Part shown: one piece after another, positions 1-64,000 of the stretch
Position numbering within the stretch: position 1 is the first letter of the stretch
How the letters are laid out: each line of letters begins with the position of its first letter
Assembly: GCF_013363755.1 (NCBI RefSeq)
Contig: NZ_CP054841.1
Coordinates: 578,988-642,987, forward strand
From: Comamonas antarctica
GTDB lineage: Bacteria; Pseudomonadota; Gammaproteobacteria; Burkholderiales; Burkholderiaceae_C
DNA length: 64,000 bases
Direction: 5' to 3'
Translations under genes and position numbers: made by a program
Notes under the pieces: model-generated
Database searches by the model: none
What the model saw: the letters and a program-made list of their open reading frames with translations, nothing else
What the model was told of the DNA's origin: nothing

Positions 1-2
1 CA

Positions 3-875
3 CTGGCGCGCGCCGCGCATGCGCATGGCATTCCCTATGTGCTCAGCGGCGCCTCGCTCACGCGGCTGGAGAAGGTCGCGGCCGCGGCGCCGGGCATCTG
101 GTTCCAGGCCTACCTGCCGGGCGATCCGCGCGAGGTCCAGCGCCTGCTCGACCGCGCCGCGGCCGCGGGCATCGCCAACCTGGTGATCACCGTCGATATC
201 CCGGTGTCGGTGAGCCCGGACCGCTATGCGCGCTTTGGTTTCTCGTCGCCGCTGCGGCCATCGCTGGACATGCTGTGGCAAGGCGTGACCCATCCGCGCT
301 GGACCATCGGCACCTTCCTGCGCACGCTGGCCCAGCATGGCATGCCGCATCTGGAGAACTGGCGCGCCGACCGCGGCAATCCAGTGCTGTCCTCCACGCT
401 GCAAAAAGACGTCAGGAACCGCGACAACTTCACCTGGGACCATATCCGCGTGGCCCGCAGCCACTGGCAGGGCCGGCTCATCATCAAGGGCATCATGTGC
501 GGCGCCGACGCAGTGCAGGCCCGGGAGGCGGGCGCCGACGGCATCATCGTCTCCAACCATGGCGGGCGCCAGGCCGACAGCGTGGCCACGCCGCTGAGCG
601 TGCTGGCCGAGGTCGTCGAGGCGGCCCCGGGCCTGGTGGTGATGATGGATGGCGGCATTCGCCGCGGCGCGGATGTGCTCAAAGCGCTGGCACTGGGCGC
701 GCGCTGTGTGTTTGCGGGCCGGCCCTTCAACCTGGCGCTGGCCGCCGCTGGACAGCCGGGCGTCGAAACCGCGATCGCGCTGCTGCGCGACGAGCTGCAG
801 CGCAACCTCGCGCTGCTGGGGCTCAATCACCCCTACGAGATCGGCCCCACGCGGCTGCGCCGGCGTGCGCGCTGA
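3..875 (+). CDS. FMN-dependent alpha-hydroxy-acid dehydrogenase, 5'-truncated
   Basis: The reading frame is open to the left edge of the window, so this is the C-terminal part of a longer protein. A GTG lies at position 39 but is internal: family-typical sequence (HGIPYVLSGASLTRLE) precedes and spans it. The family (LldD, mandelate dehydrogenase, lactate monooxygenase, glycolate oxidase) oxidises 2-hydroxy acids to 2-oxo acids with FMN. The active-site signature SNHGGRQ, with its catalytic histidine, lies near base 552, followed by the FMN-phosphate loop MDGGIRRGADVLKALALGA and the GRP motif. The substrate cannot be told from this fragment. A lactate- or mandelate-type enzyme is equally possible. 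Confidence 0.93.
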   Translation: MARAAHAHGIPYVLSGASLTRLEKVAAAAPGIWFQAYLPGDPREVQRLLDRAAAAGIANLVITVDIPVSVSPDRYARFGFSSPLRPSLDMLWQGVTHPRWTIGTFLRTLAQHGMPHLENWRADRGNPVLSSTLQKDVRNRDNFTWDHIRVARSHWQGRLIIKGIMCGADAVQAREAGADGIIVSNHGGRQADSVATPLSVLAEVVEAAPGLVVMMDGGIRRGADVLKALALGARCVFAGRPFNLALAAAGQPGVETAIALLRDELQRNLALLGLNHPYEIGPTRLRRRAR

Positions 876-961
876 GGCGGCCAGCGCTGCGGCGCCAGGC
901 CTACAGCCGGATGCCGCCCTGTCCGAGGGCCGTTGCCGACGCGCTGGCGCATGCTCTGGGC

Positions 962-1402
962 ATGACGCAAGAGACGCCCAGCGACGCTGAATTCCAGCCT
1001 TTCATCGACGCGCAGCGCGGTGTGTTCGAGACCGCGCTGCAGGAGTTGCGCGCCGGACAAAAGCAGTCGCACTGGATGTGGTTCATCTTCCCCCAGCTCG
1101 ACGGCCTGGGCCGCAGCGCGATGGCGCGGCGCTTTGCCATCCACGATCTGGCGCAAGCCCGGCGCTATCTGCAGCACCCGCTGCTCGGCGCGCGGCTGAT
1201 CGCGGCGGCGCAAACCGCCCAGGCCGCATTGCAGCCCGGCACCGGCTTGCTGCATCTGTTCGGCGCCATCGACAGCCAGAAATTCATCTCCTGCATGACG
1301 CTTTTCCGCGCGGCTGCGGGTGAGGACTCGGTGTTTGCGCAGATCCTGCTGGGCCTGCAGGCCAGCGATGGCAAGACGCTGGAGCTGCTTGGCAGCCTAT
1401 AG
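962..1402 (+). CDS. DUF1810 family protein
   Basis: A 146-residue protein matching the DUF1810 family in length and pattern: the SHWMWFIFPQ motif near the N-terminus, LLHLFGAIDSQKFISCMTLF in the second half, and alternating alpha segments. The family is small, soluble and of unknown biochemical function; the name calprotectin-like is used for some members but I would not infer a role from it. The ATG at 962 gives the family's usual length. An earlier ATG at 910 would add 17 unlikely residues. It follows the hydroxy-acid dehydrogenase by about 90 bases on the same strand and converges on the HD gene. Confidence 0.85.
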   Translation: MTQETPSDAEFQPFIDAQRGVFETALQELRAGQKQSHWMWFIFPQLDGLGRSAMARRFAIHDLAQARRYLQHPLLGARLIAAAQTAQAALQPGTGLLHLFGAIDSQKFISCMTLFRAAAGEDSVFAQILLGLQASDGKTLELLGSL

Positions 1403-1440
1403 CGCTCGGGCCGTTGGCGGCACTTCACTGACGCTTGCGT

Positions 1441-2115
1441 TCAGCCTGGCCCGAGATCGCCTATAGCCGCCCGCAACTGTGCCACTTCCGCCGCGAGATT
1501 GCGCGCCGCTGCGCCAGCGAAGGCATTGCGCCCGCGCACCGTGTGGTACAGACCGGGTCCGGTGCGCAGAAAGGCTTCGAGCACCGCCAGCCGGCCGCGC
1601 AGGAACAGCGCCTCGGGCACATGCGCATACTCCTGGCGCACCTGCGCCTGGTATTGCGCGTAACGCTGCGGCGTCGCGCCAAGGATCGCCAGGTCGATGT
1701 CGACGATCAGCTTTTCATCCTCGGTGCGAGGCGTTGCGGCATGCTTGGTGACATCGATCAGCGCCACGATGGCCTGCGCCAGTTCTGGCCCTGCCTGCAT
1801 CTGCGCCAGCATTTCCCGGGCAATGCGCGCGCTCATGTCTTCATTGTCCGACCGCTTCGGGTCATACACCACGTCGTGGAAGAACAGCGCCAGGGCCACC
1901 GCCTTCGGCCAGTCCTGCACTCCGCGCCATGCGTGCAGAAGATCGAGGGATTCCAACAGGTGCTGGGTGGTGTGGTAGGCACGCTGCGGCTCGCTCCAGC
2001 CGGCCAGCACGCGCGCGAACAGTTGCGCCGACACGGCGGCCGGCAATGCCGGGCAACTGCGCGCCCAATAGGCCTGCAGCCGATTTACCGCGCTGCTTTC
2101 TTGCGGATGGTTCAT
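1441..2115 (-). CDS. Predicted metal-dependent HD-superfamily phosphohydrolase
   Basis: A 224-residue protein of the COG4339-type HD family. The N-terminal third carries the histidine motif YHTTQHLLESLD. The HD doublet lies in ALFFHDVVYD, and a C-terminal aspartate motif in VDIDLAILGA. These residues bind divalent metal in HD phosphohydrolases; the natural substrate is unknown. The ATG at 2115 is chosen over an in-frame ATG at 2133. It is convergent with the DUF1810 gene and divergent from the GFA-family gene, with starts less than 60 bases apart, so the two promoters must overlap. Confidence 0.85.
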   Translation of the reverse strand: MNHPQESSAVNRLQAYWARSCPALPAAVSAQLFARVLAGWSEPQRAYHTTQHLLESLDLLHAWRGVQDWPKAVALALFFHDVVYDPKRSDNEDMSARIAREMLAQMQAGPELAQAIVALIDVTKHAATPRTEDEKLIVDIDLAILGATPQRYAQYQAQVRQEYAHVPEALFLRGRLAVLEAFLRTGPGLYHTVRGRNAFAGAAARNLAAEVAQLRAAIGDLGPG

Positions 2116-2172
2116 CGCCGCATTGTGTCGCATGCACTGGCCGGCCGCGCCCGCTGCGGCGACAATGCCCGC

Positions 2173-2628
2173 ATGACGCAAAGCACCCAAGACTCCCGGC
2201 CGGTCTACCAGGCCGCCTGCCACTGCGGCAGTGTGCGTTTCAGCCTGCGGCTGGCCGACGGCCTGCGCAGCGCGCGCCGCTGCAACTGCTCGTACTGCCG
2301 CATGCGCGGCGCGGTCGCGGTCACGGTTCGGCTGGAGGACCTCGAGGTGCTGCAAGGCCAGGAATCGCTGGCGCTCTACCAGTTCCACACCGGCGAAGCC
2401 AAGCACCACTTCTGCGCACAGTGCGGCATCTACACCTTCCACCAGCGGCGCTCCTCGCCGGACCAGTACGGCGTCAACGTCGCCTGCATCGAAGGCATGA
2501 GCCCGTTTGACTTTGCCGAGGTGCCGGTCAGCGACGGCGTGCACCATCCCAAGGACCGTGCGGACGGCGCGGCGCCCCCTGCGGGCTGGCTGCGCTACGA
2601 AGCCAATCCCGCGGCGCGGAACAACTGA
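2173..2628 (+). CDS. GFA-family (glutathione-dependent formaldehyde-activating-like) protein
   Basis: A 151-residue protein with the zinc-cysteine pattern of the GFA / CENP-V family: CHCGSVRF near residue 17, CNCSYCRMRG near residue 38, and HHFCAQCGIYTFH near residue 78. These cysteines bind two zinc ions. The founding member adds glutathione to formaldehyde, but most single-domain bacterial homologues have no proven substrate, so only the fold is assigned. It is divergent from the HD phosphohydrolase. Confidence 0.88.
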   Translation: MTQSTQDSRPVYQAACHCGSVRFSLRLADGLRSARRCNCSYCRMRGAVAVTVRLEDLEVLQGQESLALYQFHTGEAKHHFCAQCGIYTFHQRRSSPDQYGVNVACIEGMSPFDFAEVPVSDGVHHPKDRADGAAPPAGWLRYEANPAARNN

Positions 2629-2739
2629 ACGGCCAATGCCCGCCGCCCGGCGCCCGCGCCCCAGGCCCGGGATAATCGCGGCTTTGCATTCCACCCGGGC
2701 GGCCTGGCCGGCCCGGGTGCATTTTTTCTGGAACGACAC

Positions 2740-3270
2740 ATGACAAGCATCACCGAGGACCTGCGCTTCGTGGGCATCGACGACGAAGGCTATGCGCAAG
2801 CCGTGGCCGCGGCCAGGAGCTTCCGGTATGGCGACGACCAGGCGGGCTTTGCCTTCACCGGCAAGGCCACGCTGATGTTCCAGCGCGAGGCACCCGAGTG
2901 GGAGCATGGCGCGTTCAGCAGCACGGTGCTGATCACCTTCATCGATCCGATCCAGGGCGCACCGGACGCGGAAGATGCGCAGGACGAAGACTTCCTGCGC
3001 GCGGTCAGCGACCGCGTGAATTTCCTGCACGTTCCGGTCGAGTGCCAGGACATGCAGGTCGACGACGTCTGGGGCATCGACTGCGAGTTTTTGATGTTTG
3101 CCCTGCCCCACCCCCAGGATGAAGGCGCCAGCGCCTGGCTGCTGGTTCCCGGACCCGGGCAGCGCACGGTCTCGTCGCGGCACACGGTGCAGGACTACCA
3201 GCTGGCGGAACTGAAGCGCGCCGCGGCCGAGCTGGGCCTCGATGGCTCCGAGGAACCCAAGCTGCGTTGA
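2740..3270 (+). CDS. Hypothetical protein, 176 aa
   Basis: I do not recognise a family. It is an acidic soluble protein without signal peptide or membrane segment. It has a tryptophan and aspartate rich centre (DVWGIDCEF near residue 108) and a basic C-terminal helix. Codon use matches its neighbours and an ATG starts it 111 bases after the GFA-family gene, so it is likely a real gene. It converges on the DOPA-dioxygenase-family gene. Confidence 0.7.
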   Translation: MTSITEDLRFVGIDDEGYAQAVAAARSFRYGDDQAGFAFTGKATLMFQREAPEWEHGAFSSTVLITFIDPIQGAPDAEDAQDEDFLRAVSDRVNFLHVPVECQDMQVDDVWGIDCEFLMFALPHPQDEGASAWLLVPGPGQRTVSSRHTVQDYQLAELKRAAAELGLDGSEEPKLR

Positions 3271-3301
3271 ACTCCCGGGCGGGGAACGCGGGCCGTGCGG
3301 C

Positions 3302-3655
3302 CTATGCGCCAAACCCCGCCAGTGCCAGCACATGCGGCCGGCCTATCCACAGCGCGCGGTCGCGGTGGTCGGTCAGCGCGTCGCCGGTGTTGGGATGCAG
3401 GAAGACATCGAGCGCGCCATGGTTCAGCGCCAGCCAGCCCACGACCTGCGCAAAATCTTCCAGACTGATGCGCAGCTGAAAACTCCACATTGGATGCGGC
3501 CCGACGGGACGCTCATGGAAGCGGCCGATATCGACCCGCGGCGCAAATGCCCGCGTCGCGGCTTCGCGCAAGGCCCAGGCCGCGTCCCGGCTCGACGCAT
3601 CGAAATAGACATGGGCATGCCAGTCCTGGATCTGGGTGGGGTTTAAAAAGTTCAT
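3302..3655 (-). CDS. DOPA 4,5-dioxygenase family protein
   Basis: A 117-residue protein with the family hallmarks WHAHVYFDA (residues 11-19), GRFHERPVGPHPMWSFQL (about 43-60) and a C-terminal HPNTGDALTDHRDRALWIG segment. The histidines are the presumed metal ligands of this small cupin-like extradiol-dioxygenase family, first described for fungal DOPA dioxygenase. Bacterial members are mostly uncharacterised. The length equals the family's usual length. An exact KorB-type operator palindrome lies about 110 bases upstream of its start. Confidence 0.88.
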   Translation of the reverse strand: MNFLNPTQIQDWHAHVYFDASSRDAAWALREAATRAFAPRVDIGRFHERPVGPHPMWSFQLRISLEDFAQVVGWLALNHGALDVFLHPNTGDALTDHRDRALWIGRPHVLALAGFGA

Positions 3656-3763
3656 GTTGCTCCATTGCCGCGCGCCCTGGGCGCAACCCGCCCCGGGCCC
3701 GAAGCGCATCGCTCGGTGGAAGCCGGATTTTCGCACTCCGCCCCCGCCCGTCGGACGCCAGAA

Positions 3764-3776
3764 TTTAGCCGCTAAA
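3764..3776. promoter_or_regulatory. KorB-type operator palindrome (exact)
   Basis: TTTAGCCGCTAAA is an exact match to the IncP KorB operator consensus TTTAGCSGCTAAA. It sits in the short intergenic region between two divergent genes, 67 bases before the start at 3843. A korB homologue is encoded at 54.5-55.6 kb. Binding is inferred from that pairing. Confidence 0.6.
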
Positions 3777-3842
3777 ATTTTTCGCGGCGGGGGCGGGAGG
3801 TCTTCGCCGACAATGGCGGCCCGGAAAATGAATGGATCAGCA

Positions 3843-4334
3843 ATGAGCACAGAACAACAAGCCACCGACTGGAATGCCTGGAGCCGCGAGGCCGTGGAGG
3901 CCATGGTGGCCGGCAATGCCCGCTGGCAGAGCGAGTTCGGTCTGCAAGGATCGCCCAAGTACCACTGGGACCTGGAAAGCGCCACATTGACGTTCGAAGG
4001 CACGCTGGGCCAGGTGCTGGCCACTGTATGCCTGGTGGGCACGACCAGTGCCAGCGAAGGCAGCTTTGTCTGGAGCTGGGCCAACGAGGCCATTCCACGC
4101 CAGCATGGCGCGGCGCTGGAGGTGGTGCATGACTTCGGCCGCGAAAACCAGCTGGCGCTGCTGACCACGCCGCGCATCCAGGGCGGGCGTCCCGAGGCCA
4201 CCGAGTGCCTGTGCATCGCCGGCCGCCTGCAGCGCGCCGTCGGCACCTTCATCGACCAGCAAGGCGACGTGACGCTGTACTTCACGCTGCTGCACCTGCG
4301 CATGGCGCCGGCCCAGGGCGAGTGGCTGCACTGA
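3843..4334 (+). CDS. Hypothetical protein, DUF6882-like
   Basis: A 163-residue soluble protein. The block FVWSWANEAIP (about residues 78-88) and the downstream acidic/hydrophobic pattern recall the DUF6882 family, whose function is unknown. No catalytic motif is evident. The ATG at 3843 is preferred; an in-frame ATG at 3825 is possible. An exact KorB operator lies just upstream, which could bring the gene under KorB control. It converges on the GST gene. Confidence 0.65.
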   Translation: MSTEQQATDWNAWSREAVEAMVAGNARWQSEFGLQGSPKYHWDLESATLTFEGTLGQVLATVCLVGTTSASEGSFVWSWANEAIPRQHGAALEVVHDFGRENQLALLTTPRIQGGRPEATECLCIAGRLQRAVGTFIDQQGDVTLYFTLLHLRMAPAQGEWLH

Positions 4335-4351
4335 ACCCGCGCTGATCGCTG

Positions 4352-5044
4352 TCAGGACCCCATCACTACCGGCCCGCCCTTTTGCAGCGCGCGCTGGTAG
4401 GCGGGCCGCTGCTGCATGCGCTCGCGATACGCCAGCAGATGCGGCCAGCCGGCGACATTGCCGCCGCGCGCCAGCGCCGCCTCGACCGCAAAGCTCATCT
4501 GGAAATCGGCCATGGTGAGGTGCTCGCCCGCGAACCAGCGCTGCTGCGCCAGATGTGCGTCCATGAACGCCAGCGCGGTCTGCACATTCGGATCGATGAG
4601 CTTTTGCGCGACCGTGGCGCACAGCGCGCGCGCCACCGGGCGCACGAAAAAAGGCATGGGCTGGTGCGGGATGGTGCTGAACACCAGTTTCATGACCAGC
4701 CAGTTCATCAGCGAGCCTTCGGCGTAATGCATCCAGAAGCGGCACTGCCGGTATTCTGGCGTGCCGCGCGCCGGCTCGAGATGCGCCAGTTCGGCAGGCG
4801 CCTGCGCCGCATGGCACTCGGCCAGGTACTCGATGATGGCGCCCGACTCGGCCACCACGGTGCTGCCGTCAGTGATCACCGGCGACTTGCCCAGCGGATG
4901 AATCGCCTTGAGCTCGGGCGGCGCCAGGCGGGTTTTCGGATCGCGCCGGTAGCGCTTGAGTTCATAGGGCACGCCCAGCTCTTCGAGCAGCCACAGGACG
5001 CGTTGCGAGCGCGAGGTTTCAAGATGGTGCACGGTCAACGTCAT
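4352..5044 (-). CDS. Glutathione S-transferase (first of two paralogues)
   Basis: A 230-residue GST. The N-terminal thioredoxin-like domain has TSRSQRVLWLLEELG at residues 10-24 and the glutathione-binding segment GKSPVITDGSTVVAESGAI with the conserved SPV and ES pairs. An all-helical C-terminal domain follows. The second GST at 40.7 kb shares the same core (SRSQR, DP.T.LAPPELKA, NPLGKSPVI/HPLGKSPVI), indicating paralogues. It probably conjugates glutathione to electrophiles in the cytoplasm; the substrate is unknown. Confidence 0.92.
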   Translation of the reverse strand: MTLTVHHLETSRSQRVLWLLEELGVPYELKRYRRDPKTRLAPPELKAIHPLGKSPVITDGSTVVAESGAIIEYLAECHAAQAPAELAHLEPARGTPEYRQCRFWMHYAEGSLMNWLVMKLVFSTIPHQPMPFFVRPVARALCATVAQKLIDPNVQTALAFMDAHLAQQRWFAGEHLTMADFQMSFAVEAALARGGNVAGWPHLLAYRERMQQRPAYQRALQKGGPVVMGS

Positions 5045-5143
5045 CGGGGTCTCCTCGGGTGATGGGCCAGTTTAGCCAACCGCACCGCTCGCCGCTTGCG
5101 GCGGGCACCAGCACCGTCGAGCGCCGCGCGCAGGCCGGATCCG

Positions 5144-5596
5144 CTATGACCTGCCGATCAGCAGCGAAACCACCCCGGCCGCAATCAGCGGCCCGACCGG
5201 CACGCCGCGGAAGAACGCCACGCCCAGGATCGTGCCGACCATCAGCCCGGCCACCACGCCCGGCTGCGCCGACATCAGCGTCACGCCGCGCCCGCCCAGC
5301 CACGCCACGAAAATGCCCACCAGGATCGCCACGCCCGACTTCCAGTGGGTGAAGGATTTGAGCAGGTCCATCGCCGGAATCTTGCCGCTGGCAATCGGCA
5401 CCATCACCGCCACCATCAGCAGGAAGATGCCGATATTGAGGCCATGCTTTTGCAGCCACGGAAAATACAGTGCCAGCGGCGAGACGCGGATCACGATCAG
5501 CACCACCATGGCGGCCGCCACGGTGTAATTGCCGGCAAACATGCTGAGCCCAGCCAGGGCCAGGAGAATGAGGACGATGGGTTCGAACAGAGACAT
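5144..5596 (-). CDS. DUF441 family membrane protein (YeaL type)
   Basis: A 150-residue protein made almost entirely of hydrophobic segments (four or five predicted membrane helices), with the family's glycine-rich pattern [18 protein letters not shown] in the middle and [18 protein letters not shown] at the C-terminus. E. coli YeaL is the type member; function unknown. The ATG at 5596 gives the usual length. Confidence 0.88.
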
Positions 5597-6302
5597 GACA
5601 GGACCGGGTGCCAGTGCAGGGACGGGTCGTTCAGTGGAAACCCGGATTTTGGCATTCCTGGCTGGAGCTTGGATTCCAGCGGGCAAAACTTTGGCTCGAT
5701 GTTGAGCGGATGGGTCGATTCAGGGGTGAGGTTCTGCAACAGGCTTCCATGTCGGGCTAGCGCTGCGTACAACGAGCTATTACTTACGTCCAATGCGCGG
5801 GCAATGAGTGGTGTTGCCAGCTTGATGGTTGAGTGCATAGAAGCATTGGGTAGACCACTGGACCTGCGGCCGGTGGCGAGGTCGGCTTTGCAGCGATTAC
5901 AGCCAGTCGCACAACAGCGCCGTTCTAAGGTAGATCAAAGTTGCTTTTGTCAGGCGTGTAGAGTGCGTTCGGCATTTAAAGCCGCCGCCATGGTATTCCT
6001 GCCGCTGTTGCATGTCATTGGCGCCAATCTGCAAGCTGACGATGATTCGTAGCGGAACGGCAGCGGTGAACTATCTGCCGCTGCGCACAGTCAGGTGCGA
6101 TGCATGCAGATCCCGCATTGGGTGGTCGGTTCGGATGGCAATGCAGATATCCCTGCACAGATTTTTGAGCTCGGAGTCTGGCAACAGTTCGGGCTCTGTT
6201 CTTTGTAGGCCTGCGCTGTGCATCGGTTCGGAAATTCACCCCATAAGCCCGTGCAATACTCGCCCTCGTAGGGTTGAAACCCCAAGCCCACGTTCGTAAT
6301 AC
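5597..6302. other. Intergenic region at left edge of the restriction-modification island
   Basis: About 700 bases without a convincing intact gene, visibly less GC-rich than the DNA to its left. It contains a probable serine-recombinase remnant (5716-5900, minus strand). Short frames elsewhere in it look random. It is likely the scarred left junction of the hsd island. Confidence 0.6.
5716..5900 (-). pseudogene. Possible remnant of a serine recombinase C-terminus
   Basis: The minus-strand frame reads ATGRRSSGLPNASM, then a helix-turn-helix-like stretch (LATPLIARALDVSNSSLYAAL). This resembles the GR-rich linker and terminal HTH of resolvases and invertases. The frame is closed by stops upstream and no catalytic domain is present, so only a fragment of about 60 residues could remain. 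This is a resemblance by eye, not a database match. Confidence 0.3.
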
Positions 6303-8627
6303 ATGACCCAAGAAACCAATAACCTCGCCGCTGACCTTTGGGCGCTGGCCGATCTGCTGCGCGGCGACTTCAAGCAAAGCCAATATGGCCGCGTCATCCT
6401 GCCCTTTGCGCTGCTGCGCCGCTTGGAGTGTGTGCTGGAAAGCAGCAAGCCCGCTGTGCTGGCCGAAGCCGCCAAGGTCGAGAAGATGGCGATTGCCGAA
6501 GAGGCCAAGGAAAAGCTGCTCCGGCGCGCCTCTGGCGGGCTGTCTTTTTTCAACACCTCGCCTATGGACCTCAGCACCCTCGGTGAGTCGGGCATCAAAG
6601 CCAATCTGGAACGCTACATCCAGTGCTTTTCCAAAGACGCCCGCGAGATTTTTGATCACTTCAAGTTTTCTGAATTCGTTAGTCTGCTGAACGACGCCAA
6701 CCTGCTCTACAAAGTGGTGCAAAAAGTCCGCACCATGGATCTGCACCCCAAGGTCGTTTCCAACCACGACATGGGGCTGGTGTTTGAAGAGCTGATCCGC
6801 AAGTTTGCCGAAAGCTCCAACGAGACGGCGGGCGAGCACTTCACCCCGCGTGACATCGTGCGCCTCACCACCTCGCTGGTATTCATGGAAGACGATGAAG
6901 CCCTCACCAAGCCCGGCATCATCCGCACCATTTACGACCCCACAGCGGGAACGGGCGGCTTTCTCTCGGCGGGCATGGAATATGTGCACGAGCTGAACCC
7001 ACAGGCCGTGATGCGCGCCTTTGGCCAGGAGCTGAACCCCGAGAGCTACGCCATCTGCAAGGCTGACATGCTTATCAAGGGGCAGGATGTCAGCAACATC
7101 AAGCTCGGCAACACGCTCTCCAACGACCACCTCTACGCCAGCAAGTTCGATTACATGCTCTCCAACCCGCCCTTTGGCGTGGACTGGAAAAAGATCGAAG
7201 GCGACATTACCGACGAACACACCCTCAAAGGCTTTGACGGCCGTTTTGGCCCCGGCCTGCCGCGGGTGTCCGATGGATCGCTGCTGTTTTTGCTGCATCT
7301 CATCAGCAAACTGCGCGATGTGAAGGACGGCGGCTCACGCATCGGCATCATCCTCAATGGCTCGCCGCTGTTCACTGGTGGCGCAGGCTCGGGCGAATCC
7401 GAAATCCGGCGCCATATTCTGGAAAGCGATCTGCTCGAAGCCATCGTCGCCCTGCCCACCGACATGTTCTACAACACCGGCATTGCCACCTATGTGTGGG
7501 TGCTGTCGAACAAAAAGCCTGCTGAGCGCAAAGGCAAGGTGCAGCTCATCAACGGCGCCAACCTCTGCGGCAAGATGCGCAAATCGCTGGGCAGCAAGCG
7601 CAATGTGATGGACGAGGCCGACATTGCCACCATCACCCGTTGCTTTGGCAGGTTTGAGGTGATCGAGACGCAGGCGCTCAACAAACTGGCGGAAGCCAAA
7701 AGCAACCGGGGCCGCCAAGCCGCCAACCCCAAGCCCGAAGGCGTCAAAACCTTTGCCAGCAAAATTTTTGCCACGCACGAGTTTGGCTACCGCCGCATCA
7801 CCATCGAGCGCCCCCTGCGCCTGTCGTGGCAGTTCAGCGATGAACGCATTGCCTGCCTGCGCTTTGAGTCTGGCGCGCTGAATGCAGCCATGCAGTGGGT
7901 CTACGCCGAGTACGGCCAGCCCTACTGGCAAGACGCTGCCGACTGCGACCTCTACGGCCAGCTGGACGACTACGCCGAAGAAATACGCGCCCACCTCAAG
8001 CGCCACTTTGCCGACCTCAAGGAAAAGCAGATCAAAGACCTGCTCGACGCCCGCACCTGGCTGGCACAAAAGGCGCTGTTGCTCAAGGCCCGCGCCCTGC
8101 AAAGCGCAATCGGCAGCGCCCAGCACGACGACTTCAATGCCTATAACGAAGCCATCAAGGGCGCCAGCAAAAAGGCAGGCATCACGCTCGATGCCAAAGA
8201 GAAAAAGCAGATCGCCGATGCCGTGAGCTGGAAGAGCCCAACCGCTGAAAAGGTGGTCAAGAAGGTGCATAAAGGCAAAGCCCATCCGCTCTACGGCCTG
8301 TTCGCCGTGAACCAGGAGGTCATCGAATACCAGGCCGATGGCGAGCTGCGCGATTTTGAAAACGTGGCCCTGGACCCCAGTCGCACCGTGAGCGAGAGCG
8401 TAGAGGCCTACTTCATCGCCGAAGTGCAGCCCCATGTGCCCGATGCGTGGATAGACGCCAGCAAGCGCGACGCCAAAGATGGCGAGATCGGTATCGTCGG
8501 CTATGAAATTCCGTTCAACCGCCACTTTTACCAGTACCAGCCGCCACGGCCGTTGGAAGAGATAGATGCCGACTTGGACGCCGTGAGCGCCGAGATCATG
8601 GCGCTGCTGCGTGAGGTGCATTCGTGA
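6303..8627 (+). CDS. hsdM: Type I restriction-modification system, DNA methyltransferase subunit HsdM
   Basis: A 774-residue adenine-N6 methyltransferase subunit. The N-terminal HsdM_N helical domain ([14 protein letters not shown]) is followed by the methylase domain. That domain has [12 protein letters not shown] near residue 178, the SAM-binding motif DPTAGTGGF near residue 217, and the catalytic NPPFGVDW near residue 289. The C-terminal third is longer than in short HsdM proteins and lysine-rich. With HsdS it forms the modification enzyme; with HsdR the restriction complex. Its last four bases overlap the hsdS start (GTGA), indicating translational coupling. Confidence 0.97.
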
Positions 8628-9964
8628 ATCGGTACAAGGCTTATCCGGAGTATGAAAAATCAAAACTCCAATGGGCAGACAGAACACCAAAGCACTGGAA
8701 TTCTGTACATCTTCGCTGGATTGCAAAACTATATGCCGGAGGTACGCCATCCAAGGCTATTGAGGAGTATTGGGAAAATGGGTCAGTTCCTTGGATTAAT
8801 TCTGGCGAAGTAAATCAAGGCCTAATTTCGGAAGTATCAACCTACATTACAGAAGCTGCCTACAAAAACAGCAGTGCGAAATGGATTCCTAAAAATGCAC
8901 TGGTGATGGCGCTTGCGGGGCAGGGAAAAACGAAAGGAATGATTGCGCAGCTTGCAATAGATGCAACATGCAATCAGTCTATGGCTGCCATCGTTTCTCA
9001 AGACTTACAGAGTTCACGTTATTTATTCTGGTGGTTGCACTCAAACTACCAGAACATCAGAAACATGGCCGGAGGCGACCTTCGAGATGGCCTAAATTTA
9101 GAGTTATTGGGCGATATAGGTTGTCCGATTCCAAATGTAGAAGAACAGTTGTCCATCGCCGCCTTCCTCGACCACGAAACGGCGAAGATTGATGCCTTGA
9201 TCGAGAAGCAGCAGTGGTTGATTGAGTTGCTCAAGGAAAAGCGCCAAGCCGTCATCAGCCACGCCGTCACCAAAGGCCTCAACCCCAACGCCCCGATGAA
9301 AGACTCTGGCGTGGAGTGGCTAGGTGAAGTGCCTGCGCATTGGGGAATGACAAAATTTCACTATAAGATTGACTTACTCGAAGGGCCGGGGATTTTGGCG
9401 AATGACTTTCACGATGAGGGCGTGCCTCTATTGCGCATACAAAATGTGAAAGATAAGTTTGTAAGTAGAGACTACAAAACCTATCTATCCCCATCTAAAG
9501 TTCGAGCAAAGTGGGAGCACTTCCGAGTCGCGCAAGGCGATTTAATTATTAGCTGTAGTGCAACCACTGGTCTCGTATCTGAGGTTGGGGAAGACACAGT
9601 TGGGGCTGTCCCTTACACCGGCTTGATAAGACTGCGTCCACAAGTTAAGGCTTCCATCACCAAAGAATTCATTCGCTGTCTTGTTCAATCAGACCTTTTC
9701 TTTGAGCAAATAAAGCTACTCCAGTCAGGATCAACGATTCAGCATTTCGGGCCATACCATCTGCAGCAGATGCACATCACATTGCCTGCGCTTACTGAGC
9801 AAAATGAAATTGCAAAAGCCGTCAAAGAAAAAACAGCTCGTCTCGACAAACTAATTTCTATTGCAGATCAGCAAATTGAGCTCATGCAAGAACGCCGCAC
9901 CGCTCTAATCTCCGCCGCCGTCACCGGCAAGATCGATGTGCGCGACTGGCAAGCCGCCGCCTGA
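8624..9964 (+). CDS. hsdS: Type I restriction-modification system, specificity subunit HsdS
   Basis: A 446-residue specificity subunit starting at a GTG that overlaps the hsdM stop. It has the usual two-fold layout: target-recognition domain 1 (about 20-165), a coiled conserved region ([20 protein letters not shown]), target-recognition domain 2 opening with [13 protein letters not shown], and a second coiled region ([17 protein letters not shown]). Each TRD reads half of a bipartite target; the target cannot be predicted. The DNA is markedly more AT-rich than either neighbour, especially within the TRDs, as expected for exchanged recognition modules. Confidence 0.95.
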
Positions 9965-9999
9965 CGGCCTTCATCCACACAGCCCCACCTCTCCCGACC

Positions 10000-12900
10000 A
10001 TGAGCGACCCAGCCACCGAACGCATTTTTCAAGACGACATCATTCGCCAGTTGCTTGCCAATAGCTGGTTGCTCGGCTCGCCGGAAAAGTACAACCGCGA
10101 ACTGGCCCTGTACCCCGAGGATGCGCTGGGCTTTGTGCAAGAGACGCAAGATGCACAGTGGCAAAGGTTTTGCGCCAACCACCCCAAAGATGCGGAGCAG
10201 AAGTTTTTGCAACTGATTGCCACGCAACTGGGCAAGGCCGACCCCAACGCCACGCACAAAGACAGCCGCACCTTTGGCACGCTGGGGGTGCTGCGCCACG
10301 AGTTGCGTGACCGCAATGCGCGCTTGTCGCTGTGCCAGTTCAAGCCCGAGCACGACTTGAACCCGGACACGCTGGCCCGCTACGCCAAAAATCGCCTGCG
10401 CGTGGTGCCCGAGCTAGTGTACAGCCCGTGGTGTACCGATGCCTGTTTCGCGGCGACCGGTACAAAGGCCAAGGCGTGGCGCATTGACCTGGCGCTGTTC
10501 GTCAACGGCGTGCCGGTGGCCACGCTGGAGCTAAAGAGCGAGTTCAAGCAGGCGGTGGACCGCGCTGTGCGGCAGTACAAAACCACGCGCCTGCCTGTGG
10601 ACCCCGTGGCGCGAAAGCCGGAGCCGCTGCTGACTTTTAAACGCGGCGCGCTGGTGCACTTTGCGGTGAGCCAGTACGAGGTGCACATGGCCACCAAGCT
10701 GGAGGGGGAGAGCACGTACTTTCTGCCCTTTAACAAAGGCACGGCGGACGGCGGCGCGGGCAACGATGTGCCGCAGGATATTAGCCGCTACGCCACGGAT
10801 TACCTGTGGAACGAGGTGCTCCTGCCGGACAACCTGCTCAACATCCTGGCCCGCTTTGTGCACTTGCAAATTGAGGACAAGGAAGACTGGGAAGGCCGCA
10901 AGTACAAGAAGGAAAGCCTGATCTTCCCCCGCTACCACCAGTGGGACGTGGTCGGCAAGCTGCTGGCGGCGGCGCGCAGCGAGGGGCCGGGACAGAAGTA
11001 CCTGATTCAGCACAGCGCGGGATCGGGCAAGTCCAACTCCATTGCCTGGGTGGCGCATCAGCTCTCGGCGCTGTACAAGGCAGACGGCAAAAAGCAGTTT
11101 GACTCGGTGATTGTGGTGACCGACCGCACGGTGCTCGATGCGCAGTTGCAAGACACCATCTACCAGTTTGAGCACACCGATGGCGTGGTGGGGCGCATCA
11201 ACAACAAAGAGGGCGATGGCTCCAAGTCTGAAAAGCTGGCGGCCGCTTTGGAAGCGGCCCAGCCCATCATCATCGTCACCATTCAGACCTTTCCGTTTGT
11301 GTTGAAGGCAATTGAAAACAGCGTGAGCCTGAAACAGCGCTGCTACGCCATCATTGCCGACGAGGCGCATTCGTCGCAAAGCGGCTCCACGGCGCGGCAG
11401 CTCAAAGAGGTGCTGATGAAGGAAGCCGGTGAAGCGGGAGATGAGGCTGCCGAACTGGATAGCGACGACTTCATTGCCGCCACGGTGGCGTCGCGCCGCG
11501 CATCGGGCAATCTGAGCTACTTTGCCTTTACCGCCACGCCCAAGGCCAAGACGCTGGAGCTGTTTGGCCGCGTGCCGCGCCCGGACGAGGTGCCTTCCGC
11601 CACCAACAAGCCAGCGGCGTTCCATGTGTACAGCATGCGGCAGGCGATTGAGGAGGGCTTCATCCTCGACGTGTTGAAGAACTACACCAACTACAAGGTG
11701 GCTTACAAGCTGGCCCTGAAGGTGCAGGACGCCGATGCAGAGGTGGAAAGCAAGCGCGCCAAGGTCAAGCTGAACCAATGGGTGCGCCTGCATGATCACA
11801 ACATTGCCCAGAAGGTGATGGTGATTGTGGAGCACTTTAAGGACAACGTGATGGGCTTGCTCGGCGGGCAGGCCAAGGCCATGGTGGTGACCAGCTCGCG
11901 CAAGGAGGCGGTGCGCTACAAGCAGTGTTTCGATAAGTACATATCGGAGAAGGACTACCAGAAGATTCACGCCATGGTGGCGTTTTCGGGTGAGGTGGAG
12001 TTCACCGACAAAGACCTGGCTGCGGCGGCCCAGATCGGCGAGAAGTTCACCGAGACGAATATGAACCCGAACCTCAAGGGCCGCGATATGCGCAAGGCTT
12101 TCGATTCGGACGACTACCAGGTGATGATCGTCGCCAACAAGTTTCAGACGGGATTTGATCAGCCCAAGCTGTGCGCTATGTATGTGGACAAGAAGCTGGT
12201 CGGGGTGGAGTGTGTGCAAACCTTGTCGCGCCTGAACCGCACCTACCCGAACAAGGCCGAGACGGGCACCTATGTGCTGGATTTCTTCAACGAACCGGAT
12301 GAGATTCTGGGGGCCTTTCAGCCCTACTTCCAGACGGCCGAGTTGTTGAATGTGTCCGACCCCAACCTGATCTTTGTGCTGCAAGACAAGCTGCGTGCGG
12401 GTGGCATTTTTACGCGGCAGGAAGTGGAGCAGTTCTGCGCGGCGTTTTATGTGAAGAACAAAAGCAACGCGGCGATTGCCAATATCTGCAAGCCGGCGGT
12501 GCAACGTTGGCAGCTGCGTTACAAATCGGCGATGGAGTCTTTCAAGATCGCCAAGGAGATGTTTGAGCGCACCCAGAAGACGGGCGATGCGGTGCTGATT
12601 GCGAACGCCGAGAAAAGCCTGAAGGAGTGCCAGAAGGAAAAAGACGCGCTGGAAATCTTCAAGAAAGACTTGGGCACGTTTGTGCGCTTTTACGAGTTCA
12701 TGTCGCAGATCGTGGATTACGACGACACCGACCTGGAAAAGCTGAGCCTGTACGCGCGCAACCTGCGGCCCATGTTGCGTGAAACTTTGCTTGACGAAGA
12801 CGACATCGACCTGGGCAACGTGGTGCTGAGCCACTACCGCGTGGCCAAGATACGCCAGCAGGATCTGGTGCTCAAAGAAAATAGCGCTGAGTTCAAGCTA

Positions 12901-13323
12901 GTGCCCGGTGAAGGCTTGGGCACGGCCAAACCAAACGACAAGACGGAAGAGCTTCTGTCGCAGATCATCAGCCGTCTCAATGAGGTGTTTGTGACCGACC
13001 AGCTCACCGACAAGGACATGGTGAACTACGCCTATACGATCCGCGACAAGGTGGGTGAAAACGTCAAGGTGATGAAGCAGATCGAGAACAATTCGCCCGA
13101 ACAGGCCATGCTGGGCGACTTCTCCAAGGCAATAGACGATGCCATCATGGACAGCAGTGAAGCCCACCAGAACCAGATGATGCAGTTGCTGGCCGATCCG
13201 AGCAAGGCAGCCAACTTTGCGCGAATAGTGTTTGATTTGCTGGTGCAGGGTAATCTCCCGATTTCCACCGTTACGAGAAGTAGAGCGGTTACGCGGGCAG
13301 GTCCAATTGCTGATTTGGGGTAG
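10000..13323 (+). CDS. hsdR: Type I restriction-modification system, restriction subunit HsdR, 3' end altered
   Basis: A 1107-residue motor and nuclease subunit. The PD-(D/E)xK nuclease core lies near residues 160-180 (IDLALFVNGVPVATLELKS), the helicase Walker A at about 340 (HSAGSGKSNS), the DEAH box near 453 (ADEAHSS), and helicase motif VI near 742 (QTLSRLNRTYP). The last roughly 25 codons do not look like HsdR. They run into sequence that, read on the other strand, resembles the end of an insertion-sequence transposase. The native C-terminus was therefore probably replaced, by few residues only; activity may survive. Confidence 0.95.
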   Translation: MSDPATERIFQDDIIRQLLANSWLLGSPEKYNRELALYPEDALGFVQETQDAQWQRFCANHPKDAEQKFLQLIATQLGKADPNATHKDSRTFGTLGVLRHELRDRNARLSLCQFKPEHDLNPDTLARYAKNRLRVVPELVYSPWCTDACFAATGTKAKAWRIDLALFVNGVPVATLELKSEFKQAVDRAVRQYKTTRLPVDPVARKPEPLLTFKRGALVHFAVSQYEVHMATKLEGESTYFLPFNKGTADGGAGNDVPQDISRYATDYLWNEVLLPDNLLNILARFVHLQIEDKEDWEGRKYKKESLIFPRYHQWDVVGKLLAAARSEGPGQKYLIQHSAGSGKSNSIAWVAHQLSALYKADGKKQFDSVIVVTDRTVLDAQLQDTIYQFEHTDGVVGRINNKEGDGSKSEKLAAALEAAQPIIIVTIQTFPFVLKAIENSVSLKQRCYAIIADEAHSSQSGSTARQLKEVLMKEAGEAGDEAAELDSDDFIAATVASRRASGNLSYFAFTATPKAKTLELFGRVPRPDEVPSATNKPAAFHVYSMRQAIEEGFILDVLKNYTNYKVAYKLALKVQDADAEVESKRAKVKLNQWVRLHDHNIAQKVMVIVEHFKDNVMGLLGGQAKAMVVTSSRKEAVRYKQCFDKYISEKDYQKIHAMVAFSGEVEFTDKDLAAAAQIGEKFTETNMNPNLKGRDMRKAFDSDDYQVMIVANKFQTGFDQPKLCAMYVDKKLVGVECVQTLSRLNRTYPNKAETGTYVLDFFNEPDEILGAFQPYFQTAELLNVSDPNLIFVLQDKLRAGGIFTRQEVEQFCAAFYVKNKSNAAIANICKPAVQRWQLRYKSAMESFKIAKEMFERTQKTGDAVLIANAEKSLKECQKEKDALEIFKKDLGTFVRFYEFMSQIVDYDDTDLEKLSLYARNLRPMLRETLLDEDDIDLGNVVLSHYRVAKIRQQDLVLKENSAEFKLVPGEGLGTAKPNDKTEELLSQIISRLNEVFVTDQLTDKDMVNYAYTIRDKVGENVKVMKQIENNSPEQAMLGDFSKAIDDAIMDSSEAHQNQMMQLLADPSKAANFARIVFDLLVQGNLPISTVTRSRAVTRAGPIADLG

Positions 13324-13354
13324 TGCCGCCCAAGGCTATGTGGCGGCAGTCGTG
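13289..13354 (-). pseudogene. Remnant of an IS transposase C-terminus
   Basis: Read on the minus strand this gives RHIALGGTTPNQQLDLPA followed by a stop. It matches the pattern RPHSALGGxTPxQ that ends many IS3-family (and related integrase-core) transposases. An upstream in-frame stop shows the rest is lost. It overlaps the last codons of hsdR, so an insertion and deletion event probably reshaped that gene's end. Confidence 0.45.
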
Positions 13355-14120
13355 ATGTGTTTTCACCTTGATCTAGCGCGCCCGCTGCATGGCACGACAT
13401 TGGTCACGCTGCCATCAGCCATACCTTGCAGTAGCGCCAAGCGGGTGCCCAGCAGTTCCAGGAGTCGCGCATCGGGCCGTCGTACTGCGCACGTTGGTAA
13501 ATCCGCTTGATCCCAAGCAGACTGGTGCTTACAAAAGCCACACTCAGTCCGGCTTTACTACTAGCAGCAAAATATCAAGCTAGCGACAAGTCCGTGTTAT
13601 CGACAATAGAGCACTTGGACACTGCAACCCAGCAATGAAGCTTGCTCCTGCCTTCCATCTGCATCAGTCACGCGGTAACGGGTTCAGCGGTCTGCTTCTG
13701 ATCACAGCAGTCGTTCGATGCGGATGTGCGACCGGCAGCTCTCAGCCTGAAGCAACCAGTGACGCCAAAGCGAGCTATGCGTCTATGGGCGATGTCAGTG
13801 GCGTAGCTCTGCTTACCGAAATATGCTCTGCAAAGGATAAGGGATTCAGGCATATCTCGAAAAGCGGTGCTCAGGCATATCAACTGACCATGCACCGATA
13901 TCAATAAGCCATCCAGCGGCTCCCGGCTGTTCGGAGTTTGCGACGCCTACAAAATTTTTGGTGAATCGCAATTCGACCTCCAGGCACCCGCAAAAGCCCA
14001 ACCACCCAATTTGACTCAGCGCTGTTGGCAACAAAGGACTGCGCAACAACGTCAACCTGAAGGTCAGTGACCTGCCAGAGCAGCCCCGAGTACCGGGCCG
14101 GACTTACCGGCCCGGCCCCC
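13324..14120. other. Intergenic region at right edge of the restriction-modification island
   Basis: About 800 bases, more AT-rich than the DNA to its right, without a gene I can support. It begins with the IS-transposase remnant. Two overlapping short frames around 13635-13907 (one per strand) have no recognisable motif, and no ribosome-binding site supports either. I read it as scarred DNA at the island's right junction. Confidence 0.55.
14093..14115 (-). terminator. GC-rich hairpin after the flavin monooxygenase gene
   Basis: Perfect 8-bp arms CCGGGCCG and CGGCCCGG around a 7-base loop lie just beyond the stop at 14121 on the minus strand. There is no clear T-run, so it could act as a Rho-independent stop only weakly, or stabilise the transcript end. 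Confidence 0.4.
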
Positions 14121-15599
14121 TCAGTTATCGGCCGCGCTCAAAGCCCGCACCCCAACGCCCCAAACGCGATCCGCATATTCACTCCCATCCATCTCATCCC
14201 CCTCCACCCTTTGCAGATGCCGGACCTGCCATTCCCGGTCCGCCAGGAACAGGTCGCGGCCGATGGCTGATACCAGCCGCGGCACGTTGTGGCGCAGGCT
14301 GCCGGTATCGCCGACCGGGCGGCCGTGGCTGGCCATGGCCGGGGCGCCCAGGCAGTGGATGTCGGCGAGCCAGGGCGCGCTGCCCGGATCGGCCTCGGTG
14401 AAGGCAAAGCCCGCATCGAGATAGGGATGGCGGCCCAGCTCCGCGTCCGGGTTGCCCCACTCGGGGCGGTAGTGCCGGGCCCAGGTTGCAATCTGCGGCG
14501 CGATGCGCGCCAGTTCGGGCCGCGCCGCGAGGTCGACGGCGTAGCCCGTGCCCAGCACCAGATGGTCGAACACAAAGCGGCCATCGGAGGCATCGAGCAC
14601 GATGTGCTCGCCCTGCTCGCGCAGTTCATGCCATTCGCTGCCCAGATGCAGGTGGAAGTTGTCGAACGCCGCGGCGCGCTGCACGGCGTGGCGCGGCGGG
14701 GCGCCGCCGCTTGCGCGGTAGGCGCGCATCAGTTGCCAGCGGTCGGCGTCGGGCAGGGTGTGAAAGAACTCGAAGGCGCCGACATGCGAGAAAGCCTTCA
14801 TGCGGCTGCCGCGCGCGATATCGGCGCGGCGCGCAAACAGATGCACTTCGGCTGCGCCCTGCTCCAGCGCCGTGGCCGCCGCGTCAAAGGCCGAGGCACC
14901 CGCGCCCAGCACCGCCACGCGCTGGCCGGCCAGATCGGGCAGCGGCGCATGGGTATGCGAGTAGCGCGTGGGCGCCAGGGCCTCGCGCACCTGCGGCGGA
15001 ATGCGCGGCACGCCGCAGCCGTCGACGCCTGTCGACAGCACCAGCTTGCGCGTGACTTCGGTGGCGATGCGGCCATCGGGCAGGCGCAGCGTCAGCTGCA
15101 GGCCCCGGCCCGGCAGCGCTTCGATATCCAGCAGCCGCGTCTCGTTGCGGATGGCGCTGCCCGTGGCCGCGCGGTACCAGCGCAGATAGTCGGCCCAGGC
15201 CAGGCGCGGAATGCGTTCCAGCGCGGCATAGGCCGCCGCGCCCTGCGTGGCTGAATACCAGGCCTCGAAACTCAGCGCGCCAATGCCGGACTCGGGACCG
15301 GTCAAGGCCTTGGCGGTGCGCAGCGTAGGCATGCGCGCCACCGTGGACCACACGCCTTCGCGGCCGGCTGCGTTCTGGTCGATGGTGGCGATGCGGCCAA
15401 TGCCCGCGCGCCGCAGCGCAAGCCCCATCGCCATGCCGCTTTGGCCGCCGCCGACGATGAACACATCGTGGTCGGTGCCCGCGCGCGGCGGCACCCAGTC
15501 GGCGGGCGCGTCGCGCAGCAGTTGCATGTCGCGGCGTACCGCCGCAGCCAGGGCCTGCTCCGCGGTCGTGAAGCTACTGTTGGACATGGTGTCAGCCAC
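14121..15599 (-). CDS. FAD-dependent NAD(P)-binding monooxygenase / oxidoreductase
   Basis: A 492-residue flavoprotein. The FAD-binding GGGQSGMAMG (about residues 50-59) sits near the N-terminus. A second Rossmann motif for NADPH (AVLGAGASAFDAA) lies near residue 220, and LVLGTGYAVDL near residue 358 matches the ATG-type motif of class B flavoproteins. The organisation resembles flavin-containing and Baeyer-Villiger-like monooxygenases, but the substrate is unknown. The GTG start at 15599 overlaps the stop of the upstream Bug-protein gene by 8 bases; an ATG follows at 15587. The overlap implies one operon with that binding protein. Confidence 0.88.
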   Translation of the reverse strand: MADTMSNSSFTTAEQALAAAVRRDMQLLRDAPADWVPPRAGTDHDVFIVGGGQSGMAMGLALRRAGIGRIATIDQNAAGREGVWSTVARMPTLRTAKALTGPESGIGALSFEAWYSATQGAAAYAALERIPRLAWADYLRWYRAATGSAIRNETRLLDIEALPGRGLQLTLRLPDGRIATEVTRKLVLSTGVDGCGVPRIPPQVREALAPTRYSHTHAPLPDLAGQRVAVLGAGASAFDAAATALEQGAAEVHLFARRADIARGSRMKAFSHVGAFEFFHTLPDADRWQLMRAYRASGGAPPRHAVQRAAAFDNFHLHLGSEWHELREQGEHIVLDASDGRFVFDHLVLGTGYAVDLAARPELARIAPQIATWARHYRPEWGNPDAELGRHPYLDAGFAFTEADPGSAPWLADIHCLGAPAMASHGRPVGDTGSLRHNVPRLVSAIGRDLFLADREWQVRHLQRVEGDEMDGSEYADRVWGVGVRALSAADN

Positions 15600-16581
15600 G
15601 GATCTGCGCCGCCTGGATCACGCGGTTGTTCAATGCGATCTCGGCCTTGATCAGCTCGGTGATCTGCTGCTGCTGCAATGGCAGGATCTCCACGCCCAGC
15701 GCCTGCAGTTCCTTGACCACGGCGGGCTTGGCGGCGATCTCGGCATAGGCCTTGAGCAAGGCCTCGACGACCGGCTTGGGCGTGTTGCGCGGCACCGCCG
15801 CCAGGAAGAAGTTCGTCGCCTCCCACTTGGGCACGCCGGCCTCGTCGATGCTGGGCACGCCGGGCAGATCGGGCGCCGAGCGCGCGCCGCTGAAGGCCAG
15901 GCCGCGCAGGCGGCCGTCGCGCACATACTGGCCAGCCAGCGGGTCGAGCACCAGTTGCACATGGCCGGCCAGCGCGTCGCTCACGGCCAGCGCCGAGCCG
16001 CGGTAGGGCACATGCACGATGTCGATGCCAGTGCGCTGGCGCAGGTATTCGCCGGCAATATGGCCGCCCGTGCCGTTGCCCGCGGTGCCGTAGTTGATCT
16101 TGCCGGGGTTGGCGCGCGCATAGGCAATCAGCTCGGCCAGGCTGCGGATCGGCAGCGCCGGGTTGACCGCGAGCACGAAGCGCACATGGCCCAGGAACCC
16201 CACGGGAACCAGGTCATTGAGCGGGTCGTAGGGCGCGCCGATCACCTGCGGCGCCGAGGTCAGGTTGCCGCTTGAGGCATTGAGCAGCGTGTAGCCGTCG
16301 GGCACGACCTGCACCACGGCATTGGTGCCCAGCGTGCCGCCCGCGCCGCCGCGGTTGTCGATGACCACCGGCTGGCCCAGCAGCGCCGACAGTTCGCGCC
16401 CGGTGATGCGCGCCACCAGGTCGTTGGTGCCGCCCGGCGGATAGGGGCTGACCAGGTGCAGCGCGCGCTGCGGATAGCCGCTGCCGGCATTGGCGGCCTG
16501 CGCCAGTGGCGGCCATGCGGGAATGGACACAGTGCCGGCGCCGGCGAGCAGCAGGCGGCGGCGGGACAGGGAAGCAGTCAT
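15592..16581 (-). CDS. Bug/TctC-family tripartite tricarboxylate transporter substrate-binding protein
   Basis: A 329-residue periplasmic binding protein. A twin-arginine-like N-terminus (SRRRLLLAGAG) leads into a signal peptide ending near ALAQAAN. The mature part carries the family motifs YPPGGTNDLVARI, VVIDNRGGAGGTLG, GYTLL and NYGTAGNGTGGHIAGE. Such proteins bind organic acids. No tctA/tctB membrane genes lie nearby, as is usual for the many orphan Bug proteins of Burkholderiales. It is co-transcribed with the downstream flavin monooxygenase and divergent from an IclR regulator. Confidence 0.93.
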   Translation of the reverse strand: MTASLSRRRLLLAGAGTVSIPAWPPLAQAANAGSGYPQRALHLVSPYPPGGTNDLVARITGRELSALLGQPVVIDNRGGAGGTLGTNAVVQVVPDGYTLLNASSGNLTSAPQVIGAPYDPLNDLVPVGFLGHVRFVLAVNPALPIRSLAELIAYARANPGKINYGTAGNGTGGHIAGEYLRQRTGIDIVHVPYRGSALAVSDALAGHVQLVLDPLAGQYVRDGRLRGLAFSGARSAPDLPGVPSIDEAGVPKWEATNFFLAAVPRNTPKPVVEALLKAYAEIAAKPAVVKELQALGVEILPLQQQQITELIKAEIALNNRVIQAAQIRG

Positions 16582-16599
16582 TGCAGCTCGTGAAAAAGT

Positions 16600-16612
16600 G
16601 GAAGATACTTCC
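16600..16612. promoter_or_regulatory. Candidate IclR operator (inverted repeat)
   Basis: GGAAG and CTTCC arms around ATA lie in the 130-base divergent region between the Bug-protein gene and the iclR-type gene. Position and symmetry fit an autoregulatory operator; no experimental consensus is claimed. Confidence 0.35.
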
Positions 16613-16711
16613 CATTTTTCAAAGCGGCAGCGATTCGGGCAAGGTAGAAATCCGCATATATTCATGCGTCCTGCGTTGCGTCCCGGTTTTCCCGTCGCGC
16701 CGTGCTCACCG

Positions 16712-17518
16712 ATGCCTCCACGCTCCGATGCTTCCCCCTCCGTCCAGGATTCCAGCGCCCTCGCGCGCGGCTTGGCGATTCTCGACTGCCTGCTGCGGGC
16801 CGCACGGCCGCTGACGCTGGCCGAGATTGCCCAGGCCACGCAGCTGCCTTCGAGCACGGCGCACCGCCAGCTGCAGTTGCTGGAGCAATTGGGCCGCACC
16901 TACCGCGATGCCGCGGGCCGGCATTGCGCGGGCGCGGCAACGCTGGCGCCGCTGCCGCTGGACCATCCGCTGAACCTGCTGCGGCGCGACGCCACCGACG
17001 TGCTGCGCCAGTTGCAAAGCCAGTTCTCGGCAACCGCGGTGCTGACGGTGTTTCTCGGCCATCAGCGGCTGGTGATCGAAGCCATCACCGGCCAGCATGC
17101 GATTGCGCCCTATATCGGCACCCAGGCGCATGCGCCGTTGCACTGCTCGGTATCGGGCAAGCTGCTGCTGAGCACGCTCGATGCGGCGGCGCGCGCGCAG
17201 TTGCTGGGCCCTTCGCCCTACGCGGCACGCACGGCCGCCACGCTCACCAGCCGCAAGGCGCTGGAGGCGCAACTGGAGCGCATTGCTCGGGAGCGCTTGG
17301 CAGTGAATCTGGAAGAGAACGTCGAGGGCATCTGCGCCCAGGGCGTGCTGGTGTCCACCGCCGCCGGGCAGGCCATCGGCGCGCTGGCGCTCACCGGGGC
17401 CAGCGCGCTGTTCTCGCCGGAACTGCGGGCTGCGATGCTGCCGGTGCTGACGCGCAATGCCAATCTGCTCGGGGCGTCGCTGTCGGCGCATGCGGTGGCG
17501 CGGCTGCTGGCGGCGTGA
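16712..17518 (+). CDS. IclR-family transcriptional regulator
   Basis: A 268-residue regulator. The N-terminal winged helix-turn-helix (ALARGLAILDCLL, then LTLAEIAQATQLPSSTAHRQL) covers about residues 15-75. The effector-binding IclR domain includes HCSVSGKLLLSTLD and ends near residue 255. The ATG at 16712 is preferred; an in-frame ATG at 16664 would add 16 residues. It is divergent from the Bug-protein/monooxygenase operon, which it probably controls. Confidence 0.9.
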   Translation: MPPRSDASPSVQDSSALARGLAILDCLLRAARPLTLAEIAQATQLPSSTAHRQLQLLEQLGRTYRDAAGRHCAGAATLAPLPLDHPLNLLRRDATDVLRQLQSQFSATAVLTVFLGHQRLVIEAITGQHAIAPYIGTQAHAPLHCSVSGKLLLSTLDAAARAQLLGPSPYAARTAATLTSRKALEAQLERIARERLAVNLEENVEGICAQGVLVSTAAGQAIGALALTGASALFSPELRAAMLPVLTRNANLLGASLSAHAVARLLAA

Positions 17519-17558
17519 GGCGGGGTGGGATGGTCGGCGCACCGGTTGTAAGATCTGG

Positions 17559-17591
17559 CCGTTCATCCTTCGACGGGCTCAGGACGAACGG
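17559..17591. repeat. REP-like intergenic hairpin element
   Basis: Arms CCGTTCATCCT and AGGACGAACGG (one G-T wobble) enclose TTCGACGGGCTC. This short stem-loop, with its TTCGAC..GGCTCAGGACGAACGG core, recurs between genes in many GC-rich proteobacteria. Here it lies between the ends of two convergent genes, where it may stop transcription from both sides. Confidence 0.6.
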
Positions 17592-17621
17592 TGAGCTGCG
17601 GACGCAGGCACCTGCAGATTT

Positions 17622-18944
17622 TTAGCGGCTGAAACGCGATTTCGGCACTGCCAGGCCGAGGTTTTCCCGCAGCGTCTCGCCCGCATAGCCCTGGGGCAGA
17701 TAGCCGCGCCGGCGCAGCAGGGGCACGACCTGTTCGGCGAAATCGGCGAGTCCGCCCGGCATGAAGGGCGGGATGATGTTGAAGCCGTCGCCCGCGCCGG
17801 CCTCGTACAGGTCGATCAGCCCCTGCGCCACCTGCTCCGGCGTGCCTACCAGCTCGATATGGCCGCGCATGCCGCCGAAATAGCGCGCCGCCGCGGCCAC
17901 CGTCAGCGGCCCGCGCGCGCGCAGGCCGGCGAGGATACCCAGCACGCTGCGCTGGCCGTTGGCCGCGGGCTGGAGTTCGGGCAGCTCGTCTTCGAAGCGC
18001 AGATGCGACAGCTCAAGGCCCAGCTGGTTGCCCAGCACGAACCGGCCATGCTCCAGGTCGACGCCCTGATCCATCTGCCGCACCAGCGCGCGCGCCTCGG
18101 CCTCGGTGGCGCCCAGCACCGGAATCACGCCAGGCATCACGATCACCTCGCGCGGCGTGCGACCGAAATCCGGCAGCGCGGCGTGGAAGCTGCGGCGAAA
18201 CGCCACCGCGGCTGCAAGCGTCGACTGGCGCGTGAAGATCAGCTCGCCCACGCGCGCGCCGAGCTGCGTGCCCGGAATGGAGGAACCCGCCTGCACCAGC
18301 ACCGCCTGCCCCTGCGGGCTGCGCGGCACGGGAATCGGCCCGCGCACCTGGTAGTGCCGGCCCTGGTGATGGAGCGCATGCACGCGCTGCGGGTCGACAA
18401 AGCGGCCGCCGGCCTTGTCGCGCACGAAGGCGTCATCGTCGAAGCTGTCCCACAGCCCGCGCACCACGTCGACGAACTCCTCGGCCAGCGCGTAGCGCTG
18501 CTCATGCGGCGGCAGCTGGTGGTGGTTGAAGTTCTCGGCCACGCCGGCCGAATACGAGGTCACCACGTTCCAGCCCGCGCGGCCGTTGCTCAGCTGGTCG
18601 AGCGAGCCGATCTGGCGCGCGACGATATACGGCGCGCTGTAGGTGGTCGACATGGTCGCCACCAGGCCGATGCCCGGTGTCGTGGCCGCAATCGCCGACA
18701 GCGTGGCCACGGGATCGAGCCGGCGCAGGCGCGAGCCGCTTTCTCCGAGCGAGGTATCGAGCGAATCGCCCAGGAAGAGCGCATCGAAGCCCGCGGCCTG
18801 GGCCATGGCCGCCGCCTGGCGGTGGGCTTCGAAGATGCTGGCATGGCTCACGGCCTGGGGCAGGCGCCAGCCGGCCGAGTGGAAGCCGTCGGTGAAATGG
18901 AAGTAGCCGAGTTTGAGAAAGTCCCTGCGCGTCTTGCCGGTCAT
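17622..18944 (-). CDS. NtaA/SnaA/DszA-type flavin-dependent monooxygenase (LLM class)
   Basis: A 440-residue bacterial-luciferase-fold monooxygenase. Family signatures include GWRLPQAVSHASIFEAHRQAA near the N-terminus, DPVATLSAIAATTPGIGL (about 75-92), NGRAGWNVVTS (about 119-129), FVDPQRVHALHHQGRHY and the phosphate-binding VLVQAGSS. Members use FMNH2 from a partner reductase to oxidise nitrilotriacetate, alkanesulfonates or dibenzothiophene sulfone; the substrate here is not predictable. No flavin reductase is adjacent. Divergent from the recombinase gene. Confidence 0.92.
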   Translation of the reverse strand: MTGKTRRDFLKLGYFHFTDGFHSAGWRLPQAVSHASIFEAHRQAAAMAQAAGFDALFLGDSLDTSLGESGSRLRRLDPVATLSAIAATTPGIGLVATMSTTYSAPYIVARQIGSLDQLSNGRAGWNVVTSYSAGVAENFNHHQLPPHEQRYALAEEFVDVVRGLWDSFDDDAFVRDKAGGRFVDPQRVHALHHQGRHYQVRGPIPVPRSPQGQAVLVQAGSSIPGTQLGARVGELIFTRQSTLAAAVAFRRSFHAALPDFGRTPREVIVMPGVIPVLGATEAEARALVRQMDQGVDLEHGRFVLGNQLGLELSHLRFEDELPELQPAANGQRSVLGILAGLRARGPLTVAAAARYFGGMRGHIELVGTPEQVAQGLIDLYEAGAGDGFNIIPPFMPGGLADFAEQVVPLLRRRGYLPQGYAGETLRENLGLAVPKSRFSR

Positions 18945-19054
18945 ATGGTTCCGCCCGCTGCCCCTGCGGAAGGCAGCCTGAAAAAGTTCGCTTCAAAAAT
19001 GGAAAGCTTGTTCCGAATTTGACCGCGATCCGGCGTATCCGTTGGCGCGTTTTT

Positions 19055-19070
19055 CGCATATCGATATGCG
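19055..19070. promoter_or_regulatory. Perfect 16-bp palindrome upstream of the recombinase
   Basis: CGCATATCGATATGCG is a perfect palindrome in the 200-base divergent region, 77 bases before the recombinase start. It looks like an operator for a dimeric regulator; the binding protein is unknown. Confidence 0.4.
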
Positions 19071-19146
19071 GGGTTGATGCCGCGCCGGGCGCGCGCGGCG
19101 GCGCGCAAATATATGATGCGGGCATCCGTTTCCCCCCGACATCCGC

Positions 19147-21270
19147 ATGCCCGACGCCCTTGGCCTGCCCCCCGGCCCGCCCATCGACCGCCTCCAAGTC
19201 GTCGATATCGAAGAAGACCCGCCCGCGCCGGAGGCGGCAGAGCGCCCGAAGCGCCGGCGCGGCCGCCCGCCGGGCGCAAAAGCCAGGATCGCCAGCGCCG
19301 GCGCGCGCATCTCCGCGAGCGAGACCTCGTTCATGCGCGCGGTGCTGCAGGGCGTCGATGAAAAGCTGGCCGCCAACCGCTACCTGCTGCATCTGGGCAG
19401 CATGGACCGGCGCGCCGCGGGCAGCTATCGCGAACAGCTGCAGCAGCGCATCAAACTGGCGCTGCTGAACCTGCCCGAACACCTGCCCCAGCGCGAGCAG
19501 GGCCCGCGCATCCTGGCGCAGCTGCTGGCGCGGCCCGAGCCCACGCCCGAGCTGCCGACGCTGGAGGAATTCGCCCAGGGCTTTGCCGAGGACATGTTCA
19601 GCGAGAAGGAGCTGATCGCGCTGTACCGCGAGCAGCTCGACGACCGTTTTGGCGAGTCCGGCCAGCGCGCCGGCCCCACGGCCGCCGAGATCCTGCGCGG
19701 CAAGCTCGAGGCGCTGCACTGGGTGCAGCTGCATGTCGCCCAGCACCCGCAGCCCGGCGACCCGACGCAGCTCTGGCTCGATGCGGCCATCTGCGCCAAG
19801 CTGCGCGTGCATGGCGTGCTGAGCCTGAGCGATGCCATCGGCTGGATCAACCTGCAGGGCCGGCGCTGGCACGCGCAGCTGCCCGGCGTCGGCCGCACGC
19901 GCGCGCAGCGCCTGCTGCTGTGGCTCAGCGACCACCAGGAGGCGATTGGCGTGCGCATCCACCACCGGATCGCGCAGGAGATGATCTACGCCGAGTTCAC
20001 GCCCGCGGCCAGCCTGCTGCCCGAGACGCTGGGCAGTGCGCGCGGCACGCCCGAGATGTTCGGCCTGGTGCCGCTCGAAAGCCTGGCTTGGCCGCTCGAT
20101 CTGCTGGGCGACGACGGCCTGTTCCGCTCGCACCGCCCCAACACGCTCAAGGCGCACACCGACCGCGAGGCGGTGCAGGCCTGGTTTGCCACGCTGGCCG
20201 AGAAATCCGCGGCGACGCAGGACAGCTACCGGCGCGCCGTCGAACGGCTGGTGCTGTGGGCGCTGGTCGAGCGCCGCACCCACCTGTCGTCGCTGGCGAC
20301 CGAGGATTTCATTGCCTTCAAGGCCTTTTTGCGCGCGCCGCCCGCGCACTGGTGCCAGAAGGCGCCGGTCACCAAGGGATCGGAGGACTGGCGCCCGCTG
20401 CGCGGCCCGCTGGCCGACCTGAGCATCCAGCAGACCATGAGCGCGATCGCCACCATGTACCGCGACTGGCATGCGAGCGGCTACCTCGATGCCAATGCGG
20501 TGGCCAGCGTGCGCGGCAGCAAGCGCCGGGACATGCAGATGGATGTGATGCGCTCGTTCTCCAACGAGGCGCTGCAGGCCATCCGCACGACGCTGCAGGA
20601 GATGCCCGACGGTCCGGTCAAGCGCCGGCTGCGCGCCGCCATCTTGCTGCTGCAGACCGCGGGCCTGCGCCGCGCCGAGGCCGTCAACATGACCTGGGGC
20701 CATATCGAGCGCGTGCGCCTGGACAACATGGAGTCCGACATCTGGGCGCTGCGCTTTGCCGGCAAGGGCAAGCGCGAACGCATGGTGCCGCTCAAGCCCG
20801 AGACGCTGCAGGCGCTCGAAGCCCATTACCAGGACCGCCTGGCACTGATTGAATCCGGCGCGCTGGCCAGCTACGCCGGGATGCCCAAAAAGGACTGCCC
20901 GCTGCTGGGCGTGCTGGACGAGCGCCTGGCGCTGGGCCACGCCGGCACCGTCGGCGACCTGGCCTCGAACGCGCGCCGCGAAACCAATGCCACCGGCGCG
21001 CTGTCGGCGGCGCGGCTGCATGGCGTGCTCAAGCAGTTCTTCCGCCAGGTGCAGCAGCAGCCCGGCGCGGGCGACACCGATTTCCTCAAGGCCTCGGCGC
21101 ACTGGCTGCGCCACACCTTTGCGCACCAGTCGCTGCGCTCGAGCGGCAAGGACCTGGCCGTGGTCCAGCAACTGCTGGGCCATGCCGACATCTCCACGAC
21201 CGGCATCTACGTCAAGGCCGACATGTCCTCGCGCGTGGCCGCCGTGCTGGGCGTGGAAGCCGCGGTCTGA
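19147..21270 (+). CDS. Large tyrosine recombinase with DUF3701-type N-terminal region
   Basis: A 707-residue site-specific recombinase, about twice XerC/D length. A basic, low-complexity N-terminus (ERPKRRRGRPPGAKAR) precedes a DUF3701-like region (about 60-265). That region includes an HhH-like LPGVGRTRAQRLLLW. A SAM-like core-binding domain (about 335-470) follows. The catalytic domain has Arg in GLRRAEAVN (about 508), Lys in GKGKRERMVPL, the HWLRHTF box (652-658), LLGHADISTTGIYV, and nucleophile Tyr near 688. All catalytic residues are present. It ends 11 bases before crcB. It may resolve replicon multimers or mobilise a cassette; no att sites were identified. Confidence 0.9.
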   Translation: MPDALGLPPGPPIDRLQVVDIEEDPPAPEAAERPKRRRGRPPGAKARIASAGARISASETSFMRAVLQGVDEKLAANRYLLHLGSMDRRAAGSYREQLQQRIKLALLNLPEHLPQREQGPRILAQLLARPEPTPELPTLEEFAQGFAEDMFSEKELIALYREQLDDRFGESGQRAGPTAAEILRGKLEALHWVQLHVAQHPQPGDPTQLWLDAAICAKLRVHGVLSLSDAIGWINLQGRRWHAQLPGVGRTRAQRLLLWLSDHQEAIGVRIHHRIAQEMIYAEFTPAASLLPETLGSARGTPEMFGLVPLESLAWPLDLLGDDGLFRSHRPNTLKAHTDREAVQAWFATLAEKSAATQDSYRRAVERLVLWALVERRTHLSSLATEDFIAFKAFLRAPPAHWCQKAPVTKGSEDWRPLRGPLADLSIQQTMSAIATMYRDWHASGYLDANAVASVRGSKRRDMQMDVMRSFSNEALQAIRTTLQEMPDGPVKRRLRAAILLLQTAGLRRAEAVNMTWGHIERVRLDNMESDIWALRFAGKGKRERMVPLKPETLQALEAHYQDRLALIESGALASYAGMPKKDCPLLGVLDERLALGHAGTVGDLASNARRETNATGALSAARLHGVLKQFFRQVQQQPGAGDTDFLKASAHWLRHTFAHQSLRSSGKDLAVVQQLLGHADISTTGIYVKADMSSRVAAVLGVEAAV

Positions 21271-21281
21271 GGGGGCAAGGC

Positions 21282-21656
21282 ATGGAATTCCTGCTGGTGT
21301 TTCTCGGCGGCGGCCTGGGCTCGGCCGCGCGCCATGGCGCCAACCTGCTGGCCGCGCGCTGGCTCGGCACGCAGTATCCGCTGGGCACGCTGGGCATCAA
21401 CGTGCTGGGCGCGTTTGCCATGGGCGCGGTGGTCGAGTACGGGGCCGCGCGCAGCGGCCTGTCGCCGCAGGCGCGGCTGTTTCTCACCACCGGCATCCTG
21501 GGCGGCTTCACGACCTTCTCGACCTTTGCGCTCGAGATCGGCGCACTGCAGCTGCGCGGCGAGATCGCGGCGTCCATCCTTTATGCGCTGGGCACGCTGG
21601 TGCTGGGTGTCGCCGGGCTGTATGCGGGCATGGCGCTGGTGCGGGCGCTGCAGTAG
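21282..21656 (+). CDS. crcB: CrcB/Fluc fluoride ion channel
   Basis: A 124-residue protein with four membrane helices and the CrcB signatures GGGLGSAARHGAN (residues 8-20), GTLGINVLGAF (31-41) and the central GGFTTFSTFALE (about 72-83). It exports fluoride as a dual-topology dimer in the inner membrane. It lies 11 bases after the recombinase, so it is likely co-transcribed; no fluoride riboswitch is visible upstream. Confidence 0.95.
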   Translation: MEFLLVFLGGGLGSAARHGANLLAARWLGTQYPLGTLGINVLGAFAMGAVVEYGAARSGLSPQARLFLTTGILGGFTTFSTFALEIGALQLRGEIAASILYALGTLVLGVAGLYAGMALVRALQ

Positions 21657-21735
21657 GCGGCTGGTCGCGCGCGCAATCCGGGACCGCCACAGGGTCGGCA
21701 GGCCGGCTTGCCGGCGCGGCGCCATAATGCGCCAC

Positions 21736-21758
21736 CGCTATCCCTTTGTGGAATAGCG
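21736..21758 (+). promoter_or_regulatory. Palindromic operator upstream of trmO-like gene
   Basis: CGCTATCCC and GGAATAGCG arms around TTTGT, one mismatch from symmetry. It is the same motif as the perfect palindrome upstream of modA. It lies just downstream of a -10-like CATAAT and 18 bases before the ATG, a position suited to a repressor. Confidence 0.55.
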
Positions 21759-21775
21759 AAACCGGGACATCCTCC

Positions 21776-22303
21776 ATGATCCACCAGCCGCTTCCCTCCC
21801 CGCCCATCGCGATGCAGCCCATAGGCTTTGTGCGCAGTCCGTTCCAGTCGCTGCAGGGCATGCCCATCCAGACCGCGGCCGCGGCGCATGCCGAGGGCTG
21901 GCTCGATGTGCTGCCGGCGTTCCAGCCCGGGCTGCGCGATATCGAGGGCTTCGAATACCTGGTTCTGCTCACGCATCTGCACCAGGCCGGCGAGCAACTG
22001 GAGGTCGTGCCGTTCATGGACACCGTGCGCCACGGCGTGTTTGCCACGCGCGCGCCGGCGCGGCCCAACCGCATCGGCCTGTCCATCGTCCGGCTGCTGC
22101 GGGTCTGCGGCGGCCAGCTGCATTTCGCGGGCAACGACATGCTCGACGGCACGCCGGTCTTGGACATCAAGCCCTATGTGCCCGCGCTCGACGTGCGCCA
22201 GACCGAGCGCATCGGCTGGTTCGAGCAGGGACTGGAGCGCTTGCCAACCACGCTTTCCGACGAACGCGCGTTGTCGCCGGACGCCGTTGCCGCCAGGACT
22301 TGA
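21776..22303 (+). CDS. TrmO-family (YaeB/VirR) tRNA methyltransferase-like protein
   Basis: A 175-residue protein of the COG1720 family: PIGFVRSPFQ at residues 14-23, then YLVLLTHLHQA, GVFATRAPARPNRIGLS (about 90-106) and the C-terminal DGTPVLDIKPYVP. E. coli TrmO is a SAM-dependent methyltransferase for N6-threonylcarbamoyladenosine in tRNA. This shorter form lacks the extra C-terminal domain. It shares a palindromic operator with modABC, which follows, suggesting a link to molybdenum or oxyanion metabolism rather than plain tRNA maintenance. Confidence 0.85.
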   Translation: MIHQPLPSPPIAMQPIGFVRSPFQSLQGMPIQTAAAAHAEGWLDVLPAFQPGLRDIEGFEYLVLLTHLHQAGEQLEVVPFMDTVRHGVFATRAPARPNRIGLSIVRLLRVCGGQLHFAGNDMLDGTPVLDIKPYVPALDVRQTERIGWFEQGLERLPTTLSDERALSPDAVAART

Positions 22304-22334
22304 GCTCGCTCCAAGGTCGGATACCTCTTGTTAT

Positions 22335-22367
22335 GATTTCGCTATTCCGTTTTGGAATAGCGAAATC
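22335..22367 (+). promoter_or_regulatory. Perfect inverted repeat upstream of modA
   Basis: Perfect 14-bp arms GATTTCGCTATTCC and GGAATAGCGAAATC around GTTTT, ending 12 bases before the modA ATG and overlapping a possible -10 (TATGAT). The TTCC-N5-GGAA core also satisfies the LysR T-N11-A rule, but placement favours repression. No modE gene is in the window. Confidence 0.65.
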
Positions 22368-22379
22368 AAAGGATCCGAG

Positions 22380-23144
22380 ATGACTGCTTCTTCCCGCTGG
22401 CTGCTGAAGGCCACCCTGCTGACGGCATTTTCCCTGGGCGCGGTGGCCGTGCAGGCGCAGGAGCTGACGGTTTCCGCCGCCGCCAGCCTGACCAATGCCT
22501 TCCAGGCCGTGGGCCAGGCGTTCGAGAAGGCCCATCCCGGCACCCGGCTGACGTTCAACTTCGCCGCCTCGGGTCCGCTGCTGGCGCAGATCCAGCAGGG
22601 CGCACCCGTGGACGTGTTTGCCTCGGCCGACCAGGAAACCATGGACCGCGCGGCCAAGGCCAGGCTGCTGGCCGAAGGCACGCGCGCCGACTTCGCGCGC
22701 AACACGCTGGTGCTGATCGTGCCCGCCTCGGCCAGCCATGTGCCGCAACAGCTCGCCGACCTGAATGGCGCCGCCTACAAGCGCATCGCCACCGGCACCC
22801 CCAGCTCGGTGCCCGTGGGCCGCTACACCATGGCTTCGGTGCAGGATGCAGGCCTGGCTTCGGCGCTGGAATCGAAGTGGATCTACGGCGAAAGCGTGCG
22901 CCAGGTGCTGAACTACGTCGCGCGCGCCGAAGTCGACGCCGGCTTCGTCTACCGCACCGACGCGCTGATCGAGAAGGACAAGACGCGCATTGCGCTCACC
23001 GTGCCCACGGCCACGCCCGTGAGCTACCCGATCGCGCAGGTCGCCGCCAGCAGGAACGCGGCGCTGGGCAAGGACTTCATTGCCTTCGTGCGCAGCGCTG
23101 CGGGCCAGCAGATCCTCGAAGGCTTTGGCTTTTCCAAACCCTGA
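22380..23144 (+). CDS. modA: Molybdate ABC transporter, periplasmic binding protein ModA
   Basis: A 254-residue protein with a cleavable signal peptide (cut near VQAQELTV). Mature-protein ModA motifs are VSAAASLTNAF, FNFAASGPLLAQIQQGAPVDVFASAD and NTLVLIVP. In the C-terminal half ATGTPSSVPVGRYT and the oxyanion-binding VDAGFVYRTDA appear. It captures molybdate or tungstate for ModBC. It begins the modABC operon and sits immediately after the palindromic operator. Confidence 0.95.
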   Translation: MTASSRWLLKATLLTAFSLGAVAVQAQELTVSAAASLTNAFQAVGQAFEKAHPGTRLTFNFAASGPLLAQIQQGAPVDVFASADQETMDRAAKARLLAEGTRADFARNTLVLIVPASASHVPQQLADLNGAAYKRIATGTPSSVPVGRYTMASVQDAGLASALESKWIYGESVRQVLNYVARAEVDAGFVYRTDALIEKDKTRIALTVPTATPVSYPIAQVAASRNAALGKDFIAFVRSAAGQQILEGFGFSKP

Positions 23145-23162
23145 TCACCCGGCGCCCCCACC

Positions 23163-23816
23163 GTGCTGACCCCTCTTTGGCTGACGCTCAAGATCGCGCT
23201 GCTGGCGACGCTGCTGGCCGGCGCGGCCGGCATCGCGCTGGGCTGGTGGATGTCGCAGCGCCGCTTCGCGGGCAAGAACTTCGTCGATGCGCTGCTGATG
23301 CTGCCGATGGTGCTGCCGCCCACGGTGCTGGGCTACTACCTGATCGTGCTGATCGGGCGCAATGGCGTGCTGGGCCAGTACCTCGACCGCTGGTTCGGCA
23401 TCAATCTGATGTTCACCTGGCAGGGCGCGGTGATCGCTGCCGCGCTGGTGTCGCTGCCGCTGGTCTACAAGGCCGCGCGCGCGGCGTTCGAGGACGTCGA
23501 CGCGCGCTATCCGCATGCCGCGCGCACGCTCGGCGCGGGCGAGTTCGAGACCTTTGTGCGCATCACGCTGCCGCTGGCGGTGCGCGGCATCACGGCCGGG
23601 CTGATGCTGGCGTTCGCGCGCGCGATGGGCGAGTTCGGCGCGACGCTGATGATTGCCGGCAACCTGCCGGGCAAGACGCAGACGCTGTCGATCGCGATCT
23701 ACGATGCGGTGCAGGCCGGCAACGATGCGCAGGCGCTGTGGCTCACGCTGGTGATCTCGGCCGTGTGCGTGGTGGTGCTGGTCGTCTCCAGCCGGCTGCT
23801 GCAGGCAAGGCATTGA
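23163..23816 (+). CDS. modB: Molybdate ABC transporter, permease ModB
   Basis: A 217-residue inner-membrane permease with five or six hydrophobic helices. MVLPPTVLGYYLI (about 48-60) is typical of ModB, and the EAA loop AARTLGAGEFETFVRITLPLAVRG (about 119-142) couples it to the ATPase. The start lies 18 bases after modA and the stop 1 base before modC. Confidence 0.95.
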   Translation: MLTPLWLTLKIALLATLLAGAAGIALGWWMSQRRFAGKNFVDALLMLPMVLPPTVLGYYLIVLIGRNGVLGQYLDRWFGINLMFTWQGAVIAAALVSLPLVYKAARAAFEDVDARYPHAARTLGAGEFETFVRITLPLAVRGITAGLMLAFARAMGEFGATLMIAGNLPGKTQTLSIAIYDAVQAGNDAQALWLTLVISAVCVVVLVVSSRLLQARH

Positions 23817-23817
23817 C

Positions 23818-24519
23818 ATGACGCAGATCACTCCCGTACTGGACCTTCACTTGCAGGCGACGCTCTCGTCGCCGGACCGCACTTTCGTGCTCGATGCGCG
23901 CTTCACTTCCACGGCCGCGCGCACCGCGCTGATCGGCGCCTCGGGCTCGGGCAAGTCCACGCTGCTGATGGCGATTGCCGGACTGGCTGCGCAGGCGCAC
24001 GGCCATGTGCGCGTGAGCGGCCACACGCTCCTGGACACCGCGCGCGGCATCGATCTGCCCACACGCGAACGCCGCATCGGCGTGGTGTTTCAGGACTATG
24101 CGCTGTTTCCGCACCTGACGGTGGAGCAGAACCTGGCCTTCGGGCTGTGCCGGCTGGGCCAGCGCCCCGACGCGGCGCAGCGCGAGCGCATCGATGCGCT
24201 GGTGCGCCAGTTCGGCCTGGAGGCCTTGCGCGCTGCGCTGCCGCGCCATCTGTCGGGCGGGCAGCGCCAGCGCGTGGCGCTGGCGCGCGCGCTTGCGCCC
24301 CAGCCCCGGCTGCTGCTGCTCGACGAACCGCTGTCGGCGCTCGATACGCAGTTGCGCGTGCGCCTGCGCGCAGAGCTCGCCGAGATGCTCGAGCGCGTGC
24401 AGATTCCGGTGCTGCTGGTGACGCACGACCCGAGCGATGTCGAGGCGCTGGCCCAGGCCGTGGTGCAGCTCGACGCGGGCCGCGTGGCGCGTGTGGACCT
24501 TGCGCGCATGCCGGCGTGA
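23818..24519 (+). CDS. modC: Molybdate ABC transporter, ATP-binding protein ModC, short form lacking TOBE
   Basis: A 233-residue ABC ATPase. Walker A GASGSGKST is at 40-48, the Q-loop at VVFQDYALFPHL, the signature LSGGQRQRVALARAL near 145, Walker B LLLLDEPLSALD near 166, and the switch histidine in LVTHDPSDVEAL. Full-length ModC proteins have a C-terminal molybdate-binding TOBE domain of about 120 residues; here the protein ends after the nucleotide-binding domain, so feedback by intracellular molybdate through ModC should be absent. A strong terminator follows. Confidence 0.93.
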   Translation: MTQITPVLDLHLQATLSSPDRTFVLDARFTSTAARTALIGASGSGKSTLLMAIAGLAAQAHGHVRVSGHTLLDTARGIDLPTRERRIGVVFQDYALFPHLTVEQNLAFGLCRLGQRPDAAQRERIDALVRQFGLEALRAALPRHLSGGQRQRVALARALAPQPRLLLLDEPLSALDTQLRVRLRAELAEMLERVQIPVLLVTHDPSDVEALAQAVVQLDAGRVARVDLARMPA

Positions 24520-24536
24520 TCGCATCGCAGGAATTG

Positions 24537-24574
24537 AAAAAGCCCCCGTTTCGCCAGAAACAAGGGCTTTTTTT
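24537..24574 (+). terminator. Rho-independent terminator after modABC
   Basis: An AAAAAGCCC..GTTTC stem pairs with GAAAC..GGGCTTTTTTT around the loop GCCA, ending in a run of seven T. The A-rich left arm makes it potentially bidirectional, also serving the convergent lipoprotein gene. Confidence 0.9.
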
Positions 24575-24617
24575 CTGCGCGTGACAGGCCGGCGAATGCC
24601 GGCTCGTCCTGCGCCGC

Positions 24618-25814
24618 TTAAAGCTTCACGGCCTTGATGCTGCTTTCGGCGGTGCAGGTCTTGGTGATGCTGTTGAGCGTCCAGCTGTTGGTCACGCTGT
24701 CCGTCGAGGTGCCGGTAAGGGCGCCGGTTTGCGCGTCCAGCTTCAGGCGCATGGTGCCGGTGCTCTCGCTGTAGTAGGTGGTCACGGCATTGGACAGCGA
24801 CACGGAGCGCGGCTCCAGCAGCCGGAACTGCACTTCACCGGTGCGGGCGTTGAAATCGCCCGGGAGGTAGCCGGTCAGGCCGCCTTCCTGCACGCGCACC
24901 ATCGCCGTACCGCGCTGGGCATTCAGCGCAATGTCGATCACCTCGCTCTCGTTTTCGGCGGGACTGGTGCAGTAGAGGCTGGCCTGCATGCCGCCCGCAA
25001 ACACCACCTCGGGCGCGGGAACATTCTGGGACACGACGGTGCTGGTGTACTGGTAGCGCACGAACACATTGCCGCTGTTTTCAGCCAGGTCGGTGAGCAC
25101 CGCCTGCACGATGTTGGCATTGCCGGACTGCAGCAGCCATTCGCCTGCCGTCCGGCCCGTGGTGCCCAGGGGCTTGTTCTGCACTGCGGCCGCCGCCAGC
25201 TGCAGCGTGTCGGTGGTCGCGCCGCCCAGCAGCCCGCCGGCCTGGCCGTTGAAATCAACCACGGCCTTGATGACCGCCGCCACGCCCAGCGAGGCGGCCA
25301 CGGAAGGCACATAGGCTTCGCGCTCCGCGCTCGACAGGATGCCGTCGTGGTTGCTGTCGGCCAGCACGAAATCTGCGGTGGTGAAGTGCGTCACGCGCGC
25401 GGCGGGGAGGCTGGTCGCGGTGGCGACGCCGCTGCTGCCCGCGGCGGCAATGACCTGCTCGAGCGTGCCTAGCGTGGACACCAGCTTGATGCCGCCGCTC
25501 TTGCTGGCCACCAGGGTCAGCACGCCGGAGCCAAGGCTGCGCGGCACGGCCAGCGTGTAGTTGCCCTGGGCATCGGTGTCGGCCGAGCAGATGGCGGCAC
25601 TGGCCGCATCGCGCGCCGCGGCGCCGTCGACTTGCAGGCAGACCTTGGCGCCGGCAATCGGCGCGTCGATCACCTGTCCGCTGACGGTCACCGCGCCCGC
25701 GGGAACCGATGCGCCGTTGTCCGCGGCGCTGCCATCACTGCCGCCACCACCACAGGCGCTCAGCAGCGCGGCCAGGCCCAAGGCCGAAAGCTTGTAATTC
25801 ATCGTTGTACGCAT
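24618..25814 (-). CDS. Putative outer-surface lipoprotein, unknown function
   Basis: A 398-residue protein with a lipoprotein signal (LAALLSACGGGG). A carboxypeptidase-like/Big-type segment follows (VTVSGQVIDAPIAGAKVCL, then DAQGNYTLAVP, about residues 40-105), then an EF-hand-like stretch DSNHDGILSSAE (about 170-181). The C-terminal part is beta-rich and Thr/Ser-rich. The fold suggests a secreted carbohydrate- or peptide-binding protein, but I do not recognise the family. Start chosen at the ATG at 25814; the ATG at 25802 is also possible. Confidence 0.8.
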   Translation of the reverse strand: MRTTMNYKLSALGLAALLSACGGGGSDGSAADNGASVPAGAVTVSGQVIDAPIAGAKVCLQVDGAAARDAASAAICSADTDAQGNYTLAVPRSLGSGVLTLVASKSGGIKLVSTLGTLEQVIAAAGSSGVATATSLPAARVTHFTTADFVLADSNHDGILSSAEREAYVPSVAASLGVAAVIKAVVDFNGQAGGLLGGATTDTLQLAAAAVQNKPLGTTGRTAGEWLLQSGNANIVQAVLTDLAENSGNVFVRYQYTSTVVSQNVPAPEVVFAGGMQASLYCTSPAENESEVIDIALNAQRGTAMVRVQEGGLTGYLPGDFNARTGEVQFRLLEPRSVSLSNAVTTYYSESTGTMRLKLDAQTGALTGTSTDSVTNSWTLNSITKTCTAESSIKAVKL

Positions 25815-26102
25815 TGGGGTCTCGTTTTTGTCATGAAAACCCCATGATTGTGACATATGTAACAAGAAGAAATTGCGCTTTTGCGCACGCCAACCAGCTG
25901 CATGAATGGCCCCCAATGCACCGGCATGGCCGCGCAGAATTTACGCCGAATTTATGCGCCTGCCGTCTTGCGGCATGGCAAATTTACGCGCCCTGGGCGA
26001 ACAATGGATTTGGCTATATCGCCTGCCAATCCGATACCCCCATGCTTCGCGTTTCCCCTTTCTTCTCTCCACCCGCCCCGGACCTTCACGGAGTGCTGCA
26101 CC

Positions 26103-27857
26103 ATGCTTGAATGGGGCTTGTTTCTCGCGTTGCTGCTGGCCCTGGGCTGGCCGCTGGGGCATTACCTCGCGGCCGTCATGCGCGGCGCGCCCATGCGCGG
26201 CGATTGGCTGTTCGGCTGGCTCGAACGTTCGATCTACCGCCTGCTGGGCACGCGCCCCGACATCGGCATGGGCTGGCGCGGCTACGCCGCAGCCTTCTTG
26301 CTGAGCAACCTGCTGCTGGCACTTGCGGTCTGGGGCATCTTCATGACCCAGGCCTGGCTGCCGCTCAATCCCGATGGCGTGCCGAACATGCGCTGGGACC
26401 TGGCGCTGCACAGCATGGTCTCGTTTCTCACCAACACCAACCAGCAGCATTACTCCGGCCAGGCCCAGCTGTCGTATCTGGCGCAGATGACCGGGGTCAT
26501 CGGGCTGCAGGTGGTCACGCCGGTGATGGGCTTGGCCGTGGCCGCGGCCACGCTGCGCGGGTTGCTGGGAGGGGTAGCGCCGAGCGGGCCAGCGCCTAGC
26601 GGGCCAGCGCCACGCGGGTCAGCGCCAACCGCCCCAGGCGCCGCGTCGAGCGGCATCGATGTCGGCAACTACTGGGCCGATGTGGTGCGCGCCACGCTGC
26701 GCTTCGTGCTGCCGCTGTGCCTGCTGCTGTCCTTGCTGCTGACCTCGCAGGGCGTGCCCGCGACGCTGGCCGCCGGCCCCGTCGCGGCTCCGGTCGAGAG
26801 CAGCGCCACGTTCAGGGAGCAGAAGATCCCGCTGGGCCCGGTCGCGCCCATGGTCGCGATCAAGCAGCTGGGCAGCAATGGCGGCGGCTGGTATGGCCCG
26901 AACAGCACGGTGGCGCTGGAGAACCCGACGCCGCTGTCGAACTTCCTGCAGCTGCTGGCCATCGCGCTGATTCCGGTGTCCATCATCTTCATGATCGCGC
27001 CGTTCACCGGCCGGCGCCGGTTTGGCGCCCTGGTGTTCGGCAGCATGCTGTGCCTGTCGCTGCTGTCCACGGGGTTCTCGCTCTGGTCGGAGGCCCATTC
27101 CGCCACTGCCGCCGACAGCGCGCTGATGGAGGGCAAGGAACTGCGCCTGGGCGCCGAGGCCGCGGCGCTGTGGGCCGCGACGACCACGCAGGTCAACAAC
27201 GGCTCGGTCAACCTGATGCTGGATTCGGCCGCGCCGCTGACCGGCCTGGCGGCCCTGAGCAACATGCTGATCAATGCGATCTGGGGCGGCGTCGGCTGCG
27301 GGCTGCAGCAGTTCATCGTCCACCTGCTGCTGAGCGTGTTCCTGGCGGGGCTGATGACCGGGCGCACGCCGGAGCTGTTCGGCCGCAAGATCGAGGCACC
27401 CGAGGTGCGGCTGCTGGCGGTGCTGGTGCTGTGGCAGCCGCTGGTGATCCTGGGCTTCACCGCGGTGGCGCTGGCCGTGCCCGGCCTGGCCGGCAACTCC
27501 AACCCGGGCTTCCACGGCCTGAGCCAGGTGTTCTACGAATATGTCTCGGCGTTTGCCAACAATGGCTCGGGCTTCGAGGGCCTGGCCGACAACACGCTCT
27601 GGTGGAACCTCAGCGCGGCCTTCGTGCTGGCCGCGGGCCGCTATCCGGCGCTGCTGATTCCGCTGGCGCTTGCGGCCATGCTGGCGCGCAAGCGCCGCGC
27701 GCCCGAAAGCCCGGGCAGCCTGCAGGTGGAGACTCCCACCTTCGCGCTCACGCTGACCGCCATCGTTGTGATTCTCACGCTGCTGCAATTCATGCCGGTG
27801 CTGGTGCTCGGCCCGGTGGCCGACCATCTGGCCCTCGCGCCGCTGCGCGCGCCCTGA
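26103..27857 (+). CDS. kdpA: Potassium-transporting ATPase, KdpA subunit with a repeat insertion
   Basis: A 584-residue polytopic subunit that forms the K+ path of the high-affinity KdpFABC pump. Selectivity-filter and family motifs include [14 protein letters not shown] (about 108-121), [12 protein letters not shown] (about 258-269), [16 protein letters not shown] and the C-terminal [18 protein letters not shown] Pro/Ala/Ser-rich insertion encoded by four 15-base repeats (about residues 159-178) interrupts a cytoplasmic loop that is shorter in E. coli. No kdpF is visible upstream. It starts the kdpABC-orf-kdpDE run. Confidence 0.96.
26577..26636 (+). repeat. Four 15-base tandem repeats inside kdpA
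   Basis: Consecutive units starting GCGCC at 26577, 26592, 26607 and 26622, the first two differing by one base and the others diverging. They encode [15 protein letters not shown] and APTAP. Such in-frame repeats can change length by slippage without breaking the frame. Confidence 0.85.
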
Positions 27858-27867
27858 AGGAAACTCC

Positions 27868-29865
27868 ATGCGAAACGCACACTCCCAAGAGAGCCTGCGC
27901 CCGGCGCTGATCGCCGCGTTCACCAAGCTCGCGCCGCAGCACATGCTGCGCAATCCGGTCATGGCCGTGGTCTGGGCCGGCACGCTGCTCGCGGCCGCAG
28001 CCACGCTGGCCGGCCTGGCGGCACCGGGTTTCGGCATGGCCGTGACCGCCATCCTGTTGATCACCGTGCTGTTCGGCAACTTCGCCGAAGCGGTGGCCGA
28101 GTCGCGCGGCCGCGGCCAGGCGGCGTCGCTGCGGCGCGCGCGCCAGGACCTGATGGCGCGGCGCATCGACGCCGCGGGCGGCGAGGCCCGCGTGCCCGCG
28201 GCCGAACTGCGCCCCGGCGACCAGGTGCTGGTCGAGGCCGGCGAGCTCGTGCCGGCCGACGGCGAGATCGAACAGGGCCTGGCCTCGATCAACGAGGCGG
28301 CCGTGACCGGCGAATCGGCGCCGGTGCTGCGCGAGGCCGGCACCGACCGCTCGGGCGTGATTGGCGGCACGCTGGTGCTGTCCGACCGCATCGTGGTGCG
28401 CGTCACCGCCGAGCCGGGCCACAGCTTCCTCGACCGCATGATCGCGCTGGTCGAAGGCTCGAGTCGGCAAAAGACGCCCAACGAGATCGCGCTGGGCCTG
28501 CTGCTGATGGTGATGACGCTGACTTTCGCCATCGTTGTCGCGACGCTGCCCTTCATTGGCGGCTTCGTCGGCGTCGAGGTCAATCCGGTGCTGCTGGTGG
28601 CGCTGCTGGTATGCCTGATTCCGACCACCATTGGCGGGCTGCTGCCGGCCAACGGCATTGCCGGCATGAACCGCGCGCTGCAGGCCAATGTGCTGGCCAA
28701 GTCGGGCAAGGCCGTCGAAGTCGCGGGCGACATCGATGTGCTGCTGCTCGACAAGACCGGCACCATCACCCATGGCGACCGCCAGGCCACCGCCTTCCAC
28801 GCCCTGCCCGGCGTGGGCTTGCCGCAGCTGCGCGAGGCCGCGCTGCTGGCCTCGCTCGCCGACCCGACGCCCGAAGGCAAGTCGGTGGTGAAGCTGGCCG
28901 GCCTGGCGCTTGAGGCACCCGCCGGCGCGCAGTTCGTGCCGTTTTCGGCGCAAACGCGCATGTCGGGCGTGGACCTGCCGGGCGGGCGCGTGATCCGCAA
29001 GGGCGCGCTGGCGGCAATGGCCGCGCATGTGCGCGCGCTGGGCGGCCAGGTGCCGGTGGCGCTGGAGCAGCGCGTGGCCGACATCGCGCGCACCGGCGCC
29101 ACGCCGCTGGTGGTCAGCGACGGGCGCCAGCTGCTGGGCGTGATCGCGCTGTCGGACGTCGTCAAGCACGGCATCCGCGAGCGTTTCGCGCAGCTGCGCG
29201 CAATGGGCATCAAGACGGTGATGATCACTGGCGACAACCCGCTCACGGCGGCGCATATCGCGGCCGAGGCCGGGGTCGATGACTACATTGCCGAGGCGCG
29301 GCCCGAGGACAAGCTCGCGCGCATCCGCGCCGAGCAGGCCGAAGGCCGGCTGGTGGCCATGGTCGGCGATGGCACCAATGACGCGCCCGCGCTGGCCCAG
29401 GCCGACATCGGGCTGGCGATGAACTCGGGCACGCAGGCCGCCAAGGAGGCCGGCAACATGGTCGATCTCGACTCCGATCCGGCCAAGCTGCTGGCCGTGG
29501 TGGAGATCGGCAAGCAGCAGCTCATCACGCGCGGCGCGCTGACCACCTTCTCGCTGGCCAACGACGTGTCGAAGTACTTTGCCATCCTGCCCGCGCTGTT
29601 TGCCGTGGCGATTCCGCAGATGGCCGCGCTCAACGTGATGCAGCTGTCGAGCCCTTCGAGCGCGGTGCTGTCGGCGCTGGTCTTCAACGCCGTGATCATT
29701 CCGCTGCTGATTCCCCTCGCGCTGCGCGGCGTGCGCTTTCGCGCCGCGGGCGCAACCGCGCTGCTGCGCCGCAACATGCTGGTCTACGGCCTGGGCGGGC
29801 TGCTGCTGCCTTTCATTGCCATCAAGCTCATCGACCTGCTGCTGTCGACGCTGTTCCACCTCTGA
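27868..29865 (+). CDS. kdpB: Potassium-transporting P-type ATPase, KdpB subunit
   Basis: A 665-residue P-type ATPase. The actuator motif is [10 protein letters not shown], the phosphorylated Asp sits in DKTGTITHG (about residue 295), a nucleotide-binding domain follows, and the hinge is [18 protein letters not shown]. Membrane helices flank these, including the [28 protein letters not shown] segment after the KdpB-specific PTTIGG. It hydrolyses ATP to drive K+ uptake at low external potassium. Starts 10 bases after kdpA. Confidence 0.98.
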
Positions 29866-29875
29866 GGGTTCTGTC

Positions 29876-30505
29876 ATGGATATTTCCACTTTTCCCGGCG
29901 CTGCGCCGGCCCCGGCCCCGGCCGCGCTGGCAGCGCGCGGCCTGCTGCGCGGCGCCCTGGGCCTGACCGGGCTGACGCTGGCCGGTTTCGGCTTTCTCTA
30001 CGCGCTGGCCGGCGTCGGGCTGGGCCAGGCGCTGTTTCCCGCGGCCGCCAACGGCAGCCTGCTCGAGCAGGGCGGCCGCGTGGTCGGCTCGGCGCTGGTG
30101 GCGCAGCCGTTCACGGGCGCGCGCTACTTCCAGCCGCGGCCTTCGGCGGCGGGCTACGACACCATGGCCCTGGCCGGCAGCAACCAGGCGCGCAGCCACC
30201 CCGAACTGCGCGCGCGCCTCGATGCGGCGCGCGCCGCGGTGGCGCAGCGCGAGGGCATCGCGCCCGCCGCCGTGCCCGCCGAGCTGTTCACCCAATCGGG
30301 CAGCGGCAGCGACCCGCATATCAGTCCCGAGGGCGCCGCCGTGCAGATCGCGCGCGTGGCGCAGGCGCGCGGCATGCCGCGGGCCGCGCTGGAGCAACTG
30401 GTCGCGCAGCATACCGAGACGCGGCAGCTGGGCGTGCTGGGTCAGCCGCGGGTGAATGTGCTGGCGCTCAATCTGGCGCTGGATGCCAAGGAAGCAGCGC
30501 GATGA
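29876..30505 (+). CDS. kdpC: Potassium-transporting ATPase, KdpC subunit
   Basis: A 209-residue subunit with one N-terminal membrane helix (about 24-52) and a periplasmic domain. The family motifs are ARYFQPRPSA, ELFTQSGSGSDPHISPEGA and the C-terminal VNVLALNLALD. It stabilises the KdpAB complex. Its stop overlaps the following small ORF (ATGA), a sign of translational coupling. The N-terminus before the helix is unusually rich in Pro-Ala. Confidence 0.96.
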   Translation: MDISTFPGAAPAPAPAALAARGLLRGALGLTGLTLAGFGFLYALAGVGLGQALFPAAANGSLLEQGGRVVGSALVAQPFTGARYFQPRPSAAGYDTMALAGSNQARSHPELRARLDAARAAVAQREGIAPAAVPAELFTQSGSGSDPHISPEGAAVQIARVAQARGMPRAALEQLVAQHTETRQLGVLGQPRVNVLALNLALDAKEAAR

Positions 30506-30801
30506 GCCGTGAACTCGCGGTGGGTGTCGCGGCTGGCGCCGAGCGGCTGGAACTGGTGGTGCTGGGCGGCTCGCCGCGCCTGTGCCGGGCAAGCTTTCCG
30601 TCGACTCCCATTGGCTGGGCCGCCGTGCGCGGATTTCTTGCCGGGTACCGCCGGCCGGTGCGCCTGGCCGTGGCGGGTGCGGCGGCGCTGGGCTTTGCGT
30701 TGGCCGTGGGCAACACGCCGGAGCGCCGCGTGCTGATCATGTCCCCTGGACCCGCGAAATCGGCGCTGCAACTGGCTGTGCAGGCGAAGAATCACCGGTA
30801 G
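30502..30801 (+). CDS. Small hypothetical protein coupled to kdpC
   Basis: A 99-residue protein whose ATG overlaps the kdpC stop and which ends 40 bases before kdpD, so it belongs to the kdp operon. It is Ala/Gly/Arg-rich with a beta-strand-like start (LAVGVAAGAERLELVVLGG) and a central hydrophobic stretch (about 52-70) that might be a single membrane helix. No known kdp accessory protein matches by eye. The lack of frameshifts and the tight spacing argue that it is real. Confidence 0.6.
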   Translation: MSRELAVGVAAGAERLELVVLGGSPRLCRASFPSTPIGWAAVRGFLAGYRRPVRLAVAGAAALGFALAVGNTPERRVLIMSPGPAKSALQLAVQAKNHR

Positions 30802-30841
30802 GCTTGGCGCATGCACTACATGAACTTCCAGGCGCCCTGCG

Positions 30842-33508
30842 ATGGGCGCTGAGCAGGCCGCGCAGGCCAACGCGCTGATCGGCGCGCTGCAACGCGAGGG
30901 CGCGGGCCGGCTCACGCTGTTCCTGGGCGCCTCGCCCGGCGTGGGCAAGACCTGCGCGATGCTGGCGCGCGCGCGTGAACTGCTGCGCCAGGGCCAGGAC
31001 GTGGCCATCGGCATCGTCGAGACCCACGGCCGCGCCGAAACCCAGGCCCTGGCCGAGGGCTTGCCGCTGGTGCCGCGGCGCAGCATCGACTACCAGGGCC
31101 GCCGGCTCGACGAGATGGACCTCGACGCGCTGCTCGCGCGCCGCCCGGCCGTGGCGCTGGTCGATGAACTCGCGCACCGCAACGCGCCCGGCAGCCGCCA
31201 CGATCGGCGCTGGCAGGATGTCGAGGAACTGCTGGACGCGGGCATCGATGTCTACACCACGCTCAACATCCAGCACCTCGAGAGCCTCAACGATGTGGTG
31301 CACCAGATCACCGGCATCCGCGTCGCCGAGACCGTGCCCGATGCGCTGCTCGAGCGGCTGCGCGACATCCGCCTGGTCGACCTGCCGCCGCGCGAGCTGA
31401 TCGAGCGCCTGCACCAGGGCAAGGTCTACCTGCCCGATCAGGCCGGGCAGGCGCTGCAGGCGTTCTTCTCGCCCTCGAACCTGACGGCGCTGCGCGAGCT
31501 GGCGATGCAGACCGTGGCCGACCATGTCGATGCCGACCTGCGCGAAACGCGCAGCGCGCGCGGCCTGGGCGGCATCGCGCTGCAGCGCCATGTGCTGGTG
31601 GCGATCGACGGCCAGGGCCAGTCCGAATACCTGGTGCGCGCCGGCGCGCGCCTGGCCGAGCGCCGCGGCGCGCCCTGGTCGGTGGTCTGCGTCGAGACGC
31701 CGCGCAGCCTCGGGCGCGCGCGGCAGGAGCGCCAGCGCGAGATCGACAAGGCCTTTGCGCTGGCCCGCAACCTGGGCGGCGGCACCGAGATCCTGCATGG
31801 CGCCGACGTGGCCCAGGTGCTGCTGGACGCGGCCGCGGCGCGCGGCGCGCGCTCCATCGTCATCGGCCGCACGCGCGAACGGCCGGTCGCGCGCATCTTC
31901 AACCGCACGCTGACGCAGCAGCTGCTGCGGCGCGGCGCGCGCTACGAGCTGACCATCGTCAGCACGCCGCAGGCGCGCCAGCGCGCACGGCTGCGGCATG
32001 GCGTGAACGCCGAGGCCCTGGGCTGGCGCGCGCCGCTGCGGGCCTTGCTGGCCACCGCGGGCGCGGCCGCCGCCGCGGCGCTGGGCCAGCGCTTTCTCGG
32101 GCTCGAAGACCTGTCGATGGTGTTCCTGCTGGCGGTGCTGCTGGTGGCCGCGCGCAGCCGCCTGGCCACGGCCGTGGCCACCGCCGTGCTGTGCTTCTTT
32201 GCCTACGACTTCTTCTTTCTCGACCCGCTGCTGACGCTGGCCATCGGCTCGCACGGCGGCGTGGCCACGGCGGCGATGTTCCTGGCCACGGCGCTGATTG
32301 CCGGGCGGCTGGCCTCGCAGCTGCGGCAGCAGGTCGTGGCGCTGCGCGCCGCCAATGCGCATGCGACAGCGCTGCAGAGCCTGGGGCAGCAGCTGTCCAA
32401 GGCCGCCGACCTGGGCCAGGTCATGGCCGCGGGCGCGGCCGCGCTGCAGTCGACGCTGCAGGCGCGTGCCTGGATCCGCATCCAGGGTGCCGCGGAGCCG
32501 GCCGCGAACGCCGCGCTGCTGGACGACAAGGACCTCGCGGCCGCGGACTGGACCGAGCGCCACGGCCAGGCCAGCGGCCGCTACACGGACACGCTGTCGC
32601 AGTCGGCCTGGTGGTTCCTGCCGGTGCGCTCGGACCAGCAGCAGCTGGGCGTGGCCGGGCTGCAATGGCCGGCGGGCATGGCGCGGCTCGGCTTCGAGCA
32701 GCGGCGCCTGGCCGAGAGCATGGTCGAGGACATCGCCCAGGCCGCGCTGCGCGCGCGCCTGGTGGCCGATCTCGAGGCGGCGCGCGTCAGCGCCGAGACC
32801 GAGCGCCTGCGCTCGGCGCTGCTGTCGTCGGTATCGCACGACCTGCGCTCGCCGCTGTCGGCGATGATAGGCGCGGCCGGCAGCCTGTCGAGCTACGGCA
32901 AGGACATGGGCGAGGACGACCGCCACAGCCTGCTGCAGACCATACGCCTCGAGGGCGAGCGCCTCGATCGCTACATCCAGAACCTGCTCGACATGACGCG
33001 CCTGGGCCAGCAGGGCCTTGCGCTCGAGCGCGACTGGATTGGCGTGGACGAACTGGTGGGCTCGGCCGCGCGGCGCCTGCAGCGCTATGTCGGCCACGCC
33101 CGCGTCGAAGCCGAGATCCCCGACGGCCTGCCGCTGGCGCATGTGCATCCGGCGCTGGTCGAGCAGGCGCTGTTCAATGTGCTGGAAAATGCCGCCAAGT
33201 TCTCGCCGCCCGGCGCCGCCATCCGCGTGCTGGCGCGCAGTACCGAGGCCGGGTTGCTGCAGATCGACGTCTGCGACCAGGGCCCGGGCATTCCCGAGGA
33301 CGAGCGCCACCGCATCTTCGACATGTTCTACAGCGTCGAGCGCGGCGACCGCGGCCAGCAGGGCACGGGACTGGGCCTGACCATCGTGCAGGCCATCATT
33401 GGCGCGCACCTCGGCAGCGTCGAGGCCCTGCCCGGGCCGCAAGGCCGCGGCACCACCATCCGCCTGACGCTGCCCTGGGGCGAGCCGACGGCGCCAGGAA
33501 AGCATTGA
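30842..33508 (+). CDS. kdpD: Sensor histidine kinase KdpD
   Basis: An 888-residue sensor kinase with full KdpD layout. The N-terminal KdpD domain has Walker A GASPGVGKT at 29-37, and a Usp-like domain spans about 245-370. Four short membrane helices follow (about 395-500), then a GAF-like region. The HisKA domain has the phosphorylated His in SSVSHDLRSPLS (about 666), and the HATPase domain has NVLENAAKFSPP, DQGPGIP and GTGLGLTI. It responds to low potassium or osmotic stress and phosphorylates KdpE, whose gene starts 2 bases later. Confidence 0.97.
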   Translation: MGAEQAAQANALIGALQREGAGRLTLFLGASPGVGKTCAMLARARELLRQGQDVAIGIVETHGRAETQALAEGLPLVPRRSIDYQGRRLDEMDLDALLARRPAVALVDELAHRNAPGSRHDRRWQDVEELLDAGIDVYTTLNIQHLESLNDVVHQITGIRVAETVPDALLERLRDIRLVDLPPRELIERLHQGKVYLPDQAGQALQAFFSPSNLTALRELAMQTVADHVDADLRETRSARGLGGIALQRHVLVAIDGQGQSEYLVRAGARLAERRGAPWSVVCVETPRSLGRARQERQREIDKAFALARNLGGGTEILHGADVAQVLLDAAAARGARSIVIGRTRERPVARIFNRTLTQQLLRRGARYELTIVSTPQARQRARLRHGVNAEALGWRAPLRALLATAGAAAAAALGQRFLGLEDLSMVFLLAVLLVAARSRLATAVATAVLCFFAYDFFFLDPLLTLAIGSHGGVATAAMFLATALIAGRLASQLRQQVVALRAANAHATALQSLGQQLSKAADLGQVMAAGAAALQSTLQARAWIRIQGAAEPAANAALLDDKDLAAADWTERHGQASGRYTDTLSQSAWWFLPVRSDQQQLGVAGLQWPAGMARLGFEQRRLAESMVEDIAQAALRARLVADLEAARVSAETERLRSALLSSVSHDLRSPLSAMIGAAGSLSSYGKDMGEDDRHSLLQTIRLEGERLDRYIQNLLDMTRLGQQGLALERDWIGVDELVGSAARRLQRYVGHARVEAEIPDGLPLAHVHPALVEQALFNVLENAAKFSPPGAAIRVLARSTEAGLLQIDVCDQGPGIPEDERHRIFDMFYSVERGDRGQQGTGLGLTIVQAIIGAHLGSVEALPGPQGRGTTIRLTLPWGEPTAPGKH

Positions 33509-33510
33509 AC

Positions 33511-34245
33511 ATGGAACAGCCATCCACCCAGACCGCGGCCCTCGCGGCGCGCGTGCTGGTCATCGACGACGAGCCGCAGATCCGCAAGTTCGTCGACATC
33601 AGCCTGCGCTCGCAGGGCTACGCCACCTTGCTCGCCGATACCGGCGAGCGCGGCCTGGCGCTGCTCGCCACCCAGGGCGCCGACCTGGTGATCCTCGACC
33701 TGGGCCTGCCCGACCGCGACGGCCAGCAGGTGCTCAGGGAGCTGCGCCAATGGTCGCGCGTGCCGGTCATCGTGCTCACGGTGCGCTCCAGCGAGACGCA
33801 GAAGGTGGCGCTGCTCGATGCCGGTGCCAACGACTATGTGACCAAGCCCTTTGGCATCGAGGAGCTCATGGCGCGCATCCGCGTGCTGCTTCGCAACGCC
33901 AGCCGCGCGCCGGATGCCGAGCCGGTCTATGACGACGGCGTGCTGCGCATCGACCTGGCGCGGCGCGAGGTGCAGTTGCGCGGCCAGCCCGTGGCGCTGA
34001 CGCGCAAGGAGTTCGCGCTGCTGTCGCTGCTGGCGCGCCAGCCCGGGCGCCTGCTGACCCAGCCGCAGCTGCTGCGCGAGATGTGGGGCCCGACCCATGC
34101 GGACGACGCGCACTACCTGCGCATCCTGGTCGGCAAGCTGCGCCACAAGCTCGGCGACGCGGCCGCGGCGCCGCGCTACATCCTGACCGAACCCGGCGTG
34201 GGATTGCGCTTCCAGGCGCAGGAGCATGGGCAGGCCGCGGATTGA
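33511..34245 (+). CDS. kdpE: Response regulator KdpE
   Basis: A 244-residue OmpR/PhoB-type regulator. The receiver domain (about 13-127) has the acidic pair DDE, the phospho-acceptor Asp near 63 (LVILDLGLPDRDG), Thr in VLTVRSS and Lys in VTKPFG. A winged-helix DNA-binding domain (about 140-238) has VALTRKEFALLSLLARQPGRL. It activates the kdp operon when phosphorylated by KdpD. Confidence 0.97.
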   Translation: MEQPSTQTAALAARVLVIDDEPQIRKFVDISLRSQGYATLLADTGERGLALLATQGADLVILDLGLPDRDGQQVLRELRQWSRVPVIVLTVRSSETQKVALLDAGANDYVTKPFGIEELMARIRVLLRNASRAPDAEPVYDDGVLRIDLARREVQLRGQPVALTRKEFALLSLLARQPGRLLTQPQLLREMWGPTHADDAHYLRILVGKLRHKLGDAAAAPRYILTEPGVGLRFQAQEHGQAAD

Positions 34246-34282
34246 GGCGCAGCCACCGATGCGGCAGCGCCGCCGCGCGCCC

Positions 34283-34591
34283 TCAGTTCGGCGCGCGGCT
34301 GTCGACCACCATGAAATGCTCCACATGCGGCGGCTGCGCGAAGAACGGGCCGATCAGCGCGCGCCATGCGGTGAAGGCCGGCGACTGGCGAAAGCCGACG
34401 GTGTGGTCTTCGAGCGTTTCCCAATGCACGGTGAGCACATAGCGGCCCGGGGTCTCGATGCAGGCCAGCACGCTGTGCCCGGCATAGCCCGCGGCCTGCG
34501 ACAGCACGGTCTGCACGGCGTTCTTGAGCACCGGGCCAAACGCTTCGTGCTGCTCGGGAGCGATCTTGAAATCCACCACTTCGACAATCAT
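34283..34591 (-). CDS. Antibiotic-biosynthesis-monooxygenase (ABM) domain protein
   Basis: A 102-residue dimeric alpha-beta-barrel protein of the ABM family: VEVVDFKIAPEQHEAF, then GHSVLACIETPGRYVLTVHWETLEDHTVGFRQSPAF. Family members range from quinol monooxygenases to heme-degrading enzymes; no specific activity is inferred. The ATG at 34591 is chosen because GGAG lies 6 bases before it; the ATG at 34597 has no spacing. It converges on kdpE. Confidence 0.87.
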   Translation of the reverse strand: MIVEVVDFKIAPEQHEAFGPVLKNAVQTVLSQAAGYAGHSVLACIETPGRYVLTVHWETLEDHTVGFRQSPAFTAWRALIGPFFAQPPHVEHFMVVDSRAPN

Positions 34592-34754
34592 CGGCATCTC
34601 CAGACAAGCCCGGGCACAACGGCAGGCCCGGGAACTTGGCCCACTGTACGGGGAAAAGCGCCGGCGCCGGCGCGCCCTTGGCTGGTTTGGCGCGGCTGCC
34701 GTATGCTGGCGGCAAAGCGCTCCCCCCTCTCTTGCTCCGTGAAAGGCCTGTCCC

Positions 34755-35324
34755 ATGCTGCGTTTTTCCCCTACCCGCCAAGGCCGCCTGAGCTGGCTGG
34801 CCCTGGCCATCGCCACGGCGGCCCTGCTCGGTGCCTGCACCAGCACGCGCCCCCCCGCGGGGGTCGAGGCCGTCACGGCGTTCGACCTGCAGCGCTACCA
34901 GGGCCGCTGGTACGAGATCGCGCGGCTGGACCACCGCTTCGAGCGCGGCCTGACCGATGTGTCCGCCACCTACACGCCCCAGGCCGACGGCAGCGTGCAG
35001 GTGGTCAACCGCGGCTTCTCGCCGGCATCGGGCGAATGGCGTGAAGCCGTTGGCAAGGCCCGCTTCACCGGCGCGCCCACCACCGGCTCGCTCAAGGTCT
35101 CGTTCTTTGGCCCGTTCTATGGCGGCTATCACGTGGTGTCGCTCGACGCGGACTATCGCTGGGCGCTGGTGGTCGGGGCAGATCTGGACTATTGCTGGGT
35201 GCTGGCACGCGACAAGACGCTGGACCAGGACACGCGGACCGCGATCGTGGCCCGCGCCAGGGCGCTGGGCGTGGATATCGATGCGCTGATCTGGGTGCAG
35301 CACACCCAGGTCGACCCACGCTGA
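34755..35324 (+). CDS. Outer-membrane lipoprotein lipocalin (Blc-like)
   Basis: A 189-residue protein with lipoprotein signal (LLGACTST). The lipocalin motif YQGRWYEIARLDHRFERG is at about 48-65. Further bacterial-lipocalin blocks are VNRGFS, GSLKVSFFGPFYGGYHVV and YCWVLARDKTL. Blc binds lipids such as lysophospholipids in the outer membrane and is stress-induced in E. coli. Confidence 0.95.
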   Translation: MLRFSPTRQGRLSWLALAIATAALLGACTSTRPPAGVEAVTAFDLQRYQGRWYEIARLDHRFERGLTDVSATYTPQADGSVQVVNRGFSPASGEWREAVGKARFTGAPTTGSLKVSFFGPFYGGYHVVSLDADYRWALVVGADLDYCWVLARDKTLDQDTRTAIVARARALGVDIDALIWVQHTQVDPR

Positions 35325-35423
35325 GCGCGGTCCAGTCAGCGGCCATGGCGCCGCGCGTCGGCGCTGCGACTCAGCCTTGCGGACTACATCCGTCCCAAGC
35401 CTTCGCGCCCTAGACTGCAGACC

Positions 35424-36176
35424 ATGCACAAACCGTCCAGACTGGTGAGGCCCGCCCTGCTGGCAATGCTGGTGGGCGCCGTCCTCATGGCATCCGGCTG
35501 CGCGCCCTGGCGCCTGAACGAGGCGCGCGCGCTGGTCGAGCGCAGCGAGCCGCTGCAGCGCCTGCCCGCGGACCCGGCGCAGCGCCTGTTGATCGTCGGC
35601 GACAGTACCGGCGTCGGCACCGGCGCGACTTCGCCGCAGACCAGCCTGGCCGGCCTGCTGGCCCAGGCCTGGCCGCGGCTGGAGATCGACAACCGCGCAA
35701 AGAACGGCGCGACCTTTGCCGATGTCCGCGGGCAGCTCGAAGCCGCGACCGGGCGCTACGATCTGGTGCTGGTGCAGGCCGGTGGCAATGACGTGATGCG
35801 GCTGCGCTCGGAGAGCGCGATGCGCGGCGATATCGAACGCGTGGCCGAACTCGCGCGCGCGCGCAGCGCGCATGTGCTGATCATGCCGGCCGGCAATGTC
35901 GGCAACGCGCCGTTATTCTTTCCCCCGGTGTCCTGGTACCTGAGCGCGCGCTCGCGCACGCTGCACGGCCTGGTGCGCGAGGCCGCGGCGCGCCACCAGG
36001 CGGTGTATGTCGACCGCTACCAGGAACGCGCCCAGGACCCCATGGCCCGGCAACCCGACCTGATGTATGCGGCCGATGGCCTGCACCCCAGCGACGCCGG
36101 CTACAGCAACTGGTTCGAAGTGCTCAGCCAGCAAGCCTCCCTGAGCGCATTGCTGGCGCCGTCGCAGGCGCGCTGA
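35424..36176 (+). CDS. SGNH/GDSL-family hydrolase, membrane-anchored
   Basis: A 250-residue esterase-fold protein. An N-terminal membrane or lipoprotein segment (LMASGCAPW) is followed by SGNH blocks: LLIVGDSTGVGTG with the nucleophile Ser (about 55-67), the oxyanion Asn in VQAGGNDVM, and the catalytic Asp-His in DGLHPSDAGY. It likely hydrolyses an ester in the periplasm; the substrate is unknown. Confidence 0.9.
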   Translation: MHKPSRLVRPALLAMLVGAVLMASGCAPWRLNEARALVERSEPLQRLPADPAQRLLIVGDSTGVGTGATSPQTSLAGLLAQAWPRLEIDNRAKNGATFADVRGQLEAATGRYDLVLVQAGGNDVMRLRSESAMRGDIERVAELARARSAHVLIMPAGNVGNAPLFFPPVSWYLSARSRTLHGLVREAAARHQAVYVDRYQERAQDPMARQPDLMYAADGLHPSDAGYSNWFEVLSQQASLSALLAPSQAR

Positions 36177-36181
36177 CGGCT

Positions 36182-37093
36182 TCAGTCCCGGGCAGCCGGC
36201 CGCTGGCGCGTTGCGGCGCGGGTCGCGAGCCAGCACAGCATGGCGCCGCCGCAGACCAGCGCCGCACCCGACCAGAACGTGGCCGTGAGCGGCACGCCCA
36301 GCAGCACCGCGGCCAGCGCCGCCGACAGCACCGGCGTGAAATACGAGGCGCCGGCGAGCAGCGTCACATTGCCATGCAGGATGCCGACGTTCCAGGCCGC
36401 ATAGCCAAAGCCCATGGCGCCGGCGGCAAGGACCAGATGCAGGCCGGTTGGCCAGCTCCATTGCATCGCCGGGCCGCCGAGCAGCAGGTACTTGGTCCAC
36501 AGTGCCAGTGCCGTGAGCAGGAAAAACAGCGCGATGCCATTGCTGCCCTTGGCAATCCGCGCGGTGACGGTGCAGTAGGCGGCCCAGATCAGCGCGCCGG
36601 CAAAGGCCAGGCCATAGCTCAGCGGATTGTCCCGGACATTGGCCAGCATGCCCGCCGGGTCCAGGCCCTGCTCGCCGCCCAGCACGCAGGCGATGCCGGC
36701 CAGCGAGATCAGCAAGCCCGGCAGCACCAGCGCGCTCGCGCGCTGGCCGTTGAAGGCCATGGCCGCCAGCATGGTGAAGGTCGGCCACAGGTAGTTGACC
36801 ATGCCGACCTCGATCGCCTGCCGGCCCGTGTTGGCATAGCCGATCGACAGCGCCAGGCACAGCTCATACGACACGAACAGCGCGCTGCCCCAATACAGAT
36901 AGGCGCGCGGCATGGCGCGCAGCCGTGGAAAACCCACCGTCGCCAGCAGCAGCACGGTGGCCAGCGTATAGATCATGGCCGCGCCGCCGGTGGCGCCCAG
37001 GCCTTCGCTGACGCGGCGGATCAGCCCCACGATCGAGGACCAGAGAACGATGGCAACGAGGCCGATGAGGGTGGCGCTTTGCTGACGGGGCAT
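36182..37093 (-). CDS. yddG: YddG-type aromatic amino acid exporter (DMT/EamA family)
   Basis: A 303-residue transporter with ten hydrophobic helices. Many blocks parallel E. coli YddG: SATLIGLVAIVLWSSIVGLIR, FVSYELCLALSIGYA, QAIEVGMVNYLWP, WAAYCTVTARIA and YAAWNVGILHGNVTLLA. It exports aromatic amino acids and analogues. It lies 32 bases downstream of a periplasmic amino-acid-type binding protein and is probably in the same operon. Confidence 0.9.
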   Translation of the reverse strand: MPRQQSATLIGLVAIVLWSSIVGLIRRVSEGLGATGGAAMIYTLATVLLLATVGFPRLRAMPRAYLYWGSALFVSYELCLALSIGYANTGRQAIEVGMVNYLWPTFTMLAAMAFNGQRASALVLPGLLISLAGIACVLGGEQGLDPAGMLANVRDNPLSYGLAFAGALIWAAYCTVTARIAKGSNGIALFFLLTALALWTKYLLLGGPAMQWSWPTGLHLVLAAGAMGFGYAAWNVGILHGNVTLLAGASYFTPVLSAALAAVLLGVPLTATFWSGAALVCGGAMLCWLATRAATRQRPAARD

Positions 37094-37125
37094 CGCGCCG
37101 ATTATCGCGGCGCGCTGCCCGCCGA

Positions 37126-37980
37126 TCAGCGCTTGGGCAGCACGGCGCCGCGCAGCGCGGCCTGCTCGATCCAACGCTGCAGTTGCGCATCCGCCTGCTG
37201 CTGCGCCGCGAAGCGCTCCACGTAGGTCAGGCCCTGCACGGGGCGGCCCTTGGGCATGCCCAGCGCAAACGACTCCATGCCCCAGGCGCCGGGCAGCACG
37301 CGGCTGCCCGCGACCTGCTCCTGCAGCGCAAACAGGATCGACTTGTTGGTGGCAAAGGCGTCGATGTCGCCCTTGGCCAGGGCTTGGCCGGCATGCTGCA
37401 GCGAGGGCATGTCGCGCAGCTGCGCGCGCGGGTAGATCTGCTGCAGTTCCTGGCCCGTGGAGCTGCCGGCGCTCACGCCAATGCGCAACGCGGGCTGGTT
37501 CAGCTGGTCCAGTGCTTCGATGCGGCTGCCCGGGGCCAGCAGCACGCTTTTTTCAATGTTCAGCACGGTGCCGGTGAAATCGACATAGGCCTTGCGCTCG
37601 GCCGTGGCATTGGTGAACACCAGGTCGACCTCGCCGCGTTTGGCCGCCGCCAGCACATCGGCATTCTTGTCGAACACCACGGGCTGGAAGGGCACGCCCA
37701 GCTGGCGCGCCAGCGCCTCGCCCAGCGCATAGCCCAGCCCGCGCGGCGCCTGGCCCGCCGCGCCCGGCAGCAGCGAGGTCGGACTGCCGGGGTACAGCCC
37801 GACGCGCAGCGCGCCGGTGGGCGCGAGCGCCTGGAGCTGCGCCGCGCTGGCCGGTGCAGCGACGGCCAGGGGGGCGGCAGCGGCGCCGCTGTGTGCGCCC
37901 GGCGCCTGGCACGCCGTGCCAAGCAGCGCGGCGCTCAAGACGGCAATGGCGCCAAGCGCTCGGTAAGTGGTCTTGGTCAT
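37126..37980 (-). CDS. ABC-type amino-acid/polar-compound binding protein (SBP family 3)
   Basis: A 284-residue lipoprotein-type solute-binding protein (LLGTACQAPG). SBP3 features include LRVGLYPGSPTSLL, GLGYALGEALARQLG, KNADVLAAAKRGEVDLVFTNATAERKAYVDFT and GVSAGSSTGQELQQ. It resembles amino-acid or quaternary-amine binding proteins; no matching permease or ATPase is next to it. It is located between a Bug protein and yddG on one strand. Confidence 0.87.
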   Translation of the reverse strand: MTKTTYRALGAIAVLSAALLGTACQAPGAHSGAAAAPLAVAAPASAAQLQALAPTGALRVGLYPGSPTSLLPGAAGQAPRGLGYALGEALARQLGVPFQPVVFDKNADVLAAAKRGEVDLVFTNATAERKAYVDFTGTVLNIEKSVLLAPGSRIEALDQLNQPALRIGVSAGSSTGQELQQIYPRAQLRDMPSLQHAGQALAKGDIDAFATNKSILFALQEQVAGSRVLPGAWGMESFALGMPKGRPVQGLTYVERFAAQQQADAQLQRWIEQAALRGAVLPKR

Positions 37981-38021
37981 GGTGCGGTTCTCCAATCGCG
38001 CGCGGGGTGGCGCGGGTGGCA

Positions 38022-38996
38022 TCAGTCGGCGGTGATGCCCGCGGACTTGATCAGCTCGCCCAGCGAGGCGGACTCGGCCTGGATGAACTGCGCGAACTCG
38101 GCCGGCGTTCCGCCCACCGGGGTGGCGCCGATCTCGGCCAGCCGGGTCTTGACTTCGGGCGTGGCGAGCGCGGCATTCAACGCCTTGTTCAGCGTCTCGA
38201 TGACCTGCGCCGGCGTGCCCTTGGGCGCGTTCAGGCCCCACCACACCGTGGCCTGCACGTTGTAGCCCAGCGACTGGGCGGTCTTGACCTCGGGCAGCAG
38301 CGGCGAGCCCTTGGTGTTGAGCATCGCCAGCGCGCGCAGCGAGCCGTTCTTCACATGGCTCACGACTTCGAGCGGGTTGATGGCCATGAAGTCCAGGCGC
38401 CCGCCCAGCAGATCGGTCACGGCCGAGGAGCCGCCCTTGTAGGGCACATGCACGGCCTTGAAGCTGCCCGCGCGCAGCAGCAGTTCACTGGCCATGTGGC
38501 CCGAGCTGCCGACGCCGGCGGTGCCGAACGACAGCGCATCGGGCTTGGCCTTGCCCGCGGCCACCAGCTCGCCCAGGGTCTTGTAGGGCGACTTGGCATT
38601 GACCACCACCACCAGCGCGGCCTCGCCGATGCGGCCGATCGGCACGAAGTCGGCCAGGGGATCGAAATTGAGCTTCGAGTACAGCGCCTTGTTGGTCGTC
38701 AGCGTATTGGACGAGGTCAGCAGCGTGTAGCCGTTGGCCGGGCTGCGCGCCACCGCCGACATGCCGATGTTGGTGCCGCCACCGGGCTTGTTGTCGACCA
38801 CCAGGCTCTGGCCCAGGGTCTGCGCCATGGGCGTCGTGATCAAGCGCGTGATGATGTCCACGCCGCCGCCCGGCGAATAGGGCACGACCACGGTGATGGC
38901 CTTGTCGGGGTAGCCTGCGGCATGCGCGGGAAGAACGAGGCAGGGGATGGCCAGCAGCAGGGCAGTGGCAAGGGTGCGGCGGGTGCGCGAGGTCAT
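38022..38996 (-). CDS. Bug/TctC-family substrate-binding protein (second)
   Basis: A 324-residue periplasmic protein. The signal peptide is cleaved after LPAHA. Bug motifs include VVVPYSPGGGVDIITR, LVVDNKPGGGTNIG, GYTLL and FGTAGVGSSGHMASELL. As with the first Bug protein, tctAB are absent. It heads the minus-strand run bug-SBP3-yddG and is divergent from a LysR gene that probably regulates it. Confidence 0.93.
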   Translation of the reverse strand: MTSRTRRTLATALLLAIPCLVLPAHAAGYPDKAITVVVPYSPGGGVDIITRLITTPMAQTLGQSLVVDNKPGGGTNIGMSAVARSPANGYTLLTSSNTLTTNKALYSKLNFDPLADFVPIGRIGEAALVVVVNAKSPYKTLGELVAAGKAKPDALSFGTAGVGSSGHMASELLLRAGSFKAVHVPYKGGSSAVTDLLGGRLDFMAINPLEVVSHVKNGSLRALAMLNTKGSPLLPEVKTAQSLGYNVQATVWWGLNAPKGTPAQVIETLNKALNAALATPEVKTRLAEIGATPVGGTPAEFAQFIQAESASLGELIKSAGITAD

Positions 38997-39058
38997 GGTC
39001 TGTCTTCCTTTGGGTGAACCGGGTTTTTTTGCGGCATTCTCGGCACAGCCTGTTATAT

Positions 39059-39079
39059 CGTCCAATACTTTTTTGGACG
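39059..39079. promoter_or_regulatory. Candidate LysR operator between bug and lysR
   Basis: CGTCCAA and TTGGACG arms separated by TACTTTT, 24 bases before the lysR start. The location in the divergent promoter region and the symmetry fit an operator for the adjacent LysR regulator. Confidence 0.45.
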
Positions 39080-39102
39080 CGTATTGAGAGGTTTTTCGAC
39101 TC

Positions 39103-40035
39103 ATGGATTTCCGCCGCCTCAACTACTTCATTGCCGTCGCGCAGGAACTCAACTTCAGCCGCGCCGCCGAGCGCCTGCATATCAGCCAGCCGCCGTTGAG
39201 CCAGCAGATCCAGGCGCTCGAGGCCGAACTCGGCGTACTGCTGTTCGAGCGCTCGCGCCGCTCGGTCGCATTGACGCAGGCCGGGCGCGTGTTCTACGCC
39301 CACGCCTGCCGCATCACCGCGCACTACGCGCTCGCGCGGCGCGAGGCGCAGATGGCGCATTCGGGCGTGGCCGGACGCATCCGCCTGGCTTTCACCGCGT
39401 CCGTGCCCTTGTTTCCCGCCTTTCCTCGGCTGCTGCAGGGCTTTCGCCAGGCCTATCCGCATGTCGAGGTGGTACTGCGCCACCTGACCACCGGGGAACA
39501 GCTCGAAGGCCTGCTGCAGGGCGAGATCGATGTCGGACTGCTGCGGCCCTCGCCCCATCTGCATATTCCCGAATGGCTGCGTTCGTGGGAGCTGTGGCAC
39601 GACGAGCTGGTCGTCGCGGTCGCGGCGAGCCACCCGCTGGCGGGCCAGGACATGGCGCCGATCGCGCTGCAGGCGCTGGCCGGCGAAGCCTTCGTGCTGC
39701 AGCCGCAGACCCTGGGCTGCGGCCTCTGGGAGCGCATTGCGCTGCTCACCAGCCGCGCCGGTTTCAGCCCGCAGATCGCCCAGGAAAGCAGCGAGACCGC
39801 GACCACGCTGGCACTGGTCGCCGCCAACCTCGGCGTATCGATCGTGCCCAGTACCTACCGCAGCATCCGGCCCGAAGGCGTGCACTTTCGCCCGCTGTCG
39901 GACCCGCAGGGCCAGACCTGCATCCGTGCGGCGTTGCGCGCCAGCGAAGCCGATGCCTGCGTGCAGACCTTCGTCGGTCTGCTGCAGGCGCAACCGCGCA
40001 TCGGCCAGGCCACGCCATGTAGCAGCAATCAATGA
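39103..40035 (+). CDS. LysR-family transcriptional regulator
   Basis: A 310-residue regulator. The N-terminal winged HTH is MDFRRLNYFIAVAQELNFSR, then AAERLHISQPPLSQQI (about residues 1-60). The periplasmic-binding-like effector domain begins GRIRLAFTASVPLFP. It is divergent from the bug-SBP3-yddG operon. Confidence 0.95.
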   Translation: MDFRRLNYFIAVAQELNFSRAAERLHISQPPLSQQIQALEAELGVLLFERSRRSVALTQAGRVFYAHACRITAHYALARREAQMAHSGVAGRIRLAFTASVPLFPAFPRLLQGFRQAYPHVEVVLRHLTTGEQLEGLLQGEIDVGLLRPSPHLHIPEWLRSWELWHDELVVAVAASHPLAGQDMAPIALQALAGEAFVLQPQTLGCGLWERIALLTSRAGFSPQIAQESSETATTLALVAANLGVSIVPSTYRSIRPEGVHFRPLSDPQGQTCIRAALRASEADACVQTFVGLLQAQPRIGQATPCSSNQ

Positions 40036-40210
40036 CGTCCGACTGGTCAATGTTGTAAGCCATCACCCACAAGCAACGTAGGTCAAACACGAAAAAGCTT
40101 GGCTTTTCCAGGTGGTCGGCGTATCTTCAGGCCATTGGTCTTGGCGTCGTAGCAGCCCGCTTTTGACTTTCAGTTTCCGCTGCCCTCTACGCAGCCAATG
40201 AAAGCGAAGT

Positions 40211-40462
40211 ATGAAATACCGCCTTCTCGAGGCTGCGTCCGGCACGCAGCCCTTTCATCTTCATCTGCCTGAGGAAATCAGCGCGTTTGAAGACCTGCGC
40301 GACGGTGGGTTGGTGGCCGGCACCATCCAGACGCTCGCCAATGCCTGCCGCAAAGCCACCATCTACAGTCTCACGCCCGACGGGTACGCGGTGCTTGCAC
40401 TGCGCAAATGCCGCATCGCACGCCGGCCCGGCCCGATACAGCGGGCTGATCGCAGCCGCTGA
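40211..40462 (+). CDS. Small hypothetical protein, 83 aa
   Basis: Starts MKYRLLEAASGTQPFH and contains ISAFEDLRDGGLVAGTI and YSLTPDGYAVLAL. This pattern looks like a small winged-helix-type module (recognition helix then a TPDG.A...L wing). Its last 15 residues are Arg/Pro-rich and may be read-through. I do not recognise a family. Support is only the protein-like composition and an ATG. Confidence 0.4.
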   Translation: MKYRLLEAASGTQPFHLHLPEEISAFEDLRDGGLVAGTIQTLANACRKATIYSLTPDGYAVLALRKCRIARRPGPIQRADRSR

Positions 40463-40553
40463 CGTTCAGCCTGCCCGACAGCCGGCCATCTCCCGGTGGG
40501 TCGGACGGTTCCCCGGTTCCCCCGGCGCCGCGGTATCCGGCAATGCCCGCTGG

Positions 40554-40670
40554 CTTATCCCCACAGCTTGGGTCCAAGCCTGTGCATAACTGCCACAACA
40601 AGCGCGCAACCCCGCGCCAGTGCTGGGTTTCCAGAGTCTGCCCAAAAAACAGGCAAGCTGCCGGCGGCAC
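40554..40670 (+). repeat. Intergenic repeat, copy A (left of GST)
   Basis: A stretch beginning CTTATCCCCAC and ending near CCCAAAAAACAGGCA. It shares, in order, CTTATCCCCAC, GGGTCCAAGC, TGTGCATAACT, CGCCAGTGCTGGGTTT and TGCCCAAAAAACAGGCA with copy B at 41417-41523. Its start resembles, but does not equal, the DnaA box TTATCCACA. Confidence 0.8.
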
Positions 40671-40685
40671 GGGCCTGGCTCGCAT

Positions 40686-41312
40686 CTACTTGCCGTATGC
40701 GTAGTCACCGCCGCGCGCAATGGCTTGCTGGTAGGCCGGCCGGGCCTGCAGGCGCGCCAGCCAGGCCTGCAGATGCGGATAGGGGGCATCCATGCGCTGC
40801 GTCTTGGCGAGTTCACCAATGAAGCTCAGCTGAATGTCGGCACCGCTGAGCTCCGCGCCCATCAGGTAGGGGGTGTCGCGCAACGCGCCATCGATATAGC
40901 CGAGGAAATTCGCCAGTTCCGACGCGATGCGCGGGTGCAGCGGCTTGCCGGCTTCGCCCAGCCGGCCGACATACAGGTTGAGCATGAACGGCAGCATGGC
41001 CGAGCCTTCGGCAAAGTGCAGCCACTTGATGTACTCATCGTACGCCGCCGTCGCCGGATCGGGCTGCAGCCGGCCCTGGCCATGGCGGCGGATCAGATAG
41101 TCGACGATCGCGCCCGACTCGTTCAACACCAGCGCACCGTCCTCGATCACCGGTGACTTGCCCAGCGGATTGACGGCCTTGAGCTCGGGCGGGGCCAGCT
41201 TGGTTTCCGGGTCGCGCTCGTAGCGCTTGATTTCATAATCCAGGCCGAGTTCTTCGAGCAGCCAGAGAATGCGCTGCGAACGCGAGTGGTTGAGATGGTG
41301 GACGGTGATCAT
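40686..41312 (-). CDS. Glutathione S-transferase (second paralogue)
   Basis: A 208-residue GST. The thioredoxin-like domain has NHSRSQRILWLLEELGLDY at 8-26 and the glutathione-binding NPLGKSPVIEDGALVLNESGAI. The helical C-terminal domain includes LSGADIQLSF. It is closely similar in its N-terminal half to the GST at 4.4-5.0 kb. It is bracketed by two direct copies of an intergenic repeat. Confidence 0.93.
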   Translation of the reverse strand: MITVHHLNHSRSQRILWLLEELGLDYEIKRYERDPETKLAPPELKAVNPLGKSPVIEDGALVLNESGAIVDYLIRRHGQGRLQPDPATAAYDEYIKWLHFAEGSAMLPFMLNLYVGRLGEAGKPLHPRIASELANFLGYIDGALRDTPYLMGAELSGADIQLSFIGELAKTQRMDAPYPHLQAWLARLQARPAYQQAIARGGDYAYGK

Positions 41313-41416
41313 GCAGGCTGGAAGTGAGGGGAAGAAGGGCCGGCGCGAAACCGTGCCACGGGATTTTGACTCTAGCGCAAGCCAAGGGCGTGCGGAATGG
41401 CGCCATACCCTCGCGC

Positions 41417-41523
41417 CTTATCCCCACGGCCGGGGTCCAAGCTTGTGCATAACTACCGGAACAACTCGCGAAAGTGGCGCCAGTGCTGGGTTTGCCGGGC
41501 ATGCCCAAAAAACAGGCAGCCTG
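41417..41523 (+). repeat. Intergenic repeat, copy B (right of GST)
   Basis: A direct copy of the repeat at 40554-40670, with the same blocks in the same order and scattered substitutions. With copy A it flanks the second GST gene and could serve as a recombination target. Confidence 0.8.
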
Positions 41524-41537
41524 GGCGCAGCGGCGTT

Positions 41538-42689
41538 TCATCCCAGCGGATCGACGACGAAACTCCCCGGCGGCACGCCCGCGGCCAGGCTTTGTGCATA
41601 GTGCTGTGCGACATCGAGCGCCTCGGCAATGGTCACATGCATGTCGATGTAGCGGTAGGTGCCCAGGCGGCCGACGAAAGTGACATTGCGCTCGCGCCGC
41701 GCGCGCTGCACGTAGTGCGCCAGCAGCGCCTTCTCGGCCACCAGGCGGATCGGGTAATACGGCGTGTCGTCGCCCTCGCACAGCCGGCTGTATTCCTTGA
41801 AGACCACGGTGTCCGCATGCTGCTCCCAGGGCGCGAAATGCTTGTGCTCGGAAATGCGCGTCCAGGGCACGCTCAGGTCGCAATAATTGATGACGGCGTT
41901 GCCCTGGTAGTCGTCCGCATGGTCCTCGCGCACGAAGTCCAGCGTGCGGTAGCCGAGCCGGCCTTCGTCATAGCCGAACCAGGCGTCGATCGGACCGCTG
42001 CAAAACACCTGGTCGTAGCCGGCCGCCTGCGCGCGCGCGAAGCGCGTGCCCAGGTGCAGGCTGACGTTAGGCAGGTCCAGCAGGTTCTCGACGATGGCCG
42101 TGTAGCCGTCGCGCGGTATGCCCTGGTACTGGCTGTTGTAGTAGTTGTCGTCGTAGTTGAAGCGCATCGGCAGGCGCTTGAGGATGCTGGCCGGCAGCTC
42201 GGTCGGTGCCATGCCCCACTGCTTGAGCGTGTAGTTCTTGAAGAACGCCTCGTACAGCTCCCGCCCCATGAGCGCCAGCGCCTGCTCCTCGAAGTTCGCC
42301 GGCGTGCCCGTGCCCTGCTCGGCAATCCCGGCAAAGAAGGCGCGCGCCTGCGCGGGCGAGAAGGTCTGGCCCAGGAACTGGTTGATGGTCAGCAGGTTCA
42401 GCGGCAGCGAGAACACGCGCCCGCCCGTGATGGCCTTGACGCGGTTGACGAAGGGCATGAAGGTGCCGAACTGCTGGATGTAGTCCCAGACCCGCTGGTT
42501 GCTGGTGTGGAAGATATGCGGGCCGTAGGTGTGCAGCATCACCTGGGTCTTTGCGTCGCGCGCGGTATGGCAGTTGCCAGCCACATGCGCGCGCGCATCG
42601 AAGACCTCGACGCGGTGGCCCGCCCGGCCCAGTTCCTGGGCCAGTACGGCGCCGGAGAAACCGGCGCCGACAATTGCAATATGCGCCAT
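41538..42689 (-). CDS. glf: UDP-galactopyranose mutase
   Basis: A 383-residue FAD enzyme converting UDP-galactopyranose to UDP-galactofuranose. FAD-binding IVGAGFSGAVLAQELG is at 5-20, then YGPHIFHTSNQRVWDY, NRVKAITGGRVFSLPLNL, LYEAFFKNYTLKQWG (about 155-169) and the C-terminal RLGTYRYIDMHVTI. Galactofuranose enters lipopolysaccharide or capsule. The upstream gene on the same strand is a glycosyltransferase fusion only 24 bases away, forming a polysaccharide operon. Confidence 0.97.
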   Translation of the reverse strand: MAHIAIVGAGFSGAVLAQELGRAGHRVEVFDARAHVAGNCHTARDAKTQVMLHTYGPHIFHTSNQRVWDYIQQFGTFMPFVNRVKAITGGRVFSLPLNLLTINQFLGQTFSPAQARAFFAGIAEQGTGTPANFEEQALALMGRELYEAFFKNYTLKQWGMAPTELPASILKRLPMRFNYDDNYYNSQYQGIPRDGYTAIVENLLDLPNVSLHLGTRFARAQAAGYDQVFCSGPIDAWFGYDEGRLGYRTLDFVREDHADDYQGNAVINYCDLSVPWTRISEHKHFAPWEQHADTVVFKEYSRLCEGDDTPYYPIRLVAEKALLAHYVQRARRERNVTFVGRLGTYRYIDMHVTIAEALDVAQHYAQSLAAGVPPGSFVVDPLG

Positions 42690-42713
42690 GCCAGGCTTTC
42701 GAAAGAGGTGGAA

Positions 42714-45137
42714 TCAGGCCATGGGCAGCGCGGGTGCGCGCTGCGGCGCCGCAGCCCACACCGGCAACTGCGCGGTGTCGTCGGCGGCGTGTGTCGCGAA
42801 GCGCTCGAGCAGCACATGCATTGCGCCCGCGGTCTGGTCCCAGCACGTGGCCGCCACGACCTGGGCCGCCTCGTCCTGGAACTGCGCGCGCTGCTGCGGC
42901 GTGCGCGCCAGCAGGTCCTCGCAGGCGCCGACGAATTCGGCCGGCGAGGCCGCAATCGGCACCACCGTCGCGTATTGCTGCGCGACATCGCGCACCGGCG
43001 TGCTGACCACGGGCTTGCCGGCGGCCAGGTATTCGAGCGTCTTGGTCGGACTGATGAAGCGCGTCGAGGCATTGAGCGCAAACGGCATCAGGCAGACATC
43101 CCAGCCGGCGAGGAACGCCGGCAGTTCGTCATAGCGCCGCTGGCCCATCCAGTGCAGATTGGGGCGCTGCGGCAGGCGCGCCGCATCGATCTTCACCACC
43201 GGCCCGACCATCACGATCTGCCACTCGGGATGGGCATCGGCCAGCGCCGCCACCAGGCCGATGTCCAGCCGTTCGTCGATCACGCCGTAGTAGCCCAGGC
43301 GTGGACCGGCAAGGCCGGCCTGGTCGGGATGGTCGTCCAGGCCGCGGCGGCCGAAATGCGCATGGTCGACGCTGCTGGGAAAGCAGTGCACGTCCGCATG
43401 CCGCTCGCGCTTGGACTCATAGAGGCTGCGCCCGCCGGTGAACACCAGATCGACCTGGCCGAAGAGCGCCATTTCGCGTGCGATCAGCTCCGGCGGCGCG
43501 AAGTCGAAAGCCGCCAGTTCGTCCATGCAGTCATAGACGCTGCCCAGCGGCGTGAGGTCTTGCGCCAGCGGCAGGGCCATCGGCGTGTAGAACCACAGCA
43601 GGTATTCGTCGATGCCATGGTCCTCGAGGTATTGGTTGAGCAAGGTGCGCATGCGGTCCATGTGCACGTCGGCGAAGCCCGGAGCATTGCCGGGCACGTG
43701 CATGCGCAGCACCTGCACGCCGGCGCAGGGGCTGTAGCGCTCGAGCCAGGTGCGCTCGGCGCCGGTGATCGGCTCTTCGATGAACAGGATGGGATGCGCG
43801 GCCGCCAGGCGCGACATCAGCTGCTGCGGGCGCTGGTACACGAAGTCCCAGCGGAGATGAGAGAAAACCAGAAGGCTTGTCATGGGCGTACCAGAGGTGG
43901 GTGGAGGAAAACGAAGCGCGTGATCGGGAAACGCCTGCAGCCAGTGCTGCAGGCGCTCGGCATAGGGCTGGCACAGCCGGCGCGTGAGGTCGCCGGCCGC
44001 GGCGCCGGGCACATCCCACAGGCCGCTGTGGTGCCAGTGCTCGGGGTCCTGCCAGTCGGGACGGTCGATCAGCGGGTAGAGGCACAGGCCCAGCAGCGGG
44101 ATGCCCTGCGCATGGCACAGCGCGGCCTCGCCGGCGACATCGTCCAGCCACTGCGCGCGGCCTTCGCCCACATGGCCGGTTTCGCTGATGCACAGCGGCC
44201 GCTGGTAGCGCTGCCACAGCGCCGACACCAGTTGATGCAGCGGACGCCGGCGCCGGTCCTGCAGATGCCAATGCAGCCGGGCGTGCGAGCCATGCTCCCA
44301 CTGGTTGTTGTGGTAGTAGTTGATGCCCAGCAGGTCGAGATAGCGCGGCGCTCCGCCCAGCTCGGGCGCGCGGCGGCCGGCCAGCATGTCCCAAGCCTCG
44401 AACTGGCTTTCGCACTCGCGCGCCGCGGCGGCGCAGGCGCCCGGGCCCGCGCCCAGCGGCGGCTCGACATGAATGGCGGGATCGGTATGCAGAATGCGCG
44501 CGCCCGGCGCTTCGCACCAGATTGCATCGATGGCGCGCAGCGCGGCGCGCACCAGCACGCGCTTGAGCTGCGCGCCGCGCCCGGGCTCGCCCGGCAGATG
44601 GGGATGGATCAGGCCGGTATGGCCCGCGGCCCAGGCCAGGAAGGAGATTTCATTGACCGGCTGGTAGATCGCGGCCGGACCGCTGACGCCGGCCAGCACC
44701 CGCGCCACCCGCGCGCAATGCGCGGCAAAGGCATCGATGAATTCGTCGGGCCGCTCGAACGGGTCCAGGCGCTGCGGCCAGCCGTAGTGCAGCAGCGACC
44801 AGATGACCTGGATGCCATGGCGCGCTGCCAGCCGCGCCTGCGCGCCCAGCGCCGGCAGGCTGGCCGAGCCGCCTTCGTCAAACAGCCGCCAGCCTATGCT
44901 CTCGCGCACCACACGGATGCCCAGGCCGGCCAGCGCCGCATAGTCCTCGTCCAGCCGGGCGCGGTGGCCATTGCAGAGGTTTGGGTCGAGCGCATGGCCA
45001 TGGCCGTTGCGGTGGTCGGCGCCCTCGAACCCGCCCATCCAGAAGCTGTTGAACAGCGGCGCATGCGGGCGTACATCGGCCAGGCGCCAGGCACCGGCCG
45101 CCCGCGGCATCGGCTGGAGGAAACTAGCGTTTTCCAT
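42714..45137 (-). CDS. Fusion of a glycoside hydrolase (clan GH-A) and a glycosyltransferase
   Basis: About 807 residues. The N-terminal half (about 1-410) is a TIM-barrel glycosidase of GH1/clan-A type, with acid/base Glu in QPVNEISFL (about 163) and nucleophile Glu in LCISETGH (about 319). The C-terminal half begins near an internal Met at about 419 (MTSLLVFSHLRWDFVYQRPQ). It is a GT-B glycosyltransferase with YGVIDERLDIGLV, NLHWMGQRRYDELP and TKTLEYLAAGKPVVST (GT4-like E-x7-E region). Start at ATG 45137; a GTG at 45146 is possible. The internal ATG at 43883 has no good ribosome-binding site, favouring one polypeptide. Confidence 0.85.
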   Translation of the reverse strand: MENASFLQPMPRAAGAWRLADVRPHAPLFNSFWMGGFEGADHRNGHGHALDPNLCNGHRARLDEDYAALAGLGIRVVRESIGWRLFDEGGSASLPALGAQARLAARHGIQVIWSLLHYGWPQRLDPFERPDEFIDAFAAHCARVARVLAGVSGPAAIYQPVNEISFLAWAAGHTGLIHPHLPGEPGRGAQLKRVLVRAALRAIDAIWCEAPGARILHTDPAIHVEPPLGAGPGACAAAARECESQFEAWDMLAGRRAPELGGAPRYLDLLGINYYHNNQWEHGSHARLHWHLQDRRRRPLHQLVSALWQRYQRPLCISETGHVGEGRAQWLDDVAGEAALCHAQGIPLLGLCLYPLIDRPDWQDPEHWHHSGLWDVPGAAAGDLTRRLCQPYAERLQHWLQAFPDHALRFPPPTSGTPMTSLLVFSHLRWDFVYQRPQQLMSRLAAAHPILFIEEPITGAERTWLERYSPCAGVQVLRMHVPGNAPGFADVHMDRMRTLLNQYLEDHGIDEYLLWFYTPMALPLAQDLTPLGSVYDCMDELAAFDFAPPELIAREMALFGQVDLVFTGGRSLYESKRERHADVHCFPSSVDHAHFGRRGLDDHPDQAGLAGPRLGYYGVIDERLDIGLVAALADAHPEWQIVMVGPVVKIDAARLPQRPNLHWMGQRRYDELPAFLAGWDVCLMPFALNASTRFISPTKTLEYLAAGKPVVSTPVRDVAQQYATVVPIAASPAEFVGACEDLLARTPQQRAQFQDEAAQVVAATCWDQTAGAMHVLLERFATHAADDTAQLPVWAAAPQRAPALPMA

Positions 45138-45365
45138 GCGCGACACCAGCCCGCGAGCTGGCGCCGCAGCCGCGCAACCGGGGCTGAAACATCAATGCCG
45201 CATGGGAAAAAGACATGGAACCGTCCTGTGGGATGAAAGCGTTGGCACGCTGCAAGCACGTTTCGTGCAGCCCCATGGTGTTCCCCAAACCCGCCCCGGT
45301 TTGTAGGTGGAAGTTCCGTGGCCTGTTCAGCCGATGGCCCGCTTACATCCCTGAGCGCCGGGCCG

Positions 45366-45959
45366 TCAAGCGCCCGGCAGGATGGCGTAGTCGATGGGCT
45401 TGAAGCGGCCGTTGTTGGAGTTTTCCGCCGAGCACGAGGTCAGGCCGCAGACCATGTCCATTTCGGCGCGCAGATCGATGAAGTCGCCGGGCTTCGATTT
45501 CGGTGCCTTCACCGCGACCGCGCCATCCGGGCCGACCTCGACGTTCATGAACACATTGAACGTGGTGCCGATCTGCTCCGGCCGAATGCCGAACTCGCCA
45601 AGCGCGCGGTACAGGTTCTCGAAGCAGCTCGGATGGTGGCCGTGGTGGTGGTAGAGGATCTCGAACATTTCCTGGCTGCAGGGCGTGAGCAGGAAATCAT
45701 GCCGCCCGACCTGATCCTCGAGGATGCGGAACATCGGCCGGCTGTCGTTGGCGTAGAGGATGTCGCCGGTGCTCAGGTAGATCTTCGAGGCGTAATCGAT
45801 GCTGCGGCCCGACGACAGACTGCAGGCGTGGTCATCGTCCTTGAATGCAAACAGGTCGGCGACCTGCTCGCCCAGCGGATCGTAGATGCGCAGGATCTGC
45901 CCGGCCCGGATGCGGAAGGCAACGCCCGACTGGGGCGGAATACGGGTGACGGCGCTCAT
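45366..45959 (-). CDS. DUF1989 / urea-carboxylase-associated family protein
   Basis: A 197-residue protein of the DUF1989 family: GVAFRIRAGQILRIYDPLGEQVADLFAF at about 9-36, SRPMFRILEDQVGRHDFLLTPCSQEMFE near 73-100, HHPSCFENLYRAL, then a Cys-rich CGLTSCSAENSNNG near the C-terminus. Members next to urea carboxylase act as carboxyguanidine deiminase subunits, and the conserved His/Cys residues likely bind zinc. Here there is no urea carboxylase. It is instead paired, 4 bases apart, with a YqcI/YcgG heme-oxygenase-type gene, so a guanidino or N-hydroxyguanidino substrate is plausible. Confidence 0.87.
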   Translation of the reverse strand: MSAVTRIPPQSGVAFRIRAGQILRIYDPLGEQVADLFAFKDDDHACSLSSGRSIDYASKIYLSTGDILYANDSRPMFRILEDQVGRHDFLLTPCSQEMFEILYHHHGHHPSCFENLYRALGEFGIRPEQIGTTFNVFMNVEVGPDGAVAVKAPKSKPGDFIDLRAEMDMVCGLTSCSAENSNNGRFKPIDYAILPGA

Positions 45960-45963
45960 GGCT

Positions 45964-46659
45964 TCATGCATCTTGCGTGGCTTTCGAATGGAAGGGACAT
46001 TGCCAGTCGGCTTCCACCGCCCGGCCTGAATACTGGCGTGCCTCGGACGCTTCGCCGAAGCGCGCCAGCACGGGGTTGATCGAGCCCTGCAGGGCGATGT
46101 CGCGCGTACGGATCGCGTCCTGCATGCTCGCATATTTGCCGTTGGCCTTGAGCTGCTCGAACTGCTCGTGGAAATTGAACACCAGGCAGGGCAGCGGCGC
46201 GCGGCGCGCCAGCCGCGAGGCGCCCGGGTGCAGGCCGACGACGAAAAACGCGCGCCCGCCGACGCTGAAGGAGAAATCGTGGCGCTCGGGGTCGTCGGCC
46301 ACGTCCTTCGCCCAGCCGATACCCTGCGCGCAGTCATGCGCATGCAGTGCCTCGAGCTGCTGCCACAGGCGCTGCTCGAACGCTGTCTCGTCCAGCGTTT
46401 CCGGCGCGAACACCGCAATGAACGTCGCGGGCACGGTGCCGGGATCGGGGTAGGCCGCAGCATAGGACTGCAGCGCCGCATGCAGTGCCGGCGTCGTGGC
46501 TGGATCGCCCAGCGCGCCGAATTCCACGAGTTGCAGGCGGCCCTTGTTCAGCGCCGATTTCGCGCCGACGCAGGGGAAGGCCTTGTCGGCAATGAAATCG
46601 CGGATGAGATCCCGGGCCGATGCGGCATCGCGGCGGGTGGCTTGGCAGTTTTCTTGCAT
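45964..46659 (-). CDS. YqcI/YcgG (GntA-like) family putative heme-dependent N-hydroxylase
   Basis: A 231-residue protein with the family's N-terminal FPCVGAKSALNKG (about 28-40), central HDFSFSVGGRAFFVVGLHPGASRLARR, and the C-terminal INPVLARFGEASEARQYSGR with VEADWQCPF. Characterised relatives (for example GntA of guanitoxin and AglA of argolaphos biosynthesis) are heme-dependent hydroxylases of arginine-type guanidines. It lies first in a two-gene operon with the DUF1989 gene. Substrate and product are unknown here. Confidence 0.85.
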   Translation of the reverse strand: MQENCQATRRDAASARDLIRDFIADKAFPCVGAKSALNKGRLQLVEFGALGDPATTPALHAALQSYAAAYPDPGTVPATFIAVFAPETLDETAFEQRLWQQLEALHAHDCAQGIGWAKDVADDPERHDFSFSVGGRAFFVVGLHPGASRLARRAPLPCLVFNFHEQFEQLKANGKYASMQDAIRTRDIALQGSINPVLARFGEASEARQYSGRAVEADWQCPFHSKATQDA

Positions 46660-46941
46660 GAACCAAAGTTAAGCCCATCCTCGGCGTCTTTCAGTGCGCC
46701 CAGGACCGGCCAAGCCGTGGGAGCCCGGTCCCCAAGCCTGTAGGCCATCCTCTTGCCGCCGGTGCGAAAAACCGCCGTCCTCTCTGCTGCACGCTACCCG
46801 GAGAGCCCCTCGGGTAGGTTCGCACCTACCTCGGTTCGCGGACAAATGCTGCACTGCAACATAACGCGCTCGACCACAGTGCAGGAAGGTTCAATTTCTG
46901 CCCCGCCAGCGCAAGCGGCCGGGCGCCAACGAAGGACGCAT
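46660..46941. promoter_or_regulatory. Divergent control region with overlapping hairpins
   Basis: A 280-base region between the YqcI/YcgG operon and the esterase gene. CTACCCG (46794) pairs with CGGGTAG (46811-46817), and the same right arm can instead pair with CCTACC (46825-46830), giving mutually exclusive stems. No known riboswitch is assigned with confidence. Confidence 0.4.
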
Positions 46942-47997
46942 GTGAACTATCTGCTGCAAAAAATGCGCGTGCAGGCCGGCAAATGGGCCCGCAAGAGCCG
47001 GCGCTATGCCGCCATGCCCGTGCTGGCGAGCCTGCCCGCGGTGCCGGCTTCGAACCCGGAACGCTGGCTTGCGCCTGACACCCCGGCCATGGGCCAGTTG
47101 CTGCTGCGCGACCAACACCCGGCCCCGGCCAGCGACGGCGCGCACTGGCGCGATGGCAGCTTCACCCACCGCGGCCGTACCCTGGCCTACAAGCTGTATG
47201 TCCCGGCGCAGGCGCGCGCCGCGGCGCCGCGCCCGATGCTGGTCATGCTGCATGGCTGCACCCAGGACGCGGCCGATTTCGCGGCCGGCACGCGCATGAA
47301 CGAGCACGCGCGCGCCGCGGGCATGGTGGTGCTGTACCCCGAGCAGAGCCGGCGCGAGAACCCGCGCCAGTGCTGGAACTGGTTCCATCCACAGCACCAG
47401 CAGCGCGGCCGCGGCGAGCCGGCCGTGCTGGCGGCGCTGACCGAGTCGGTGGCGGCGCAGCAGCAGGTCGATCGGACACGCATCTACGTGGCCGGGCTGT
47501 CGGCGGGCGGGGCGATGGCCGACATCCTCGGCGCCACCTACCCGGAGCTGTTTGCCGCCGTGGGGGTGCATTCGGGGCTGCCGCGCGGCAGTGCGACGGA
47601 CGTGGTGTCGGCGCTGGCGGCCATGCGCAGCGGCCCGCCGGTGTCCGTGCGCGCGCCAGCGCCAAATCCGCTGCCGCCGACCATCGTGTTCCATGGCGAT
47701 GCCGACAAGACGGTGCACAGCAGCAATGGGCAGGCGTTGATCGACGCCGCATTGCAGGTACACGGCATCGAGGATAACGCCCACGCCCACGCGGGACGCT
47801 CGGCGCAGGGGCAGGCATACCGCCAGACCGTCTATCACGACCGTGATGGCCGCAGCGTGGCCGAATACTGGCAGCTGCAGGGCGCAGGGCATGCGTGGTC
47901 GGGCGGGCATCCCGCCGGCAGCCACACCGATCCGGCCGGTGTCGACGCGAGTGCGCAGATGCTGCGCTTTTTCCTGGCCCATCCCAAGACGGAGTGA
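46942..47997 (+). CDS. PHB-depolymerase-family esterase (PhaZ/LpqC-like)
   Basis: A 351-residue alpha/beta hydrolase. An N-terminal basic/hydrophobic region is followed by LAYKLYVPA, the oxyanion region MLVMLHGCTQDAADFAAGTRMNEHA (about 103-127), CWNWFHP and the nucleophile elbow YVAGLSAGGAMA (Ser near 187). Asp lies in FHGDADKTVH and His in GAGHAWSGG. Such enzymes hydrolyse polyhydroxyalkanoates or related esters. GTG at 46942 is chosen because AAGGA lies 5 bases upstream; an ATG is at 46963. Confidence 0.9.
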   Translation: MNYLLQKMRVQAGKWARKSRRYAAMPVLASLPAVPASNPERWLAPDTPAMGQLLLRDQHPAPASDGAHWRDGSFTHRGRTLAYKLYVPAQARAAAPRPMLVMLHGCTQDAADFAAGTRMNEHARAAGMVVLYPEQSRRENPRQCWNWFHPQHQQRGRGEPAVLAALTESVAAQQQVDRTRIYVAGLSAGGAMADILGATYPELFAAVGVHSGLPRGSATDVVSALAAMRSGPPVSVRAPAPNPLPPTIVFHGDADKTVHSSNGQALIDAALQVHGIEDNAHAHAGRSAQGQAYRQTVYHDRDGRSVAEYWQLQGAGHAWSGGHPAGSHTDPAGVDASAQMLRFFLAHPKTE

Positions 47998-48094
47998 CAG
48001 CGGCCCGACGTCAGCCGCGTCCTGCGGCGTAATCAGACATCCGCCATCGATTCGGCCCAGCAGTGCGCACCGATTTCGCGTATTCTGGCCGGCT

Positions 48095-48565
48095 ATGCAA
48101 ACCCCCACCCTCCAGCAGTACCGGCTCCTTCTTGAAACCCAGGGCCCGGCGGGCCTGGCATTTCTCAACGCCCGCGTGCCGCACCGCTATACCGGCGTGT
48201 TCCGCCTGCAGGAAGGGGCACTGCACGGCATGTTCCTGCATGACAAGCAGGGCGAGATCATTCCGGAATTCCTGCAGGTGGTGCCGCTGGTCGACAGCTT
48301 CTGCCACCTCACCATCCGCGAGGGTGCTTTCAGGACCCAGGATTCGGGCGGCGAGCGCCGGCTCGACGGCCACAAGTACCAGGGCGTGCTGCGCTCCTAT
48401 ATCGGCCTGCCGCTGCTCGACGGCAAGGGCGACCTCTACGGCACCATGTGCCACTTCGACGAGCAGGCCCTGGCTCTGCCCGACGAGGAGTTCGAGATCT
48501 TCAGCAAGGCCGCCAAGCTGCTGCCGGCCTACCTCGGCCAACCGGTGCGCGCTGCCGCCGCCTGA
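48095..48565 (+). CDS. GAF-domain protein
   Basis: A 156-residue single-domain protein. The GAF pattern includes YTGVFRLQEGALHGMFLHDKQG, FCHLTIREGAFRTQDSG, KYQGVLRSYIGLPLLDGKGDLYGTMCHFDEQA and the terminal helix. It may bind a small ligand and act with the convergent GGDEF-EAL protein, which lies 35 bases away, but that is only proximity. Confidence 0.85.
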   Translation: MQTPTLQQYRLLLETQGPAGLAFLNARVPHRYTGVFRLQEGALHGMFLHDKQGEIIPEFLQVVPLVDSFCHLTIREGAFRTQDSGGERRLDGHKYQGVLRSYIGLPLLDGKGDLYGTMCHFDEQALALPDEEFEIFSKAAKLLPAYLGQPVRAAAA

Positions 48566-48600
48566 CGCGAAGACGGCGCGCTGGCACTGGGCACCGGGCG

Positions 48601-50760
48601 CTAGACCAGCGGCCCGCCGGCGCGCGGCGCCGGGGTATCGAGCGTGCCCCGGGCCTGGTCGCCCGACGACCAGGCCAGCAGGGCCTGCGCCGTCATCGGC
48701 CGGGCAAAGAAATAGCCCTGCAGCTCGTCGCAGTGCATGGCCAGCAGGATGTCGCGCTGGGCCGCGGTTTCCACGCCTTCGGCCACCACGCGCAGGTTCA
48801 GCGCGTGCGCCAGCTTCACCACCGCATTCACCACCGAGCGCGCGTCCTCGCTGAATTCCAGGTCATTGACGAAGCTGCGGTCGATCTTGAGCTGGCGCGC
48901 GGGCAGTTGCCGCAGGTAGTTCAGGCTCGAGTAGCCCGAGCCGAAATCGTCGATGGACAGGAACACGCCAATGCGCGCCAGGCCGTCAAAGGTGCGCTGC
49001 GTGGCTTTCATGTCTTCCATGGCCACGGTTTCGGTGATCTCGCACAGCAGTTGCGAGGCCGGCACGCCATGCCTGGCCAAGGCCTGCTCGATGCGTGCCA
49101 CCAGACTGTTGTCGCGCAACTGGTGCGCGGAAATGTTGATCGCCACGCGGAGGTTCGCGCCGCGGCGTTTCCACTCGGCGATCTGCCGGCAGGCCTCATC
49201 GATGACCCAGCTGCCCAGCTGCCCGATCAGGCCGAAGCGCTCGGCCAGCGCAATGAACACCGCCGGGCTGACCATGCCATGCTGCGGATGCGTCCAGCGC
49301 AGCAGCGCCTCGACGCCGCAGATCTGGCCATCCTGACCGTCGATCTTGGGCTGGTAGTGCAGCGACAGTTCGCCGCGCGCGAGCGCATGGCGCAGGTCGT
49401 TTTGCAGTTCCAGCTGCGCCGAGGCATCGGAGCCCATGTGCGGCTCGAACAGCACATGGCAGCTGCCGCCCGCGCGCTTGGCCGCATACATCGCGGCATC
49501 GGCATTGGCCACAAGCTTGCTGCGTTCGCCATGCCCGGGGTGGACGGCAATGCCGATCGAGCAGGCGATCTGCACCTGCTTTTCCGACAGCTCGAACGGC
49601 TGCGACAGCGCCTTGAGCGCGCGCTCGGCCACCGCGATGCAGGCGGCCTCGTCCTTGACGTTCTCCAGCAGCAGCAGGAATTCATCGCCGCCGACGCGTG
49701 CCACGGTATCGCCATCGCGCGCCTCGCGCCGCAGGCGGTCGGCCGCGCAGCGCAGGATCACATCGCCCGCGGCGTGGCCAAACGAGTCGTTGATCGGCTT
49801 GAAGCCATCGAGATCGATGAACAGCACTGCCAGCCGTTCGACCACGCCGCCCTGGTTGGCGCGGTCCAGCCGCAGCAGTGCCTGGCGCAGCCGGTCCTCG
49901 AACAGCAGCCGGTTGGGCAGGCCGGTCAGCGGATCGGAAAAGGCGCGGTGCTGCAGCTCGTCGTTCGCGGCCTTGAGGCGCGCATTGCTTTCCTGCAGCG
50001 ACTCGGTCAGGCGCTCGGCCGTGCTCTGCAGCCGCGCATCGAGAATCGAGGTGAACAGCGTGCTGATCAGCAGCATGCCCACGGCCACGATCACCAGCAC
50101 CGTGAGCCCCGGGCCGCCGAGCTCGCCGGCGCTCAGGCACACGGATCCCACCATGAAGCGCGCTGCGCCCATGCCGGTGTAGTGCATGCCGCAGATCGCC
50201 ACCGCCATCACGAACGAAGCCGCGAGTTGGTAGCCCAGCCGCTGGCTCGGCTTGACCTGGCGCAGAAACTTGAAGATCAGCAGCGCTGCCGCCGAGGCCA
50301 GCACCGCGATCAGCACCGACAGCGCGACCATGCCCGGGTCCCAGACGATGCCCGGCGCCATGTCCATGGCCGCCATGCCGATGTAATGCATGCCGCTGAT
50401 GCCCGCGCCCATGGCCAGTGCGCCCAGCCCCAATTGCCAGCGGCCGAAATGCTCGCGGCTGGCCAGGCCGAGCGCCACGGCTGCAGCGCCCACCACCGCC
50501 AGCCACGACAGCAGCGTCAGGCCGCTGCCGAAGCCGATGGCAATCGGCAGCTCGAAGGCCTGCATGCCGAGAAAGTGCATGGACCAGATGCCCGTGCCCA
50601 TCACCAGCGAGCCCGCGGTCCACCAGGCGATACCGACGCGGCGCTGCGCGGTGCGCACGCGCCGCGCCAGGTCCAGCGTGACATAGGAAGCCAGCATGGC
50701 AATGACAAACGACGCCGCCACAACCCACAGGTTGTGGCCGGATGGCAGGAACGTACTCAT
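48601..50760 (-). CDS. MHYT-GGDEF-EAL membrane protein (c-di-GMP turnover)
   Basis: A 719-residue protein. The N-terminal MHYT sensor has seven hydrophobic helices with MHFLGM, MHYIGM and MHYTGM repeats (about 1-240), thought to bind metal or gas. The GGDEF domain has an intact RVGGDEF (about 355) and the EAL domain an intact GVEALLRW (about 482) with ETVAMED and DDFGSGYSSL. Both catalytic sites look functional, so the protein could make and break c-di-GMP. Start at ATG 50760; upstream in-frame codons look non-coding. Confidence 0.95.
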   Translation of the reverse strand: MSTFLPSGHNLWVVAASFVIAMLASYVTLDLARRVRTAQRRVGIAWWTAGSLVMGTGIWSMHFLGMQAFELPIAIGFGSGLTLLSWLAVVGAAAVALGLASREHFGRWQLGLGALAMGAGISGMHYIGMAAMDMAPGIVWDPGMVALSVLIAVLASAAALLIFKFLRQVKPSQRLGYQLAASFVMAVAICGMHYTGMGAARFMVGSVCLSAGELGGPGLTVLVIVAVGMLLISTLFTSILDARLQSTAERLTESLQESNARLKAANDELQHRAFSDPLTGLPNRLLFEDRLRQALLRLDRANQGGVVERLAVLFIDLDGFKPINDSFGHAAGDVILRCAADRLRREARDGDTVARVGGDEFLLLLENVKDEAACIAVAERALKALSQPFELSEKQVQIACSIGIAVHPGHGERSKLVANADAAMYAAKRAGGSCHVLFEPHMGSDASAQLELQNDLRHALARGELSLHYQPKIDGQDGQICGVEALLRWTHPQHGMVSPAVFIALAERFGLIGQLGSWVIDEACRQIAEWKRRGANLRVAINISAHQLRDNSLVARIEQALARHGVPASQLLCEITETVAMEDMKATQRTFDGLARIGVFLSIDDFGSGYSSLNYLRQLPARQLKIDRSFVNDLEFSEDARSVVNAVVKLAHALNLRVVAEGVETAAQRDILLAMHCDELQGYFFARPMTAQALLAWSSGDQARGTLDTPAPRAGGPLV

Positions 50761-50975
50761 TCGCAGATAGGTATCGAGTGGGATTCGGTGCAGAGCATGG
50801 CGCTCGGCCACGGCCAGCGGGCGCCGGCATGCCGGCGCCCTGCAGGTTCGAGGCGCTAAAGGAAGTGCGGGGCCGAAAGGGCGAAAATTGTCGCATGGTC
50901 CGGCATTTCCTGCCCGGGCGCAGCCCAAGGCAGTGCCGGCGCGATGGGCGGCCGGCGCCGCGGCGGCCCGTCGCC

Positions 50976-52562
50976 TCAGGGCGCGAGGCGCTGCATCGCG
51001 TAGAACAGCAGCGTGTGGGCCACCAGATCGGCGTTGACGTCCAGCGCCTCTTCGTTGACGTTGTCCAGCGTGTCGCAGGCGCGGTGATAGCAGGCATCGT
51101 AGGGCTCGCCCGCCGTGCCGCCCCAGGTCTTGGCTTCCTCCGCGGTCTTGATCTGCTCGGCACCGGTGAAAATACCGCCGAACGGCACGCCGATGTCGGC
51201 AAACGGCTTGTGGTCCGAGCGCGCGCCGGAGCTCACACGCCGCGAGGCAAAGCCGCGGTCGGCGTAGAAACGCTCGAAGACATCGACGATCTTTGCCGAC
51301 AGCAGCGGACTGGAGACGGCTTGCTCGCCCGCCGAACCATCACCGCCATAGAGCTCGAACACATGGTTGGGCGAGCCGATCATGTCGAAGTTCAGGTACA
51401 GCCCGAGCTTTGCACGCTCGGCCGCGGGCAGGGTGCGCACGTAGTGCGTCGAGCCGATCAAGCCCTGCTCCTCGGCGCCCCAGAAGGCAAACCGCAAGCG
51501 GTTCTTGGGCGCGACGCGGGCCATCTGGCGCGCGGTCTCCAGCAGGGCCGCCACGCCCGAGCCGTTGTCATTGATGCCCGCACCGGCGCGTACCGAATCG
51601 AGGTGGGCGCCGGCCATGGTCACATACGATGGATCGCCGCCGGTGGATTCCGCGATCAGGTTGTAGCTGGTGCCCAGGCTGCGCGAGGTCTGGGTCTGCA
51701 GCTGAAGCGGCGCGCCAAGCAGCGGCCGCTGCAGCAACTGCTCGCCCACGGTCTTGCTGACCAGCACCACCGGCACGTCGAGCGGCGCCTGCACCGTGAG
51801 CTGGCCGCTCAGCGGCCCGTCGTCGTCGTTGTGGATCACCATGCCCACGGCACCCGCGGCCACGGCCGCCAGCACCTTGTCGGTCAGCTCGCAGCCGCCG
51901 CGGCGCACGAGCGCGATCTGCCCGTGTGGAAAACCGGCATAGTCCGGCGCCGCGCAGCCCCGGGGCCCGGCCGTGGGCGTGACCCCGGCGGTGAGAGCGG
52001 CACTGCCCGAGTAGTCGAGCACCAGGTGCGGTATCTCCTCGCCCGCCACCTGGCCCGCCATGCGCAGGCTGGACGCCTCGACGCGCGGCACCGGAAATTG
52101 AAACCGCTGGACCTTGACGCGGTAGCCCGCATCGGTCAGTACCTTCTGGACATATCTGAGCGAGGCCAGATGCCCCCGCGTTCCCGCCAGCCGCGTGCCG
52201 CGGTGGGCCTTGGCGATGTTCATCAGTTCGGTCTGGTGCGCGCGCACGCCGGCGAGCGTCACGCATTCCAGCAACCGTTCGTCGGTGTCATTGGCCTGCG
52301 CATCGCAATCGATGGCCGGCGGCTGGGAAGCCGGCACCGCGTCGGGCGTGTCTTTCTCGGGCGGCAGGGTGCCGGACATGGGCGTGGCGGGCGCCAGCGC
52401 CTGCCCCACGCTGGCGTGCGAGCCGGCCGTTGCAGCCGGGTTGTCTTCCCCGCCGCAGGCCGATAAAAGCGCGGCAGCGGCCAGCAGGCTCAGCGGCCAG
52501 CGCGCGCGGCGCGGCGGGGCGATGGAATGCAGACAGGGGTTGCGGGAGTTGAAGTGGGCCAT
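50976..52562 (-). CDS. M28-family zinc aminopeptidase lipoprotein with PA domain
   Basis: A 528-residue secreted peptidase. The lipobox is LLSACGGED, a protease-associated domain spans about 190-290 (FPHGQIALVRRGGCELTDKVLAA), and the M28 catalytic domain follows. Zinc ligands are visible: His and Asp in GAHLDSVRAGAGINDNGSG, GluGlu in WGAEEQGLIGS, Asp in FDMIGS, and His in RSDHKPFADIG. It likely releases N-terminal amino acids from peptides outside the cytoplasm. Confidence 0.93.
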   Translation of the reverse strand: MAHFNSRNPCLHSIAPPRRARWPLSLLAAAALLSACGGEDNPAATAGSHASVGQALAPATPMSGTLPPEKDTPDAVPASQPPAIDCDAQANDTDERLLECVTLAGVRAHQTELMNIAKAHRGTRLAGTRGHLASLRYVQKVLTDAGYRVKVQRFQFPVPRVEASSLRMAGQVAGEEIPHLVLDYSGSAALTAGVTPTAGPRGCAAPDYAGFPHGQIALVRRGGCELTDKVLAAVAAGAVGMVIHNDDDGPLSGQLTVQAPLDVPVVLVSKTVGEQLLQRPLLGAPLQLQTQTSRSLGTSYNLIAESTGGDPSYVTMAGAHLDSVRAGAGINDNGSGVAALLETARQMARVAPKNRLRFAFWGAEEQGLIGSTHYVRTLPAAERAKLGLYLNFDMIGSPNHVFELYGGDGSAGEQAVSSPLLSAKIVDVFERFYADRGFASRRVSSGARSDHKPFADIGVPFGGIFTGAEQIKTAEEAKTWGGTAGEPYDACYHRACDTLDNVNEEALDVNADLVAHTLLFYAMQRLAP

Positions 52563-52855
52563 GGCGATCCTTTGGAAGGGGAGCGCATGATGACAGCCAG
52601 CCCCTGCCGCATCGCGCATCACCTCGCCCACCTGTCAAGCCCTGCCTGCGCCATGGATGCTGTGCCTGAGAGGTCGCCTGCCGCCTTCCCGCAGCGCAGG
52701 GCACGTCGGGTCGTACAGAGGAGACAGGCGCGATTGCAACGCGGGAGTGGCAACGCTGGGCCGGCGCCCCGCGCGCGCGGCTGGCTTGCTACCGGAGGCG
52801 GGATTTACCGACTGTTTCCTTGGTCGGCAGCTTGCGCCGACTGGCGTTTTAGCCG
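52563..52855. other. Intergenic region upstream of the M28 peptidase
   Basis: About 290 bases with the peptidase promoter side on the left and an exact KorB operator at its right edge. On the minus strand, CCTCTCAGGCACAGC (around 52660-52675) with an upstream GAAGGCGGC recalls the 3' half of a glycine riboswitch, but the GGAGAG partner is missing. Nothing else is recognisable. Confidence 0.35.
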
Positions 52856-52860
52856 CTAAA
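52848..52860. promoter_or_regulatory. KorB-type operator palindrome (exact)
   Basis: TTTAGCCGCTAAA, an exact match to the IncP KorB operator consensus. It overlaps the stop codon of the deoxyribosyltransferase gene, so it is not a promoter element of that gene. It could serve as a partition or silencing site about 3.8 kb from korA. Confidence 0.6.
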
Positions 52861-53359
52861 AAAGCGCTTGCAATTTTGCCAGCGCTGCCCGCAGCCCCGC
52901 GAAATCCGTTTCACTGCCATAGGCGACTGCCGACAGGCTATGCGCCAGCATCAGATTCAGCGGCATGCCGAAATCCTCGACGGTGCATCGCGGATCGAAC
53001 AGCCGCCCATGCGGGCTGGCCTGCACCCGCTCGACGATGGTGGCGGGGGACGGACAGTAACCCACGACCGGCTTGCCGCGCGCCAGCGCATAGGAAACCT
53101 CCCAGACCGTTCCGCTGTCGGGCTCGAAGCCGCGGAAATCGCGCAGATTGGCGACCACCGCGTGCGCGCGGTCGATCAGTGCACGGTTGGCCTGGAAGAT
53201 GGCCAGCGACTGCCCGGCCGGCGTGGCCGGAATCTCCGCATCGAGCGGAAACAGGCCGGTGAAGCCAGCCTGCGTGCAGACCGCCTGCATGCGCCGGCCA
53301 TGCGCCCGGGCATCGGGATAGAAGACCTCGGGGCCGGCGAGATAGACGTCGGGGGACAT
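52856..53359 (-). CDS. Nucleoside 2-deoxyribosyltransferase
   Basis: A 167-residue protein of the NDT family: VYLAGPEVFYPDA at 5-17, FPLDAEIP, IFQANRALIDRAHAVVANLRDFRGFEPDSGTVWEVSYALARGKPVVGY (about 55-100) with the catalytic Glu in GTVWE. It exchanges nucleobases between deoxyribonucleosides. ATG at 53359 chosen; a GTG at 53365 would add two residues. A KorB operator overlaps its stop. Confidence 0.92.
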   Translation of the reverse strand: MSPDVYLAGPEVFYPDARAHGRRMQAVCTQAGFTGLFPLDAEIPATPAGQSLAIFQANRALIDRAHAVVANLRDFRGFEPDSGTVWEVSYALARGKPVVGYCPSPATIVERVQASPHGRLFDPRCTVEDFGMPLNLMLAHSLSAVAYGSETDFAGLRAALAKLQALF

Positions 53360-53371
53360 GGGCACGGCGCG

Positions 53372-54412
53372 TCAGTGGCCAGGCCAGCCGATTTCGGCGA
53401 GCAGCGCCAACGGCTTGGACAGGCTTGCCTTGGGCATCTCCAGCGTGGTCGGGTCCGCAGGCGGCTCGAAACGCAGCGTGCAGCGCGCGGTCACCCGGCT
53501 TTGCGGATCGACCTTGAAGCTGGCATCAGGTTCGAGGTACATGCTGGGCATCTTGGCCGGCGACCAGTCGTAGAGCATCTCCACCTGGACCGAGCCATCT
53601 TCCTGCTTCGAAATCTCGTGCCGCAACTGACCGCCCGACAGCGGGAACGGGCTGCCGTCGCGCCCCAGGGGCAACTGGGCAAACATCTGAATGAGCGGCG
53701 CGCCCATCTGCTGATTGGCAAAGCGGCTGATCCACTCGGCCGTGGCCGCATTGCCTCCACACAGCTCCATCAGTTTTTCGCCGGCGTCCTTCAAAGTGTC
53801 CGGAGCAGCGTCGCCGCCGTAGGTCTTCTCGGCGATGACAACGCCAGGATTGCGCCTCCAGTCATTGAAGGCACGCACATGAAGGCCAAGCGGCGGCGGT
53901 TCTTTCTCCGAACGGTTTGCGGTGCCTTCGGACAGGCTCGCGTCCGAGGGCGGCGGGGGCACAGGGTCCGCCTTGGAACGCACCGGGTCGTTGAGCAATT
54001 CGCCGTGCAGCCGCAGCACGTCTTCATTGAACCGGCCGATCACCTCGCCGTGCGCCTGCAGATCGAAGGGCGTGATGGCCGGCGCAGGCGCCGCGCTGCG
54101 CATCACATAGGCGCCGAGGTTGCGCGCCAGCATCACCGGGCTCATCACCAGCGCACGGAGCGCGTTGGCAAGTCCGGACAGCAGCTGGCTGATGGCCGCC
54201 ATGGCGCCCTGAGCGCGCCCCCGCTGCTCGCCCGGGCCCACCGCGACCTGGCGGCCGGACAGCGCGCCGATGCCAGTGTGGGTTTGTCCCACCGAAGCGG
54301 GCAAGGCGCCGCCCGCGCTGGCCTCGACTTCGCCTGCAGCTGTGTCTGCACTGTCCGCATGGACGGGAGGCACCAGCGAAGAGAATGCTACCGAGGTCGA
54401 CAGAGGGCGCAT
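53372..54412 (-). CDS. Hypothetical protein, 346 aa, low-complexity N-terminus
   Basis: I do not recognise a family. The first 70 residues are rich in Ser, Ala, Gly and Thr and look disordered. A helical Ala/Leu region follows (about 70-110), then a mixed domain with LHVRAFNDWRRNP, GGNAATAEWISRFANQQMGAPLI and a beta-rich C-terminus (VQVEMLYDWSPAKMPSMYLEPDASFKVD). No signal peptide or membrane helix is clear. The disordered Ser-rich start is seen in secreted effectors but no secretion system is in the window. It ends 12 bases before the deoxyribosyltransferase start on the same strand. Confidence 0.65.
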   Translation of the reverse strand: MRPLSTSVAFSSLVPPVHADSADTAAGEVEASAGGALPASVGQTHTGIGALSGRQVAVGPGEQRGRAQGAMAAISQLLSGLANALRALVMSPVMLARNLGAYVMRSAAPAPAITPFDLQAHGEVIGRFNEDVLRLHGELLNDPVRSKADPVPPPPSDASLSEGTANRSEKEPPPLGLHVRAFNDWRRNPGVVIAEKTYGGDAAPDTLKDAGEKLMELCGGNAATAEWISRFANQQMGAPLIQMFAQLPLGRDGSPFPLSGGQLRHEISKQEDGSVQVEMLYDWSPAKMPSMYLEPDASFKVDPQSRVTARCTLRFEPPADPTTLEMPKASLSKPLALLAEIGWPGH

Positions 54413-54549
54413 AAGGCATGTTCCAGCAGGGTACTGCACCGTGGAGGGCAGCCGAGGGGCCAATGCACGGCATCGGCAGATGCGCAATGAGTCACCTCCG
54501 GTTCCAAGAAGTTCCTTTGCGCGCCCGGCCGCGCCTCGCCGGCCGCACC

Positions 54550-55590
54550 TCAGCCCTCGAGCAAGGCCACCAGCGTCACATGCTTCAGGCTGGCCTGCAG
54601 CTCCTGGCCGTCATCGATGTATTGCAGCCAGGCCACGCCCTCGGCGGGCGGGCGGCGCTCCAGCATCAGCCGCGCGGTGCGGTCGTTGTGGCGCACATGC
54701 ACCACGGCCTTCTTCAGCTTGTCGGCCGCTGCCGCTGGTTTGCCGGCTTGGCCCGCGACGGGCGCTTCGGCGCGGCCATTGGCCGCGGCGGCCGGCGCCG
54801 CGGTGGCCGGCGCCGCGGCGGCCGGCGCCGCGCCGGCCACGGGTGCCGGTGCGGACTTCGCATCGAGGAATTCGCGCAGCAGCTTGACCGAGCCGCGCGT
54901 GACTTCCTGATTGGCGTCGCCCAGCCACGCGGCCACATCCTGCGGCGTCTTCTTGTAGGCCGTCATCAGTTCGTTGACCACCGTGACATCGCGCACGCGG
55001 CCGGTATTGAACGCCTCGGCCAGCGGCTCGGGCAGATCGAGCAGCGTCACGTGTTGCGAGATGAAGGCCGGCGACTTGCTGATGGCCTTGGCGATGTCGC
55101 CCTTCTTCACGCCCTTGGCCAGTTCGCGGCCGATGAAGTCGGCGATTTCACGCGCCGTCAACTCGTTGCGCTGCAGGTTCTCGACCACCTGATCGGCTTC
55201 GTTGTAATCGTTGTCGATGAAGCCCGGGATGGTGCTCAGCCCGGCGCGCTGCGCACCGCGAAAGCGCCGGGCACCATGGTTGATCAGGTAGCGGCCTTCG
55301 GCAGCGGGATTCTCGCGCACCGAGATCGGCGTCTTGACGCCGCGCAGCTGGATCGAGGCGGCGAGCTCGTCGAGGCTTTGCGCGGAAAAGCCGGGGTTGT
55401 CCTGGGTGCGCGGCTGGTGCGGATCCTCATCGATCAGCGCCATGTCCAGTGCCAGCGGACCGCCGCCCTGGACCACGGCCTCGGGCCCCGCGAGCAGCGC
55501 CGACAGGTCGCCCATGTCCTCGAGCCCCAGGCCGCCCATCATCGGGCTGGCCGCTTTATCGGAATTTTGCTTCTTGGCTGCGGCATTCAT
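54550..55590 (-). CDS. korB: KorB-type ParB family partition and regulatory protein
   Basis: A 346-residue homologue of IncP KorB. The ParB N-terminal domain (about 45-140) has YLINHGARRFRGAQRAG and ENLQRNELTAREIADFI. The HTH is KKGDIAKAISKSPAFISQHVTLLDLP (about 158-183). An Ala-Pro-rich linker (about 246-285) leads to a KorB C-terminal SH3-like domain (ARLMLERRPPAEG, then DDGQELQA and VALLEG). KorB binds TTTAGCSGCTAAA, represses promoters and acts in partition. Its ATG overlaps the incC stop. Exact operators occur at 3764 and 52848. Confidence 0.95.
   Translation of the reverse strand: MNAAAKKQNSDKAASPMMGGLGLEDMGDLSALLAGPEAVVQGGGPLALDMALIDEDPHQPRTQDNPGFSAQSLDELAASIQLRGVKTPISVRENPAAEGRYLINHGARRFRGAQRAGLSTIPGFIDNDYNEADQVVENLQRNELTAREIADFIGRELAKGVKKGDIAKAISKSPAFISQHVTLLDLPEPLAEAFNTGRVRDVTVVNELMTAYKKTPQDVAAWLGDANQEVTRGSVKLLREFLDAKSAPAPVAGAAPAAAAPATAAPAAAANGRAEAPVAGQAGKPAAAADKLKKAVVHVRHNDRTARLMLERRPPAEGVAWLQYIDDGQELQASLKHVTLVALLEG
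54788..54832. repeat. Three 15-base tandem repeats in the korB linker
   Basis: Units GCGGCCGGCGCCGCG at 54788 and 54818, with a one-base variant at 54803, encode the Ala-Pro linker between the DNA-binding and dimerisation domains. Length change here would alter only linker reach. Confidence 0.8.
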
Positions 55591-56360
55591 TGCGCAATCT
55601 CCATCTTTTCAAAGACATAGGCGGCCAGGCCACGCACTTCCTGCGTGGCTTTGCGGGCCGCGGTCTTGCGGATCTTCCATACCGGCACCCCCGAGGCCAG
55701 CGCATCGGCAATGCTGCTGCGCAGGCCGATGCTGACCGGCACCATCAACTGGGGGTAGGCGGCCTTGAGTTCGGCCTGGTGGCGCACATGGCGCGGGTTG
55801 CGGGCATCGACCTTGGACGGCACCATGCCCAGGAACTGCAGACCCTTGTTTTCCTTGCGCACATTCATGATCGTGGTGAGCATCATCTTGATGCCCTGGA
55901 TGCTGTAGGCCTCGAGTTCGATCGGCGACAGCACGCAGTCGGCGGCATACAGCGCCGCCACCAGCGCCACGCCCAGGCCGGGCGCGGTATCGATCAGGCA
56001 GATATCGAAACCCTGCCGTGCCAGCGCGTCGATATTCGCCTTCATGTTCTTCTTGGCCTTGGGCAGGGGCAGGAACACGGCGTTGGCCAGTTCCGGGTCG
56101 GCCTCGATCAGCACCAGGCGCGGGCCGTCGCCCTGCGCCTGCGCGGCCTGCTGCCAGCCATCGGCCGGCACCGGGCCGAACAGCTGGCTGGCGCGCGCGT
56201 CGATCTTGTACTGTCCCAGCGTGTACGAAGCATTGGCCTGGGTGTCGAGATCGATCACCGCCACGCTCAGCCCGCGTTCGAGAAAGTCGAACGCCAGGTG
56301 CACCACGCTGGAGGTCTTGCCGACACCGCCTTTTTGCTGGGCTACGACCAGGGTCTTCAT
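55587..56360 (-). CDS. incC: IncC-type ParA partition ATPase
   Basis: A 257-residue Walker-type ATPase that closely parallels IncC of IncP plasmids. The deviant Walker A QQKGGVGKTSS is at 8-18, then VIDLDTQANASYTLGQY, CLIDTAPGLGVAL, LSPIELEAYSIQGIK, FLGMVPSKVDARNPRH and the terminal SSIADALASGVPVWKIRKTAARKA. It segregates the replicon with KorB. ATGA overlaps on both sides couple its translation to korA (56357) and korB (55590). Confidence 0.97.
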   Translation of the reverse strand: MKTLVVAQQKGGVGKTSSVVHLAFDFLERGLSVAVIDLDTQANASYTLGQYKIDARASQLFGPVPADGWQQAAQAQGDGPRLVLIEADPELANAVFLPLPKAKKNMKANIDALARQGFDICLIDTAPGLGVALVAALYAADCVLSPIELEAYSIQGIKMMLTTIMNVRKENKGLQFLGMVPSKVDARNPRHVRHQAELKAAYPQLMVPVSIGLRSSIADALASGVPVWKIRKTAARKATQEVRGLAAYVFEKMEIAQ

Positions 56361-56653
56361 ATTTTTGATCCGTTGTTCCTGGCCTGTGCGTCCTCGGCCC
56401 ATTTCCTGACGATGAATGCCTGGTGCTGCGGCAGCACCGCCGACACCCGCTCGAAGCCCGGCGGCAGATGGGCGCGCCAGACCCGCTGCACCGCCTGCGA
56501 CACCGCGCCCTTGCTCAGGCCCAGGGTGTGCACGAACGATGCCTGCGTCAGCCCGCGCACCAGCACGCCATGGGCAATCTGCAGCGTCTGCGCACCCAGT
56601 TCCAGGCCGTGGATGCACGCCTGGAATTGCCCTTCGCTGAGCCGTTTGCGCAT
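56357..56653 (-). CDS. korA: KorA/TrfB-type transcriptional repressor
   Basis: A 98-residue homologue of IncP KorA: KRLSEGQFQACIHGLELGAQTLQIA at 3-27, HTH with QASFVHTLGLSKGAVSQAVQRVW (about 36-58), and the dimerisation tail RVSAVLPQHQAFIVRKWAEDA. KorA represses its own operon by binding GTTTAGCTAAAC, which occurs exactly 43 bases upstream. First gene of korA-incC-korB. Confidence 0.95.
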   Translation of the reverse strand: MRKRLSEGQFQACIHGLELGAQTLQIAHGVLVRGLTQASFVHTLGLSKGAVSQAVQRVWRAHLPPGFERVSAVLPQHQAFIVRKWAEDAQARNNGSKI

Positions 56654-56695
56654 GGATTCCCCACTGGTTGCAGGCCGGTGCCGGACACGGCACAG

Positions 56696-56707
56696 GTTTA
56701 GCTAAAC
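56696..56707 (-). promoter_or_regulatory. KorA operator (exact) at the korA promoter
   Basis: GTTTAGCTAAAC is identical to the IncP KorA operator. Read on the minus strand it contains a possible -10 (TAGCTA), with TCGACC 15 bases upstream as a weak -35, so KorA binding would block the promoter. Confidence 0.85.
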
Positions 56708-56726
56708 ATGACAACAAGCGGTCGAT

Positions 56727-56739
56727 TTTAGCTGCTGAA
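56727..56739 (-). promoter_or_regulatory. Degenerate KorB operator next to the korA promoter
   Basis: TTTAGCTGCTGAA differs from TTTAGCSGCTAAA at the centre and at one arm position. It sits about 20 bases upstream of the KorA operator, echoing the paired KorA/KorB sites of IncP korA promoters. Confidence 0.5.
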
Positions 56740-56805
56740 AACAGCTTCCCGGGCCGGCCGGACTGTGTTTTTCCCCGGCAAAACAGCAGTCCGGCACGGA
56801 TGGCG

Positions 56806-57561
56806 TCAGGACACCTGCACCGAGCGGCCGATGAAGTGAATCGGCCCGGTCGGGCGGCCCGTGGGCGAGCCGGTGCTCGGCTCGAGCGTGAGCTCGAACA
56901 ACTGGTTTGGCTGTACGCCCGGAATCTGGTCCAGCGGCACCTGCACGCGCTGGCCGGGCTTGACCAGGCCCAGCGACACCGGCGCGTTCCAGGCATCGGC
57001 CTTGGTCCAGAGTTCCAGCGCCTTGCCGGCCGGCACTTCGGCCATGCCCAGCGGAATCAGCTCGATCTGGCGCGTACTGCTGGTCTGCATGACCCAGCCT
57101 GGCGCACGGTCCTCGGGCGCCACCAGCACCACCATGTAACGCGTGCCGGGCTGCGGTGCGGCCTGCAGCAGCAGCACCGCGGCCAGCACGGCCGCGATGG
57201 CAAAGCCGCCCGCCGTGAGGCCGCGCCACAGGGCCAGCGACTCGAGATCGCGCCACCAGGGCAGGGGCTGGCGCGCCGCCGCGGCAGCGCGCGCAGCCTT
57301 GGCCTGCGGCAACTGGTCGAGGCTGCGCGTGATGCGCGGCCACAGCTGCGCCGGCGGCAACTCCGGCTCGACCAATGACAGCAGCGGCAGGAAGCGCTGT
57401 TCCCAGTCGGCCACGGCGGCGCGCAGCGCAGGGTTGGTGGCCAGTTGCGCGGCCACCGACTGGTGTTCGGCGCGCGACAGCGTGCCCAGCACATACTCGC
57501 CGGCCAGCGCCTGGAGGCGGTCGCCGTCGTTGGGGGTGATGGCAGAAGTAAAGGAATTCAT
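56806..57561 (-). CDS. Anti-sigma factor (RskA-type)
   Basis: A 251-residue protein. The N-terminal cytoplasmic anti-sigma region (LQALAGEYVLGTLSRAEHQSVA) covers about 15-90. One membrane helix (about 118-137) and a periplasmic anti-sigma-K domain follow (APGWVMQTSSTRQIELIPLG, then GKALELWTKAD). It holds the co-encoded sigma factor inactive. Its ATG overlaps the sigma stop (bases 57558-57561), the classic coupled arrangement. Confidence 0.92.
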   Translation of the reverse strand: MNSFTSAITPNDGDRLQALAGEYVLGTLSRAEHQSVAAQLATNPALRAAVADWEQRFLPLLSLVEPELPPAQLWPRITRSLDQLPQAKAARAAAAARQPLPWWRDLESLALWRGLTAGGFAIAAVLAAVLLLQAAPQPGTRYMVVLVAPEDRAPGWVMQTSSTRQIELIPLGMAEVPAGKALELWTKADAWNAPVSLGLVKPGQRVQVPLDQIPGVQPNQLFELTLEPSTGSPTGRPTGPIHFIGRSVQVS

Positions 57562-58205
57562 GACATGCAGGCCCGCAGGGCTACCAGGCTGCGCTGGATC
57601 CAGGCTTTGACAGTGCCAAGCGGCGCAGACACCCGCGCGGCAATTTCCTTTTGCGTCAGGCCGTCGACGTAGGCATACAGGATGCAATCGCGGCGCACCG
57701 GCTCGAGCTCCGACAGGCAATGGCCGACGCGCCCGGCGCTGTCTGCCCACGCCCCGGCGCGGTTGACCGCGTCCCAGGCCGCCAGCGAGGCCTGGTCATC
57801 GAGCACCTGCAAGGTCTCCTGCGGCAGATCGGCCTCGCGCAGGTCGTCGCGCCGGGCATTCAGCGCCAGATTGCGCGCCACGCTGTAGATCCAGCCGCGC
57901 GCCGAGCCGCGGGCCGGGTCGAAACTCGTGGCGCGGGTCCAGATGTTCACCCAGGCATCGTGCAGCACATCCTCGGCCAGCGCGCCATCCCGCACGATGC
58001 GGCGCACCACGGCCAGCAGGCGCGCCGCTTCCTGTTCATAGAGCCTTTGCAAGGCCGCGCGCTCGCCCGCGGCGCAGGCCAGCAAGGCGGCTTCATAGTT
58101 GAAATCTTCGCAGGGGACAGGCAAGTTCGGGGCTCCAGGAAGGTGAGGCTTGGCTGCGCAAGCAGCAGGGCCGAAGGCCGTGCATCCGGGATCATGCCAT
58201 GCCAT
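57558..58205 (-). CDS. ECF-family RNA polymerase sigma factor (SigK-like)
   Basis: A 215-residue product as drawn. Sigma region 2 has AGERAALQRLYEQEAARLLAVVRRIV and LAEDVLHDAWVNIWTRATSFDPARGSARGWIYSVARNLALNARR. Region 4 has VRRDCILYAYVDGLTQKEIAARVSAPLGTVKAWIQRSL. The first 35 residues (MAWHDPGC...) look unlike sigma factors, so the true start may be internal, nearer DFNYEAALLA. The stress signal is unknown. Confidence 0.9.
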   Translation of the reverse strand: MAWHDPGCTAFGPAACAAKPHLPGAPNLPVPCEDFNYEAALLACAAGERAALQRLYEQEAARLLAVVRRIVRDGALAEDVLHDAWVNIWTRATSFDPARGSARGWIYSVARNLALNARRDDLREADLPQETLQVLDDQASLAAWDAVNRAGAWADSAGRVGHCLSELEPVRRDCILYAYVDGLTQKEIAARVSAPLGTVKAWIQRSLVALRACMS

Positions 58206-58242
58206 TCCCCTGGCTGGGTGCCCAAGTGCGCACCCCGGGGCT

Positions 58243-59073
58243 TCAACCGAAGCGAAAGGCGGACAGCTGCGTCTTCATCACCTGCTGCGAATAGACCTTG
58301 CGGCCGCGGTCCTGGCCGGCCGCGCCCGCGGCCACCATCAGCGGCAGCAGATGCTCCTCGTGTCCTGCAGGATGGCAATGGTGGGCAAACGGCGCCTGGC
58401 TCCAGGCGCTCAGCGCGGCATTGCGCTGCTGCGGCGCGGCCTCCACCGCCTGGGTCAGCCAATCGTCAAACGCCTGGGATGGCGCGGTGTAGCGTGCATC
58501 GCCGTAGCCGCGCATGTTGTGGAAGCTCATGCCGCTGCCGATGATCAGCACGCCCTGGGCACGCAGCGCAGCCAGGGCCGCGCCGGCCGCGATGTGGGCA
58601 GCCGGGTCCAGGTCCTGGCGCAGCGACAGCTGCACGACCGGGATCTCGGCCTCGGGAAACATCACTTTGAGGGGAATGAATACGCCGTGGTCGAACCCGC
58701 GTTCGGCCTCGATCCCGCTGCGCAGGCCGGCGTTTTCGATCAGCGCGGCGATCTGCTCGGCCAGTTCCGGCGCACCGGGCGCCGGATAGTCAAGCTGATA
58801 GGTATGCGCGGGGAACCCGGAATAGTCATAGATCAGGCCTGGCCGCGCACTGCCGGTCACGCTGAATCCCGGTGCCAGCCAGTGGCCCGACACGAGCACG
58901 ATGGCCTGGGGGCGTGCCGGCAGCGTGGCGGACACGCCGCGCAGGAACGCGGCCATCTCGTTCCAGGTATCGGCCGGCGACCAGTCCATGAAGAAGCACG
59001 GGCCGGCGCCATGCGGCACGAACAGCACCGGCTGAAGGGCAGAAGCGGCGGATGAGAGGGTAGCGTCGGACAT
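58243..59073 (-). CDS. LigB/DODA-type extradiol dioxygenase
   Basis: A 276-residue non-heme iron/zinc dioxygenase of the DodA/YgiD family. Metal-site and family motifs are FVPHGAGPCFF (about 19-29), VLVSGHWLAP, FDHGVFIPLKVMFPEAEIPVVQLSL (about 128-152) and LIIGSGMSFHNMRG. It ends with a typical ARYTAP..FDDWL region. Such enzymes open catechol-type rings. Divergent from a LysR regulator. Confidence 0.92.
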   Translation of the reverse strand: MSDATLSSAASALQPVLFVPHGAGPCFFMDWSPADTWNEMAAFLRGVSATLPARPQAIVLVSGHWLAPGFSVTGSARPGLIYDYSGFPAHTYQLDYPAPGAPELAEQIAALIENAGLRSGIEAERGFDHGVFIPLKVMFPEAEIPVVQLSLRQDLDPAAHIAAGAALAALRAQGVLIIGSGMSFHNMRGYGDARYTAPSQAFDDWLTQAVEAAPQQRNAALSAWSQAPFAHHCHPAGHEEHLLPLMVAAGAAGQDRGRKVYSQQVMKTQLSAFRFG

Positions 59074-59190
59074 GGTGGATTCCTCGGGCCCGCAGGCGGA
59101 CAGATGGCGATAACCGCATGATAGTTGCGGCATCCCGACTATAGAATCACCTCCAGATGACTAACAGCTCCTACTCTCAGTATTAAATCA

Positions 59191-60123
59191 ATGCTTGATC
59201 GCTTCACCAGCATGCGCGTGTTCATTGAGGCCGCCACCCATGCCAGCCTGTCTGCGGCCGGCCGCGTATTGGGCCTGTCGCCGGCCATGGCGACCCGGCA
59301 TCTCGACGCACTCGAGGCGCGGCTGGGCGTGAAGCTGCTGCATCGCACCACGCGCCGCTTGACCCTCACCGATGCCGGCATCGACTACTTGGCCACGAGC
59401 CGGCGCATCCTGCAGGAGCTGGGCGAAGCCGAGTCCGAAATTGCCGCGCAGCGCACCGAGGCTGCAGGGCGGCTGCGCATCAATCTGCCGCTATCCTTCG
59501 GCACGCGCTTCATTGCCCCGCTGCTGCCGGCGTTCTGCGATCGTTACCCGCAGGTTGAAATCGAACTGGGCCTGAGCGATGCCCAGCAGGACCTGATCGA
59601 GGGCGGCTGGGACCTGGCCCTGCGCATCGGTCATCTCGCCGACAGCGCCCTCAAGGCGCGGCGCCTGGCCGACTGCCCGATGCTGATCTGCGCGGCGCCG
59701 GCATACCTCGCACGGCATGGCACGCCGCGACGGGTGGCCGAACTGTCGGCCCACAACTGCCTGAGCTACACGCTGTCTCCGCTGCAGGGCAGGGGCACCT
59801 GGGCTTTCGGTGCCGCGGGAGCAATCCAGGTGCCGGTGCAAGGCAATCTGAAGGCCAACAATGGCGACGCCCTGCTGGCGGCCGCAATCGGCGGCCAGGG
59901 AGTGATCTACCAGCCGCGTTTCATCGTCGGCGATGCGCTGGCCGCTGGCGCGCTGGTCGCATTGGAACTGGACCAGCCGGCGCTCGACCTGGGCGGGCTG
60001 CATGTGCTGTTCCCCGCCGATCGGCGCCCGCCGGCCAAGGTCAGGGCCATGATCGACTATCTGGTCGAGTCATTGGGATCTGCGGCGGCCGACGGGACGG
60101 CAGTCCCGCCCGCCGCCGGTTGA
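59191..60123 (+). CDS. LysR-family transcriptional regulator
   Basis: A 310-residue regulator. The HTH is MLDRFTSMRVFIEAATHASL, then AAGRVLGLSPAMATRHLDALE (about 1-60). The effector domain starts GRLRINLPLSFGTRFIAPLLP, as in the CrgA/DmlR-like subgroup. It is divergent from the DodA-type gene and probably controls it. Confidence 0.94.
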   Translation: MLDRFTSMRVFIEAATHASLSAAGRVLGLSPAMATRHLDALEARLGVKLLHRTTRRLTLTDAGIDYLATSRRILQELGEAESEIAAQRTEAAGRLRINLPLSFGTRFIAPLLPAFCDRYPQVEIELGLSDAQQDLIEGGWDLALRIGHLADSALKARRLADCPMLICAAPAYLARHGTPRRVAELSAHNCLSYTLSPLQGRGTWAFGAAGAIQVPVQGNLKANNGDALLAAAIGGQGVIYQPRFIVGDALAAGALVALELDQPALDLGGLHVLFPADRRPPAKVRAMIDYLVESLGSAAADGTAVPPAAG

Positions 60124-60156
60124 CCCAGCGCGAGCGCAAGACCCGGCTTGCGCCGC

Positions 60157-60711
60157 TTACTTCCAGAAAATGTAGTCGGCCTGGTAATTGACGATCTGGC
60201 GCTGGCCCTTGTTGCCTGCGGTACAGGCCATGGCGGGCGCAACGCCGCCCTTGAGCGCGACGCGCTGGATATAGGTCACGCCGGTCATGGCGCCGCTGCC
60301 CATGGCGGGATTGGCTTTGACCAACTGGTAGGGCAAGTTGCCTTCGCCCGAGGGCGCAACCGCCAGCTGCGTGGCAGTGACCTTGGAACCATCCAACGCT
60401 TCCCAGGTCGCCGGCGGTCCGTAGTAAGTACCCACTTTCTTTCCGCTGCGATCCATCAGATCGGCCTTGGGGCCGACAAAAAACCATTCCATCTGGCCAG
60501 GAGCATTGGCTTTGTCGCGGCACTCGTAGGTGATTTCGCCGCGGCCCGTGGTTTCCCAGGCAACCTGGTTGCCGGCGGGCACGCGGATGCTCTCGGGAAC
60601 GCTGGCGGGGTTGAAACGCGGCGACTTGTCCATGGAGCCACAAGCACTGAGCAAGACAGCCGAAGCAATGATGCCGACAGGAGCAAGAATCGAGGCAGAT
60701 GGCGTTTTCAT
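60157..60711 (-). CDS. DUF3455 lipoprotein
   Basis: A 184-residue protein with lipoprotein signal (AVLLSACGSMD). DUF3455 features are VPAGNQVAWETTGRGEITYECR, WFFVGPKADLMDRSGKKVGTYYGPPATWEALDGSKVTATQLAV and YIQRVALKGGVAPAMACTAGNKGQ with the C-terminal NYQADYIFWK. Function is unknown. ATG at 60711 gives the proper signal peptide. Confidence 0.92.
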   Translation of the reverse strand: MKTPSASILAPVGIIASAVLLSACGSMDKSPRFNPASVPESIRVPAGNQVAWETTGRGEITYECRDKANAPGQMEWFFVGPKADLMDRSGKKVGTYYGPPATWEALDGSKVTATQLAVAPSGEGNLPYQLVKANPAMGSGAMTGVTYIQRVALKGGVAPAMACTAGNKGQRQIVNYQADYIFWK

Positions 60712-61435
60712 GAGAACTCTCCAGAGGGTTGTGGGTTGAAAGCAGGCAACTCGATGAGTTGCTACAGGTACTACCCACGGCAACTGCATTTGGATGCAGC
60801 GGCAAAAAATATATTTCGTCGTGCAGCGCCCGTTGTCTGGCGACTGCCGCGTGCCTGCCCACATCGACAAGCGAGCAAACGGTCTGCGGCAACTGGCGTT
60901 GCATGCCTTTCCAGCGTACAGCGCGCAGTGCGCTCGATCAGCCTTTCGGCAATGACGCCAGCACGCAGTCTGGAACCATCAGGACCCGGTACAGCGAGAA
61001 AGCGGTGCGAGAGCTGGCTTGCACCGATGCCGTCGCAGGCAATGGCCACTCGCGTCGATCCCCTTGACGCTCCACTGGAGCCCGCCGTTCTGTATGACGC
61101 AGACGTGAAAAGCCTCGAGGCGGCGCAGCCTGCCAATCGGCAGCGGCCTGGAAACCTCAGAACACATATCCGGTGGGTGGCCCAGCGGCCCGCCATTTCA
61201 GTCGGTGACAAGCACTGAAACTTGGACAAGGACTGTGGGCAGGCCATCCACTCGGCATCCAAGCTTGCGCGATGCCATCCATCGGTGGTTTTGCAGCGCT
61301 GTTCGGTCATGTTGGAAACAAGAAAAATTCCCGCAACGCAGGCTGTTCTCTTTAGATTGTGGTTTTAGAACTCTGATTTAGAGACGTCAGCACTGACACC
61401 TGGTGCCCTGGAAGTTATCCACATGCGCCAGGATT
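60712..61435. other. Intergenic region downstream of rep, candidate origin side
   Basis: About 720 bases without a supported gene. The last 120 bases (61310-61430) are AT-richer (GAAACAAGAAAAATTCC, TTTAGATTGTGGTTTTAG) and contain an exact DnaA box. Frames in 60771-61310 lack recognisable motifs. Confidence 0.5.
61415..61423 (+). promoter_or_regulatory. DnaA box
   Basis: TTATCCACA, the consensus DnaA-binding 9-mer, lies 13 bases beyond the rep stop codon and next to AT-rich DNA. A single box is weak evidence alone, but its place beside rep suits an origin. Confidence 0.5.
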
Positions 61436-62374
61436 TCAGGCCTCCCGCCGCGCGACCAAGCGGCCGGCGGCCAGCGCGTCAAGGAAGTTCTGCGTCAGCG
61501 GCCGAGCGGCGCGCCGGCCGTTGCGTTCCTCCAGCAGCATGCCGCAGGCATCGACCGTTACCTTCAGCTGCGCATCGCGGCTCTGGAAGGTCTGGCCGGC
61601 AAATGCCGCGGCTTTTTCCTGCAGGTAGCTCTGCTGTTGCTGATCCCGAGCGTCGATGGCTGCGGCTTGGGCCCGCTGGCCGAAATCCCTCTTGCTATCC
61701 AACAGCGCGCGCAGATAGGCATAAAGCCTGCGTCCCTCGAGCTTTTCCAGATATTGGCGCGTGGCACCGACCACATCCGACAGGGTTTGCTTGGCCTGCT
61801 TTGCGCGCTTCATGAGCTGCAAGACGCCGGTGGCTTGCACGCCCTGGTCGCGTACCAGCCAGGCCAGGTCGGAGGGCAGCTTGAGCTTGCCGATGGTTGC
61901 GAAATGCGTGTTGCCGTCGCTGGCCAAGGATTGCGCGGCCGGTCGCGCGGCTGGCACGGGAGCGGGCGCAACGCGCGCCTGGGATGCCAGCACCGGGGGC
62001 TTGCCCACATGCGTGCGGTCGGTCAGCAGCAGTGCTTCGAGGAGCTTGAGCGTGGGAATCAGCGGAGAGCTCGACCCACGAAGTCCGGCGCGGGCTTTCT
62101 GCAGCCTTTCAATCAATCCGCGGTCTTCCAGCCACTTCACGACACGGTGAACGGTTTCCACCGATTTTCCCGATTCTTCGGCAAGTGTGCCGCGACTGGC
62201 CAGAATCGGCGAATTCAGCCGATTCAGGTTGATTTTCTTGATGATGCGAAAAATCACCCGCAGGTAGCCGTCGGGAACATCACGGAAAGTGGGCGACTCA
62301 TCGAGCGCCGAGCAGGCGCGCGCGATCATGGAAGGGTAGACAGTAGGGGCGAGCGTTTCCATCGCAGTCTCCAA
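61436..62374 (-). CDS. Putative replication initiator with winged helix
   Basis: A 312-residue protein. The N-terminal region (FRDVPDGYLRVIFRIIKKINL) leads into a winged helix (LASRGTLAEESGKSVETVHRVVKWLEDRGLIERL, about 58-92). An Ala-Pro linker and a basic, helical C-terminal half (about 170-300) follow. I assign a replication role from the HTH layout and its place beside structured DNA and parB; this is inference. ATG at 62374, or 62362. Leader region carries a predicted antisense RNA. Confidence 0.65.
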   Translation of the reverse strand: METAMETLAPTVYPSMIARACSALDESPTFRDVPDGYLRVIFRIIKKINLNRLNSPILASRGTLAEESGKSVETVHRVVKWLEDRGLIERLQKARAGLRGSSSPLIPTLKLLEALLLTDRTHVGKPPVLASQARVAPAPVPAARPAAQSLASDGNTHFATIGKLKLPSDLAWLVRDQGVQATGVLQLMKRAKQAKQTLSDVVGATRQYLEKLEGRRLYAYLRALLDSKRDFGQRAQAAAIDARDQQQQSYLQEKAAAFAGQTFQSRDAQLKVTVDACGMLLEERNGRRAARPLTQNFLDALAAGRLVARREA

Positions 62375-62390
62375 AGGACACGAAAATCCC

Positions 62391-62420
62391 TTGACGACTT
62401 CTTCGCAGTTCCCTTACTAT
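62391..62420 (+). promoter_or_regulatory. Sigma-70 promoter facing into the rep leader
   Basis: TTGACG (62391-62396) and TACTAT (62415-62420) separated by 18 bases, on the strand opposite rep. It would start transcription near 62427. Confidence 0.5.
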
Positions 62421-62426
62421 TCGCCC

Positions 62427-62528
62427 ATTCGGAGAGCTTTTGACCGATTTCCGTCGGTTGAAGGGAATTTGCGAGGAATCATCAAGATTCACAAGGAACC
62501 CTCAAAGTTGGCGCTTTGGGGGTTTTTT
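62427..62528 (+). ncRNA. Predicted antisense RNA (ctRNA-like) to the rep leader
   Basis: Roughly 100 bases between the promoter at 62391-62420 and the terminator at 62497-62528, opposite the untranslated leader of rep. An internal stem ACCGA/TCGGT with loop TTTCCG (around 62443-62458) resembles the recognition hairpin of plasmid copy-control RNAs. No protein-like frame is present. Prediction only. Confidence 0.42.
62497..62528 (+). terminator. Rho-independent terminator in the rep leader, antisense orientation
   Basis: AACCCTCAAAG pairs with CTTTGGGGGTT (one G-T pair) around TTGGCG, followed by TTTT. The T-run is only on the plus strand, so it ends a transcript opposite to rep. Confidence 0.7.
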
Positions 62529-62594
62529 GTTGTCTGAACGAAAGTGCTGGGACTCAAGTCATGGCAGTTCTCCAGTTAGCAGGCCCCAGACGCA

Positions 62595-62621
62595 CCGAAC
62601 CCCGCTCTGGGCGGGGTTCGG
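62595..62621. repeat. Strong GC-rich hairpin
   Basis: Perfect 10-bp arms CCGAACCCCG and CGGGGTTCGG around CTCTGGG, 9 bases before the first 16-bp site. No T-run on either strand, so it is a structural element rather than a typical terminator. Confidence 0.7.
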
Positions 62622-62629
62622 TTGGGGGT

Positions 62630-62645
62630 GTTTATGCGTATAAAC
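62630..62645. repeat. 16-bp palindrome-like site, copy 1
   Basis: GTTTATGCGTATAAAC; one central pair departs from perfect symmetry. One of four such sites between rep and parB. Confidence 0.8.
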
Positions 62646-62710
62646 AGTTGGAGGTGGCGGTAACCGCCCTCCAGCCGCGCCCGTGGTTGGCGCTCCGCAC
62701 ACGGCTTGCT

Positions 62711-62726
62711 GTTTATGCGTATAAAC
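62711..62726. repeat. 16-bp palindrome-like site, copy 2
   Basis: GTTTATGCGTATAAAC, with symmetry extended outward by GCT and AGC, so the full element is 62708-62729. Confidence 0.8.
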
Positions 62727-62776
62727 AGCAGGCTTCGACGCCGGGCTCCCGGGCGTACCCAGGCTGCCGGCTTGCT

Positions 62777-62792
62777 GTTTATACGTATAAAC
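62777..62792. repeat. 16-bp palindrome, copy 3 (perfect)
   Basis: GTTTATACGTATAAAC is a perfect palindrome and probably the core consensus of the set. Confidence 0.85.
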
Positions 62793-62889
62793 ATCATTGA
62801 TGCCCAGAGGAAGAAGTCTCTGGTTCAAGGCCAACTTGGCAGGAAATGCACTCAGCCATGCCGCGTTGCGGACATGGGCTGGCATACCC

Positions 62890-62982
62890 TGCAGATACGC
62901 ATGAATTCCACCGGCGCGCTGGCGCAAGGCCGACCGCACGCCAATTGGCGTACGGATTAGTGGAAATCCATGCGTATCTGCA
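62890..62982. repeat. Long inverted repeat with central palindrome
   Basis: TGCAGATACGCATG..TTCCA at 62890-62910 is repeated inverted at 62961-62982 (TGGAAATCCATGCGTATCTG, then CA). Between them lies the perfect palindrome ACGCCAATTGGCGT (62938-62951). Confidence 0.75.
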
Positions 62983-63070
62983 GCATTGCCGCTCGAGGCA
63001 AGCTTGCGCGACGCCGACGAGCAGCAGGCAAATGCGAGAACCCGCCGCGCATGCGCACGCATGACGGCGG

Positions 63071-63086
63071 GTTTATGCGTATAAAC
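63071..63086. repeat. 16-bp palindrome-like site, copy 4
   Basis: GTTTATGCGTATAAAC immediately beyond the parB stop codon, identical to copies 1 and 2. Confidence 0.8.
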
Positions 63087-63090
63087 AGCT

Positions 63091-63942
63091 TTAGTCATGG
63101 CCGCCAGGTTTCTCGGCCGCCGGAACTTTCTCCGGCTCGGGTGCGAGCACCACGGCCACCGTGTCCAGCAGGTTTTCCAGCGCCGTGGCAAATGCAAGGC
63201 GCTTGTCGTCTGGCACGGCAATCGACACCTCGAAAACATCGCCTCGTTGCTTGTAGTAGCCGTTGGAGTACTTGATCTGCTTGGATGGACTCGCGCTTTT
63301 GCCACCCGAAGGATTGAGCAACGCCTGCGCCTGGTTGGAGAGCCAGCGCAGCGGCTGGTCCTCGGCGGCAAACTTGTTGGCCAGCGATACGGCGCGACGC
63401 TGGCCGCATTTCTCGTACACCTTGAGCAACTGATAGGCGGCATTGGCGCCGAACTTGTCTGGATGCTGGCGAACCAACTCCAGCAAATCCTCCGGCAGCC
63501 TGGCGTATGCCCGATAGAAGCTCATCAAGGTTTTCGACAGCTTGGCGCGGCGCGCGATATCCGAGGCGGACTCGCCGGCCACGATCAGCTTTTCATAGAA
63601 CATCGCGCGGTCGAAGTCGCAATGCTGCTGCCGGCATTCGTTTTGCTCGTAGCCGAACCACGCCGATTCCTCGAGGCTCAGATCCAGGTGGATTTCAGCC
63701 AGCAGCGAATCGAAAACCTTGTGTTCCCGGCAAGCCTGCACGCGTGTCCAGCCATCACAGATGATGAACCGGCCCGCAGCGCTGGGATTGGGAATGACAT
63801 GAATCGGATCGTGTTGGCCCTGGGTACGCAGATTTTCCGCACGCTGCAGGATCATCTCCGACGTATAGACTTCACGCGGTGCCAGCGGATTCGGATCGAT
63901 CAACTCCAGATTGATCTGCAGCAGCTGGCGTTCGTGCGCCAT
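63091..63942 (-). CDS. ParB-family partition protein (second, not KorB)
   Basis: At least 283 residues. N-terminal ParB-like domain (about 1-100) has DPNPLAPREVYTSEMI, PIHVIPNPSAAGRFIICDGWTRVQACREH and YEQNECRQQHCDFDRAMFYEKLI. HTH is ESASDIARRAKLSKTLMSFYRAYARLP (about 125-150). A helical C-terminus follows. It is distinct from KorB. The frame stays open from the ATG at 63942 to the window end, so the true start may lie outside. A parA may lie upstream. The adjacent 16-bp sites are candidate parS. Confidence 0.85.
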   Translation of the reverse strand: MAHERQLLQINLELIDPNPLAPREVYTSEMILQRAENLRTQGQHDPIHVIPNPSAAGRFIICDGWTRVQACREHKVFDSLLAEIHLDLSLEESAWFGYEQNECRQQHCDFDRAMFYEKLIVAGESASDIARRAKLSKTLMSFYRAYARLPEDLLELVRQHPDKFGANAAYQLLKVYEKCGQRRAVSLANKFAAEDQPLRWLSNQAQALLNPSGGKSASPSKQIKYSNGYYKQRGDVFEVSIAVPDDKRLAFATALENLLDTVAVVLAPEPEKVPAAEKPGGHD

Positions 63943-64000
63943 GCCTGTTGGCGGGCGTGGCGTGTCACTGGCGCCAGCAAAAGTCTCCGCGGGCGCCGGC

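Follow-up and report, generated by a model that had tools for sequence, protein, structure and literature searches.

An IncP-type korA-incC-korB operon lies on a 643-kb secondary replicon of Comamonas antarctica, and exact copies of the operator for its KorB protein are found at ten places along this replicon and nowhere else in the genome. We think that KorB is best viewed here as a clamp that loads all over the replicon and helps to mark or maintain it, more than as a switch of single promoters, and on the sequence comparisons set out below we would put the probability of this reading at a little under one half (about 0.46). To our knowledge, the operators of KorB, which are among the best-studied regulatory sites of plasmids, have always been described on circular molecules some tens of kilobases in size. 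In the present case the site is distributed over roughly ten times more DNA, in one clade, and most of its positions vary from species to species. Among the matches listed from the open-licence literature, we found no paper that describes KorB operators dispersed over a secondary replicon. The arrangement makes two questions testable, namely how the control protein of a mobile plasmid comes to be permanently established on a large replicon that is passed on vertically, and whether certain neighbouring genes are required for a ParB-type clamp or frequent loading is enough.

The operon and its host replicon

The window, by which we mean the whole stretch of 64,000 nucleotides that was analysed, runs from position 578,988 to 642,987 of contig C2 in a 5.03-Mb assembly, and its end is the end of the contig. 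The contigs are C1 (4,206,721 bp), C2 (642,987 bp) and C3 (175,731 bp), all five 16S genes are on C1, and the host of the operon is a secondary replicon, C2, much as a sequence-only reading of the window had supposed when it proposed that the circuit had been adopted by a large replicon. IncP-type parts are dispersed over C2. The GC content of C2 is 67.7%, compared with 64.0% in ten 20-kb stretches of C1, and the GC-skew of C2 gives no clear origin signal; a tRNA scan of C2 returned two doubtful matches. C2 is likely to be circular, since the ParB of a second partition system is encoded near one contig end and the cognate ParA at the other. We use the word chromid for it in the sense of a secondary replicon that is stable in a clade and has plasmid-type rep and par genes, the rep function being predicted. 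Genes on C2 and in the other genomes were called with a codon-usage caller written for this analysis.

Table 1. Features discussed in the text, in window coordinates except for the second-system ParA, which is given in contig coordinates.
Feature	Position	Strand	Description
korB	54550-55590	-	346 aa, ParB family; KorB_C 1.2e-17, KorB 2.3e-12, ParB_N 2.1e-14
incC	55587-56360	-	257 aa, ParA-type ATPase, short (IncC2-like); AAA_31 8.2e-30
korA	56357-56653	-	98 aa, repressor; Pfam KORA 1.1e-28
KorA operator, GTTTAGCTAAAC	56696-56707		korA promoter; exact match
Degenerate KorB operator	56727-56739		Two mismatches; adjoins KorA operator
Exact KorB operator	52848-52860		Overlaps stop codon of deoxyribosyltransferase-like gene; 1.7 kb beyond korB; present in five of five carriers
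Exact KorB operator	3764-3776		Between divergent genes
KorB operator near-match	17621-17633		One mismatch; candidate only
Winged-helix protein	61436-62374	-	RepL 2.4e-4, 21.1 bits (cut-off 20.3), weak
Four GTTTATRCGTATAAAC palindromes	62630-63086		Starts at 62630, 62711, 62777 and 63071
Second ParB	63091-63942	-	Start likely upstream, across contig end; TIGR00180 6e-14, below cut-off
Second-system ParA	C2:101-1177		Other contig end

The operon itself is real: the order of its genes, their domains, their coupling and the exact KorA operator had all been read from the sequence and bear closer inspection, each gene junction being a four-base overlap (Table 1). KorB matches the structures of RK2 KorB at 4.3e-106 (alignment to 8qa8) and KorA those of RK2 KorA at 2.1e-31, so that the alignment to RK2 suggested as a check speaks for the assignment. 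The KorB shares about 70% identity with its pAKD4 counterpart and, over its first 245 residues, 88% with the copy on a 647-kb plasmid of Comamonas endophytica. Three residues of RK2 KorB are of particular interest, R117 for CTP binding, N146 for closing of the clamp and F249 for contact with KorA (PMC11790492); their equivalents are all conserved in the window KorB in the alignment to 8qa8, and with these residues kept the protein may well close on CTP and slide as it does in RK2. In KorA, the residue equivalent to RK2 Tyr84 is Phe, as it is in pAKD4 and most relatives. We considered this as a sign of altered function and rejected it, because Phe is common in the IncP relatives and performed equally to Tyr in assays of RK2 KorA (PMC2680271).

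The state of IncC is less straightforward. A long form, IncC1, would need a start upstream of the short one, and in the window there is no in-frame start at the usual position of -13; the frame stays open further upstream and contains GTG codons at positions -40 and +35 relative to korA. In C. endophytica the frame is not open until within korA, where there is an ATG at +35, and in the three other carriers of the operon (G225, G237 and G204, among five) it is closed by stops inside korA, so a long form looks doubtful on these reading frames. In RK2, DNA binding by IncC1 is reported to be much better than by IncC2 (PMC2666795). IncC may nevertheless still act on KorB.

At the korA promoter, the KorA operator is the sole exact copy of GTTTAGCTAAAC in the 5.03-Mb genome. 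The same operator is exact at the korA promoter in four of the five carriers (the window's genome, C. endophytica, G225 and G237) and has one mismatch in G204, and each of the two complete replicons, C2 and that of C. endophytica, has just one exact copy. The adjoining KorB operator, degenerate in the window, reads TTTAGCAGCTAAA in C. endophytica and G237 and is exact in G204 and pAKD4, and the layout of the two operators at the pAKD4 korA promoter is kept in the window. Compared with the operon of IncP-1 plasmids (RK2, and nearest of all pAKD4), we thus find the same gene order, overlaps, domains, promoter layout and operator core, together with the KorB residues for CTP and for contact with KorA; what differs is the host replicon of about 600 kb, the lack of a TrfA match, the missing IncC1 start and the single KorA operator.

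A second module lies some 5-7 kb from the operon and is adjacent to it in both complete replicons. It comprises the second ParA and ParB, the latter 95% identical over 91% of its length to a ParB of the C. endophytica plasmid, a winged-helix protein with a 39.7% relative annotated as RepL, which is likely to be a RepL-like replication initiator, and four GTTTATRCGTATAAAC palindromes, predicted as the likely centromere of this second system. C2 and the C. endophytica plasmid each have four such palindromes, all of them beside the module, and C3 has none. With a separate ParA-ParB-Rep module so close by, the operon is probably not the only or the main partition system of the replicon.

The sequence-only reading had also held that trfA and the IncP transfer genes were both lacking, and here its two halves part company. 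No TrfA match was found in any of the five carrier genomes, four of four positive controls being recovered. The transfer genes are another matter: C2 carries trbA, B, E, F, G, I, J and L, as well as traG and traL side by side, all of them outside the window; the 14 kb surrounding the operon showed none. Scores exceed the NCBIfam cut-offs for TrbA, B, E, F, G, J and L and fall below the curated ones for TrbI and TraL. Set against an IncP-1 plasmid, then, the Tra2 (trb) genes are present on C2, whereas TrfA and the relaxase family PF03432 are without a match; for PF03432 this holds for the whole of the window's genome, and matches (anywhere in the genome) occur in three of the five carriers and in one of 14 control genomes. 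Judged from its gene content, C2 carries scattered IncP-type parts and is not itself an IncP plasmid.

Distribution and turnover of the KorB operators

The KorB operator, TTTAGCSGCTAAA, occurs exactly ten times on C2 and not once on C1 and C3, the other 4.38 Mb of the genome. By chance, 0.0026 exact copies would be expected on C2 (order-0), 119 other palindromes with permuted half-sites have no match there, and the probability that ten sites placed randomly over the genome would all fall on C2 is 1e-9. Exact sites number 10 in the window's genome (G000), 9 in C. endophytica (G208) and 15, 13 and 9 in G225, G237 and G204, three draft assemblies whose operator contigs are assumed to form one replicon each; there are none in the eight non-carriers tested (of 48). 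The C. endophytica record holds ten exact sites, of which one is a duplicate, leaving nine distinct; the final 54.9 kb of the record duplicate its beginning at 99.96% identity, which is likely to be redundancy of the assembly. In the records filed as Acidovorax sp. CCYZU-2555 and 'Pantoea sp. 18069', the 15 and 13 sites coincide in position with those of G225 and G237, respectively. The density here is approximately 0.016 per kb; by comparison, the 56.8 kb of pAKD4 hold 11 exact sites, or 0.19 per kb.

The places of the operators turn over. The 56 distinct sites of the five genomes form 33 ortholog groups, one of them found in all five and 19 consisting of a single site in a single genome. Four places are common to C2 and the C. 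endophytica plasmid, and six of ten and five of nine, respectively, differ; five of the ten sites on C2, and four of the nine on the other replicon, lie beside a gene that has no reciprocal best match in the counterpart. In those groups for which flanks were aligned (seven of 33, one of them by three of its five sites), the operator is an island of identity within diverged flanks. Homology between the flanks of different sites is near background beyond about 10 bp, and we therefore rejected the idea of a mobile repeat carrying the operator. Synteny breakpoints were likewise rejected as preferred places, gene adjacency being kept at 4/10 sites on C2 and 3/9 in C. endophytica versus 25% and 27% for all gaps of 60 bp or more.

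With three of the 56 sites set aside for want of a neighbouring gene on one side, the remaining 53 comprise 31 in tandem gaps, 13 called convergent and nine divergent, and since divergent gaps make up 34% of the intergenic bases of C2 (tandem 43%, convergent 23%), divergent promoters are not favoured. One of the sites called convergent, at 292338 of C. endophytica, is tandem by annotation, which has two genes there that the caller missed; going by the annotation, the nine distinct C. endophytica sites include no convergent one, and each is flanked by a gene start on one side or both. Near one G204 site (C211:12706) the caller placed no gene. Called genes contain no site at a depth of 30 bp or more, and two further G204 sites (C211:1399 and C390:637) fall, by our own reading, within the opening codons of trbJ-like genes, which is also the case in pAKD4.

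Caution is called for in interpreting such placement, because on each strand two of the three reading frames of the operator sequence itself contain stops; a position outside genes and near stops is in part forced, and we claim no P value for it. The 13-mers with the same built-in stops, 11 on C2 and 13 on the sister replicon, are nearly all operators, and none lies in a called gene; gene avoidance was accordingly dropped as a signal, there being no independent null given the operator's own stops. Of the 19 sites of C2 and the C. endophytica replicon, four overlap a stop codon. A distance to a stop codon within 40 bp is seen for 6/10 sites on C2 (P 0.001) and 2/9 on the C. endophytica replicon (P 0.32), figures to be read with the forced placement in mind, and with the feature clear on C2 only and confounded by those same stops we do not put it forward as general.

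The one site present in all five genomes touches or lies near the stop of the deoxyribosyltransferase-like gene (annotated so in C. endophytica). Across the site from that gene, three genomes have one of M28-peptidase type and two a kinase-like one, the latter by our own reading of partial frames. The site is 0.6-3.9 kb from korB in the four genomes that have both on one contig, and pAKD4 has a KorB site just behind korB. One operator lies between trbA and trbB, matching a position in pAKD4, and one between the divergent traG and traL, which makes it likely that some of the sites are regulatory.

What the dispersed operators may do

In RK2, KorB is a CTP-dependent sliding clamp whose silencing extends to promoters as far as 1.5 kb from the operator, and the clamp is locked in place by KorA at the target promoters, which is what makes the silencing strong (PMC11790492). 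If KorB binds the predicted sites, locked silencing is predicted at korA only, given the one exact KorA operator, and everywhere else KorB would load and slide without KorA to stop it. KorB and KorA would likely autoregulate the operon and, together with TrbA, act on trbB also. Ten operators along C2 and none elsewhere suggest that KorB is likely to be a mark or organiser of the whole replicon, and the turnover of positions, the changes of gene partner and the lack of a divergent preference all favour a role exercised through KorB on the replicon at large, be it segregation with IncC or compaction and marking. Against this reading stand the likely regulatory sites just named, the reach of RK2 KorB to promoters away from its operator, the gene starts annotated beside all distinct C. 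endophytica sites, the uneven spacing of the sites (even spacing was tested for and not found) and the second Par system that already serves the replicon.

A possible, if somewhat doubtful, alternative is that KorB has become a replicon-wide transcriptional regulator, whose sliding clamps dampen nearby promoters and whose regulon accessory metabolic genes have joined. With the 1.5-kb reach of the RK2 protein (PMC11790492, as above) even sites away from promoters could regulate, and the sites at trbA-trbB and traG-traL, as well as the gene starts annotated beside every distinct C. endophytica site, fit such a regulon. Against it, gaps with promoters are not favoured (the 9/53 divergent and 13/53 called convergent), the gene partner changes while the operator stays, and with one exact KorA operator per complete replicon the partner that makes silencing strong in RK2 would be engaged at a single place. 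The sequence-only reading had gone further and seen in the circuit both partition and control: control is supported by the ten exact operators over C2, but partition by this operon alone is not supported, in view of the neighbouring ParA-ParB-Rep module and the missing IncC1 start.

That the operon should be the main partition system is, for the same reasons, improbable: the separate module has its own four clustered palindromes in both complete replicons, and the IncC1 frame, closed inside korA in three of the five carriers, lacks its usual start in the window, although the frame is open there and a long form from another start is conceivable. RK2 partition, in work of Williams from 1998, reportedly needs only incC, korB and the site OB3. 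In favour of such a role, incC and korB occur together here, at 0.6-3.9 kb from an operator in the four genomes where this can be read from one contig; in RK2, OB3 lies behind korB. Also unlikely is that the operon chiefly guards against incoming IncP plasmids by silencing the trfA and kor promoters of the invader, with the spread operators being secondary; the KorA operator and the core of the KorB operator are identical to those of pAKD4, and KorA and KorB act jointly on the RK2 trfA promoter (PMC4820964), but ten operators kept on the resident replicon, with turnover, would be left unexplained. Very improbable, to our minds, is a neutral remnant of an IncP plasmid with operators as leftovers. 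The lack of PF03432 and TrfA matches and the scattering of the transfer genes are what a remnant might look like; yet operators are often neighbours of genes that the sister replicon does not have, stay exact within diverged flanks and would be expected by chance only about 0.003 times.

The reading of KorB as a loading clamp can be compared with ParB/Noc-type clamps, in which a ParB-family protein has many dispersed sites and works beside a separate ParABS system with clustered ones. Common to both are exact sites dispersed over a replicon and absent elsewhere (ten on C2, none on C1 and C3); different is the origin from a plasmid regulator. A bolder version, which we regard as doubtful, would have KorB as the chromatin-like clamp of a chromid, with 9-15 self-renewing sites, new ones appearing when the replicon acquires DNA, marking about 600 kb of largely accessory DNA as one unit for segregation or silencing. 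If true, a change equivalent to the ParB-to-Noc transition would have taken place independently here, beside a separate ParABS system with clustered sites. It has been suggested elsewhere that ParB-family proteins are perhaps more like nucleoid-associated proteins than was thought (PMC6961859).

The clade and its relatives

A close KorB (79-100% identity) is found in five of 53 genomes of the genus, the window's included, the next matches being other ParBs at 1e-15 or weaker. Among related genomes, the C. endophytica 5MLIR plasmid unnamed1 (NZ_CP106882.1) has the same operon, as had been suggested for checking, along with the neighbourhood, the trb and tra genes, the ParA-ParB-Rep module and nine distinct exact operators; it shares with C2 245 reciprocal best protein pairs, out of 533 and 498 called genes. 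In a tree of 30 distinct KorB sequences (duplicates and second-name records of G204 and G237 being dropped) the five carriers form one clade (100/100), nearest to pAKD4 (94/93), and not a group inside a recent IncP insertion, the outcome that would have told against the earlier proposal. The closest relatives of the likely initiator (76-100%) are in the same five of 53 genomes, with 60% relatives in two more, and SecA ranks the same five first of 53 (100, 96, 96, 95 and 92%, the next being 85%). As KorB, the closest Rep and the top SecA identities single out the same genomes, vertical inheritance of the replicon within one clade fits the comparisons. Within the clade, KorB pairs the window with C. 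endophytica, whereas SecA identity is higher to G225 and G237, and some exchange is therefore possible.

We propose a history in which a conjugative plasmid of IncP type, a relative of pAKD4, either merged with or expanded into a replicon under the control of the ParA-ParB-Rep module. The trb and tra genes would then have dispersed and one KorA operator been left, and new KorB operators would have appeared time and again, often next to genes missing from the sister replicon, because it is their presence on the replicon, and not the neighbouring gene, that is selected.

Beyond the genus, operators were surveyed in six other genomes with a KorB relative (Variovorax, Rhodoferax, Burkholderia, Xenophilus and two Duganella). 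The two Duganella, with a 55% KorB, have 0 and 1 exact sites, and Xenophilus has three within 4 kb. Clustering on a single contig is seen in the others, at 11 of 12 sites in Burkholderia sp. SRS-W-2-2016, 10/10 in a Rhodoferax MAG and 11/11 in Variovorax sp. UMC13.

A second partition module beside korA-incC-korB

Alongside the korA-incC-korB operon lies a ParA-ParB-Rep module whose palindrome is similar to parS of Burkholderia chromosome 2, and large replicons of Burkholderia and Caballeronia carry relatives of the module's ParB at 27-30% identity. Immediately upstream of korA we also observed a gene pair encoding a sigma-70 factor and an anti-sigma factor, conserved in the same place in C. 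endophytica.

Features and their locations (L, locus; C2, the secondary replicon NZ_CP054841.1)
Feature	Location
ParA-ParB-Rep module with four GTTTATRCGTATAAAC palindromes	window 61436-63942 and C2:101-1177
Mating-pair genes of IncP type, plus TraG and TraL	L023:4626-16622, L039:10239-13233
Sigma-70/anti-sigma gene pair	window 56806-58205

Mating-pair genes and the relaxase

Despite its IncP-type mating-pair genes, TraG and TraL, the window's genome gave no match to the relaxase family PF03432, and the type IV secretion system that these genes encode may serve another plasmid or some other purpose. C. endophytica has PF03432 matches on contigs C1 and C3 and none on the operon's replicon.

Related records

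In the record of that C. endophytica replicon (NZ_CP106882.1), the final 54.9 kb (592,638-647,507; L090-L093) repeat the initial 54.9 kb at 99.96% identity; its true size is likely about 592.6 kb. The name 'Pantoea sp. 18069' looks wrong for a record (L116, genome G237) that grouped within the genus of the window's organism and whose SecA is 96% identical to that organism's. Finally, the draft genome G204 may hold two replicons of C2's kind, since it contains three relatives of the likely initiator, a winged-helix protein with weak similarity to RepL (L218, L222 and contig C761), and, on our reading of the gene calls, two operator-bearing trbI-trbJ-like regions (L184 and L186, on C211 and C390).
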